Source of the DNA: Pocillopora verrucosa
Lineage: Eukaryota > Cnidaria > Anthozoa > Scleractinia > Pocilloporidae
Direction: 5' to 3'
Assembly (NCBI RefSeq): GCF_036669915.1
Contig: NC_089312.1
Coordinates: 18,172,317-18,236,316, forward strand
DNA length: 64,000 nt
The notes below the pieces were generated by a model, which worked only from the letters and a program-made list of their open reading frames with translations, had not been told where the DNA came from and ran no database searches. Every line of letters starts with the position of its first letter. Within the stretch, counting starts at the first letter, position 1. The position numbers were made by a program, and so were the translations under genes. Shown one piece after another: positions 1-64,000 of the stretch.

Positions 1-308
1 TTTCTATAAGCTCCTTGATTAGTGTCATTTTAGCGGAAAAGCAATATTAACAAGCTTTCCTGATAAGGAGGCAAACAGAAAGCGCAGTATTTCGTGGATT
101 GAGCCAAGTGCACTATAACGAGAGTTTTCATTCAGATATTTTCGTATGGCAGTTAACGTACACAGTTAATTCATTTTTACCTGAATAAATGGCGGTGCGT
201 ATCCCTTATAAAATTTGTCTCAGTAGCCTCATTGAATTATGTTGGTCGATTCGAAAACTGAATGGCTAATGAGCATTTATCATGTCATTGCCCACGTTAT
301 GTAGAAAG

Positions 309-342
<34 letters not shown>

Positions 343-3300
343 TCTGTGGAAGAGTATAGCAGAGTAATTTAGTATTGTCAACTGATTCGACAACGTAAAT
401 TTGCCACCGTAAATAGTTTCAGAGCTGACGTTTTGAGCGTTAGTACTTTGTCAAAGAGTTCAAAGGTGGCGATTCGAGCGTCAGCCCCTCGTCATTCCCC
501 TGACTAGGGGCTAACGCTCGAAAGGTCAGATTTGAAACTCTTTAAGGTGGTCGATTTACGTTATCAACTCAGTTGATAATAATGAATTATCACGTTATGA
601 AGGTTAACTAAGAACCTATGTAACCAGAGACTAGTTTGATTCCAAATCAGATACCTATGAATTTAAAAACTAAATTCAACGAAAAGGCAAACAAAGAAAC
701 GCCAGCTCTCCAAAATTCACCAGGGTAGTTTCTCTCCCTTTTTTGATATCCTAGTCGGTAATCCATTAAGTGTATAACGTACTCTACTTTGTGATCATTT
801 GCACATTCACCAGCGTTTCACTTAAAAAGAAAAAAATCAATGCAATCTCATCGCGTCCGAGCTGAACGGTGACAATATGGAACGTATTAGCACGTTATCT
901 CATAAAAAAAACATTCTATGTCCCTCGCATGGTAAGTCGGCCCACCATACCTGCTAAATTTTGGAATTTTCAGTTAATGATGAGAATAGTTTTCGGACCC
1001 CACTCCTTGCGACTGCAAACCAAAGGAATAACAAATTTGTTTAAACAGCTTAATGATGTAATTTTCTCGAAGCTGAAGGGAATTGAGTTGCGCGCAAGCA
1101 AAGAATTAACGTTAATAACAGATGGTTGCCACTGAAATGCGATTACTTTGTCATATGCCAGGACCACTTTAAGAAAGGGGCTTTAAACACTGTCTTACCG
1201 AGTTCACGGTCGTATTCACACGCTCACACGTACGCAACCTAAATTTTCCTCATGCTAGAATTGCTAACTGTTTGTTTAAAATTTTCAGCTGCTTCATCGG
1301 CTATCTTTGATTGGAAATAAGTATTTCACTCTCGACGAAGGAAAACTAAGGTATTTTCTTCATAATTAAAATTATCGCATTTTTTCTATGGCCTTCAACT
1401 ACTCAAATCAGTCAGCCAAAACGGCTTAAAGCTTAAAAGCAACCACAAAATACACAGTACATTTTGCTTCAGTAATGTTTTGTATCAGTGGTGTTGCACG
1501 ATTTTGGCTTTCAAGCTAGAAAAAACATCCATTCAAGAATGGATAGATAAAGAAAATTGTATTTTGTTTAAAGAGTGCTTATTATAACTTTCCTGAGTAG
1601 ACCATCAACCCAGTCACTTTCCGTTTCCATAAACAGGCTAAATTTTGATCTCCAAATAATTTGCAAGAAACTGCTAAAATGTAACGTAAAAAAGGTTCCT
1701 GTTCGTCATAAAACTTCTTTGCTAGTGCGAGAACTGTGTATAAAACGGGGGAACTTGAATGTTGTTGCCCTAGATTAACGTTGGAGCCAAATAGAAGTAT
1801 GATTCACTCCTTTGCTTGTTTGATTTTTTGAGAGTTCTTATCCAACCTATCATTCAAATGAAAAGATGGCCGCAGAAAGCAATTTAAACTGACCGAGTGG
1901 CATCAAAATTTTCGAGAAAGCTATTCCACGCATAGTCGTTTTTGTGTTTGGCGGAACACATTTTCGGAATTCGAAATGTCTGAACTTTCTGTTAGGAATT
2001 AATTTTTGTGATTTTCTGATCAAGTAGCTAAACATTATGATGGAAAGATAATTTATATTTTCAAATTTTTGAACAGAGAATATATATAACTCGATAGAAG
2101 GAGATCTCGATTAAGTTCAAATTCGAAGTATACGAATGACCACTTTATCCATTTGAAGAGTTTTCATTCAACTGAAGGTGTTAAATTATTGCTGCGTGTG
2201 ATTTTGCGGGACCTTTCTTATTTTGCGGGGAGTGATTTTTGCCGATGAAGGACAATCTGGAGAATCTGTAAACACTAAAATCTACAAGGCACAATTCATG
2301 CGATTTATCCGTGGACTTCTGAATAGAAGAAAAAGCTTTAAAGTTTAGACACAATGAGTTGACCAAGCAACCTATGCCTTGAGCGGTGTCGGGTCTATCA
2401 TGTTTCCGACTTTTCAAGCAGGTGGAGAGGTGATCATAACCAAAACGTTATGTTTATTGTCTCGTCAAGAACAAGCAAACACAAATGACAATTTTATGGC
2501 GATAAATAACATGCTAATGATCCTAAAGAAACGGGTTCAGATCATTGTTTATTTATTTATCGCGAGCTAAAAATCTGAATTATTGGCGCGTGTGAAGTGA
2601 GCCACAAACACGTGTTGGTTCGTCGCTTGAACAATATAATGTTCAATTATCACTTTCCTGGTAAAAGTAACAAGTTGTTTGTGGCCACTTAAACCCAATT
2701 CGAGGAACCGTTGCTTAAATGATTACCATTTAACTTTTACTGGTGGTTAATTCAGCAAAACGCACGTACATAATTTACAAAATAAGTGATCTTTTTATTT
2801 TGGTGCTGTCTTCAACTGAGCAGAGAACTATTCCAATTGTGTTCATTGTTTTGAGTTATCATGTCCTGTATAATTATGCTTGAAGTCGCGTTACTGCTTT
2901 TTTTATTTCTTCAGTTTTCTAACCTAGAAATCGTACGGTCGGCACAAAGATTTCAGGCACCGGCGAAAGGGAAAATGAAAACTTTGCTACTCTTTCAAGT
3001 CAATGGAAATTCGTATCGTTAGAACAAGATACCACGCCATGTCGCGTCCTTTATTGTGGCAACATGTAACAGTCTAATTGCACCCTTTTGAGTTGAAAGG
3101 AGTTGTTTTAAGAGGCCTCACAGCGAAACGTTAGGTCTAGCTTATTGTTCAAAGCAACACTTACTCCACAAAGAATTTTCGAGTTAGCTACAGATACGAA
3201 ACAGATTAGCATAAAGCCTCGCCAGTGAAGTGTGTTTTGCTGGCCGCATGTTGGTTTTCGTCTTACTTACCGTAGAACAAAGAGGCCTGCCGGCGTTTTC

Positions 3301-3700
3301 GATCATACATTGTTGTTTTTCAAATTTCCTCAAATTAGAAATGATGGCTTTCCCGCTAAGCGGCTCGAGTTTGACATCTTTTTTCAGTGACACAAAAAGT
3401 GGTACTCGAAAAGCACCAAGGCGGGGCTCCAAATGGGTGGTAACGTCCCGTTATTTACGATTTGAGTATTTTTCTTGTCAATAGAAACACTTGCTATTGA
3501 AATTACAAATTAAGCTAAAATTGGCTTTAAATTGAAGAGGTGGTAGTTCTGTAAATGCTAATTAGGCGGGCAGGCGCATGTATCAATTGTTTTTCCCTGC
3601 TCATGACCGCGTAAAAAGACGTGTTAAATGACGAATTACCTTTCAAAAACCGCTTTATATTGCGGTGCAAAACAACTTCTCGTTTATTCTTAGTCACTGC
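1..3700. other. Gene-free left flank
   Basis: I see no open frame with family resemblance and no chain of exons in this stretch. It is AT-rich and its short open frames lack any recognisable motif. The only structured element is the palindromic repeat at 305-585. It probably serves as upstream flank of the zinc-finger gene that starts at 4199. Confidence 0.5.
305..585. repeat. Palindromic MITE-like repeat, family P, copy 1
   Basis: The left end reads GTAAGTTTCTAAAGAAACTG, which is the reverse complement of the right ends of the other copies. The core holds facing arms (TTTGAACTCTTT-like) and an imperfect ATCAACTCAGTTGAT palindrome near 566-580. The right terminal part is missing. The same family recurs at 8520, 15911, 22511 and 23788. 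Confidence 0.7.
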
Positions 3701-3851
3701 CCTTCCCAGTGAGCAGCGGTTGGCATCCTCAATTATCTGAGAGCGAATATCCTCGAAGATTACCTACGCAGTATTCTGTCAAACTTGAATCGAAGACAGC
3801 TAGACAGCGCAGATCGAGAGAAATCTAAACATTAGGAAAAGATAACTTCTG
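3700..3851 (+). other. Probable non-coding first exon of the Glass-like gene
   Basis: A GTAAGT donor follows position 3851. A good acceptor with a pyrimidine tract and CCACAG ends at 4180, 18 nt before the start codon at 4199. The simplest reading is a 5'UTR exon spliced to the coding exon. The 5' boundary is not defined by the sequence and the start given here is approximate. Confidence 0.35.
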
Positions 3852-4198
3852 GTAAGTGATTCAAGTTGAACAAATTATGAAGCTGTTGTTTTGGGCTGAT
3901 TCTTTTTAAAGCACTCGTTAATTTTTCGAAGGGAAGTGTTGCTTTCGAAACTTAATCTCAGTAAGAAATTGAAGTAAGACCAAAGTTTGATGTTCGCATA
4001 AGCTTTACCGCAAAGAAAAAGAAATTAATTTGGAAAAATTTGGATTAAATGAACGGGCTAGTTTGGAACCAAATATCTCATGTTTGTCTTTTACTCCCTT
4101 TGCTGAGAAGTTTAAGAAAAATACATAATCTTAAAGATAGAGAGATTTTTTTTATTGATGAAATTAACGATCCTCCACAGAAATAAACTCTGCCAAGG

Positions 4199-6779
4199 AT
4201 GAGTAATGAACAGACTGTCATTGTGAGAAATTCCGCACAGTCACTTGGCGCGCATGAAGAGAATTTTGCCACCGAGAGAAGGACAACCGATCGTCAGGCC
4301 CATATTGGATCTGTGATATCCATCAGTGGAGAGCCAAGCACACCGTAAGTTTTGTTTTAAATTCTCTTCCGATTCCTCTATACAGCCGTCAGTTAGAATA
4401 AAATCTTGATTTGTTAGTTATTGAAAACGAAAGAGAAATCTGTTCACATTGTTCATGAAGGTTCTTTAAGGGGTTAACTAACCGTCATCTCTAAAACGGC
4501 AAAAAAAAAAACGTTTGGCCATTAGACGTAAAAATTGGTAAATTTAACTGTTACTTATAAAAAAAATTCAACGGTCAACGTTCTTCTTTTAATTGCGATA
4601 GGGAGAAATTACCTGTCTGCCGTAAATGGCCAAAATTTCAATTCTATGACGTAAGAGCCATCGTCCCATTGAGACCCCCTGTTCCTGTTACAGGATCAAC
4701 TCAAGAACTGAAGGAAAAAAATTCGGTATTCCCTCGTATTATTTGATATTTTAAAGAAGATTGTAGAAAATCGTTGGGTTGAATAATTTATCTTACGAAA
4801 TTCAAGTATTTGGTCAAGAACATACAGCTCTTGCTGCTGATGCTGTTGCCGTAATGGCGGTATCATTTTTATCGTTGTTGTTGTTGTTTTATTTTTAACC
4901 TTCGACAAAAGAAAAAGAGAAAAAGAAAATGTTAGGAAAGAAACAGAAACGCACTTTCGTTTGAAATACAACATGCCTGCTAGTGCTTAACTGTTGTACG
5001 CAACAACAAAAAATGAAAGCCTTTCTGATCCTCTCAAGCTTTTCGTCACCGATTCTTGTGCTGTAATTTCATTCAGCATTGCCCTGCTCGAACAAACTTT
5101 ACCTCAGAGCCTGTCTGGTTACTATTGTAGTCGCAAATTCGTAATAGATTTATAGATTTATTGATATAAGTATTTAAAAAAACAGCTGATGATAGAAACA
5201 ACGTCACTAATAAGTCAGTTTACCTCAAATCGATTTCAGTAATTATCTGATTAACGCCTCCAGGTAAATTAAGTTGCATAATATTTCCTGATGTTTTTGT
5301 TTTTTGCATGATGTGGTTTTTCAGATACTAAAAAAAAATTTTCTCTATGCTCAAAAAATAATTTTGGGTAATTTTCATGTTCTACTCAATTATTATCATT
5401 TAGACTACGTGCAGTCCCTACTTTGTTGCTCCGTCTGACGTGTAATTCAAAACGAAATGCAGAAAAACATTTTATTAGCGCACCTAAAAAGAGCTATCTA
5501 AAGAGAAATTTTTAGGAACAATTGGTTTTTGAACAATTTCAACCAGTCATAGGGGAAATTGGGGAACTTCGATTTATGTGGTAGTTCACGGTAAACAGAA
5601 AATAAAGGAATAAAAAAACAAAATCTGGAACTGAATCAATTGATGTCCACTGAAGCGAAGTAACGAGTGGTTTTTATTTGTAATGAGCCTTGTTGCGGAT
5701 GACGATGACGGTGCCTATATGATATAATAAATCAATTAAAAAACCTCAGTGAACTAAGCTTAAGCAATATTTTCCAAAGGAGTTTGGTAGACATGATGAT
5801 TATGAATGATTAAATTTTTAAATGAGTGTCGAGCGTCAATGACTTCGCTTGGTGAGTTCTTAATGGCTCCTCGCGATATTTTTCTTTCTTGAGGCTGGCT
5901 GTTGTGATATCTTTGGGTTTGGTTATACGACACTCCGGATCGAAAAGTGCTCTGTGTACCTGTGCTCTGTGTGATTATCATGATCTAATAGCCACAGTGT
6001 TGAAAGTATCTCCTTACGCCCCCGCTGAAGTAACTTTGCTTTGTTCCTTTTTCAGTTTGTCCCTGATGCATCATCGTTCTGCAATGGAGAGATCTGCGTT
6101 CCATCCTGTTCATCATTTCCCCCCAGGCTTTCTCCCTTTCAATCACGGACCCAGCTTGTTCCCTTCCAGTTCCCTGACCTCCCCATACCTTCCCGGACCA
6201 TCACACGTGGGCATACCTACTTTCGGATCAGCACCAGTTCTGTGCGGTGGCAGTGTTCCATTTCTACGATCATACCAGCCCTACATGCACAAGTTCTTAA
6301 ACCCAGCAGTTATTGGTTCTTCCAGAGTGTCTCCCAGAGAGCACTCCAGTGATGATGGCCCAAAGAAATGCCCCGTATGCGGGAAATCTTATGCACGATT
6401 GTCTACCTTGAGACTGCATTTGCGCACACATAGTGGAGAGAAGCCATACCAGTGCCTGGTTTGTTTAAAGTCCTTCTCTCAAGCCGCCAATCTAACGGCG
6501 CATTTCCGCATTCACTCCGGTGAAAAACCATTCAAGTGTCACATCTGCAACCGTCAGTTCTCGCAGTCTTCGTCTGTGACTACGCACATGCGCACTCACA
6601 ATGGAGAACGACCCTATCGATGTCGTGTGTGCACAAAGGCGTTCGCGGATAGTTCCACGCTCACTAAACACATGCGCACTCACACCGGTGAGAAACCTTA
6701 CCAGTGCGATGTTTGTTACCAAAGGTTTTCCCAGTCGGGGAATCTTAATCGCCACAAGCGAATACACAACGACGCATAA
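4199..6779 (+). CDS. Glass-family C2H2 zinc-finger transcription factor
   Basis: Coding exons are 4199-4344 and 6056-6779, joined in phase 2, giving 289 residues. The second exon has its acceptor after TTCAG at 6055, and translation would continue upstream of it only by reading intron. Residues 154-286 form five tandem C2H2 fingers with TGEKP-type linkers. Their helices carry [52 protein letters not shown] and [13 protein letters not shown]. This finger order and wording matches, from memory, the five fingers of Drosophila Glass, a DNA-binding regulator of photoreceptor differentiation. The N-terminal half is rich in Ser, Pro and Phe, with no other domain seen, and is much shorter than in the fly. 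Poly(A) signals AATAAA lie at 7042 and 7148. The first coding exon is less certain than the finger exon: its frame is open from the ATG and its phase fits. Other Kruppel-type factors are possible but fit the helices less well. Confidence 0.85.
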
Positions 6780-7899
6780 AAACATTGTACATCTTTAAGA
6801 CAAAATTTATTGTGATTTAAATGCATAACTCACCCACTTTATATCACGCGATTGCGGTGGCTACTTAACGTCACGTGGTGCAAAATTACTGGACAGTTAT
6901 CACCCAATAACTCCCGTATTTTTGTGCATGTTAAAATCGTGGTAGCTTATGCATCTATATGATTGTAAGAAATAATGTCATGAATTAGCCGTAAGTTTTG
7001 AACAAATATATTGTAAGCCTATTTAAAGTACAACAGAGGTTAATAAACCGAAAAAAAGGGTCACATACAGATTTGTTATCCATAATTCTGAGTAATTCAT
7101 TTTGCAATTAGTTGAAGTTAGATTTTCTGTATTTTCTCTCAATCCTAAATAAAAGCCAAGAAAACGCTATATATATATATGTGTGTGTGTGTGTTTGTCA
7201 AGAATTTGATTCTTGGATGCTCTTAAAAGAATAGGGAATATTATTCCGAAAAGGCTTTGGAACAAAGAAATAAAGAAACCTTGTTTAAAATTTAACCTTA
7301 AGTTATCGCTAATCGGCCTTAAAAGCTCTTTACCTTCGTAAGGGATATGTTCATTTTTTTTTTAATTAAAAAACGGTTGTAGTTTTTTTATTAGGCGAAT
7401 TACAGGGAAAGAAGAGAAATCATACATCCGAACTGAGTTTTGGGTAATTTTTTTACAATTTTCGACTTCGGCACTGATGCCAATCTTCGTGTATGGGCCC
7501 GGAGGTGATAGGTTTTGTCTTCTGAACGAGATACCAAATAAGAGATTAATGGGGATGGAGAAAAGTGAGTAGAAATTCAGGAATCCTTCCATGTAAAATC
7601 TTAACTTAGATCCACATGGAACCTGTTTGATTATTTAGCTTTGGCAGAAGTCAGAAGGATGTGCGTCTAGTCGATTGTGATGTGACTTCGTGCATCTTCC
7701 AGATAAAAGAAGATTAATTGAAAGCAGAAAAAATCCAGAAGCAAATAAAAGCAAAATATGAAAAAAACGTTAAAAAAAATATCAATCAAACAGTGCGATA
7801 CTGAGCCTGCAACCGAGGAATTGTGAAGGACAGTGGTTTTTACACTTCCGAAAATCCTGGTCATGTACTTCTAAATCTAGTGTAGCTAATTGATTAAAG
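6780..7899. other. Spacer between Glass-like and Abraxas genes
   Basis: This spacer holds the 3'UTR of the zinc-finger gene with two AATAAA signals, a short TA/TG microsatellite at about 7170-7195, and the upstream region of the Abraxas gene. No further gene is apparent. Confidence 0.5.
7170..7195. repeat. (TA)n(TG)n microsatellite
   Basis: A run of TA dinucleotides passes directly into TG dinucleotides. Confidence 0.85.
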
Positions 7900-10800
7900 A
7901 TGGAGGTCTATGTTTCTGGTTGTGTGTTCTCATCGCTGGTCTACGAACTAGAGAATAGCATAGGAGATGTCGTGAGTGCAGTAATGTTGATTTGCGAAAT
8001 AATTTTGAGCTGCAGTTTATGTTTTTTTTAATCCTATCTTGCTAGGAGGGGCTCTTATTGGGCCAAATTACAAGCCGTATCACCAACACAATCACAGATT
8101 CACAATCCGAAAACTTGACACACGAGCGAGTTGCAAGTAAGTTCCGCATTTGTTTGCATTATCTACCGTTCTTTTCCTCCAGGATAATTGTTTGTGTTAA
8201 TAACTCTTTTAATATACTCCACTTACAGCGATTCAAGGGTTTGTTCCTTTTGGCAAAGTTCACAGGTAAGTAGTTAGATTACGATCAGGAATTTAGCGGA
8301 AGTGACTGACTATTGACAGAGGTGGTAATTTTGCAATTATGCGTATATTAAATTCATACGAACAAGGCTACACTTGCCACATGCTTTGCTAACTTTAAGG
8401 GTATTATGTAGTTTAATAACAAACAAGGACGTCTCATCGCTGGGATTTTAACTTAATTAACACAACGAAAATAAAGTTGGTAATACAACTTTTCAAATCA
8501 TACCTGCATGATAAGGAAAGGGAGTTTCTAAAACTGACGTCAGGGGCTAAAGCTAGAAACGTCAGTTTTAAAACTCTTTGCAGTGGCCAATTTATATTAT
8601 CAACTCATTTGGTAAACCAAAAAAATTTTGCAATACCCCACTGATGCAGCTCTACAGTTTATTTAGAAACTTACCCCCTTATTGATCAGGAGAGTTACTG
8701 TTACTAATAAATTTAGAATGACCAAATGATTTCAAATAAATTAGATTGATAACACTTATACTTGCCCACTTCAGGCCTTGGAAGTTTACTTATGTTAAAA
8801 AGTATATATAGAATGAGTGGAAAAAGCTCTAACCTCCTCACCTGCAGAAAAAATAAATAGTTGAATGCATTTGAAATTGACTTTTTTTGGCATGGTATTT
8901 GAAAGTAAAATGTCAAGCTAATCTATCTTGTTATTTCTCAAAAAAAAAACTGCAAAACTTAGGAATTAAATGCTTACCAACCATGTAACTATCTGGTCAC
9001 ATGCCTGAAAATTTTCCTGAACTAAAAGAAATTGAAAAAAGGAATGAGTTATATCCCTGGGCCCAGTTTTTCAGCCAATTAGTGCTAGCCCAGGGTTCAA
9101 CTTTAATCGGGGTTTCTATATTTCTCTGTTTAAAAGCCCTTTTGGAATAATTCTCCCAATTCTTTTTAGAGCATTCAATCATCAAATTGTACTCAAATGG
9201 ACTTAACCTGAATATTCTTTTAAAGCTTTTGGATCTGAAATAAAATTTCACACTAACCCTGGGTTATCTAAACCCAGCTTTAAGAAACCTGGCCCTGGTC
9301 CCTCAATTCAAGCTATGGCCATGTAATGATTAATGATCTTAGTAACAATATGACCTTTATTTATTTTTACAAACAGTTTTTACACCAATAGTGGGCACAT
9401 ATTAGAGGAAACTATTTCAAAGGAACTTAATGATAATGAAAAGAGTGAAGTAAGTATGATAAAATAATTATGATGATAAAGAACATGTATTCACCCCAAA
9501 TATATAGTGGGTTCACTATTATTATTATATTTTACTTCCAACTTTGCATTTCTAGTGTTCTGATTGGTTCACTCAACACCAGTCATCAGCTCATATCCTG
9601 AGTCACCTTAAATGGAAATGCATTTTGCCAAATATTGTGGAGCTGAAAAAAGGCTCCGAATATCCAAACATTCATGATGTAATGAAATTTAATTAACTAA
9701 TCATTCTATGCATGCTTGCTGGATATGAGATTAGTTATAGCCAACTTAATACTATGTGCCTGATTTGTTATTTACGATCTCATATTCCCCAAGCCTGCTT
9801 ATGGAATAATTGTTAATTGTTATTAATAATTTAGCTTCTCACTTTGTGGTGATATGATTTCTTTCTACCACCTTAATGGCTCCAAAACTACTGGTAATCA
9901 GACTATAGTTTGTCATAACCCTTTCACTCTAGAGATCTCTTTAGTACAAGTAATTCTCCTTACCATATGTAACACATTGCTTACAATTTTAGTTCTGAGA
10001 ATGTAGTGTTAGATCAAATGGCAACCCTCTTATTGATATTGTGTTTATTCTCACCATTTGCCTTCTTGATTTGGTATTGACATTGTAAAGAGAAAATATG
10101 TCTTGGTCACTCATGGGAGTTAAAGGGTTAAAGGCAGGATAACTCGCATTGATACTTTTTGTTGTTATTTGCCATTGCAGAAAGTCATTGGTTGGTTTTC
10201 ATTTCGTCGAAATACTCAAGGACAGGTGTCTATGAGGGAAAGATTTATCCATCACAATCTCATTGCAAAGCTCAACTATACCCCTTCCAAAGGTGTGGAT
10301 AAAAATGCACTACATGTATGATGAAATTTTCCATCCTTTTGATTGGAAAAAAAAATCCTTTTGACTTTGCATTTTTCTGGTTAAATCTAGTTGTATCACA
10401 CTTTTTAGTGATACCCTGGTTTTATAATTTCCCTGCTCTAATGCTCCATCCATTTACATGTTTTGAAGAATTTGCTGACTTCTTGAAGGATATGGCAACA
10501 ACTTGATCTTGTATGACTTGCAAATGTTTATATTAACTACTTGTGTCTTTCATGGGAGTAGGGCAGAAACATGAAGGTTATCAAGTTTTCTCATAATATT
10601 ATGGTGGAATCTGTTCTTTTGTGGAAGTAGTCAAAGCCCTTTATGGTACCTGAGCAGTGTACACAAGACATTAAAAAAAAGGGACAAATATAATTGAGTA
10701 ATTACTGTGTTGTGATTTAAACATATTTTAGGTAAACCAGTTTCAAATCATAATGTTTTAACAATGAAAAGCACAAATTGATTTGGGTTGAAATCATTTT

Positions 10801-13800
10801 AGCTGAAATTTATTTAAACTGCAACAGTTACAGTTTCTTTAATGTAGATAGTATCACAGAATGATGTTAATGGTAGCATTTTTTCTTCTTAAAGAATTCC
10901 TCTTAGCAATCTTTACATCACACATGTCCAGGGATCTGTCCTCACACAAATTTGACTACTGCTTTTGTTGTTCTGCTGAGAGAGAAGGGTATGTCTGAAT
11001 TATAATAATTTTGGATTTTTTTAGGGAGATATTTTCTGCAAAATGTATTTTAAAACTTGTGAAATTACATATCAATCAGTAATGCTAAAAGGACAGTCAG
11101 GTAGTTGGCACTGACTCCTGCTTACCTGATATACTGTAAGTGTACTGGACTGTATGTAGAGGAGGGATACACATATTTATGGCTTGTTTTGTTTGCTGGA
11201 CTAAATTTTCTGTAAGAGATGAATTAAATGCTCTCTCAACAGTTGTTTAGACATACAAAACTGTTATCTTAGTTTATACAGCACCACCACTGTTACTGGT
11301 CACCAACTAAAGAGGCTCTAGATTGTTAAACAAATTCTCACTCTCAGCTCCTTAAGAAATGTATAGAGAACAGTATGGGGAATATACATACTGTTGTTAG
11401 GGTGTAAATGGTTATAGGTACCACACGTGGCTGGCTTCACAGTGAGACGAGTTGCAGAGAAGTTGCTTAGTTTAATATCCCTTGCAAATTTTGTTTGTGT
11501 CTGTTGCTCCAGTTGCTGTGTAATACTGAGTGAGAACTTGATTAACTTTTTTTCAAGTATCACTTGCTGTAGAAATACGAGGCAGTTTCTTACATGTACA
11601 TGTACATGTAACTTTTGTTGTGACAAAATTGAAAGAGAAGAAAAACTACCATGAGCAACTAGACCCTAAATGCTGAACCTTGTGAGTTGGTGCAAGTAAC
11701 TGTTGGCTGTAGCGAACTCCTGATCGTGGGTCAAATATCATGTTTGTGGGGCCCCCCAGCTTTCCTTCATAGTGATTTTTGAGAAGAGATGGAAGTTTAT
11801 GGCTTCCCTTTTTAAAGTTTGTTTCTGGACATCTTTCTTAATGTTGTAGTCACACTCTTCCCCACAGGTTTTTTGAACCAGTTCAGGTACAGATATTAAA
11901 CCTTGGAGATACATCACATTCTGAGTATAGACTTAACTGTCACTCTGCCCAAGCCACATCCAGTCTTTTTCATGAAGTGATAGACTCTTACAGGTAACAA
12001 GCACAGATAAAGTGTACTGTACATCACCTAGAATGCTGCTATTTAAAGATCAGAATAACTGCATTCCTCAGAGATACTTGAACCCTTCACTTAAGCAATC
12101 CATTTTATATAATATATAATAATTGCTTAATTTATTTGTTTTAATCATATGGGTAGCTTGTGCATCCTTTTTGGGGATTTTGTGGGTAGCCATTGATCTG
12201 AAAAATAAGTTCTCACAGAAAAAACATTTAACATGATAAAAGGCTGTGAAATTTATCTGCCCTTTTTCTAATAGTAAGACCATTGTTGCAGAAGTGATCA
12301 AAGTCAAATTTGTAAAAAAATGCTGATTCAGAAATTACACTTGAAAAACAAAATGTGACAGCTTTAGGCCTTGGATGATCAATACTGCAGGCTTTAGAAA
12401 TCACAATTTTACACTTATTTAATTTTATGTTTAAGGATTTTTAGGTATGAGAAATGTACTTGACAACTTTTTAATCATTTTCATATGAATCAGACAAATA
12501 GTTTAGGTCTTAGATGTTTAGTGAGAAAGTGGTTTGATACTGGTTCTAAGACTTGATCTGTTATTCCTTACAGAAATGAGTTTGTTGACGATAAAGGATG
12601 TATACAACAGTCCTCCAATATGCATGGCATGTACATAACAATGATGAAAAGGTTGCAGGTGTGAATTTAAAGTATCTTGTATGTTAAATTGATGATTAAG
12701 GTTCCCTTGACAGTGGAGGGGGAGGGGCTACTAAACAGGGATTCTTACATAATTGTGCAAAGGACTAGTCAAACCTTATCAAGTACGTTGTGTTTGTAGC
12801 ACAAAAGCCCATGCAAATCTTCACCCCATCATTTATGATGACTCTTGTTAAGACATTGATTGACTTTTGCAAAAACCTTTATGTTAATCAATTTTATTGC
12901 AAACACTATACTCTCCTTTAAATTCTGGGTTGAAATTTGTTGTTGCCAATAGATGTTGATTGACATGGGTAAAGTGCTGGAAGATTGAACAATTGCGTGG
13001 GTTGTAGGTTTCTGCAAATTATGCATGTTTTCTTTCCCCTGGGACTCAGAATCTTCTGTGAAAACAACTGTTTGCTCTCTTAGAGCTCTACTTATTACTT
13101 TGCTGTTAGTTATTTGTCAGTAAAAGATGTTTTACCTATAAAAGCAGTATAATATTGTTGACTTTACATATAAGTATAAGACATTAGTGGAAAAATGTTA
13201 TCCATCAATTTGATGATGGATTTATAACAAAACATAACTTGTTACATAGCCACAAACTAACATAGTTAGTAAGTTATTATGATATTTTAAAGAATCTTGA
13301 GAAAATGTTCTCAGGGTAATGCAATTTGATTACAGAATGAAGCATATGGTTAGGGGAGGGTTTTACCCATGGGGTTGGCATTTGGGTCTGCTTTGGGTAG
13401 GCATGTGTCCCCTGATTTTCAAATTTGGAGCTGTATTGAGAAAGAATTCACACCCAAAACCATACATCATGCTAAAAATAGCTCAGATTTGAACCCTTGT
13501 TGGAGAAATTTTAGTGGTTTGTGTGAGAAAAGATGGTTTCTCTGTGCTCAAAATGTCACGTCCTCCTCAGGAAAATTTCTCTTAAATGGACACCTTGCAC
13601 TAAAGTAAGAGTTCAATACCTTGGCCCCATTGGGCAGCAAATACCTGTACACTAGGTATAGAACATACCTGTATACTGAGTGTTTTCGAGGGGTTCCCTC
13701 AGGATTCGCTTTGAACAATAGAAAATTTTGCTTGTGCTTTTAATTTCATGAGGTAAGCAGTTTATTTTATCTCCCAAGAATTTAGTTGAAGTTGTAAAAG

Positions 13801-14575
13801 GTAGTGAAACCACTGTGTCTTCATTGAATGAAGAAGTAGAAAATAGAAGAAAGGAACTGGAAGAGTGTCGTAAGGACCTTTCAAGGAAAAATGGTAACTG
13901 AAACATCACTGCTTCTTTTAACTACTTAATAAATTAATTAAGGGGGTAGAAAATTGTTACAACTACAAGTCTGTTGCTAAGTAAATCAAAGGTTGCAGAG
14001 TTTGTTTGATCCATGCTCCATTTAATTGTTTTGAACAGCAACATGTGGAAGACTCAAAATTAAAACTAACCCCACTCATGTCATACAGATGTTAATTTGG
14101 GACTACTCTACTTTTTATTGTAACAGCTTCCTACGAAGTGGATGAAAAACGGCCTCTCCAGCCTAATTCTCTATTAAGTGAATCCAACCAGGAGAAAGAA
14201 GAAGCAGAAAGAACTTTTGAAACACATGGATCAAATTTGCCTGGTGATGATAACAAATCTATAGCTTCTGTTCCAGCTAGTGATAGTGAATTGGGAGAGA
14301 AAAATGACCAAGGAATTTCTGAGGAAAATACAGATGCCACTGCAGAAGGATCACCAAATGTGAACTCTCCCAGTTTTAACAGAAGGCGGAAACAAAGAAC
14401 CCCTGCTAGAGTTGTTGTTCGTTATGTTCAGCCAGTAGTGGCTGACGATGATGATGTCACAGATGATGAAACACAGCCATATTCTATAGAGGATAAAATT
14501 ACAGGAAGTGGACCAGACTATGAAGAAAAACTCTCTCAAAATCTTGCAATGGAGACGTCGTCACCAGTTTTCTGA
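7900..14575 (+). CDS. ABRAXAS1: Abraxas, scaffold subunit of BRCA1-A/BRISC-type complexes
   Basis: Ten exons join without a phase break: 7900-7971, 8046-8136, 8229-8265, 9377-9449, 10181-10292, 10895-10988, 11868-11993, 12574-12658, 13779-13893 and 14127-14575, giving 417 residues against about 409 in human ABRAXAS1. The first half is an MPN-minus domain, with EGLLLGQI, ITDSQ at about residue 41, and the family signature GWFSFRR at 95-101 followed by MRERFIHHNL. A coiled coil of Glu, Lys and Leu heptads covers about 215-268 and should pair with the BRCC36-type partner. The last exon is acidic and disordered with one basic patch. The protein ends TSSPVF, the SPxF motif that, when phosphorylated, is bound by BRCA1 BRCT repeats in vertebrates. 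The paralogue ABRAXAS2 lacks that ending. The exon 5 donor (GTGTGG) is the weakest; a downstream alternative near 10315 is possible. Confidence 0.92.
8520..8682. repeat. Family P palindromic repeat, copy 2 (partial)
   Basis: This copy has the AACTCTTTGCAGTGGCCAAT and TTATCAACTCA segments and ends TTTAGAAACTTACCCCCTT. It lies in the third intron of the Abraxas gene and lacks most of the left arm. Confidence 0.7.
9055..9300. repeat. Inverted-repeat (MITE-like) element
   Basis: The left end, CCTGGGCCCAGTTTTTCAG followed by a CCCAGGGTT box, is matched in reverse at the right end by AACCCTGGGTTATCTAAACCCAGC and AAACCTGGCCC. The ends are imperfect terminal inverted repeats of about 40 bp around a non-coding core. 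It sits in the third Abraxas intron. The superfamily was not determined. Confidence 0.55.
9917..10136. repeat. Interspersed repeat family B, copy 1
   Basis: It starts AACCCTTTCACTC and ends GGGAGTTAAAGGGTTAAAG. It shares the internal segments CTTATTGATATTGTGTTTATTCTC-like and TTGATTTGGTATTGACATTG-like with copies at 21585 and 34162. It is intronic in the Abraxas gene. Confidence 0.6.
11297..11415. repeat. Interspersed repeat family A, partial copy
   Basis: It carries CACCAACTAAAGAGGCTCT, GATTGTTAAACAAATTCTC, AAATGTATAGAGAACAGTAT and a GTTAGGGTGTAAATGGTTA end. Only the right half of the family is present. It is intronic in the Abraxas gene. Confidence 0.65.
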
Positions 14576-15910
14576 CAGCAGGGAAGATATTTTAAAGATT
14601 CTTATGTTGTATAAACTTTTGATACAATAATACCTTGCAACACATTTACTGGTCTAAGTTTATAATAATTATGAATAGTTAGGCCTTTGTCCATTAAACA
14701 AATGAATATTATTATTCTAAAAATCACAGAGAGATTGCCACAAACTGTATTCTTATGTTTTTTAAGTTGATATACAAAGGTAAAACTTGCTTCCTCCTCA
14801 TTGCATGTGTTTCTATAAATTGACTTTTTCTTTTATCAAAAATTATGTAGAAGGGAATCAAGTTTGCTGTGTTATTGCAGATTAATAGGCCATGATCAAC
14901 AACAACACAGTCAAGTGTGTGATCTCAGACTAAGTGAATGTGTTTTATGGAGACAAACTACTACACTGTATGTTACACTAAAATGAGGCTGCTCTAAAAA
15001 ATAAGAAACTGATCAATCAAAAACTGATGGGAAACCTAGTTGTGAATTAATGGATGGCATTCATGTATGTTGGAAAAGTTATAATATACAAAGAATAGAT
15101 ATTTTGGATGCTAGCTTAAAACCATGTGTTGAAATAGGTTTTGTTGTTCTTCTGTCAGTAACTTTGTTTGATACTGATAGGAATGAGTTTGTAGTGTGGT
15201 GTAAGATTAGCTCAAAATTTAAGTAGAACTATGTCATCCCAATTCAATGTTTTCTGTTTAGCTATTCTTTTGATTGGTCAGTTTTTGTCCAATTGGCTTC
15301 AGTTATTAGCATCATTGCAGTTGAAAACTTTGCTTAGCAAACTGCAGATACAGGGGTAGTAAGAGGTTTGTCTACAAAGTTAGATAGGACACTTTTTGTT
15401 AAATTTCACAAGTCACGTAATTGAACAATCTTATTTTTGCACATCTCTCTCAAAATAAGTTTGAATGATACTCTTCATAATAACTGCAGGTGAAACTATC
15501 CTTCAGTACAACAGTACTGAAATAATTAGGACTACATTTATTTAGCCAGTTAACACATTTTTTATAAGATAAAAACCATTAAAGTCCTGGCTTTGTTTAA
15601 GGTTCTAGGGAATCAACCCTCCAGGAAGAAAATAATCTCACCTGTGATCTGTTAGAGAAAACTATCACTTGCCTGCTTAAGATTTTTGCAACTATGATTA
15701 TTACTAACAGTAGTTTTCCAAATTTTCTACAAAGTTTATGAAATTTGTTAAAAGCGCTGCAAGCATGTACTTCACTAAATAATATCAGTGGATATTTTAA
15801 TCCTAACTGCTTGAGATTTTATTTTTCTGTGTTTTGTGCTCATTGTCACATTTCAATACTCAAAACAGTGGGTCAAATAAAAATTTGATCTACAGACATA
15901 AAACAAAACC

Positions 15911-15946
15911 AACACAGCACCACAGTTTCTTAAGGAACTTACCCTT
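15911..15946. repeat. Family P end fragment
   Basis: It matches the CAGCACCACAGTTTCTT and AACTTACCC right end of the other copies, with no palindrome core left. Confidence 0.5.
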
Positions 15947-17210
15947 CACCCATTTATCTTTCCCTGAAAGCATAAAAGTGTAATGTGTTAACTGTATTAC
16001 ATACAGTTATTACAATCTGGATGAACAGTTTTTTTTTTCACGAATTCCTATTTATTCATAGCCTGGCAAATATTTTGATAGCCTTCCTTTTTTTAATTTT
16101 TTTTTTTTTAGCAGAGTTGCATTCAACCTTGAACATAGCCTTCTTAGGGACAGCTCATTTGAAACATTCATAATACAGGAATAACTCTAATTTACCTATT
16201 GAAGACATGGTTACTGTTAAATATTAATAGCATGGCTGATATTTAGAACAAAACAATGCAGTGTTTTTAACTATTGCAAATAAGGATTGTGTATTATTAA
16301 GACCTGTATAATGAATCACTAGTCTCTTTTTAAATACAGATTTACCACTTATGGGCAAAAGATATTTTAAATTTTGCATGTTTTATGTACTGACTACAAA
16401 CTTGTCACACATTCATTTTATATTGCAATATTAAAACAGAGCTGATTATATTATCTACAAAAAATTGACTCAAAAAAGCATTGCTTGGCAGAGCTAATTT
16501 CTTTTTCCCAGGGCGTTCATACCCATCCTCTTTCTCCCTGATATACATTTCACATGTACACACCTGTCTCCAGTTCAGCCCACACAGGACTGGAAATAAT
16601 CAGGATAATTTTTGGAAAAGCTTCACATTGCTTCAATCAATAGATTTCTAGGAACTGAGTAGGGTGCCATTATGCATGTGTTTGCCTCTCTGTGACGTTG
16701 TTCAGGATCGATAATGGACTTTTCTTCATGTGAAGGTTGGGTTTGTTGTTAGTTCACGACCTTGTTTTGCAAATTTTTCCTCTTAGTTCTCTGATTTTCC
16801 TTACAGACCAATCCTGATACGCAAATCAATTTTGCATGCTCTCTAGAGTTGAACCTTTCCACTTACACAGGGCAGAAAAATCATACATTTTCCTTGAAAT
16901 TAAAGGCTGGTCATAAGAGTGAGTGACACTGTTTGCGGCTGAAATGCTCGTTTTCACCAGATAATGAGACTATAACTCTTTACATCATGAATAATATTTT
17001 GTATCTACCACATAGAGCTGTTGCTAGTGGTGCATTCTAATCCTCATTATTTCATCACCCCCCAAAAATTATTTTTAAAGTGGTCAAACCTGGTTTAGCA
17101 GATGCTAGTGAAACATAATTATGCAGCAATATGTTTCCCACATACCCTTAATACTTTGTCAAAAGAGTCGAGTTCAACAAAAAGATACCAAGGTCACTAT
17201 TAATTTTGAT

Positions 17211-17216
17211 TTTATT
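17211..17216 (-). terminator. Poly(A) signal of MRPS18C
   Basis: AATAAA on the minus strand, about 55 nt after the stop codon. Confidence 0.55.
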
Positions 17217-17269
17217 TACAAAATAGTAATGTAGGTGTAACCAGGGCCAAAACTATTTTTAAATTGCTG

Positions 17270-19262
17270 CTAGAATAACTGTGGGTCCTCATGGAAGTCA
17301 AGGTACTTCATGGTAACAGGCATGAAACCTGAAAACAATCAAACAGAGAAATAAGGAATTGCTCAAAGTGGAGCAAAAAGTTCTAAACAAGCAGTCACAG
17401 GTAACCCTTTAATGCCCAAGAGTGATGAGCATCTAATTTCTCCCAACAGTATCACTCCTGAATAAAACATTAAGGTCATGAGATTAAAAGAAATGATCAT
17501 TAATTATCCTTGAAAGTACCATAAGAAACATGTAGAGAACAGTATGGAGTATTTTCTAACTGATGTTGGTGCATTAAAGGTTAAAATAAGGGACTCACTC
17601 CTTACCCATGGCTCTAGCTCTTCTAATGTTTTTTCCAATTTCTTTTTGTTTTTTATGACACAAACCTTCCAAGACAAGAATTTTGCAGTTATTAAAATGG
17701 TATACAACACTACTAAGCAAACTATGATTAGAAAAATAGCTCTGTCTAGAGCTACAAAAATAGTTAATTTTGTAGGTGATACACAAACTAACCTGTAAGA
17801 GTGCGTCCATAAATTCTACCAGTATGAGGTGAAACAAACTGGGACAGTAAACGGACATTCTGTAGGTACACAAGGATAAATTATAAATACAAGAATATAA
17901 CAAATACCTTACTATTCACACATGCACTTCACAAGCTCGACTGCCATTTGTGACCAAAATGACAATTTATACTTTTAACTTTAGCCTCTTACAGACCATG
18001 TAATGGTTATTTAATAACTTACTTTGTAGTCAATTTCCACATCTCCCCTCATTGGACAAAGTAAACAGCCAGTTGGCCTGTCTTCTTCATCTAACCTCTG
18101 ATCAAAATAAAGAGGAACAATTGAAAAAAAATGGAGTTTACATCTGTGGGATTGTTATCACATCACACTTAAATCTATTCAACTGTTCTGATTCAATATT
18201 ACTACCTAAGTACTCAATTAATTATATTTAATATCTTATAGCACAGTAAGAGGGCAATTGACAATCTATATTTCCAATATTTAAATTAGTTTTACTTTTT
18301 TTCCTTCTTGTTTTCATTTGTATTTTGTTATAAAAGATAATTCATTTCATCACTCATGTTCAAGATCACATTAAAATATTTTATCACCTATGAAGTTCTG
18401 TGCAGCTTTGGTTGATTGTCAAATAATATTGTAAGTTTGTAGAGGTTGGTAAGGCAAATTAGCTCATTCTCAAAATCTGCTGTTTTTAGTGTCATCCCCT
18501 TCTTGAAGCAAATAGCAATTGGTGCCAACAAACGACTTATGCATGTGAGATCAGCTGTATCAAACTTGCACTGTGGTTTACCCAACTTCTTAACTTATCT
18601 TTTAGTTGACAACCACCAATTTGTAAGCAAGTCATCAACTACTTCACACTGGTCGTAATTTGTAAGTTTTAAAACAATCATTCCAGGAGAAACAGTTGTC
18701 AGTGGACTGGTTTCCTTGTGAGCCAGACATAAAATTAAAGGTTTCCTCAAACTATCTACTAAGAACAGAAGTGGCTTATTCTATTTTGCGAAACGAAACG
18801 AAAATAAACCAGGCGAGATGTAACAAAACTAAGGAATAATGCGGTATACTATCAACAGAAGTGCAACTGAAAAAATTCCATGCTTGTCCTGTCATACACA
18901 TACCTCTAGTTTCGCCTGTAACTGGTTCAATTTAAACCGGCGAAGCATCCTTTTTCTCCGGGTGTTGTGATACTGTTTGCTATCTGCAATGAAAAACCAT
19001 TTTCAGCTAATATGATTCGATGAATCAAAGAGACATAACTAAGTGGCCTTATATTTAAGAGTTAAGCGTTAGCTACAATGCATCACTTGAAAATGAAAAT
19101 AAGAACGCATTCATCACGTTTACCTGACGTGCTTACGTGGAAACTGTGGCTTAAGACGGCTGTAAACGAACGCAGAGGGGCTAAAAAGTTATTTGTGTTT
19201 TTCAGTGCTAGCGAAATCAGTGGAGATCCACAGAACACTCTCGGTACCCTAATGGCCGCCAT
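17270..19262 (-). CDS. MRPS18C: Mitochondrial small-subunit ribosomal protein bS18m (S18C type)
   Basis: Six exons on the minus strand join in phase: 19262-19124, 18983-18904, 18097-18023, 17859-17793, 17665-17606 and 17328-17270, giving 159 residues. The start is a basic, acid-free presequence-like stretch (MAAIRVPRVF) suited to mitochondrial import. The S18 core reads CLLC...DYKN, then LLSQFVSPHTGRIYGR, TGLCHKKQKEIGKNIRRAR and GFMPVT, which matches the vertebrate S18C order (CxxC, VDYKNV, LLSQFVSP, TGLC, MGFMPV). It should act in the small subunit of the mitochondrial ribosome. The exon 1 donor was set by phase: the upstream GTAAGC would put a stop in exon 2, while the downstream GTAAAC keeps the frame. 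It is divergently paired with ES1. Confidence 0.92.
17402..17585. repeat. Interspersed repeat family A copy
   Basis: It runs from ACCCTTTAATGCCCAAGAG through GAGCATCTAATTTCTCC and GTAGAGAACAGTATGGAG to TTAAAGGTTA. It is close to full length and sits in the last intron of MRPS18C. Confidence 0.65.
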
Positions 19263-19373
19263 CTTTAATTTTTTGACGAGGGCGATGAGATGGCGGGCTC
19301 ATAGAATCGTAACCAGGATTTATCGGTATTTGTTATCAACGCCTGTTACATTTTGCATGACCCTTCAATCAAG
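19263..19373. promoter_or_regulatory. Bidirectional promoter / 5'UTR interval of MRPS18C and ES1
   Basis: Only 111 bp separate the two opposing start codons. Start contexts are AAAGATGGCGGCC (MRPS18C) and CAAGATGGCTGC (ES1). A further GAGATGGCGGGC lies between them near 19286. These fit the YY1/TISU motif, which established work links to short 5'UTRs and to mitochondrial-protein genes. No TATA box is obvious. Confidence 0.65.
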
Positions 19374-22300
19374 ATGGCTGCATATGGTCTATCTGCGATG
19401 AGATCTTTAGCAAGATGTCGATCTTTTCAAGCGTATTGTGCATTTTCCACGGGTTCAACGTCTCGTGCGTCAGTTGCTGTGGTTAGTACAATGAATTTTG
19501 AATTTTGAAAGAATCATAAACAGCGTGAATTAAGTGGACCTCAAAGAAAACACGAAAATCAATCATTTTGTGCAATTTTTTTTATCTCTTAAAAAATAGT
19601 ATATGTATATAAAATATCGTTGGACCAATAGTAAAAACTTAATTATAATACTCAGTCAACTGTGAGGTATTTATCGTTTTTGATTGGCATTATCAACTTA
19701 TTTTCGCTATGTTTATTATTGTTGCGTCTTTACTGATCAGTGATTTCATTGGTTGATATAACTGTACCTATATATCATATAGTGAATAAATTGCACACCT
19801 TTTTTCTTTCTTTTTCAAAGGTTCCATTTCTATCAAAGATAAATGCTTTCACAATAAAGTTAACCAAATAGATTCCTTGTGCTTTCCATCTGTTTTGCAA
19901 ATTGATTTCGGGTTACCATGCATAATGTCTGCTCAGTTTTAGATCTGTGACATACTCAGCTGGATCTTGTGTGCTACATTTATTTTCTTACCACAACTTG
20001 GATTCTATTTGTTTTTTATGATAAAAATAAAAATGTTGATGGTGAGGCATCTGTGCATATGTACTCCACTAAATCATTAATAAGAACCAATAAAAATGTA
20101 TGCATAATTCAACTTATTATATATTCAGTTATAGATCACAGATGACAAACTCTTTTTCAAGAAAAAATTTACTGTTTCATGCATTTTATAGGTGCTATCT
20201 GGGAATGGAGTTTTTGATGGTGCAGAAGTTCATGAGGCTTCAGCGTAAGTCTTCTGCTATGTATTAGAGAATAATGAAGATTTTCCCTGAAGATCAATAA
20301 TCTGCATCAAAAGTAGCTGGCAAATCTCATTTGAACAGTTCTTTTTATCATTTATGTGTTGCATAACACCACTGTTGACTTATTGTCAATACCATGCCAT
20401 GAATCATTGAATAACACCACTGTTGTTATTATTAACACCATGCCATGAATCATTGATCTAAACCCTCTCTTATCCATTCAAGGTTGCCTGTATGTAACTT
20501 CTGTAAGAGTTCCTGGAATCACAATCCAATATTTTTGGGAGGGAGGGGATGAATAGGTTAACTTACTTGAGGGCAAAAGAGATAACATTAAAGTACTGGG
20601 GGGGGGGGGTCCAAAAGGTCAATGTGTCACCAATTTGTTGCCAATTGTAGATAATTTACGTATTAGACCATTTTTGAATATGAATAATATATATTAAATA
20701 TATAAAGCCAATCTATGCTGTAAACCACCGACCAGCTTACTGCGCAATTATAACCTGTACCATTTTCATGAAATCTAACCCATAGATTTGTACCATTTTG
20801 AAATCTCTTGAAAACCCTGGGTTGTTTAGTTGTCATAGTTATTATGTAACAATAAAGGTTAGGTGCAATATTGTCAGGGCATTTTTGGAATGGCTAAATT
20901 GGAGGTAAACTCTGTTGTTTCAATTCTGTCCTGTACTTGGTTTGGTGGTCTGGGTGGCCCCAGTTTTTGTAGTTGCACTGTTCCAGGTGATTTAATACAA
21001 TATTTCTCTCTCTTAACATAAGGGTACTGGTCCACCTGAGCCGAGCTGGGGCTGATGTGAGCATGTATGCACCAGATATTCCACAGATGCATGTATTGAA
21101 TCATGCTAAAGGAGATGTAATGGAGAATGAGACACGGTAACAGATTACTAACTTATCACATGATTGTGATAAGTGAAGAATATTGAATAAAGAAGGGAAG
21201 AGAAAATAAGTTGGAGAAATTGTTTCACAAATAAATTTTTCAAAAGGCATATGGTAACATATCAGTTCTTGAGATGGCTTTTGATAAATTTATTTTGACC
21301 GTTTGTATCAAATCTTAATATTTGCACCAGTTAGTTGATTCAAGTTGACATGTAGTTTCCCCAGCTTTTTGGCTTTTTGTTGTTAAAATTTTCTTGTTTG
21401 GACGTCTTTCTAAGAACAGTTAAATTTAACTAATGAAAACTCAGGATATTTCCTCAGTCTTGGTAGAATCAATGTATTATTCTAAATTATGGGTGATGTA
21501 AAGGAACCAGAAAAGGAATTAAGACTGAAAGTGCTTTGTATTGATCAGTTTCAGTAAGCATCACTTGTTAGCTTTTTATAAACCCCTTCAATCCCAAGAA
21601 CTTAATAGTAATTCTCCTTACTGTCTGCCATACAATTCTTATGATGTAAGTTTGGAGAATTTGGTATCGAATCAACTTATATTCCCCTAGTTGATATTTT
21701 TCTTTATTCCTATCACTTGTCTACTTGATATAGTATTGATACTGTAAGGGGAAATTGTGTCTTGATCATCAATGGGAATTAAAGGGTTAATAGCTTAATG
21801 ACAATTTTTGATTTCAGGAATGTTTTAGTTGAGTCTGCCAGAATAGCTAGAGGGAAGATCACTCCTCTTGCCAATCTCAATGCTGCTTCCCATGATGCTG
21901 TCATTTTTCCAGGAGGATTTGGAGCAGCAAAGAATTTGTAAGTCCAGAGACTGATGATTATAGATTTTTCATATTTTTCACTGCAACATCCGGAGGAAAA
22001 GATTCATGAGATGAATTCCATTTTTTATTTAAAACAAATATTCAAAGGTAATATTTTATTAACAAATCACCTAAGAAGCTCTGATTGTTAAATGAATTCT
22101 CCTTGTCAATACCAAAGGAAATGTCTAGTAAAGCATAAGGAGAGTATGGAGTTGTAAGCTAACTATTAGGGTGCTGAAGCTCCTAGGTGGGAAAGATGTT
22201 TTATAATAATTAACTTATATTAGTAGTAATGATAATTAATTTTTATTTTTGAACAAAACAGATAATATGCAGTGTTTGTATTTTTATCAGGAGTTCCTTT

Positions 22301-22723
22301 GCTGTGGATGGTGCAGGCTGCACAGTTAATGAAGAAGTTGCAAAATGTATCAATGATTTTCATGCTGCCAAAAAACCTATTGGGTGAGAGCACAACTGAA
22401 TTGTGTACATTATATATTTTTTTTCTATTCTGATCTCACATCAGTAGGAGAGGTCAGTTCTTGTGGCCTGATGGCTGTCTCAGATTTATGACATGTTATG
22501 CTCTAACTCTGTATAACAGGGTAAATTAGTATTATCAGCTGAGTTGATAATGTAAATTGGCCACCGTAAAGAGTCTAAAAGCTGACGTTTTGAGCATTAG
22601 CCCTTCGTCAATTGCTCTGGCAAAGGGCTTGAAACATCAGCTTTTAGACTCTTTATGGTGGCCAATTTACATTATCAACTCAGTTGATAATACTAATTTA
22701 CCCTGTTATACCCTCCCACCAAA

Positions 22724-22759
<36 letters not shown>

Positions 22760-25540
22760 ATCCAGCTCTGTATGCATAGCTTCCAACATGTGGCTGGATC
22801 AGTAGCTCAGTTGGTAGTAACACCCAACTTGTATCAGGAAGGCACAGGTTCAAATCCTGTTGAGGTCAGAATTTTTTCAGGCTTCTTTTCTGCAGTTGCT
22901 TAAATTGCAGTTCACCTGTGACAATCATGGCTTAAGTTCATTTCAATCTGCAAGTCAATGACATTTATTTCATTTTAAATTTAATGTATATGTCTTATAT
23001 GATGTAATACTAAAGATTCTCTCCATTTGACCAAATGTCAGAAATGTTCTAAAACGAATAACCAAATAATTTTACAGCAAAAGAGCACCATTTCTAACCT
23101 AATTTTACCTTAAATAAAACCTGACTTGTTCCTGCATTCCTTAAGATCAATAGTACAATTTTGTGCCAAAGACGAAAAGCGACCAAAACAACAATTGCAT
23201 ATCAAAAATGTTGTCATCTTGTTTCATTTCAGTCTTTGTTGCATTTCTCCAGTGTTGGCAGCCAAGGTTAGTTTAGTCCCTAACACATTGTTATATTTAA
23301 AATTAATTTCAACAATTTTGCATTGCTATTTGTAGATTCTAATCTCCTTTTAGATAAAAAAAAATTGATCGAAGTAAGTTGGCAGGTTCGTTACATCTCT
23401 TAAAATTGATATCTGACATGGAATATTTATCAATGTCAGCTCATCCCGGGTGTTGAGATAACAGTAGGACAGGACAAGGACGATGGAGGCCGCTGGCCAT
23501 ATGCGGGTACTGCAGATGCTGTGCAACAGATGGGAGCAAAACACATAAACAAAAATGTCGACATATCCTTTTAAATTGTGTTGCTTTGGTTCTAATTCTG
23601 GGGTGATGCGTGTAACAATGCAACAAAAAGAGAATGTGCGAGTCAATAATGTCACAATCAAATCCCAAACGGTGTGCGAGACTCGGTTACTAACGTAATC
23701 ATCAGACACATGACAAAGTGTGCATGTCGCTCAGGTGACAACAAAACGTTAAGCAGAGAGTGCGAGTCATCAAACTAACAATCAGACAATCGCTCTGACG
23801 AAGGGCTAACACTCGAAAAGTCAGCTTTCAGACTCCTTACGGTGGCCAATTTACGTCATCAACTCAGTTGATAATACTAAATTACCTTGTTATACTCTCT
23901 CACCGACGCCGCGCCACAGTTTCTTTGGAAAGTTACTCCCTTTTAAAAATCAAACAGATAAGCTCAACCTAACTATCCGATAAAAAGACAGAATGCGCGA
24001 GTTACGCACCAAACAATCAAACAGAAAACAGAAAACGCGACTTACACTGTACTAACGTAACAATCAAACAGAAGCAGAGTGCACGAATTAACTACATAAC
24101 AATCACACAGAAGAAAGAATGTACTAGATACAAACGTAACAATAACACGGCAATCGAAGCAATTAATCAAAAAATAGTATGCGCGAGTCACTCACGTAAC
24201 AATCAAACAGGAAACAGAGTGCAGATTACTTACGAGACAATTACACAGAAACAGAATGCACGATTAACAAGCGTAACAATCACACATAAAACAGAATGTG
24301 CAAGTTACAAAAGTAACTATCACACGGTAAAGAGAATGCGCGAGTTACAGACGTAGAATGCGCAAGGAGCAAAGGTAACAATCACACAGAAACAGAATGT
24401 GCTAGTTACTAGCGTAATAATCACACAGAAAACAGAATGCACGTTACCAACGTAACAATCACACAAAAAACAGAATGCACGAGTTACCAATGTTACAATC
24501 ACACAGAAAACAGAGTGTGCTAGTTACTAGAGTAATAATCACACAGAAAACAGAATGTGCTAGTTACCAGCGCAACAATTACACAGAAAACAGATTGCGC
24601 TATTTACAACGTAAAGGTAATGACCAACGTAACGATCGCACTGAAAAAAGATTTTGCGAGTTACCAACGTAGCAATCATATACAAAACAGATCGCGTAAG
24701 TTACAACGTAACAATCATACGCAAAACAGATTGCGCACGGAACCAACGTAACAATCTCACAGCAGTCGAAGCAATCAAACAAAAGTCACACGCGTACGTA
24801 ACAGTCAAACAGAAAACAGAATGCGCGAGTGACTATCACACAAGGAAGGGTGCGAGATTTGCCTATGTAACAATTTGTAACTCAAAACGGAATGTACCCG
24901 TCACTATCGTGGCAATCATAGAGAAAACAGAGGGCAACGTGCGCCAGCCATAAACTTTAAAATCAAACATCAGAACAGAGTCTAGGAGTAACTAACGTAA
25001 CTATGAAACACGGAACAGAGTGAGCGACTCAATGGAAGTCGGTGAATAACACCATAAACACTGTTTCAGTCTGCCATAATCACGATATCAGAAATGCCCT
25101 GTTTGATTTAAGAAATTTCCATATAAATCTTTCTACATAATAACGAGTGTTAACGTACGTGATTTTAATGAGGTTCTTATTTTGAAACAGTCTAGCTCTG
25201 TTCTTTACTAATCATTCTCAAGCAGAAAGGGTTTAAAAAAGTTAAGATAACGCGGCGAAAAAGGGATTATTATTTGTTCAGATTTAAGTAATTTAAAATA
25301 TTTGTAAGCTTACTTTACATAAACAATGGACCACAACAGTCATAAGGATGTTTAGATTCCTCATTTTTTGCTGCACCGAGATTGAAGGTGTTGGTGCTTT
25401 TCCTTAACTGCTTGCACGAAATTCATGTGGACCAACAGAACAAAGTTGTTACAACCCCAGCATTCATGTGTGAGACAAAAGTTCATGAGATACACGATGG
25501 TATCGGCAAGATGATAGAGGCGATCGTGAAGATGTTTTAA
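19374..25540 (+). CDS. GATD3: ES1 / GATD3-type mitochondrial GATase1-like protein
   Basis: Eight exons give 255 residues: 19374-19481, 20192-20244, 21023-21136, 21818-21937, 22291-22383, 23233-23266, 23440-23562 and 25418-25540. The N-terminus ([19 protein letters not shown]) looks like a mitochondrial presequence. The core follows the DJ-1/PfpI-like ES1 family: [59 protein letters not shown] with the nucleophile-elbow Cys at 165/166, [10 protein letters not shown], and [18 protein letters not shown]. Bacterial homologues (ElbB) and vertebrate ES1/GATD3 are known, and their exact reaction is unsettled. The last intron cannot be spliced by GT-AG but fits a U12 AT-AC intron exactly. A poly(A) signal lies at 25831. 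Confidence 0.93.
20363..20456. repeat. Two-copy tandem duplication
   Basis: Two adjacent units of about 47 bp (20363-20410 and 20411-20456) share ATAACACCACTGTTG and CCATGCCATGAATCATTGA. They lie in an ES1 intron. Confidence 0.8.
21585..21790. repeat. Interspersed repeat family B, copy 2
   Basis: It begins near ACCCCTTCAATCCCAAGA and includes GTAATTCTCCTTACTGTCTG, ACAATTCTTATGATGT and GATATAGTATTGATACTGTA. It ends GGGAATTAAAGGGTTAA. It is in an ES1 intron. Confidence 0.65.
22062..22178. repeat. Interspersed repeat family A, partial copy
   Basis: It has ATCACCTAAGAAGCTCTGA, TTGTTAAATGAATTCTCCTT and GAGAGTATGGAG. Only the right half is recognisable. Confidence 0.55.
22511..22759. repeat. Family P palindromic repeat, copy 3 (long hairpin)
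   Basis: The two arms are nearly perfect inverted repeats of about 80 bp: the left arm runs from GGGTAAATTAGTATTATCA to AAAAGCTGACGTTTTGAGC, and the right arm mirrors it. Both arms carry ATCAACTCAGTTGAT-like sub-palindromes. The right end runs through CAGCACCACAGTTTCTTT to CTTACCCCC. It is in an ES1 intron, and a SINE follows within 35 bp. Confidence 0.8.
22792..22985 (+). repeat. tRNA-derived SINE
   Basis: The head resembles a tRNA, with an A-box-like TAGCTCAGTTGGTAG at 22804-22818 and a B-box GGTTCAAATCC at 22848-22858. The body AATTTTTTCAGGCTTCTTTT, GCAGTTGCTTAAATTGCAG and TCAATCTGCAAGTCAATGAC is an unrelated tail. The anticodon arm is irregular and there is no clean acceptor stem, so it is not a working tRNA gene. 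Confidence 0.65.
23608..25030. repeat. Degenerate minisatellite array, unit about 40 bp
   Basis: There are a few dozen diverged units of the form GTAACAATCACACAGAAAAC, then AGAATGCGCGAGTTACCAAC. Unit length varies between about 35 and 50 bp. A family P copy interrupts it at 23788-23943. It fills most of the U12 intron of ES1. Short open frames inside it are repeat artefacts. Confidence 0.8.
23788..23943. repeat. Family P palindromic repeat, copy 4 (right half)
   Basis: It starts CTCTGACGAAGGGCTAACAC and carries GGTGGCCAATTTACGTCATC and AACTCAGTTGATAATAC. It ends CCACAGTTTCTTTGGAAAG. It lies within the minisatellite, so it inserted after or during array growth. Confidence 0.7.
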
Positions 25541-27281
25541 TTTCACTCAACTGTCAGCATGTATGGAGCGGTAGTTCCTCGGGCTGAGCTCTCATCACGG
25601 CGTTCATTTATTCGTATAGATCAGTTACTGTTGAGATTAAGTGCTAATACGAAAGACTGTTTTTCATAACTTAGCGCCAATATGGGACGTTCAGATCGCT
25701 TAAAAATAAGTACCTGTACTAACCCTTAGAGGTGATACCTCTAATAAAGTAGCTAAAGAGATGGACATATTGTAATGGGTAACGACGTTGGAACTGTGCC
25801 AAACACAGAAAGTGTCAACCCGACTGGGATAATAAATTAATCTTGTTTTTCTTGAGTCTAGAACTGTTTTCCTCTTGGGACTGTATACTTGGATTCTGAA
25901 AACGTTTTATGTGATTTTTTTTTTCTAGGTGAGTTTATTACTAGCAGTGGAAACCCCATAGCCTTCTCGCATCCGATACTCGTTGTCTATACTCTAGGAA
26001 TGGTTTGTTGTATACGCACAAGTAAAACAAACAGACGTGCCATTGTGTTACCCAATAAAGAAACAAGTCCAAAACTTGTCCAAAATGATTTAAATATAAA
26101 GTCTCCTAACCCTGTCAATGTCAGTCTAAATTTCGCATCATTTGGATCTGCTTTAGTAGGATTTGAACTTGTGGAACTTACGCTAATATCTGATCGCTGT
26201 CCAATACAACACTTAGCTGCGGGAATTTAGGCCTGTCCACTGAACTAGTCCAATCCGGTCCGAGGCTGTCCTGTCCTAAACTAGAAGCCGTTTCCTCATG
26301 AGGCCGTTTCTTCAAACGTTGAGCTGCGGCTGCTTGGTAGGCTTACAAAGAAGAGAAATAGGGGAGCGCAAAGCGACAACACTTTGAAATGGGAGGGCCC
26401 CTCTTTTACTCATCTTCGTACGCCTTCAACCAAGCTTAGTCTATAGGCCTGATTGGGTGTAGTCCTGAGTGGCCCAGTCCAGTTCTTGTAGAAGTCACAA
26501 ATGATAGCTTTAATGACAGCTTATCGATTACAGGTTCATGCGAACTTCACTTTTGTATATATGGTAAACAATCTAGATCATTCTTTAAGATTTCATTACT
26601 TTTATCTGGATTTTTATTCCAGAAAGAAATGGACATTTGCATGGTTAGGCACGATAGAGCACATTCCGGAATATTCAGGAATAGTCTAGAACTTTACGTT
26701 ATAAGCTGTGTAACAGACGCTGTCTCCTAAATTGTGAATATAGTCAACCACAGACCTTTGTTTGGACAAGTATTTTCTGGTATTAAGAGAACTCTTCGGT
26801 TCTGTGGCTACTCGCACTCAGCCCCCTGTGCCTTCAGAGTCATCCAGTTCGAAAGTCTCTTTCCTCCCCCATTCAGAGAAGTTAAGCACGATTCCCTTTG
26901 ATTTTATTTCAAAGTTGAGGTAAAATAAGATCAAATTCTAAATTACCTTCTATTATCGTAACGAATATCTCACGATCGTCTCCACATACAACTTCGTGAT
27001 TCACAGAAGTAAGACATCAACATCTTAGGACTAATCTTCAAGGGTTGTTGTCTCATGTGCACATCTTGATCGTCCGTAAATCAAATCTCAAATTTCAAGT
27101 TTTCGGCCTTTTTTTCGCGTTTTGTTCGCACTTTGATTATTAAAATATCCGGATCGATATCAGTATCCTCAAACTCCACGAGTATCCACAGAGTTAGAAA
27201 TGGTGGTAAACTTGTCATACTCTTTCATTCCTCTCCAAAAAATTTTACAAAAAGGTGTCAATCGCGCAGTTGAAAATCCGC
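25541..27281. other. Spacer between ES1 and the fucosidase promoter side
   Basis: It holds the ES1 3'UTR with AATAAA at 25831. One open frame at 25889-26230 has no recognisable family. No exon chain or RNA gene was seen. Confidence 0.45.
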
Positions 27282-27291
27282 GGAAGAGCGC

Positions 27292-27635
27292 GGTAGTTAA
27301 GAAAACGAAGACCTAAGACCCCCCTACGAAAACGAAGACCATTACGAAAACGAAGACCCCCTACGAAAACTAAGACCCATCACGAAAACGAAAACACATT
27401 ACTAAAATAAGTTCAAAAGAGGTTGGTATTACCTTTGTGGACAAAGATTATGTTCATGAGGCACATTACGAAAACGAAGATCCCTACGGAAATCTTGAAT
27501 TCTGAATTTGGCACGTCTGTAATTTATTACGGAATATTTCAACAGTAGAGCCTCATGGAGCCTTCAATGGGACTACTTTAGAGCTAAAACGAGACGTTTT
27601 CGTAAGGAGTCTTAGGTCTTTGTTTTCGTAACTCA
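27292..27635. mobile_element. MITE with long terminal inverted repeats and 10-bp target duplication
   Basis: The left end reads AGTTAAGAAAACGAAGACC then TAAGACCCCCCTACGAAAACG. The reverse complement of the right end reads AGTTACGAAAACAAAGACC then TAAGACTCCTTACGAAAACG. The arms of about 38 bp differ at few positions. The direct repeat GGAAGAGCGC flanks both sides (27282-27291 and 27636-27645), as expected of a target-site duplication. Subterminal ACGAAAACGAAGACC units repeat on the left side. There is no coding capacity. A 9-10 bp duplication would suit a Mutator-like origin, which is only inference. Confidence 0.75.
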
Positions 27636-27690
27636 GGAAGAGCGCTGAGAACATCAGAATAATGCCGAACGCGCCGAACAAATTTTATAA

Positions 27691-27700
27691 GCGCATGCGC
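27691..27700. promoter_or_regulatory. NRF1-type palindrome GCGCATGCGC
   Basis: A perfect match to the palindromic NRF1 consensus, about 100 bp upstream of the donor of a probable leader exon of the fucosidase gene. Confidence 0.4.
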
Positions 27701-27719
27701 AGACGAAATCCCCCTCTGC

Positions 27720-27803
27720 TTGGCCACTGTGTGTCACATTACATGAGTGTACTGAACATGCAGACAGTGCTGCAACGCTGTGAATAACTTTTAGTTTAAT
27801 CTG
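27720..27803 (+). other. Probable 5'UTR exon of the fucosidase gene
   Basis: A GTAAGT donor follows 27803, and an acceptor GTTGCAG ends at 29027, 27 nt before the fucosidase ATG. The 5' limit is a guess. Confidence 0.3.
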
Positions 27804-29054
27804 GTAAGTAATGCTGAGTTATATGGATCATATGAGGTTTTCATTGATACGAAAGACTATAACAGTGAATTATCCCGAAATGATCTGCGTGCGATCAGTG
27901 ATACACAACAACTTGAAGTGAGGACAGCATCGTTGTTTATAACAAGTTTCACCCAGAATCTTCTCTCATATTGAAACCAGTGTTTTGAAAAATTTGAGAA
28001 GAAAAGGTTTCATCTGAAAATAATTACCAATCTCTGCTCTTTCACAACTTTTTCTAACTACACCTCTCTTCGGACACATGTCTAAATGATTGGGACTGTT
28101 GTAAGGGCTAGAAAGTTTCTTTCATTTGCCAATCACATGATTAGCACATGCATTCGTCCTGTGGAGTATATTGCAGCGTAGTAATTGCTTATTGCGCAGA
28201 AAATGTTTTTTGTTTTTTAAATTTGTTCTTGCCTGTGAATGTTGTACATTTCTCCTCGCAAGGGATGTAATATGATAGACTAAGGAAGGATTTGTCAAGG
28301 ACACCCCTGCTCCTGATTGTCTATTTGGTCCTTTACGAATACTAATATTTCAGATGAAGCTGATTATGTGCAAGAAGACTTTGAACTTTCCGTCTGTCTT
28401 TTGTGCTTAAATAAGTTGGGCCCTGACATTTTGATTTTCAAGCTGTCATTTTTTTATTGCTATGAGATGAGAAAGTAACAATAAAACAGCTGAATAGATA
28501 GGAAAAAAGACTGTTACGTTAGATGTAAGCTGCATGACACTTGAGTGGGATTCCATTTGGAAATGGTGAAATAGGCAAGGGTCTATTAATGCTCTTGTTT
28601 TGCAACCAGGCACATCCATGTCACCTCCTCTCTTGATACAACTCAACCAATGCAACCTGATTGAAACATTATTTAACAAATAGATTCTATGTAACTGTGC
28701 ATTATTACATAATAGATCACAGATTAAGTAGTGTGTATCTCTGATGTCCTTACCGCATTTTTCATTTTCTATGATATACTATTGTACAGACCACTTGTAA
28801 CAGGGATGCTATTTGTTTTGTATAATGAAAGATTGAAATGTTGTTAATGGTGACTTATTAAATTGCATAAGCATCTCAGCTTATTATGTTATCGGTAGCG
28901 GAAGACAGTTTAAGCTGAGAGGTGTCTACACTACTCCCATATGAGGGAGAATAAATGACAATTACAAATAATTATATTGTTGGGTTATTTTTAGGAATAC
29001 TCAATTGCAATTCATGTTTTGTTGCAGTGTTGCAGACTTTCTTGTCACTTGGAG

Positions 29055-32000
29055 ATGAGATCCGCACAAGTCATTTTCACCCTATCCCTCCTCACCCTTG
29101 TGGCAAGTAAATATGATCCAACATGGGAATCACTAGACTCTCGTCCCCTTCCCCCTTGGTACGATGAGGCCAAGTTTGGTATATTCATGCACTGGGGAGT
29201 GTACTCAGTACCAAGTTTTGGAACAGAGTGGTTCTGGTACAGATGGAAACATGACCAGGATCCAAGTTTTGTGGAATTCATGAAGAATAACTATCCACCT
29301 GACTTTGAGTATCAAGACTTTGCCCCAATGTTTCATGCAGAATTCTTTGATCCAGACTCTTGGGCAGATCTTTTAACAAAGTCTGGTGCAAGGTGGGAAT
29401 GGACAATTCATGATTTGTTTTATACTTTTAACTACTAAGAGCGACTAGCATGACTACTTCCTCCTAAGATTACAAAACTCCCTTTAGTCACACAGAGTAT
29501 GTGTCAACTGTCAACTATTTATCATCATATTGTAGATTAAAAAAACCATCCAACTTCACACTGTCTTTTGTCTCTGAGAACCATGATTATACCACTAGAA
29601 GTACATCTTGCAGCTCTTAAACCCTAGCAACTTCAGAGTAAAAATTAGGAGATTCTGTCCAACAGTTATTGGATGCTATTTTAAATGACATTCATATATA
29701 TATATATATGTATATACAAGTTAAAGAATTAAAGAGGACTCATCGATTCTCTGTGACTCTGAGTTTTGCACCTGTCTGATGAGTGCTTAGGTACGAAACT
29801 CAGTCACAGAGAATTGATGTGTCCTCTTTAATTCTTACCCCCACATTTATATATATATGAGAGAAGCCTATTAGCAAACTATTTAAGAGAGCACTTTTCT
29901 TGTTTTATCTCAGCATTGATCAGTGTATTCTTTTGACTATGTACTATTTAAATATCTGTTTTTTTAAGCTGTGATTCTTCTTTCCCTCTCATTTCTGCTT
30001 GTGTGTTACTGTGTGAAAAATTCAATTTAAAGTAAAGGGCATCTAATTTGCTTGTTACATTATACCTTTCTCCATTTTCTCTCTCCTTTATAATTTTTCA
30101 AAAGGTTGTCTATTGTTGAAATGGAGGAAACAAAAAATACAAAAATACAAATACAAAAAGAATCATACATCAAGGTCACAAAAGAAAAGATCACAAAGCC
30201 CACTATGTATTTGCATATAACTCAGTTTCTACATAGAGTGATATGCTTGTGCTCAATGCCCACTGTGCTGTCCTGCAAATGATGTGTTTTTCAGCCATAG
30301 TTGTATCTGTTCTCATTTGTGAAAAATGGCTGATAGCTTCCCCAAGCTGGCAGAAGGTGATTTCTCTTAACCCTTTACACCTTAACATCAGTATGCATAT
30401 TCTCCATACTGTTCTTTATACATTTCCTAAAATGCTGACAAGGAGAATTTGTGTAACAATCATCATGACTTTAACATGTGGTTCGCAGGTGATAATGTGA
30501 GGAGAAATTAGATTCTAGTCACTCTCAGGGATCAAAGGGTTCATGAAAAGTTATGAAAAAAGTGGAGTGTAACACTTATAGTTGAAATATAAAACAATTA
30601 TCTAAATTGGGTTTTTTTAAATATCATCATTATCCTTCAATGTCTGCCTGATCAATTGTTTGTCTCAGTGGTCAGTTTGGTAAATAAAGAGAGTACATTA
30701 TTTTGTTCAACCTTTTCCTCAGATATGTAGTCCTGACCAGTAAACATCATGAAGGTTGGACAAACTGGAGATCAAATGTATCATGGAACTGGAACTCTGT
30801 TGACAATGGTCCACATAGGGATCTTGTGGGTAGGGAAAATTTAAAGGCTAAATATGTGCGTGTGTGTGGAGGTAAAGATTATTAGAACTCCTCTTTATTT
30901 TTCATTTTCAGGGGAACTGGCAACAGCCATAAGAAATAGAACAGACATCACATTTGGATTGTATCATTCACTCTTTGAATGGTTCAATCCTCTCTATTTG
31001 AAGGATCGTGCCAACCACTTTGAGACACAGGATTATGTAGAGGTATATTGATACATGATCCTTTTTGTCCTGCTGTCTCTTACATTTGAATACCCAATAT
31101 GTTTTTACATCAAGTCATTCTGGTCAACTAGCCAACCAGGTTTTAATGGAATTCACTCAGATAAACAAATCTGTAGTTGATTTAAAAACAAAAATCCTTT
31201 ACCAACAACTCTGTGGAAAATCTTGCCAACTTAAGCATGAGTGTAAGCAAGAACTACACAACAAAGAATCAAAACATAAAATTCAGTTCATATTACAAGA
31301 CGGTTATCAAATGTACCAGTAATACTAGAACGTTGAAGAAGAGCCAGCTAGGAAGGCAAAAAAAAAAGCAAGAATGAAGGGCAAAGTATAATGACATGTA
31401 AATTGCCTTATGCAACACATTTAAGTAAGTCTGATGATAATATAGTAAATAACTTCTTGTTAATGCATTAACAAGAAGTTATTTACTATATGCACAACAA
31501 AGGGTAAATCTTTTCACAATAGTTTATAGATGAATTCCTTTCAGGCTCTTGAAACATCAATCAAGTTTATTCAAAAGTTGTAATAAATTCAGTGAAGAGG
31601 TTCACTTGTGGCAGTATTTCAAAAGAGTGAAATTGTTGAGTTTATGTAGAAGAAATTACCAGTACAATACTCGAGCTGTTGTAGAATCAATTATCTTATC
31701 CTGGTTTTTTTTTTCTTTTTTTTCAGCAAATTCTGATGCCAGAGTTGTATGACCTGATTAACACATATAAACCTGAATATTTATGGTCAGATGGTTCAAG
31801 TGGACCTGACACTTACTGGGAGAGCACAAAGTTTCTTGCCTGGCTTTATAATGAGAGGTAAAGATGATACTTTGAATTGACTTCAAAAGATACGATTCTA
31901 ATGTGATACTTTTAGTTATTAAGAAATCCTTTGTAAGCATCAGCCATTTATAATGAAACAGCAGTATGGTTGCTACAGTTCTGTAATTTGGTAGGGAAAG

Positions 32001-34834
32001 GAATCTTTTTTTTGAAGGACTAGGATGGAAAGGTGAGATTTTTTGAAATCCAAGGAAAATTAAAGTTACCATTCATATTTGGCTTTTATAATCATTTCCT
32101 TTCAGGCTTGATCTCAACAGTTTAGTCCTTTGAGAAGAAGGCAAATTTTGTTTTCACTCTCTCAGTCTTAACAGTTTTGTGAATTAGGCCTTGATGTGGA
32201 TGTTTTACTGGGAAGTTTTTATTGGATATTCATAAGTGTGGAAAGGATTGAAGTAAGGGAGGGCTAGAAACATCTACAGTGATTATGGAACACTTCTTAT
32301 TTATTTGTTGGGGAAATCTTATTAATATTAGGGAAACATTTCAAAAGGGATTTGAAAACCATATTTTTGGCTACTACATGTATGAAGAATAGTAATGTAA
32401 TGATCTTTGTTGTGTTAAGGGTGCAGCCTTAAACTCCCAGAAGTGATTAACATTTAAGTTCTTGCTAAAATGTCCACACATTATACATCAATGGGAATAC
32501 TCAAATGCATCAGGTTGGAGTTGTTTTCTTGAACTAACACCAAATTCTTGTAAACAATTTGCAAGGAAATGTGTAGCAGTTAGAGGGGAGAATTTACAAA
32601 CCAATCTTGGAAGTTAAAGGGTTAAAGTATGATAGAATAGTCTTCTGACATCTGACCTTTTCTTGTCTATTTACAAGTCCTGTTAAAGATACTATTGTGA
32701 CAAATGATCGATGGTGTGACAATGGATGTCTCTGCCATCATGGTGGGGTGTACACTTGTCATGACCGCTACAATCCAGGTGAATTGTATTATTGTTTTAT
32801 CAAATATACTGTTGTTTGCTGAATATGATTTAATTTTTGTATGGCATGGTGGCCACCTTGCCCTGTTGGTATTAGCACCCATTAATTATTTTGAAGCCAC
32901 TTCTTAAAGCCCTCTTCCAATTTCTTTAATTACAGTTTTCCTGCATGGATTAATGTATCCACTCAGCTTTAAGAAATTCTAATGGCAATTTACTTGTAAG
33001 AATCAATTTGTTACATATTTTCACTGTCCTTTGGCAGTTTGTGGTATTAGGGTTTTATAGTTGACACAGTGGGTTGATACTGATTTCAGCGATTTTCTAA
33101 ACATCATAAGTGGTGTAGCTTGGATTTCATTCAAGAGATGACTGTGTTAACAGGTTAACACAATCAACATTTGACTGTGTTGGTGAATTTTTATTTTAAC
33201 AAAGGCAAATTGCAAAACCACAAATGGGAGAATGCACTGACAGTGGACAAAGGATCTTGGGGCTATAGACGTAATGTAGACATTGGCTCCTATTTGACCA
33301 TCAATGAACTCTTATATCAGTTGGCATCAACTGTTAGGTAAGGGTCTACAGCAAGGTCCTTTTGCACTTTAGATTTCACAGCAGTAACTTGTCAAGCATT
33401 AGTTATAAAAATAATTTTTACTTGCACAAAAAGATTCCACACAATCTGATCATAATTCTGTACTGTTAGTAAACCATGTGATAGTTGTAGTCTGTGTGGT
33501 CTGTAATTGCACAGTTTGAGTTTAAAAAGAAGCATTGGAAGAGAGGCCTTCTTTATCTTGTTTAAAAGAAGAATACCCTCTTTTAGAATTCTTCATTCAC
33601 AATTTGCTCTATGTCATTGTTAATTTGGATTAGCTTTCCTCTCAAGTTTTTCCATCCTTTGTTTTAGTTGTGGAGGGAACATGTTGTTGAATGTTGGCCC
33701 AACTGCAGATGGTCGCATTATACCTGCTTTTGAGGAGAGATTGCTTCAGATGGGAGAATGGCTGTCTATAAATGGTGAAGCTATTTATGGCACCAAACCT
33801 TGGAGAGCTCAGAATGACACCGTTAACAAGGATGTATGGTAAGCTTAGACAACATGGAAGTGATGCTGATAGTAAATAAACTCTCAGTTGTCATGCTCAA
33901 GTGGGCTTCTGGTCTTGCACTCTAACATGTTCATGTCCCTTTTTTATCAACACATAAACCTCTTAGACCCAAAGAGTGACCAGCATCTAATTTCTCCTTT
34001 CAGTAACAGTGCTGAATCATTCATTAAGTTTATAAGAATAAAGGAAATGATCACCTACCTTAGGAAGCTTTGATTGTTAAACAAATTCTCCTCGTCAGTA
34101 CAAAGGAAATGTATAGAGAAGAGTATGGTGAAAATGGATGCTCATGTTAGGGAGTAAAGGGTTAACTCTTTAACTCCCAGATCAAATTTGTAATTTTCCT
34201 TACCGTCAACCACACAATTCTTATGATGTTACTTCAGAGAATTTAGTACTGAATCAACTAATTATCCTCAAATTGATATTTTTCTTTATTCTCATCACTT
34301 ATCTGGTTGATATTGTATTGATATTGTATTGATATTGTAAGGGGAAATTCTGTCTCGGTCATACGTGGGAGTAGAAGGGTTAAGAGACACAAAGATAACT
34401 TTTTAGCAATTTTTTACGGGGTGATGTGTGCCAACTTGGGTTTCATTTAAATTTTAGATTGTTTGGTTGTATTTTTTTGGGGGGTTAACTTTCACTGTAT
34501 TAGAGATGAAAAAATCAGTGTATTTAATGTTGCTTCTGTATAAAGTATCATGGAATACCTTTATTGAATAAATTTTTTTTTAATCACTAGGTACACGTTA
34601 AAAAATGAGACTGTGTATGCCATTGTTCTTGAGTGGCCCTCTTCGGATCACCTGAATCTCGGAGCTCCAGTTTCCACTGCAGACACTCACGTAACAATGT
34701 TAGGTTATGATGGAAAATTCCTTTGGGAGCCTGCCGGTGAAAAGGGTGGCATGGTGATTGTTTTCCCTCCCATTGCTGTTAACAAGATCCCTTCTAAATG
34801 GGCCTGGGTTTTAAAATTGGAAAACATTAAGTGA
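29055..34834 (+). CDS. FUCA1: Alpha-L-fucosidase, glycoside hydrolase family 29
   Basis: Eight exons join in phase to 451 residues: 29055-29392, 30723-30829, 30912-31042, 31727-31857, 32678-32778, 33205-33337, 33668-33838 and 34591-34834 (human FUCA1 is about 466). An N-terminal signal peptide ([18 protein letters not shown]) precedes the GH29 domain. Active-site segments are [41 protein letters not shown] and LWSDG, with the nucleophile Asp at 214. HKWE with Glu278 is the likely acid/base by comparison with human. [16 protein letters not shown] and [10 protein letters not shown] follow, and a beta-sandwich-like C-terminus ends WVLKLENIK. It should hydrolyse terminal alpha-L-fucose from glycoproteins and glycolipids in the lysosome or secreted fluid. 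The start was chosen at ATG 29055 because an acceptor lies just upstream and a signal peptide follows. Confidence 0.94.
29725..29835. repeat. Hairpin inverted repeat between TA microsatellites
   Basis: Arms of about 45 bp, AGAATTAAAGAGGAC...CTGTGACTCTGAGTTT and its near-exact reverse complement, enclose a loop near ACCTGTCTGATGAGTGCTTA. TA dinucleotide runs flank both sides (29694-29716 and about 29850-29861). It lies in the first coding intron of the fucosidase gene and looks like a palindromic transposon that targets TA repeats. Confidence 0.75.
30369..30542. repeat. Interspersed repeat family A copy, reverse orientation
   Basis: It begins AACCCTTTACACCTTAACAT with CATATTCTCCATACTGTTCT and ends CAGGGATCAAAGGGTT, the reverse complement of the 17402 and 33958 copies. 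It is in the first coding intron of the fucosidase gene. Confidence 0.7.
31440..31491. repeat. Perfect 52-bp palindrome
   Basis: The arms AATAACTTCTTGTTAATG / CATTAACAAGAAGTTATT meet at the centre without a spacer, and the symmetry extends outward with no mismatch to 31440 and 31491. It lies in the third intron of the fucosidase gene (31043-31726). Confidence 0.95.
32405..32630. repeat. Possible third CCCTTTAA-ended repeat
   Basis: It starts near CCTTAAACTCCCAGAAGTGA and ends TTGGAAGTTAAAGGGTTAAA, so its ends resemble family B but the interior differs. Only one copy was noticed. It is intronic in the fucosidase gene. Confidence 0.35.
33958..34162. repeat. Interspersed repeat family A copy
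   Basis: It includes AGAGTGACCAGCATCTAATT, AAGGAAATGATCACC, ATTGTTAAACAAATTCTCC and GTTAGGGAGTAAAGGGTTAA. Family B copy 3 abuts its right end. It is in the last fucosidase intron. Confidence 0.7.
34162..34383. repeat. Interspersed repeat family B, copy 3
   Basis: It runs from TTAACTCTTTAACTCCCAGA through CACAATTCTTATGATGTTAC and ATTGTATTGATATTGTATTG to GAGTAGAAGGGTTAAG. Confidence 0.7.
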
Positions 34835-35725
34835 ATGCATCTTTCATCAAGCAATGATAACGTGAGCAAATCGCGTAGTTCCATAATTAATCACTAGTCA
34901 CTTTTTTAATTACTTTGAACTTAAAGTAAACCACATTTGTAAAATCTAGCCATTTGTATCCTGTGGTAGATGGCTTTGCTTTGTACTGATGAAAAGAAGG
35001 AGATGATATGGGTGTCGTTAAAGAGGTAATCAGCCTAAGTTACTAAGAAATTTGGTCTCCTACCAAAATTTTTTTTAAACAAGTTTTGTATGTGTTCTTT
35101 TCTTAGTAAAACTGATCACTTTTTGTAGTACAATAATAATAACTTAAGTTTGTAAAGGAATAATTAATTGAGCCAAGGAGCTAACAAATTGTTTGGTTCA
35201 CTTTCAAACCTCTTAGTAAGTATTTTTTGTTTCATTTCAGAATCGAAAGTTTTGTAGCGCATGTTCACGTGCTGAAAATATTTCACGATAGCTGTTTCTG
35301 CAATAGCCATAATTTTACTCTTAGCTCTTCGGAAATATTTTAAACCGAGGTTCTAAGTATGATTATTGTAAGGTAAAGAGAAAAAATTATTAAAAAAAGT
35401 TTAATATGATGGTGCTGGTGGTGTTGAAGTACTCTTTGCGTCTGGATGATGCGCATTAGGTTCGCACTATGTCTAGCTATTTGTACTCAACTTCTCGGTT
35501 TTTAGAAGGAGTGAATTTTCATGTTGAAATATGAGACAAAGTTTTAAGATTCGATCCTTTTATCTCATAGTACATAATATCAGCTACAATTCATTCCGCC
35601 CTAAAACGGGTGAGACCTCTTGATAGGATCAGTTGGAAAATTGGAAAGTATTTTCATGAGCCAACATATGAAATGGCTAGTGTTCTCTCTTGTCATGGTC
35701 GGCAAATTTCGCAAGGCATTAATCC

Positions 35726-35913
35726 TCTGACCCCTTAGAGTGACTAGCATTAAATTCTCCTTACAATATCGACTCGAACCACACATTAAATTCACAAGAA
35801 AAAAGGTGATGATCACCAAAGAAGCTCTTGATTGCTAAACAAATTCTCCTTGTCAGCACCTTAGGAAATGTATGAAGAACAGTATGGAGGGTTTGGGTGT
35901 AAAAGGTCAGGTA
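35726..35913. repeat. Interspersed repeat family A copy
   Basis: It carries CTGACCCCTTAGAGTGACTA, AAAAGGTGATGATCACCAAA, GCTAAACAAATTCTCCTTGT and GAACAGTATGGAGGG, ending GGGTGTAAAAGGTCA. Confidence 0.65.
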
Positions 35914-36577
35914 AAGGAACAATTAATTTTGCAAGACGATGTAATATTATGATCAATAGCTTCAATTTGATGCGAAAATACGCTCGCACATTTATCAGCG
36001 AATATTATCCATTCTGAAAAGCGAACGTATTATGCATGCTTCACCCTGTAAACTGCGAACTTTGAGGTACGGATAATTTCCAAGGACAAACATACGAGCA
36101 CATTTTGAAGTCAAGAACGGATGTCGAGATTTCAGATGAAAAAATACGTTTTTTCTAACAATAATGACACACTCTGATCTCCCGTCTTGAAGGAACTTTC
36201 AAGTAGATTTTTATCCTGTAAGGTTCTCGCGCGCGACCGAGGATTGTTGACGATCTTATTATTCAAATCCTCGTGATGAGGTCGAGGGCGTCATTCAAAA
36301 TATCCTCCAAGCCTGAGGAGTGTTACCTTTTTTTTTAGTAGAATTATTTTGGTGATTTTCACAGAGTACCTCTGTATTAATCAACACCTCGCGCAGGGTG
36401 ACTCTTTAAATGTCTTTATACTTGAGTAAGTTTTAACGCTATCATCACTTTGGGAATTTTGCTAAATAAACACACATTGCCAACACGTTTAGGCGGAATA
36501 ATAGCTACAGCTTTTCCACGTTTCCTCAGATTTCGTCGACGCGAAAAAGAGAAGGAAGGAAAGGGTGCGGAAGTATA

Positions 36578-36600
36578 GGGGAGAGGGGGGGGAGGGGGGG
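36578..36600 (+). other. G-quadruplex-prone G tract
   Basis: The runs GGGG, GAG, GGGGGGGG, A and GGGGGGG give four or more G-runs within 23 nt on the plus strand. Confidence 0.6.
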
Positions 36601-36956
36601 AGATTGTCGAACAATGAGACTCCGCCACCTCCCCTTCCTTTCCCTCGTCCTCTCTAGATTCTCCTTGGGATAAGGTTATTCGTCAAAGCAATGTCAAAAT
36701 AAGCGCCGTCTTTTGAAATAAGTTCCAGCAGTTTGATGAGGTGCAAGAGAATATTATCTTGTGAGTTGTTAATAAACAGTTTATTCATTCAATCCTTTTA
36801 AAGCGTCAGAGCTCTCTCCTTGCTACGGAATATTCTAAAAAGTGCAGTAAAGTTAATTTTTCCCTCATCTCACACGTCAATTCACCTTACATAATGCCTC
36901 TCATTCCTCTGGATTCTCGTTTAATTGTTAAGCGTGAAAAAACACCTTGCACCTAA

Positions 36957-37154
36957 TCATTGACGTAGCAGCTGATTATTGGCTGCAGTTGTTAATCCAT
37001 ATTCATCAGGATTTGTGGAATTTTCAGCAAACCACGCTTTCCGTCGTAGAGTGAAGACGTGCCGTCTGTAGGGCTGAAAATTAAGTTGTACTCTGCAAGT
37101 AATAAGACACTGGACTGCAAAGAAGAGTAACAAAGCACCCTTAAGCCACTTCAT
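36957..37154 (-). CDS. Candidate short secreted peptide precursor (weak)
   Basis: This is an unbroken 65-residue frame. It starts with a convincing signal-peptide pattern: MKWLK, then a hydrophobic run ALLLFFAVQCLI ending in TC. The rest is short and basic, with RR and RRK clusters (QPYRRHVF, LRRKAW) of the sort cleaved in peptide-hormone precursors. I recognise no family, and there is no amidation Gly before the basic sites. It lies in a gene-poor stretch with no neighbour that suggests a role. A frame of this length can arise by chance in 9 kb of spacer, so transcription evidence would decide. Confidence 0.25.
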   Translation of the reverse strand: MKWLKGALLLFFAVQCLITCRVQLNFQPYRRHVFTLRRKAWFAENSTNPDEYGLTTAANNQLLRQ

Positions 37155-38214
37155 CAGAAGGTGAGCATTTCGTTAAGAAAATATTTGCTTTAAATTCCTC
37201 CAAAGAGCCAAACGACTCTTATCATCTCAGTTTAACGAGTTTACGCATATCAGTTGCTTAATCTTGAACGGCTCTTCAATTCGAAACTTGATTGAACTAG
37301 GGTCTTAGCTTCGAGAAAAGAAAAACCAAGGAATATGAAATATCTCAAGAGAAATTCATGGCTATCTTTTGCTGAAACACTGAATTAAAGATTTTAGGGA
37401 GGACATTCTTTAGTTGAAAACGCCACGTGGATATGTGACTTTGATAAGTTTTGGTGTTTTCCCTCTCTTCTATAACTGTGTTATGGAGGAAAGAAAAAAT
37501 TAGACAAAGCTGAAATTTAAGAATGCGTGTTATTGTTTCGAAAGAAAAAGCATTCCCTGAGCACATTCATTGTTCATATTTTCAGGAGAAGCAAAGTTGT
37601 AAGAAGGATGCAAGGACAAAGATTCTAGTCGAGGAGACACAGGAATGACTGAATTGTTAGTGGATACTGCAAAGATAAGAACTTTTAAGTTTTTTAGTAA
37701 CAGTAGCAAAAATGGTGGCTCTTTAAATGTCTTATTATTTCAAGAAGTCTTCATCTTTTCACCAACTGTTATGGAATGGATAAATCTGGATACCTGGTGA
37801 GTCAATAGTTTTCAATTATAGCCACCATTTTTGGACTAGTTTATACGAATTGTTATGCAGACCTTGAGCGATAATTTGGTGCAATTTATCTCGTTACATT
37901 GAAATATGAAAATTAACAATTGGAAATTGATTTAACCTGGCAGAAGAAAGTGGAAATTGAAATCGCCTCTAATCGCTCAGTTTTGTTTGCCTAACAGTTA
38001 GTAGCACAGTTCCATCCCATTTGATTTCGTACAAAGGTGATATTCGTTAAGCTGGCACTCAGACAAAGACCCAATGAATTTAATTCTTTGAACAGGTGCA
38101 TAAATTTTTGGCTGTTTAATTTGTATCAAAAATCGCATTGCTAAACACCACCGACTGACAAACAACATTTTGACTGGAACGTTGCAAGACGTCAATCATA
38201 CATTGCTCTGCCTT

Positions 38215-38510
38215 AAGCGACTGACATTGAAAAGATCATTGTGCAACCAAAAAAGACTCTTCAACAGATTACGACAACAGACCTTACCTCACTTTGACTC
38301 ATAAACGGAATAACGCCATTTCAGTCTGATAGCCACTATTACAACACTGATCAACCAGTTTTACGAACCAAAGTTGTAGCGTTCGACTTCAACTCTTCAC
38401 TTGAGTCTAACGATGACTTCTGCTCAGGCCAGTCCCTAATTTCGACAACAGACCTCTTCAGGACTACACTCACCTGATCGATCGCACAACACGATTGACA
38501 ACGAAAAGCT
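38215..38510. repeat. Probable interspersed repeat fragment
   Basis: Segments such as GATGACTTCTGCTCAGG, TTTCGACAACAGACCTCTTC and AGGACTACACTCACC resemble a dispersed cnidarian repeat as I remember it. There is no second copy in this window to confirm it. Confidence 0.35.
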
Positions 38511-39689
38511 ACCAAGAGAAAAATTTGGCAAAAAAGTATTCTTTTAATTGAATTGCATTCTTGGCATGGAATGATAAAACTGAAAATTTGAACACTTTCT
38601 TAAAAAAGGAAGCATTTGTGTTTTGTCCTGCACGAAGGAAAAAAGTGACTAGTACAGTGCCATCTTACATCCTGTATTCATTTCTTTGTACAATCAACTG
38701 GTGTTGGTTTTAGTGTAGAAGTTTTATGTTTAAAACTATGATGCCTGGTCGAGAGCTTGTTTTGGAAACTGAGTGAATTGAAATTTAGCGTTTTATAAAC
38801 CAGTTTTTAGAGCCCGAAATTTCAAGTACATTATATTTTATAGAAATGACGAAAATAAATAATTTCGCAAATCGTTGAAAAATAGTAAGCAGTCTGGACG
38901 AAAATCAACGAGAACATACGCACGAGCCAGTCTTTTGACGAACAAAAAATAAATACAACTATTGCCAAACGTTAGTTTTAATGAAAGAGAAAACTTGTCT
39001 CAAACAGACAGGAAAATGGAAGAAATCCTACTGTTATTTCTCGAAATAGTTTGAACTTCAGCGAAGGCACGTTGCTAATTCGGACAAACGTGGACTGAAA
39101 AATTAGGTGATTAATTAGTTTGACCAATGATAAAAGCGATGTTTTGTGTTCATGTTTAATACTTTCATCGATTGATACTGAACAAATAACATGGAAATTA
39201 AAGAAATTATGACCATATTTGCTCTAAATCGAATTGAAATTTGTGCATAAATGCATGTTGATTTTACCAAACCGAAGTGCAAACCGAAAACAGAAAGTAA
39301 TAATATCCAAATCAAAGGTTGCGTTTATTTTTTATTCGTGTTGAAAAGCTAGTGTTTGATTATTTTCTACTCGTGATGGATGTGTTCTTGCTGGTTTATA
39401 CAACAGGCAATTAAATTTAACTCGCAGTCGAAAAAATGAATCTCTTGTTGCTCTTCCGACCAGGCATTTGGTTTTAAAGTAATATGGAAGTTAATATATT
39501 TATTCCTCGTTCTGAGTGGAAGAAAGATCTTTTGTGCAGTCATTCGGTGTAACACAGTGACACACAACAAAAAACGTAGTTTTGAGCTTTAAATTTAGTT
39601 TATTATTCCATTGAAACTGACAAAAATTGAACGCGTTTAACGACTGAATCTCTTTCACAAAGTTATTGTAAGAATTCGACGTGATCGTA

Positions 39690-39970
39690 ATGAACTTGGA
39701 GCTTAATTGTTATGTGCCTGGAATCAAATTCAAAGCATTTGCTCCAATAGTTGATACTACTTTATTTTCAAATTGCTTCGCGAATTTATTGAAAAAAAAA
39801 AATTGGAGTCCAACTGTGAAAAGCTTGCTTCAATAATGGATGTGATTATTTCTCAAACTACTTCGCCAATTTGGTCACAAAACCCTGGAGCCTAATTGTG
39901 AGATGTCTTAGCTTTTGTGGCTAAATTCAAATTTAAAGAGTTTGCTCCAATAGTTTTTTTTCACTTAAAT
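39690..39970. repeat. Three diverged tandem units of about 85-105 bp
   Basis: Units start with TTGGAGCTTAATTGTTATG, TTGGAGTCCAACTGTGAAAA and CTGGAGCCTAATTGTGAGAT. They share ATTTGCTCCAATAGTT and ACTTCGCCAATTTGGT-type blocks. Confidence 0.5.
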
Positions 39971-40320
39971 TTAGTCCAAATCTTTGATCATTTTTTGTTT
40001 TCGGTGCTTTTACAAACTGTGCCCTGTGTTACACTCGAAATGTGGCTGCTTTAAAGATATTTGTTCCGAAAAAACATCATGGCAAAGTATAATCTTATAA
40101 AAGAAAAAAAGGATTGGACATGTAGTAGGAAATTTTATGATTTGTAGTGGAACCCTGGGTTGCTTGCCATGGTGCTTTTTCGAAAGAACTTTCATCTCGT
40201 GCAAAGAATCCAAGTCCAAAAGAAAAAAGTTAGTCAAGATTTCTTAGAAACGAAACATTTAGAAAACCGTTTGATTTTTTTAAAACCACAATTCTTGGCA
40301 CGAGATGTTGTTGAATTGTA

Positions 40321-40776
40321 TTTTGGCGGGAATTTAAGAGGAAGTCTCGTTAAAATTTTTGCTGAAAAAGTTGCCAGGGGAAACTCTGTGCAAATTGGTC
40401 TAAATTTTCCCGCCAAAAGTCTTAGTATATATATGAATTTTTTTTCTCGACGCCTTTTTAATAATTTAATTGAAAATTACTTAACCAATTAACTTGTAAT
40501 GAAAGAGAATTATAAAACAATAAAATGCTTTGTTGAATGTGAAACTTTTGTGGTTTATTGAGTGAACATTGAAAAACAATAAAAGATGAGACAACTTTAT
40601 TGACGTGTTTACTAATAGTAAATGATAATATAAGAAGACAACCAGCAAGAAAAAGATACAAGTTTATTGGCAATGAAATAAAATTATAACTTGGAAAAAA
40701 AAATCCGGCGCATGCGTATTTTTGAGCACCGTATTTTTTCTAAGTTTTTTGGCGGGAAAATTTGTAATATTTAAAC
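40321..40776. promoter_or_regulatory. Cluster of E2F-like sites with TATA-like boxes
   Basis: Sites are TTTTGGCGGGAA (40321-40332), TTTTCCCGCCAAAA (40405-40418) and TTTTGGCGGGAAAA (40747-40760). A GTATATATAT box follows the second at 40425, and ATATTTAAA follows the third at 40767. No matching gene is apparent downstream. Confidence 0.35.
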
Positions 40777-42739
40777 AGCCCTTAACACGACTTTTGAGCC
40801 GACAAATTGCGACACAACACTTCCTTACGTATGGCTACAAGTCGTCGATTTAAGCAAATAACTCTTGGTTCTCACTCGACTTTCTTGAGAGAAATGCACT
40901 TCATCTGTTTTGTACCTCTGAATAAATCTTGACTTTTCTTAACCACAGCCTTTCTTGTTTGATTCGTGCTTGAAACAACAGTAATATTCACCCGTCAATC
41001 TGCAAGAAAATGAAAAGAAACAATAAATCATAAAATTCAATAGATCTTAATTCAAGCGACAGTCAAACGCTAAAAAATATTTCGCAATGTTGAATATGTA
41101 AAAGTACAGAATTTAAGTCCTGTAGTGTCAAGTTATTCAATGAAGAAACATGAACGTAACCTGGATTTACCGATAAATTCAATTTGGTACCTGTTAAATC
41201 TTCTCATAATTGTTGACTTGCCTTCCTCCTAACTGAGTTCAAGTATTGAAGCATTGAATTGTTTAAATTTGAGTCATTAAGTTTTGATTTTGCATTCAAG
41301 CAACAACAAGCAATAAATGTAAAAGTTCGCTGGCAATTCCTCTGAGAAAATCTTACAGAAATGTTAATAAGGCAATTGTATGATTAGAGTTTCATTTACA
41401 ACTTATTATCATATTTGCTTAACTTACTTCGTTTTTGTAAAATTTCCATGTTACAAAAGTCTTTTCTTCTTCACATTTTGGTCTAAAAAAACGCCAAAGA
41501 TGGATACGGTAAGTTTTCTGGTTTGAGATAAATCTTCTGCCCACTACCTTTTGGCATCATTATACAACCCTCTAGTTCTTTTGAATGCTAGAAAAATTGT
41601 GCCATATTAGTAGCCACGTGCAGTCTGAAACTACCTACTTTTTTTTGTTTGTGATTGAAGTAAGTCAAGGTCTTTAACAATTGGTGGAAAAGCTGAATAG
41701 CTATTTGCGAAAATATACCTTATGCCTGTAGTTTTCCCTTTTGAAGTTCCACGGAAGTTGAAGTTACTAACAAGTTGAAGTAACTGATAAGTTGAAGTTA
41801 AATCAACTGATTGAGTCTAAAGATGGCGATAAGTTTCAGAACGACTACTAAATATATTTTTTTCGACTGAGGTAATTTTCCACCAACAGAAACAACGTGG
41901 TGTTATTAATTCATAAGCCAAATAGTGCTATAAACGACTGACAATCACCTTAATAAAAGAGAAATTCACCGGAAATAGAACCGAAAAAAAAAACCAATCA
42001 TTTCTTTGCTTGTAGGTTTCCTACATTTTCGACTCGTACTAGTTTTGAATTGCAGACATTCGATAAATCCAGGTTGATACGTTCAGTAGAGACCAGCAGA
42101 CCAGACTTACAAGCGCAGATAGCTAATTCGTAAAAAAACGAAAAATTAACTCACGTTCTTGGAAGTTGTCCTTTGTTCCTTTCTTGCCTAGAATTTCTTG
42201 ATTGAGTGATAACCTCATTCTATGCTTGATGCTGCCTTGATGAGAGAAAAAGTAGAAAATTTATTTTGTGAAAATGTGCATACTTAAATTATGGTAACTG
42301 ACTTGGAGCCACCACAGACTGGATTTACAATTTCGATGTTCCTAATTGAAAAAAAGCAATAGGTAATTTGGTTTCCACGACAAAAGCTCTTACACAAAAA
42401 TCGAGGATCGCTAAACTCACTCTGACTGGGGTCTCAGCAAGCTGCAATCCCAGACACATTAGCTGGGACATTTACCGCTTCCTCCACCTCTCTCAATTGG
42501 CAATTATCAACATTGAATTGGGGAGAAGGGTGAAAAAAAATTGCCATGGTTATCTGATAAGACAGAGTGTGTTTCTATGAAATGTTCCTATGAAGCTATC
42601 AGTGTTCGAGAACCAACACACATACGTAACTATTTAAGAAAAATTTAAATAATAATAATACAAATAAAAATAAATATGTAAATAAGCAATCAGTACACTA
42701 TCACTAAAGCCCGAGTTTCTCGCTGCTGCTGCCCTTAAA

Positions 42740-42790
42740 GTCACGTGATCTAGCAAGAACTGTCATGGCGGCTGCAATTAACGATTTGTC
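42740..42790 (+). promoter_or_regulatory. Promoter-like patch with E-box and YY1-type motif
   Basis: TCACGTGA lies at 42741, followed within 30 bp by CATGGCGGCTGC. The ATG opens a frame of only eight codons. Resemblance to a CpG-type promoter is suggestive only. Confidence 0.2.
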
Positions 42791-44163
42791 TTAAACTGAA
42801 CTGTGTGCCATCCTCTTCCGTCCTACATCAAACTCTCAAATTAACTTTACATGAGCAACACCGAGAAACTCGAGCTAGGTATTTTTATCCAAAATGTATC
42901 TGCACGTAGGCTATTTACCTTAATAAAAGTCGTGACATATTGACATCCATTCATCCATCCTTGTCGTCGAGTTCAAGCCACTCCCTTCCGCAACTTCGAG
43001 GAAACACTCGCCAGCCTCTACAGAACGGAGGATTCCAAGGCATTTGGGTCGAAATAATGCGTTCCCTGGCCCCACAGAAGCTGAAAAAGAAGCTGACATT
43101 TCTTAAAGTTCGCTAGGTCTTCCCACGTGCAAGACTGATCGAAAATATGAATATTAATTTTTCAAAATATTTGTAATTCAAATCAGTTTTCCGACCGAAA
43201 ACCTTCGAAGAGCCCTTCGGTCATTTGCGTTAATTTTAGGAAGAGGTGCAAACATCGTTTTAATTCGAGATTAACAACAAATTACCTTGAAAAGCTTTCC
43301 AATCATTTTAAAACAAGCTTACTTGAACTGCCTTTTATCTCAGAATGTTTCCCGTTTCCCTCGACATTTTGAATTAGCGGGACTCTAAAGTACTTGAAGT
43401 TACAAATATGCCGACACAACACGCCACAGAAAAAGGAACAGTTGTGTTTCGCAACCTTCCCCTCCGATAGGGGTACGTACATTTTATAGTAAAAATCTAG
43501 GAGACCGAAATAGTAAACTTCGTTTCGAACCTCCAATTCTCAAGTCACCCATATGTATTTGCACACGAAACCACTTTCAGGTCAAATCAACGATACTGAA
43601 AAACTACCAGTTGGAAAGAACGGTAAGCGAAAAGGGCTGCACGCTTTGATTCAATTCATATAATTTATTTCAAAGAGACAGCATGTTCTGGTTGCACATT
43701 TCCACGAAACACTGCTCAGTAATAAGACAGCAATAGTTCGCGATAGGAAGTCCTCAAAAATGTTCCAGTTTTTTTGTTCCATTATTAGTAAAACGCTCTC
43801 ATATTAAGGATGTATAGTCGGAGTTGATCGTCCAAAGGCAAGTCTCCGACAAGACTCTTTCTGTATCAATACTTCTGTTCCCACACGAATAAATTGATTT
43901 GTGTTGCAAAAAAATTGTATCTTGCCAGGCATAAAGACAAATCTGCACACACAGGCAGACTTCCAAGACGACGCATTTCCTCAAAACTGTATCAGTTTGT
44001 TGTTCATATTGTGGAAGACGACAGCCCCATTATTTTGTACTCCATGGCTCTTTCTTTCTCTCAATCAATCTGAGCGCTGTGCTCCACGAGGAGCTAACAA
44101 CAATCTACCCGGGCTTCATGGGAATCTGCTCTCTAAGTAAAGAAGAGGTCCAGCGATGACTGC

Positions 44164-47100
44164 TTATCCTCTCTTACCCTTGCCGTGTCCCTGAAAATGC
44201 GAAAAGACCTTGTTGAAATGCCTTGCTCTGATATTCAGGGGGGATTTGTTCAAAAAAGGAACACACAGGATGTACTTATTAGGGTACGAACATTTCTTAT
44301 TGAGTGACATGAGCTGCATACTCCCACAGAGAAATTCCAGGTGCTCCAAGTAAGAGACAAACCCATGACCTTTCGAACAGTAACTCGAATACTCTGCATC
44401 TTATCCCACGAATACTCTGCATCTTATCCCACGAAGACTCGTGTTAGCTTAACTAATAAGGGACAAACCTACTACCTTTCGATCATTAAATCGAATACTC
44501 TGCTTCGTGTTAGCTTAACTATAAAGCTGGATTCGTACGATAAGCGTACTACAAACTGCTAGGATACCCGTGTCGCACGCAGTGCGCAACTGCGCAATGT
44601 TTTCATTCAGTGGTAAGGCATATGTACTGCACCAGGCGTCAAATCAACCATGTATGTGCATCTCTAACACTATAAAATTTCCATCTAAAGAGATAGTTCT
44701 TTTACATAGCCACGTTTAGACATTGTATAACCCATGCTTTTAAATCACTGCTTCCCGCATAGGGTGAGAACAACAAGAGAAACAATGGCAATAAGGAGAA
44801 TTAATTTAGTATCCTGAACAGGGCAATAAGGAAAATTTATTTATTATCCTGAACAAGGATATACATACCTTATTTCCCTTTGATTGATGTCTCTGATATT
44901 TAAAACTCTTCAAAGGATCCACCTTTCTCTTCTAAAGAAAAAAAAAATAGCAATAGGGCACATTAGACTAAACACGATAAACGCATGATCACCAATCTAC
45001 CTTAGAGTTGTTATCTAACTCTTCTCACAAGAGTAACAAATCCTCTTATTTCCTTGAGGCTACTGAATCTCCATGGCTTGACCCTTTACACCCTAACATC
45101 GATATGCATATTCTCCATACTGTTCTCTTTACATTTCCTGAGGTGCTGACAAGGAGAATTAGTTCGACAATCAAGAGTCTCACGCTGGTGATCACTTCCT
45201 TTTTTTCATGACCTTACTGTGTGATTCCGGGGTGATATTGTAAGAGGACATTAGATGCTTGTCACTCTTAGGGGCAAAAGGGTTAACTGGTGACAAGCAT
45301 TACGTTCAGTCAGATGTCACGTTCTTGTAAACCTTCAACCCCCTATGAGTGACTAGCATCTAGCTTCTCCTTATAATATCATCCCTGAAATACAGATAAA
45401 GGTCATGAGAATAAATGAAATGATCACCAACTACAGAAGCCCTGATTGTTGGAAAAATTCTCCTTGTCAGCACCTCAGGAAATGTATGTATGAACAGTAT
45501 GGAGAATGTGAATACTGATGTTAGGTTGTAAAGGGCTGATAGGCTAAAAACGGACGGTGCTGAAAAGCTTTCGAAACTGTCTACAAGTGAATATAACCTA
45601 TTTCGCTTAGATTGAAACAATCCATCTGCAATCGACGACAACTTTAAGCTGTGAAATGTCCATTGAGGGAAAAGCTATAGCGGAATACAGAATATAGAAA
45701 GTAAACTGACCTTGCTGTGTGCGGTGTGAGCATTTTTTTGTGATGATATGAAAGGACGTCTTCTCTTTCGGGAAGATTTGGCCATGGATGGCCGCAGAGT
45801 GGGAGGAACTGCAATTAAGAATATAGAACTCAGAGAACTGAATTACTAGCGCACAATGACTCAGCTCGCGGCAGTCGACAACTTACCGAGGTATTCGGGA
45901 ACGTTTTTCAAATGAGGTTGAATTCTTGTGGGATGTAGATCTTTGTCATGTCTGAGCACTTGAAGATCTCTGGGATTTTCTTCGAAATATGCCTTGAAAA
46001 AAGATTGGACGAAAGTATTTCATAAAGAAATCAAATTTTAAATGGTCATAAGATTACCTTATAAAATCTCTTTCACTGCGAGGAGATATGCATTAGCCAG
46101 TAAGTTTTCCTCTCGGCGCTATTAACACAGAGGTTTCAATAATTTTTTTCTAGAAGCGGATGTCATCGGTGTAGTCGGTGGCTGTACACGAAACCCAATC
46201 ACGAGAGCAAGCATGCAGGCTAAATAGATGGTCTATAGGTCTTAGAGGTCTCAGAAGCAACATTTGAGTCGCGTTTTCGTTGTACCAATAAACAACAAAT
46301 AAATAACAAATTAACCATCCTTGGCAGTATGGTAAAAACAGCGTTTTTCTAGGAGATAGAACGGATTCTTACTTTCAGTTTTTCAGAATTCAGTATCTCG
46401 GACTTGATTTCTTTGAGACGCGCTTCTTTAACTGAAAGGTAAGTAAAAGTCAAATCTCGTGAAATTAGAAACATGTGAAGAAGAAAATGGATTACAATTG
46501 AGTTTAGTTAAATACGGAACAGAGCTCAATAAAATATTTTCCATCTTTTTTTGTTTTTTAACCTTGTAGATTCTCTCCAGCACTGATCCCATGCAACTGT
46601 ACTAACCTGCTGATTTTGTGACTGCCCTCAGTGCGTCCTGATAAGGATAAAAGAGCAAAGATGAAATTTTTGCGACAAAAATTTGAAAGAAAACAATTTG
46701 AACGACAAGGGAATGGTACAGCGACACATTCTTCTTCGGAAGTTTGTCGAAGATGATGATTACGGTATCGAGCTACTTAAGGCGCATGAGGATCCAGAGG
46801 ACCCTCCCTGCTGGTAGCCCTTTGCATGGCCAAGAAGTGAGCTGAAATTCTATTATAGATTATCGTGCGTTGGAAAACAAGTTGACTTAACAGAATTGTT
46901 ATCATTCCCTACGTCACCAAACACACTGTTGCAATTGGCTCCTAAACCAAGGCAGCATCCTGCTACAAGAAACTGCACTTACCTGTGCACGATACCTGAA
47001 CCCCTCGATCTCCTCCATTTTAAACTGATAAGGTTTAAAAATTTCTTTTTTCTCTCCTAGAACATCCAAAATTATTAACAATTATTAACATCTCTACCTG

Positions 47101-50100
47101 ACCATTACAATGTCTTCAATTATGTCACTTACATAGACTTTGCGTCTTAACGTCACGTCAAGCATACACTAGATGTTTGTACCTATAAACTCCTTCGTAA
47201 GTTCCTCTTCGGCCTTTTTCAGCATTTTATAATCATTTGCTGTCACAAAGGACAACGCAGTACCGTCATTGTCACCACGGGCAGTCCTACAAAGTGGAGA
47301 CAATAACGCCTTGTTTAAAAGACAACGAATGTTTCCTACATCAATAGAGCAAAACAGAAATCAATTCTTCCCAAGTCAAATGAGCACATTTTACAAAGTT
47401 CAAGTGCAGTAAGCTTTGCCAGTGACACTTCAATTTTACTTTGCCTTTTAAGGGCCCTTACCATTATCATTTCAGACCGTTGCTAGGGGTAAATTTAGCT
47501 GATTGTAACTCGCCATTATTTTGCTGTTATTGGCCTAACTTTAAACAGGCGTCGTAGAAAATGAGTGAAGGTTCGTTGACACGCCCAATGTTACGCGACT
47601 CAGAACAAAGTATCTGCCGGTTTAAATTTAATTGCTTTTTGCATACCAACCGCGTAAAGCAGTAAAGAGATAGTGGTTAGGGCCCTGGAGGTTAAATGTA
47701 ATTTCGTACCTTAAAACAAGGAAGCATAAAGAAACAAATACACTGTCAGTGTGCCATATTCTTCGTCAAGATTGTTAACAGGAGCTAATTTGGAAATTCA
47801 GGGAGGGTGGAAGAATGCCAACTAACTAGTCAAGCTTCTCCATAAGTGACTGAAACGAACAGCTCCCTGTCAGGTCCTCCCAAAATGGAGGCGACCTGCA
47901 CAAAGAGAAAGAATTTGTCCAGAGATGAAATGAAACTTTTACCTTCCTACTCTGTGAATGTAGGCATCAACAGCTGTAGGGAAGTCAAAATTTATCACAT
48001 TTTCAACTCCTAGAAACCCAAAAACAACCAGAAAGAAGGTTAGTGACCTGAGTTCCACCTGCTTAATATTTCATGTCCATTAAATAACTCCAGCAATACA
48101 CTGTGAGGCAGACAAGATGATTAACAAAGTAAAAAGACAACTTTTAGCTATGGGATTTTTCCTTGACTAAGCAAATCTTAAAAAGCATGAGCAAAATTAA
48201 CGGGCTAAAGTTTCTCATTTGACATTTGGAAGGGATGCTAGTCCACTGTGGGTAAACTACTCTGAGTGATGTGTCATGTTTACCAAATTGTCTTTGTAGC
48301 AGCCATTTATACTCCTAGACCTAGTAGTAAAAAGGATGGATAACGCTATCCAATGGATAAATCGCTATCCAGCGGATATGGTGAGTCCAGTGTGCTAACC
48401 CTCAGTGATTGCACATCACTCACTGTTTCTATTCAAGTTAAAGTAAGTCATCACTCAGGCCAAGTGTCCCTAGTTGCTGGAGTTTATCCATGTTCCCTAG
48501 ACAAGGGGTAATGCTATCCTCTTTGGATGGGATGCCAGTCCAGAGAAGGTTACCTCTAGCAATCCATTTATAGTTTCCCTGACAGTTCAGATGTAACTTA
48601 AGTGTATCTGCATTTGCCCTTGAACACAAGACAATCACAAATCAGGATCCCAATGTGCTACGTCTTCCCAAGTTTCTCTTCAGGGGGAGTTCAGATTTGT
48701 GTCTTAGTCTTTTATTCTGAATACAAACCTTGAAAATCCACTCCTCGAGACACGCCATACTCTTTGTCCTTCTTTCTTCTGAAGGAACAAAATATGCGCA
48801 GAGACAGATTTCAGTCACTGGATACAAATTTGAAAGTTTGATTTATACCAATCAACTTGAATTTTCCTACATAACCAGTCAGGGTTTTCAAAAAGCCAAG
48901 TAAAACTTAGAAAATCAACAAAAATAATTCAAATGCAGTAATCAAAATTTCTCTCAAAAGAATGAGGAAAAAAAAAGTGGCTTTGCACTGCCAGTATATT
49001 GATGAGATTGACATATGTTTTGATAAAATCTTAAGGGAAACATTAGTATATCCTGACAAACTCTAAAATAGTCAAAATTTAGTCTTTAACTGGATTGATT
49101 TGAACAGTGTCTAGTATGCACAAAATGTAGAACATGTAAAAATGTTTCATTCCACATTTCAAGTACATCTTAAATTTTTGTAAAGCTTATAAGAAAAAGG
49201 AAATCTGTGCAAAAGAATCAAAAGTACTCAATGTTCCTAAAACAAAGAGATACTTTGACAAAGAATCACATCAGTATACTCACTTCTTTTTCTTAACATT
49301 TGCTGTTCACATGATTTCAAAGTCAAAGGAAACAAATCTTGAACACTTGAGGCAACATTTTTTTAACATCAGCTGAAGTATGAAAACCAGTTCCCAAGAC
49401 TGGGAGTAACAGTAGCCTTACACACACCAGCCAATTACACCTAAAAACTTCTGCACTGCAAATGTTTGCTTTGCATTGAGCAGACTGGTCAATATGAAAA
49501 TTACTAAAATTCACATAATCATTTTTGCCCCAAGTCTACAATAACACAATAAGTCTATTGAAAAATTTGGATTGTGGATTGCAAAACAAAAAAAACAAAC
49601 ACACACATAGAGTAAATTTCTCTCATGGAAAGTTTTAAATCAATGCAGATTTAGATTTTAAGGAAATAAAATTAGCTCAGCATCTTATTACATTGATATG
49701 AGTTTTGTTGCACTTAATCTCTAAAAAGGATACCAGATGGTGTAGCAACAGCATCAAACACACTTTCGTCAGATGCAATGATGTAGTCATAAATGTCTCT
49801 GTTGAACTCCTCTACTATATGTAATCTGAATGAGACAACATACAAGTGCATTTGTTAAATTCTAGGTTTGCTCTGTCCATGTGCCTTGTCAAAAATATTT
49901 TTGGTACACTTTGCTCAACAAGAATATACTTACATGTAAATATCTGATAATTAACCAGGTGGTTACAACACCAATCTCTGATTTAGAGTCATTATATGTA
50001 CTTGTGTATTGTGTTTTTTGACAGAGTATACAGTTTGCTATAAATTTTGATGTGTTACCCCAATAGACAATTTATCTTTTTAACTCCCAGGAGTGATTGG

Positions 50101-53100
50101 CATGAACATTCTCCTTACAATTCCAATACATCATTCAGAAAAGAAGTATTGAGAGCAGACAAACTGATCAGCCAGAGGTTGTTGTCTTGGTAAAGAAAAC
50201 ACACAAGAAAACACTCAGTAGCCATAAGGGAGGATTACAAAGCAAATCTAGGGGTTTGACCCCTCAGACCCAAACACTAAAATTCATATTCTCCACACAT
50301 TTCGCTTTACATTTCCTATGACACTGACGATGAGAACTTTTTTGACAATCAAGAGCTTATAACATTGGCGATTATTTCCTTTATTCTAACAACCTTTACA
50401 TTTCATTCAAGGGTGATACTATTGAGAGATATTAGAAGCCAGTCACTCTAGGGGTCAAAGGAGTAAGGGTTCAGGGTGCTTTTTAATTGAGTCATATAAA
50501 ACAAAAACTGAACATATGATAACAAAAGAAGATATTGTGGCCAAAGGTCAATATGCCTAAAATTGAATTCTACTCTGGCGAAAACTGGATTAACTCGTTG
50601 GTAGTCTTGACTAAAACACCACATTGCAATTGCAAAAAACCCTGTGGGTGTCCCACCTGAGAGCTAGGGTTACTGTTTTTATTCATGTTTTGTTTGACTT
50701 CAATTGTTTCTCTGTTGGTGTCTTGTAGGATTGAGCAGCAATATGTTACACTTGAAGCTGGAGTGGTGGAATGCACCTCTAATAACAACATATACATGAC
50801 CATATTTACCTTGAATTATGAGGTAATTCAGAATTTAAAACGCAGGCTTTGATTGAAAACTGTTCAAGAAATAGTTTAAGTCTGCAAAACAAGAGTGTTG
50901 TCAGCATACATGTACACCACTTAATACAGTTACTACTGATAAAATCATGTCTTTAATACATTTCTTTACATGTTAAAAGGCAAACAAACTTTCAGTTTCA
51001 TGAGTATATAGTTAAAAAGATGTTCCATACATAATTTACCTGTAACATCTGTCAATACCATTAACAAACAGAATTGTCTTCCCTTGAACAAGCCTATCAA
51101 AAAAAAAAAGCCAATCTTGAATTACTGGCCTAAAAATTCCTTCTGTACAAAAACTACACAAGGATCCTGAAAAAGGCAAAAAACTCAACCACACACCAGG
51201 TAATTCTACCTTAATTTGAGCAGGGTATATATCAAGAGGAACTTTTCTTCCATTTCACATCTGAAAATAAGAAAAACAAAACAAAAACAAAAAATGAAAA
51301 AAAAAGAATTCAATCAAAAACACACACAACCTACAATCCCTCTACTTTGTTAAGATAAAGGGCTTGTGCTTGAAAGGTCGGTTTGGATAAAATTTATTAG
51401 TTTATCATTGACCATCTAAATTAACCAACTACACGTACAAAAAGCTTGTCAACAAAGTGTACCACAAGCCAACTATTCATGTACTGTAATGTGCTAACAA
51501 TGATAAATGTGAACCTCTCAAATTAAAGGTGCCTCTGGGAGATTGCAAGAAAGGAACTTAGCTTCTCTCTCATGCTTTGCACCTTCAGCGCAGAAAAAAA
51601 AATCAGCTCCTCTTTCCTCTTTACATATTTAAAAAAAATGTCTCTGCGTTATCTGATTACATTTTGTACAGTTAGATGACTGTATTGTGTTGTTTGTTGC
51701 TAGATTGAACATACTTTATAAAATACTGGGTAAGTTTGTCATCTGATGGAAGTTGTGACTCTTGAAGCTTGAGAATAACCTGTCAGACACATTTAAAAGA
51801 GTACACAAATTTGTAATGACACAATAAACTTGCATAAGTGCCTATGTTTAAAACCCTCCCATATTGCTTTTCTTAGAAGAAAAAAATAAGGCTGATTAGA
51901 GGTTACACGTGAAAGACTAAAGCTCAAGACCTCTAAAAGATATTGGCAAGCACCTCTGTCTTCAGCTGTATAATAATAATAATAATTATTATAGTAACTA
52001 TAATTATAATACACTTTATTTAAAGAGGGTGGCACTGAATAGTTAAAATAACTGACAAACTTGTGGCCTTCTATCTAAAATCATAACAGAAAAAAGATAT
52101 TACATGTACAGAGTGTACACAAAAAATTATGAGCTAGATGAATTGAAAATGACACTACAAAATGTCAATACATGTCTAAGTATCAAACTTTAAAAATGTC
52201 TAAAATTATGATAAAATAGGATAATAGGAATATGAGGTGTAAAACAAGAATTAAAAGCTAATGATAAATTGAATATTAAACGACAAAATGTTGTAATTTC
52301 TGTGGCATATCAAAAAAGTTTTTACCATAATTATTCTTAAAAGATTCTTTTGATCTGGAATTCCTGAGTTCCAGGCTTAAGCTGTCCCAGTGTTGGCAAG
52401 TTTTTTTTTTTTTAAACTGAATTTACATTCTGCTCTAGATAAACAGTAACAAAGCAAAACTAAGAAATAGTAAGCACACTTACTGGATTGTGAAGGACAA
52501 GCTTCTTCAATGCAGTAACATCCTGATAGAGATAAATTTTAAAATACTTATCACAGTGGGAAACATTGTAATGATAGTTTCTTACTCTCTATGGCACTTG
52601 ACATTTCAGTGCTCCAAGCTCCATCTTTGCCATAATAAATTATAAATAATTGTTATTCATTCAGCTATCTGAGTCCCAGTACATGAACTGTATTCAATCT
52701 CATTTGCTCTGGTACATATTTTCTTTAACAATCTGGTAATTAGTAAAAAGTGCTAATATCATTATAGCTATACATTCTGTAATTTTAATCCAGCTTACCA
52801 TATTTTCTTATAATCCAACTATTTTTTCCATATTTTATCTACTCAGAAAGAGAATACATGCATTCCCATCTTACTTTACTCTACTTTATTGCTAATAAAT
52901 CTTAAGAGAAAATCCTTTTAGGTTATTCTAACAAGTAATAAACAGACCCACAATACACACCTCACTTAAAGTTGCAGACATTAAGAATGATTGATAAATC
53001 TTTGGAAAATGGCTGCAAAGACATCAAGTTTCAATCAACACATTAATACCATTATTTTCATCTAAGCATGGAAAAGTTATTGGAGTTCTACTTTTCAATA

Positions 53101-56100
53101 TAGTGAACTTGGCTTGTAGCAATTACCTCAGTAGAGATTTGAGATCATGTTCATAGCCATATGAGAACACAAGGTCAGCTTCATCAATAATTAACATCTG
53201 TAGACTGGCTTTAAGGTCAATATTCTGAAATAACAATCATAAAAAGTGAAGAAAAAATATCTCAAACAAGGGTTTTGAGTCATTTTTAAAATAACTCAAA
53301 AGTACTGCTGATCAATTTTAAGCCCAAGGTTTTTGGATTTGTTTCTTTGTTGTCTGACAATTTCCTTTTTCTTATGGATGAAATTGTTTTGAAACTACAA
53401 GTGTTTTGTTTTTTCCTCTCAGAAGAAACAAAAGGGTAAGTGTGCTACATGAATCTGCATAAGTCTTTGGGTTGGGCAGATAAAAGAACCTGTAACTTGG
53501 TAATTCTTCCTATAAAATCCAACTTAAGCCAAGAATCATTTCTGATTGTAATATACATGTATTTGTATGCATGCTGTATACAAAAAAAAGGTGACCTATG
53601 ACTTAAAAGAAATATTCTTGTAGGTAAATGTAACGGACAAGAAAAGATGTTTGGAAAATTATTTGCAAATAAATTATAGAAAATTATTTTTCTTTGAATG
53701 TTGTGCAGGAATTAGCATGTCTCGGCAAAAAAAGGACAAAATTTTCCTTTCTGAGGTTTGGATTAAAAAAGCTGAGGGGTGTTATAAATCAAGCACTCAA
53801 GAAAAAAGTATGTGTCTTGGTCTTTTTGTCTCTTTTGGTCACTTCATTGATGGACACAACTTGAATCTCTTGGGGTGTTCCCCTATGATTGGTTGTCCAT
53901 TGAACAGCTGACAGCACGTGCATAAGTTAGGGTAAGGAAATATAGTAGAATAATGAAATACAAAGAAAGCGATTGCTTATAACAGCTGTCACCAATAGAG
54001 GATAAGGGATTAAAATGTAGGGTTTAAAATGTGTACATGCATGGCTGGCAACAAGATTCAGGGTGTGATCAAAAAGTCTACTGCACACAAGCTATCTGTT
54101 AGCACAGGGGAAGAGTATCAACTGTAGTTAAAAAGTGTTATTATTCGTATTCTCCAAAAAGCCTAGCAGCCAGCATTTTCACTTGCCACTGAAGTTCCAG
54201 CTGCTTAAATACACAACACAGTCAAAACCTGTCTTGATCAGAAATAAATTTAACCTCTGCCAATTATTTTTTTCTGTAGAACACTAGCTCTTACTGACAG
54301 TTATAGATGAATAAATAAATACACTCACTTTGGCTTGAACATGGCCTAGTAGCACACTTGGTGTTGCAACCACTATATCTGGACACTCCATCAAAAGTGA
54401 CCTAAATGAGAAACCAACGAATTTCACATAATGTGCACTAATACAATTATTATCTTCTCCCTAAACAAAAGTACAGCTGCTCATAAAGTTAATACTTCCT
54501 ACCTGAACTATACCTAGGTCTGACTTCACAATGTACAGGAATACAAATTGTAAATGAACATTTTTTGGTAAAATTATCTACCAAACCGAAAAAGCTACTG
54601 TATACCCTGATCTGACTTCATAACCTTTAAGAATACAAATAAATTTTCAATATTTTTTAGTAAAATTATCTATCAACAAAGACATAAGTTTCATTTTAAA
54701 ACTACTGAAAAAACTTTTTTGGTGGCCAGTGACCCTCTAACAATGTTAAAAATGTTCTTCTCAGTAATCTTTAACAGTCTTAGAATCCTTCCTTGACAGT
54801 ATCTCCTTAGATACCATTTTGGCTAATTTTGACTCAAGAATTTGCTGGCAAGCTACATCTTATTATGTTATCCTTTGGAACAGTCACATGTCTGTACAGG
54901 GACTGTTGGGGTTTTATAGCTCTCCTAATGATATAGAGATGTCAATAACTTTTTTCATAAGCAGCTGCCAATGGTGTTGCAGTAATAAGTGGCTGTGTGA
55001 TAAGGTGAAACCCCAAAAAGAGACCCTGCTTCCAGGCTAAACAGAAGATGGTGAGAAGTTGTCTTACAGACAATAACCAGCTTTAATTGAGACTCATGTG
55101 GAAATCAGATTATTTTATCTTTGCCACTTTGCAATATACACACTAATTCTTATCCTTACCATAATGCTTTAATCAGGGATAATGATGTAAGAAGGCTTTT
55201 TACCTCCCAGTGATCAAAATTATCAGGACTTTTAATGGAGAGTAACAATCATCTTAGTAACTTAACCAATAAGAATCTTACCTCTTTTTTTAATTTCAAT
55301 GAGATTGCACAACATACCAAGCAAAAGATAGACATAAATGTTGCAAATCCTTGCAAAAATATAGGTAATACTCACTTGGTACTAATGAGATTTCCTTGTG
55401 CAACATCTGCAACTTTGATATCACGAGAACAGTAACAGGATAATTCCTACAATAAGAGAAAAAAAAAAAAACATAGGTTAAAGAAGTTTTGATTCTTGTC
55501 AAAAATCTTTCATTGTATAAAAATACTCTATCTTGTTTTCAATCTTAACATAATATTCTCTCAGTAAAACCTACAATTCGCCAGAAGTACATATCATATT
55601 AAAACCAGAATTTTCTAGTCCCTCAGGTACTGTTAAACATTTTTGACATGTACATACCTTAATGTTCCGATGAGCTTGCTTTGCAAGTTCTTTGGTGGGT
55701 ACTAGTACAACAGATCTTATACCACTATTTGAAGAATTTGCCTGCCAGAGAGAACAGTTTCTTTATACCTCTGGCCTGGATGTTCATTTATACTAAACAG
55801 AGAATCCTGATGTAAATCAATGTTGAAATCAACAAACCTGTTTATCTTGTAGGATTCTCTGTATAACTGGTATTGCATATCTAGATTGATAAAAGAAACA
55901 GAAACATAGAAAGCTTTAATTTTGTTTACATCCCAGTAACATAATCATTCATATAAGCTGGCCTTTGAACAACTCTGCCTGATCACATGGTTGGGCCTTG
56001 GACAGACAATGAATGCATTCGGACACAGTGTTAGAAGTATGATTGGGTTCATTTTTAATTGAAAAAATTCAAAGGCACTGTTTTCATTCATGAATATATA

Positions 56101-58392
56101 TTTGAATTATGGTTATTTTGTTGGAGACTGGAACTTAAAATTAATGTTAAGCGGTTGTGGTTGAGCTGGTGAGATCTTTTGTGGAAAACTTTCTGAGTGA
56201 TGACGGATAATTATCTTGAAGCGAAAACATTGAGCATAATAAGTTAAAAAATAATAACTAGGATACACTTCTGCATTTTATTTCTGAGTAAACTGTTGCC
56301 GTTTCCATGTGACTTTTATGAAATAAGTGCAATTTACCAAGATTAGTTTCACTGGCAAATATCCTAAACAGCCTCTGTGACAAACTCATAATCTCCTCCT
56401 CTGTTTATTCATATTATTTTTGAAAATGAACGTCATATTTTTTTGTTATCAAGTTTCACGAAAAATCATCTGCACACGCAAAGCCGCAACATTGTCAAAA
56501 GCTGAGATACTTCAGGGTCAAATATGCAATGAATTTCCATTGCAAATAAAAGGTCAAATCGGTGTCACACACCAAGCAGAACCCTTGAAATAATTGTCAA
56601 TAAAACCAAGAAAGATGAATCAAGATGATATAAACAGATAGAGAGTAGCTGATTTAGCAAAACCACGACACGGGAATCAAGACAGGGTTATCTCAATTTG
56701 ACTAAATCTGTAAACAAGAATAGGTGCACTGTTCAAACAAGATCGATGGCAGGATCATAGTCAAATAAATGGCTTCATTGGCTGTCGATGCTCTACATTT
56801 GTACAAAAGGATATTTAAACTTAACTCGTTTGTCCAAGGATGGAACGATTACTCGCTTTCTATAATCCCGGAAAAGATAAAACCAAAGTAAGATACGGTC
56901 GTTCCGCATTTCAAGAACCGGTGAGTATCGAGCGAATGTTAGATTGGTACTTCGAATTGCCCATAACAGAATGACAAACAAACAGTTTAAAGTTTTCCTT
57001 GGAACGTTAAACGGAAATAATTCTTTTAAAACACACTTTAAACACACTTTATTTTTCTTTTTCTTACAAAATAATTTAGATTATGTTGACCCGCAGATAG
57101 CAAATTTGCTATTCGAGGTGGGTCAATCATCAACAAACATTATTTACAATATATAAAGAAAATTAAAAACTAAATAGTTAGATATTGTTAAATTATAAAG
57201 AGAAGCATAACTGGTAAATACATCAATAGTTGTTCAATAAAGTATAGAAGCAAATAAATTAGTACTGAAAGCAATCGGATCAATTTGTTTTAATTATGCA
57301 GTCCTTAAGTTTAGAGGAGATCTTTTCAACATCAAGATATGAATCTTCATTATCTAGTATCTGAAATAAAGACGTTTTTATTTGTTTATTAAAGGAATGT
57401 TTTGATAACGTTTTGAATTCTTTCGGTATCTTATTCCAAATTTTGACACCAACACGCGAGAAAGCCTTTTTTTGTAGGTTAAGTCTAGAGTACTTTGTAC
57501 TAAAGAGCTGAGATTTGGATGATCGAGTATTGTAGGTATGAATATGAGATGTTTTAGTAAATAGTTTCAAAATATTAATGGGAGCCCTCTGGTTGTGCAC
57601 GTCAAACATAAGTTTACTTACGGCTTCATAATATAGGAACGTAACAGGCAGAATTTTTGCTTTGGCAAATAAAGGGATGGCATGCTCTCTTCGATCGGTG
57701 AAATAGATTAAGCGCAAAACTCGCTTTTGAAGAACTAAAATCTTGTTTAAATAAGCATTTGACGCATTGCCCCAGGCAAGGAGTCCATAAGTTATATAAA
57801 ACGGATAAGCAAACCGTTTAAACGTTTTTGCTTCAGTCTTAAACGGATGCAAACTTTCTTAAACGGATGAGCAAACCATTTCAACGCTTTCATGAACCGT
57901 TTAGACGGATTTAAACGGATAGCAAACGGTTTCGCAGTTTAAACGGGAAAGCGTTAGTGTCCGTTTTCCCATGGAGGGTCACAATTACAGACTACTTCAC
58001 TTACGCTGCCGTTTTTCCTGACCCGGTCATGGCTCTCGCTAAAATATCCTTGCCTTCCAAGGCCAAAGGTATGGCCTTCTCCTATAGAATAAGAGTCTAT
58101 TGTTAAGAGAATTGTCCCTGAAGAATAAAAGCAAAATGGAACAAGACAAAATGCCTGCTCGTTACTTATGAAGATTTTAAACATATTGTATACAAAAAGC
58201 ACTAACCTGGATCAGTGAAGGTTGTGACCAATTTAGCTTGGCAATCGCCTTATAAAACAAAACAGAAGAAACCGTAAGGATATAAATACAACTGGCTCCT
58301 TATAAAATCGCGAAAATATTTGTAACCTTGACCAATCGATCGTCTAAACCCATTTCATGAAAAGAGCTACTTTCTTCAACCTGATCCGCCAT
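44164..58392 (-). CDS. DDX56: DEAD-box RNA helicase DDX56 (nucleolar)
   Basis: Twenty-six minus-strand exons join with consistent phase to 554 residues (human about 547). The outer exons are 58392-58327 and 44190-44164. Exons between, lower coordinates first: 44869-44931, 45711-45808, 45887-45992, 46373-46431, 46607-46637, 46983-47044, 47183-47286, 47943-48009, 48729-48778, 49284-49302, 49734-49825, 50810-50881, 51040-51093, 51210-51260, 51715-51779, 52484-52522, 52961-53012, 53127-53224, 54329-54401, 55376-55446, 55658-55741, 55838-55880, 58005-58081 and 58207-58248. Helicase motifs are GSGKT (56-60), PTKELA, DEAD (166-169), SAT (197-199) and HRVGR (368-372). [17 protein letters not shown]-like and [15 protein letters not shown] segments identify the DDX56/Dbp9 branch. 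A basic C-terminus (KSSRKRRRP, about 503-511) fits nucleolar targeting. It should act in 60S ribosome assembly. Confidence 0.95.
44350..44525. repeat. Imperfect tandem duplication
   Basis: GACAAACCCATGACCTTTCG and GACAAACCTACTACCTTTCG head two units of about 110 bp. CGAATACTCTGCATCTTATC is repeated three times with variation. It is in the last DDX56 intron. Confidence 0.6.
45080..45285. repeat. Interspersed repeat family A copy (reverse), half of an inverted pair
   Basis: It runs from ACCCTTTACACCCTAACATC and CATATTCTCCATACTGTTCT to TCTTAGGGGCAAAAGGGTTA. The next copy, about 50 bp away, points the other way. It is in a DDX56 intron. Confidence 0.75.
45337..45538. repeat. Interspersed repeat family A copy (forward), half of an inverted pair
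   Basis: It runs from TCAACCCCCTATGAGTGACT through CATCTAGCTTCTCCTTATAA and GAACAGTATGGAGAATGTG to TTAGGTTGTAAAGGGCT. With the 45080 copy it can form a long intronic hairpin. Confidence 0.75.
48220..48650. repeat. Diverged interspersed repeats in a DDX56 intron
   Basis: GGGATGCTAGTCCACTG (about 48232) and GGGATGCCAGTCCAGAG (about 48529) are related boxes. Between them GGATAACGCTATCC, TGGATAAATCGCTATCC and AGCGGATA form repeated palindromic blocks. The boundaries are unclear. Confidence 0.4.
49284..49302 (-). other. 19-nt microexon of DDX56
   Basis: The exon, CAAATGTTAAGAAAAAGAA, lies between GAACAG and GTGAGT. Without it the flanking exons (49734-49825, phase 1 out; 48729-48778, phase 2 in) cannot join in frame. 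With it they give [20 protein letters not shown], a lysine-rich insert at the position where human DDX56 also has a charged insert. Confidence 0.8.
49303..49733 (-). other. U12-type GT-AG intron of DDX56
   Basis: The donor is GTATCCTTTTT, a full match to the U12 GT-type consensus GTATCCTTT. A branch-site-like TCCTTTGAC ends 19 nt before the AG acceptor. The intron is 431 bp, in phase 1, and is followed directly by the 19-nt microexon. Confidence 0.75.
50259..50468. repeat. Interspersed repeat family A copy, reverse orientation
   Basis: It starts GACCCCTCAGACCCAAACAC with CATATTCTCCACACATTTCG and ends CACTCTAGGGGTCAAAGG. It is in a DDX56 intron and is more diverged than the others. Confidence 0.6.
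51966..52410 (-). mobile_element. 5'-truncated LINE tail in DDX56 intron
   Basis: On the minus strand the first part translates to [20 protein letters not shown] then a stop, the usual C-terminal wording of CR1/L2-like reverse-transcriptase proteins. A long AT-rich 3'UTR ends in an ATT/TTA simple-repeat tail at 51966-51990. It is in sense orientation with DDX56 and has no intact reverse transcriptase. Confidence 0.55.
57048..57795 (-). mobile_element. 5'-truncated non-LTR retrotransposon (reverse-transcriptase C-terminal part)
   Basis: The minus-strand frame 57795-57280 reads [38 protein letters not shown] and [12 protein letters not shown]. This is the conserved end of CR1/L2/Jockey-like ORF2 proteins that follows the reverse-transcriptase domain. 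The catalytic FADD region is absent. The 3'UTR carries a hairpin at 57087-57125. It lies in the third DDX56 intron, same orientation. The 3' boundary is uncertain. Confidence 0.7.
57087..57125. repeat. Hairpin in the LINE 3'UTR
   Basis: TGACCC and GGGTCA enclose a second perfect stem, ATAGCAAATTTGCTAT. Such 3' hairpins are used for template recognition in some LINEs. Confidence 0.6.
57796..57955. repeat. Cluster of AAACGGAT / GCAAACCGTTT motifs
   Basis: AAACGGATAAGCAAACCGTT, AAACGGATGAGCAAACCATT and AAACGGATAGCAAACGGTTT alternate on both strands, with further AAACGG and CCGTTT blocks between. The cluster directly abuts the truncated LINE and ends about 50 bp from a DDX56 exon. Confidence 0.6.
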
Positions 58393-58396
58393 GTTG
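58385..58396 (-). promoter_or_regulatory. TISU-like start context of DDX56
   Basis: CAACATGGCGGA around the ATG matches 11 of 12 positions of the SAASATGGCGGC consensus for initiation on very short leaders. Confidence 0.55.
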
Positions 58397-59362
58397 TTAT
58401 TTTTGCACGTGGGGCGAAATGTGAGCGCATGTAAACCACGGCAAAGGTTCTGCAACATACACAGGCAACATCGCGGGCTCCAATTCCATTTTCCACCTGT
58501 CGCTCAGGAGGGTCTTTCAATTAGTTTTACCAAACCGCAGCGAAGCTTTTAAGTCATACCTATAATAACAAATGACCTACACGTTTAAAAATCTTAGACA
58601 GGAAAAATTAACTGCAAATTAATTTTCTCTCGATGATTTTAGCAGAGCAAGGAAATCAACTTACAAACTTGGCGACTTATCAACTGTAAGGAGTATTATA
58701 CCGGATGTTCAATGTTTGAAGAAAAAAAAACGTGAAATTTTATTGACGAGATATTTCAGAAATTATTATTTGAGATCACTAGGAGGCACTTATTAAACCA
58801 ATCACTTTGAGAAGTTCATTTCGGCGAGATAAACAAACAGTGCGCGCATGGTTGATTTATCTCCCAAAAGATTACAATTAATTTAAAACTTCTCGTCATT
58901 GAGGAATTTCCATCAGTGACAGAAGTCGCAGGTAGCAAGATATAAAGCGGCGTGCATCTTTTAACATTTTAACGTCATAACGAGGAGCCTCGCGTCGTAA
59001 ATAGGTCTGAGGTTGCTATACAGACAGTAAGTCAGGTAAGTGAACGCATATTTCCATAGTTTTTTGTCTATGTTTATAAGTTACCTTTATTAGTCGTTAT
59101 ATTTGAACAAGTTAGCATCTGGCGATTTAGTATTAATTTTATTGATATTTCTTTTCGGCGTCATAAAACAAGAGCATAAACACTGACTCGGAAAATTGGC
59201 GTAGTTCAGAACTTGTGGGCAAATAAACCAACAATTGTACTGGGAATTCACGTTTGAAGAAGGAGCAAGTTGAGGAGCCACCACATGCGGGAAAGATGAA
59301 CTTGAAAAGGATCATTAGCATAGACGCTTCTGAAACTGACTTCAAGCGATAAGCGAGACAAA
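58393..59362. other. Divergent spacer between DDX56 and the ankyrin gene
   Basis: This 970-bp interval carries the promoters of both genes. A CAG with GTAAGT donor at about 59035 could end a leader exon of the plus-strand gene, but no clear acceptor before 59363 was picked. No coding sequence was seen. Confidence 0.45.
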
Positions 59363-62300
59363 ATGACGGCAAATGGAAAAGTAAATAAGAACAAGGTGAT
59401 TCCGGTTCAACTCGCGACAGAGGAAGATGAAACTGTTGAGGAGAATAGAGGAGCGCAAGCTTGTTCGCCTGAGAACGCTGAAGAAAAGGAAAGCCCTAAC
59501 TTATACAAAAAAGTACGTATGGTTTCTCCCTTGAAATCAGCTGGGCAAGCTAAGTTAAACGTGTCAAAATGGCGAAAGTATGCCAGGAGACGAGCCGATA
59601 TAGCAGCTTGGCGTGAGCATCAAAAAGCGCGAATCGACTTTCCGACAATCCGCGAAAGCCAAAGACAGAATCATCAACGTATAAACGCGGCGCAGTTGAG
59701 TGATTTGGAAGAACTAGTGGAAATAACCTCCATCCACCAGGGGCATAGGAAAGATGGCGGGGTTACGGCTGTGAGCTCACCCAGCCGGGCTTTGTTATAT
59801 TATTTTGCCAAGCTGGCCGCGTCAACTCGTGAAGAAGAGGTAATCGATTTGGAATTTGTAGAGACGCTTATTCAGAATGGCGCTTCCGTGAACACGGCGG
59901 ATCGTCATGGACAGACACTTATGCACGAGGCAGCAAGGCAGTGGGATTTGTCCGTTGCTAAGTTACTACTTGAACGAGGTAAGGGAGAAATAACTTGAAG
60001 GGTTTTGAACTCAGTGCATAATAGTCTGGTGGACTAACGTCTAAATTTTTAAATTGCTTTTAATCGTTAAAAATACTCGTAAACATGGGGAGGCAGATAT
60101 GTACAAGTCATTATTGGTTTTGCAAATATAGTCACGTCAGTAATTTTTATCTCAGTACTGCAATCACTTGTGGCTTTGGTTGAGGTAGCATTTTTCTTCT
60201 AAGCGCTCTTTATTTCAGACGCATTTTAATTAATTTCTGAAAATTTTAGGAAAGATTCTTCAAAAAAGCTGTTCTTACGAATGCACGTAACTATACATCT
60301 TCAGAGGGCTTCTATGTTATAGCGCGAGGAACGCCAAATATTTCCTTATTTGCATGGAGACAAAGAAAACAGTATTCGTGATGTACAAAGCACTGAAAGG
60401 GTGGACAGGATTTTCCTTTCTTATCGTGATCTTATCATTTATTCTAAGTAAATTGGAATTAGTCAAATGATAAGCTAACATATGATAGGAAATGAAAATT
60501 ATTACCACCGACTGTTTCTCATAAGCGTTGAGCGGAAAGAAATGCATAAACACTGGTACATTGTGGCATCTCAAATGATCCGAAACTGCCAAAACAATTC
60601 TTGACCGACCAGTAACTTAGAAATCTACGCTCTTTTAAAATGGTGTCAGATTTTAACTTCGCAGAGAAAATTTGCAAATTGCGCAGTAGGAATTATATAG
60701 TTCTAAAATTATTAGAGGTTTAGAACTACTTTTTGGGAGCAGATGTTCGAATACAACTCATGAAAAAATTGACATGGAGCAGTTTTAAATGTCTTTATTG
60801 TTTTAATACACTCTAGCTCACTTTATGGACTCACTTTGCATTTAGGCACCAATTGACCGTCACTTGCTTTTTGGCGCGATTTTTGCCGCGCAATAATTCA
60901 TTTCTTTCTTTCAGTCTAATTCAAACCTATGCGTAGTCTGTAGTTTTACAAAACATTCTTACTCCAAACTTTCCAAAGTAAACATTTACCTAGAACAGGT
61001 ACGGTTTGCTCCGTTTTTATTGCTTTTAGAAATTTGAATTTGCGTTTATCTCTTTTTTTCCATTTTCCTGAAATATTAATTACAAAAAAAACAAATTGTA
61101 TAGGTAGCCAGTTAAATGGCAGCTTCTAATAGGGTAAATAGAAAAACAAATTAGCACTTTTAAAAGCGTTGAAAACATAATCTGCAGGTAATCGCAGATG
61201 TCTTCGTTCTCACCAAAAATTTCTCAAGGGAAGTAAAAACAACAACAAAATATTACTCATGAAAAACTCATACCCATACTAATGATGGAATAGGGAAATA
61301 TTTGCTATGTATAGGAATTCCCTTAAATTCTCTGAACATTTTCACACAAACAACGTTTTCGTTTCATCAGGTTTTAAAGCGTATTATTTCAATAGCGTCG
61401 TGTCTCTAACGTCAGCCCGATATCGTTTAAGTCTCTAGCAAAGAAAATGTTTCAGAGAGGGTTTTATGATATTTATATATCAATTCACTTTGCACCTTGA
61501 ACATCACTGGGTTGTTCACTATGGTTTTTGTTTATGGCAATAGTCATTTACGGCTTCCGTCATATTGCACATAATCTACACATAACCTTACTTCAAAGTG
61601 AGCCGAACGAGCTACTCTGAGCATATAGTAACGTCCTCGTATTAAAACGTGCATCACCCTATAAAAGTAATTATATCTAAGAATACTTCGGCTAAAATTG
61701 ATTCTAAGAGCTGTTGTTCGATGATGGACCATAGGTTTGTTGAACACAAGGTCAACTTAACAAAAGTTTATAGCTTTTCCTAAGGGCAAGGCACAGGTAA
61801 ACTTAAGCTCGTCAAGGGCTTAAAATATGCGGTAGGGAATAGACGAGTGCTTTCTTTAATAATTGAAGATTTCCGAGCGCGCAAAGAAACCGAAATGGTC
61901 ACCTCCTTGTGTCGAACATTCAAATAAAGGAAGGCGTCTATGGTACTCAATTAAATTAAAAAACACCGCATAACTCGGCATGCAATCTAATGTGATTATT
62001 TTTAGTTTCATATCAGCTTTTTTATCCATTTTCTACAAAGTTCAGTTCATAATGCAAATTTATTTTGTTGCTTGGACACATTTTTGACTTCTCGTGCGAC
62101 GCGCCAAAGTTTGAAGGTATTAAACCTAAGACATGTCTTTGCTGAACTCAGCAGTATTTCAGTGGTGGATATGGAGACTATAGATGACAAAATAGATGCC
62201 TGGTACGTTGGACCAATTTAAAATTGAGGGTTGAAAGCAATCTTTGTAATTGGTCAAGAAATTTCACACCACTCTCTCAACCAATAAGATTGACACCAAT

Positions 62301-64000
62301 TACCACTTAGTGGCTTTTTTACTTTGAGCTTTCATTGGCTCATTAATATGAATCTTCGATTTTATTGGTTGCCTTGATCGCATTGGTTTGGGTTAGATTC
62401 ATGACACTCAATCGAAATCCGCTTCAGATTACAGGATCACCCCCAGAAGGTTATCCCACTCTTAGAGTAAAATAAGGTCTACACCCATAAGTTATATCAA
62501 GCACCAATAGCTCCTTTTTGATCATGACGGGGAAACTGTTCTGGACCTAGTGGGAGTGTTTTAAAATAAACGATGTATAACTTCCTACACAGGGGCATCT
62601 ATCAATCAAGCTGACAAATATGGCCGCACCCCTCTGCACGTGGCAGCCGCGGTGGACTATCCTGAGATGGTCCACTTCCTGGTGCAGCGAGGCGCAGACA
62701 TTCATGCTAAGACAGGCAAAGAACTACAGACACCCATACACTTTGCTGCACGCAACGATGCAACTTCCTCACTAAAGATGTTGATGAAATGTGGCGCTTG
62801 TATAACCGATAAGGATTTCAAACAGAGAACCGCTCTGCAGGTCTGCACTAATGACTGGAGACAATTTTCAATGTTGATCCGTTTTTGTAGAAAAAAAAAA
62901 TGTATATCGGTTGGTGGGTGCGCTATTATTGACACAATCTCACAAAGTTCGTGTCAAAAGTCAACATCAGTTGGTGCACCACCTACACTTTGATGTTCAC
63001 CGCAAGACGTCATGAGATTGTTACTTACTCTGGCAAACACAATGATAGGTTGGGAGATCTCATTCGCAAAGTGAGAATGAGAAAATAGTGGGAAGGGGAG
63101 AAAAGAAAAAAGAAATCTAGAGGAAATGCAAGGGGAAGGAAGGGGAGGGCTAAAATGTGTACCAACTGATTATGTCTGAAAGTTGCATTTTTGATGCGCA
63201 TCAGGAGAGTGGGTTTTATAAAAAATAATGTAAGAAAAAGATAAAAAGATTTTTTTCCACTGCGTTTTCAAGAATGAGTTCTTCGAATTTAACTGGCCAT
63301 CCACTTTCTCGTTAGGTCGCTGCCGAATTGGATCGCTCGGAAACAGCGAAATGTTTGGTAGAACGCTCAGCGGAGGCTAATGTGGCTGATGACAGCGGCA
63401 TGACAGCACTTGTCATGATGATCAGCAAGATGCCCAGTGTGGTAGGTGGTAACTGAACAAAACTGAACCAACTTTATCACTATGTATGATCAGAAAAAAA
63501 AAGAGAATGGTAAGTGGACCCATGTGATCTCAAAGTGAATATATGTAAGCTGCCACAAGAGCGGGAAAAATGCAAATGACCAAGCCACAATTGATTTTAG
63601 ATTTCGCATCTGGTTGGTTGAGAGGGTGTCGCAACTTTTCTGGACCGGGCATAGAGGATAGTGGAGCAGAAGGAATAAAATATCGTAGTAATTTCGACAC
63701 TCAATTAAAAATTGCATTTCCATGTAACTCGAGCGTGTTACCGTGAAGAGAGGGTAATACGATTCGACACAGTGTGTGAGTGTGTTTGTGTGTGTGTGTG
63801 TGAGAGAGAGGTGTCGGAGATAATGGTTTTATCCTTTCGGCCAAGGGCAACTCACTGAGACAATGATTGTTTTCTGTTGAATATTTTGACCCTAATTAAT
63901 TTGTTTGTGTATTTCTCGCGCAGGCTAAAGAAGCACTAAATCAGTTTTACTCCACCGATCGAGCAAATAGAAAACAATATTTCTATTTAAACTACCTTGA
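59363..64000 (+). CDS. Ankyrin-repeat protein, probably a TRPA/pyrexia-like channel (5' part)
   Basis: Four exons join in phase: 59363-59978, 62593-62840, 63316-63441 and 63924 to the right edge, giving about 355 residues before the window ends. The N-terminal 120 residues are charged and low in structure, with KWRKYARRRADIAAWREHQK. From about residue 145 there are four to five ankyrin repeats: HGQTLMHEAARQWDLSVAKL, YGRTPLHVAAAVDYPEMVHF, TPIHFAARNDATSSLKMLMK, RTALQVAAELDRSETAKCLV and GMTALVMMISKMPSVV. The last visible part, AKEALNQFYSTDRANRKQYF then YLNYL, resembles the linker after the ankyrin domain in invertebrate TRPA-type channels as I recall it. Membrane segments would lie beyond the edge, so channel identity is inference. 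The ATG at 59363 is the first in a long frame; an upstream leader exon is likely. Confidence 0.75.
63766..63810. repeat. (TG)n(AG)n microsatellite
   Basis: A GTGTGTGAGTGTGTTTGTG run passes into GAGAGAGAG. It lies in an intron of the ankyrin gene. Confidence 0.85.

Follow-up and report, generated by a model that had tools for sequence, protein, structure and literature searches.

Intron 7 of the coral ES1/GATD3 gene is, with a probability of about 95% judged from its sequence, a U12-dependent intron of the AT-AC subtype. It occupies positions 23563-25417 (+ strand, phase 0, 1855 nt) of the window, that is, of the whole 64-kb stretch of DNA that was analyzed (G000:C1:18172317-18236316, in an assembly of 353 Mb and 52 contigs). 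The original prediction had placed it at exactly these coordinates, with a length of 1.86 kb. Introns 1-6 of the same gene are of the GT-AG type, and intron 7 is AT-AC. In the proposed mechanism, U11 would bind ATATCCTTTT at 23563 and U12 would bind TTCCTTAAC at 25400 by base pairing, leaving the branch adenosine bulged. U6atac would then take the place of U11 at the 5′ splice site, and exon 7, ending with GAC, would be ligated to exon 8 to yield the in-frame sequence ...KNVD-EIHVDQ.... We infer that the ES1/GATD3 RNA is actually spliced at these AT-AC ends.

The ES1/GATD3 gene and its surroundings

The ES1/GATD3 gene (ElbB family) is intact in the window. It comprises 8 exons on the + strand and encodes a 255-aa product. 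Exon 1, with the start codon, is found at 19374-19481 and is followed by the donor GTTAGT. Then come exon 2 (20192-20244), exon 3 (21023-21136), exon 4 (21818-21937), exon 5 (22291-22383), the 34-nt exon 6 (23233-23266), exon 7 (23440-23562), which ends with ...KHINKNVD, and exon 8 (25418-25540), which runs from EIHVDQQNK to ...KMF and the stop codon; homology covers the last two without a gap. All the exons are open and together they give a full-length family match. The NCBIfam ElbB equivalog NF008747 matches residues 32-254 with 272.2 bits for a cut-off of 180, which supports the gene named in the original prediction, and four solved sequences match the protein, the best with 3e-56. The Pfam family DJ-1_PfpI stays below its cut-off (20.1 vs 26.6). 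From these sequence matches, the gene is identified as ES1/GATD3 (C21orf33), the homologue of bacterial ElbB. The residues before position 32 look like a possible mitochondrial targeting stretch; some tblastn matches of prokaryotic relatives reach as far N-terminal as residue 4. When the whole assembly was searched with the protein, the 7 matches obtained were all pieces of the ES1/GATD3 gene itself, so that no second copy, retrocopy or paralogue was found.

A ribosomal protein S18 gene lies at about 17273-19262 on the - strand (PF01084, 75.7 bits; exons joined by eye) and probably encodes a mitochondrial ribosomal protein. The two genes are head to head, with start codons about 111 bp apart, and they perhaps have a promoter in common. 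Elsewhere in the window are a C2H2 zinc-finger open frame (5889-6779, +), an alpha-L-fucosidase stretch (29019-29438, +), an ankyrin-repeat open frame (59363-59998, +) and a 190-aa open frame with no Pfam match (57280-57852, -), which may be akin to the C-terminal portion of proteins from retrotransposons. No Rfam family reaches its gathering score within the 64 kb.

Splicing signals of intron 7

The last base of exon 7 is 23562 (GTC GAC, encoding V D) and the first codons of exon 8, GAA ATT, start at 25418. Between them, the U12-type AT-AC consensus announced by the original prediction is found at each of the expected elements. The 5′ splice site ATATCCTTTT (23563-23572, +) fits [A/G]TATCCTT and is complementary to the 5′ end of the U11 of this genome, CAAAAGGG. 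The branch site TTCCTTAAC (25400-25408, +), with the branch adenosine at 25407 (or 25406), fits TTCCTTRAY and would pair with GUAAGGAA of U12. The 3′ splice site AC is at 25416-25417 (+), and the intron thus ends as TTCCTTAAC-N7-AC. The pyrimidine tract is absent between the branch site and the 3′ end, the branch site being followed by TGCTTGCAC.

Branch site and spacing had both been said to agree with the consensus. The former is a perfect TTCCTTAAC close to the 3′ end, but the distance from the branch adenosine (25407) to the intron end is 10 nt, just under the 11-13 nt given as optimal in a review (PMC3584512), which counts slightly against the AT-AC reading. The phase also counts against it, since phase 0 is described as the least common one among minor introns (PMC10639083).

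If exon 7 is read through, a stop follows DISF (ATA TCC TTT TAA); therefore the conserved C-terminus requires exon 8. The donor motif by itself is no proof, since [A/G]TATCCTT is common in the window, with 7 sites when both strands are counted. The 9-mer ATATCCTTT has one site on each strand of the window and the 9-mer TTCCTTAAC one on the + strand and none on the - strand, for an expectation of about 0.4-0.5 per strand in each case (first-order model). Under the same first-order model, with the junction fixed and 13 branch placements allowed, the chance of finding ATATCCTTT and TTCCTTAAC jointly at the homology-fixed junction is about 4e-11, a value calculated post hoc.

The junction as seen from prokaryotic relatives

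Prokaryotes are devoid of spliceosomal introns, so that prokaryotic relatives reveal the expected spliced protein. A contig scan with the single ES1/GATD3 protein as query found no relative; an alignment-based contig scan gave 571, of which the best 80 were compared. Their titles are bacterial, L066 being archaeal. In 80 of these 80, the predicted junction between an exon 7 ending with KNVD and an exon 8 starting with EIHVDQQNK lies, free of gaps, inside a single local-alignment block that covers no fewer than 10 residues upstream of it and no fewer than 16 downstream. The AT...AC termini are fixed by homology in all 80 (best 80 of 571). The D|E junction is likewise gap-free in both solved relatives for which alignments were shown, out of the four matches. 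One solved relative we take to be that of E. coli. At the junction, the solved ElbB chain reads MGAEHVPCPVD-DIVVDEDNKIVTTPAYM.

The original prediction also held that the reading frame is lost with every GT-AG alternative. This does not stand, as 34 GT/GC-AG pairs preserve it, with donors at 23455-23574 and acceptors at 23600-25474. Nine of the 34 were scored against the same relatives (best 80 of 571). The AT-AC form was top-scoring in 80/80, and none of the nine won in any of them. Over its closest scored rival (23557-25387; 9 of 34 pairs scored), the advantage is 18.2 points on average and at least 9 points among the best 80 of 571. The GT at 23557 is the only one within 35 nt upstream of the junction.

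Repeats in intron 7

Intron 7 is indeed packed with repeats, as had been noted. One is a dispersed repeat element (23787-23943, +), which is matched 5 more times across the window, at 305-598, 8534-8680 and 22511-22759; within 22511-22759, and again within 305-598, two copies form adjacent inverted arms. Arrays of a 40-bp minisatellite occupy 24050-24756 (+). This family is dispersed in the genome, with at least 70 matches including those of intron 7 itself, and its arrays are mostly found at 15.6, 17.56, 18.09 and 18.14 Mb of contig C1, as well as on contigs C2, C8 and C9. Both the minisatellite and the repeat element are dispersed, no special role is needed for either of them, and they are most likely passengers.

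The minor spliceosome in the same genome

Rfam models identify a U11 gene (91.9 bits, C1:25140865-25140992) and a U12 gene (103.3 bits, C6:432215-432364), both above the gathering score, a second U12-like match remaining at 40.2 bits, below the cut-off of 53. A U4atac gene (L100, C3:25822508-25822629) scores 55.3 bits, just above its gathering value of 53, and a full-length U6atac gene (RF00619; C9:10695164-10695288, - strand; L085 1501-1625) reaches 104.6 bits for a gathering value of 33. The four models had no matches in 14 prokaryotic control genomes. For CCDC84/CENATAC there are four matches on C6; three of them fall inside some 1.3 kb and the fourth lies about 7 kb off. According to PMC8280824, CENATAC promotes A-type (AT-AN) minor introns, and its depletion affected 92% of A-type vs 24% of G-type minor introns. 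The presence of these four RNA genes and of CCDC84/CENATAC indicates, at the level of gene content, that the host has a minor spliceosome. The predicted pairing energy with the intron 7 donor is -5.9 kcal/mol for the 5′ end of U11, CAAAAGGG, and that of GUAAGGAA of U12 with the branch site is -9.9 kcal/mol.

A genome-wide search for short U12-type introns, with the pattern TATCCTTT-N70-100-TTCCTTRAC, gave 8 matches vs 9 in the reversed control; there is no enrichment, and the pattern is without power. A or G precedes TATCC in 4 of the 8. At L103 (G000:C4:22203771-22203864), which belongs to these four, GTATCCTTTG ... TTCCTTGAC is seen, with an AG 11 bases further. Inspected by eye, L103 is a plausible candidate for a short GT-AG minor intron.

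An altered box in U6atac

Positions 11-16 of the sole U6atac found read AGCCGA, as opposed to AAAGGA in the Rfam consensus; the flanks are conserved and the consensus 5′ splice-site box is absent. Position 13 is C, position 14 is C and position 15 is G. When the box was left open and at most 2 mismatches were allowed, the search returned 1 site in the whole assembly and 0 in the control. The RNA can be paired with U4atac over about 15 consecutive bases, including one two-sided (compensatory) change, noted by eye, from C-G in the consensus to U-A here. The gene ends with TTTTT and a TATA-like TAATAAAAAG starts 33 bases upstream, so that it shows no sign of being a dead copy.

The CC5/6GG and GG14/15CC suppressor pairs show that, in mammalian cells, C5 and C6 of the donor are bound by G14 and G15 of U6atac through base pairing (PMC4980772). 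The predicted pairing of the coral U6atac with the intron 7 donor amounts to -3.0 vs -8.4 kcal/mol with the consensus box. The departure of the only U6atac found from the consensus, with this weaker predicted pairing, counts against the AT-AC reading. It may tentatively be imagined, at odds somewhat below even, that the minor spliceosome of this coral removes ordinary ATATCCTTT introns with a box-altered U6atac (AGCCGA for AAAGGA). If so, the AGCCGA box would cost the C6-G14 and U7-A13 pairs, C6-G14 belonging to the pairing important in mammalian cells, so that the 5′ splice site would be recognized mainly by U11 and proteins, or U6atac would be paired in another register. It is possible that the box is an assembly or allele artefact. 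It is also possible that it is a lineage-wide variant already in databases. No cnidarian U6atac sequence was found in the consulted portions of the literature on Nematostella and cnidarian minor splicing.

Alternative explanations

Several other readings of the junction may be envisaged. Use of a U2-type GT-AG junction, such as donor 23557 with acceptor 25387, would keep the frame, yet it is very improbable. With splice-site matrices, the donor AAT|GTCGAC scores -2.7 vs 4.0 to 8.1 for the six donors of the gene itself, and the acceptor scores -0.1 vs 2.3 to 8.7 for its own acceptors. Moreover, its alignment score is lower in each of the 80 relatives (best 80 of 571), by the average of 18.2 and the minimum of 9 given above. 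The AT-AC ends might instead be handled by the major spliceosome: in human cells, 85 major introns were counted in one study as belonging to the AT-AC subtype or to related ones (PMC8280824). This is just as improbable here, in view of the full ATATCCTTT donor and of the perfect TTCCTTAAC branch site, which lies 10 nt before the end of the intron and is not separated from it by a pyrimidine tract. Least probable of all is that ES1/GATD3 is a decayed copy or a misassembled locus, in which the match to the consensus would be meaningless. The richness of intron 7 in repeats might suggest it, but the eight exons are all open and match the family over its full length, and the genome search revealed no other copy. 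Removal of intron 7 by the minor spliceosome, at its AT-AC ends, is thus the preferred reading.

Comparison with known systems

AT-AC introns had been presented as rare even among U12-type introns. This was overstated, as they make up 26% of the U12-type introns in human and 22% in zebrafish according to Table 2 of PMC7367187. In Acropora corals, the average minor intron density is above that of most vertebrates (PMC10639083). Given this share and this density, an AT-AC intron is to be expected in a coral. As roughly one in four minor introns in human is AT-AC (PMC7367187), intron 7 is a neat but ordinary example of introns that are already well known. It adds one clean AT-AC case, and the ES1/GATD3 gene model would break in gene finders restricted to GT-AG. 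No report of a minor intron in C21orf33/GT335/GATD3A was found in the literature searched. GT335 may have been named among the early U12-type introns.

By itself, intron 7 is of modest interest and the U6atac box is the lead worth pursuing; it raises a testable question: how much pairing between U6atac and the 5′ splice site does minor splicing need? As compared with RF00619, the coral U6atac resembles the family by its full-length match and by the pairing with its own U4atac, and differs by its box, AGCCGA instead of AAAGGA. The coral protein matches the ES1/GATD3 (C21orf33)/ElbB family over its full length, from residue 32 to residue 254, and no difference was seen. The standard laboratory case of an AT-AC intron is intron F of P120/NOL1. 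Intron 7 resembles such U12-type AT-AC introns by its terminal dinucleotides, its 5′ splice site, its branch site, a short branch-to-end spacing and its position as one minor intron among major ones; nothing outstanding sets it apart, the intron being of phase 0 and rich in repeats.
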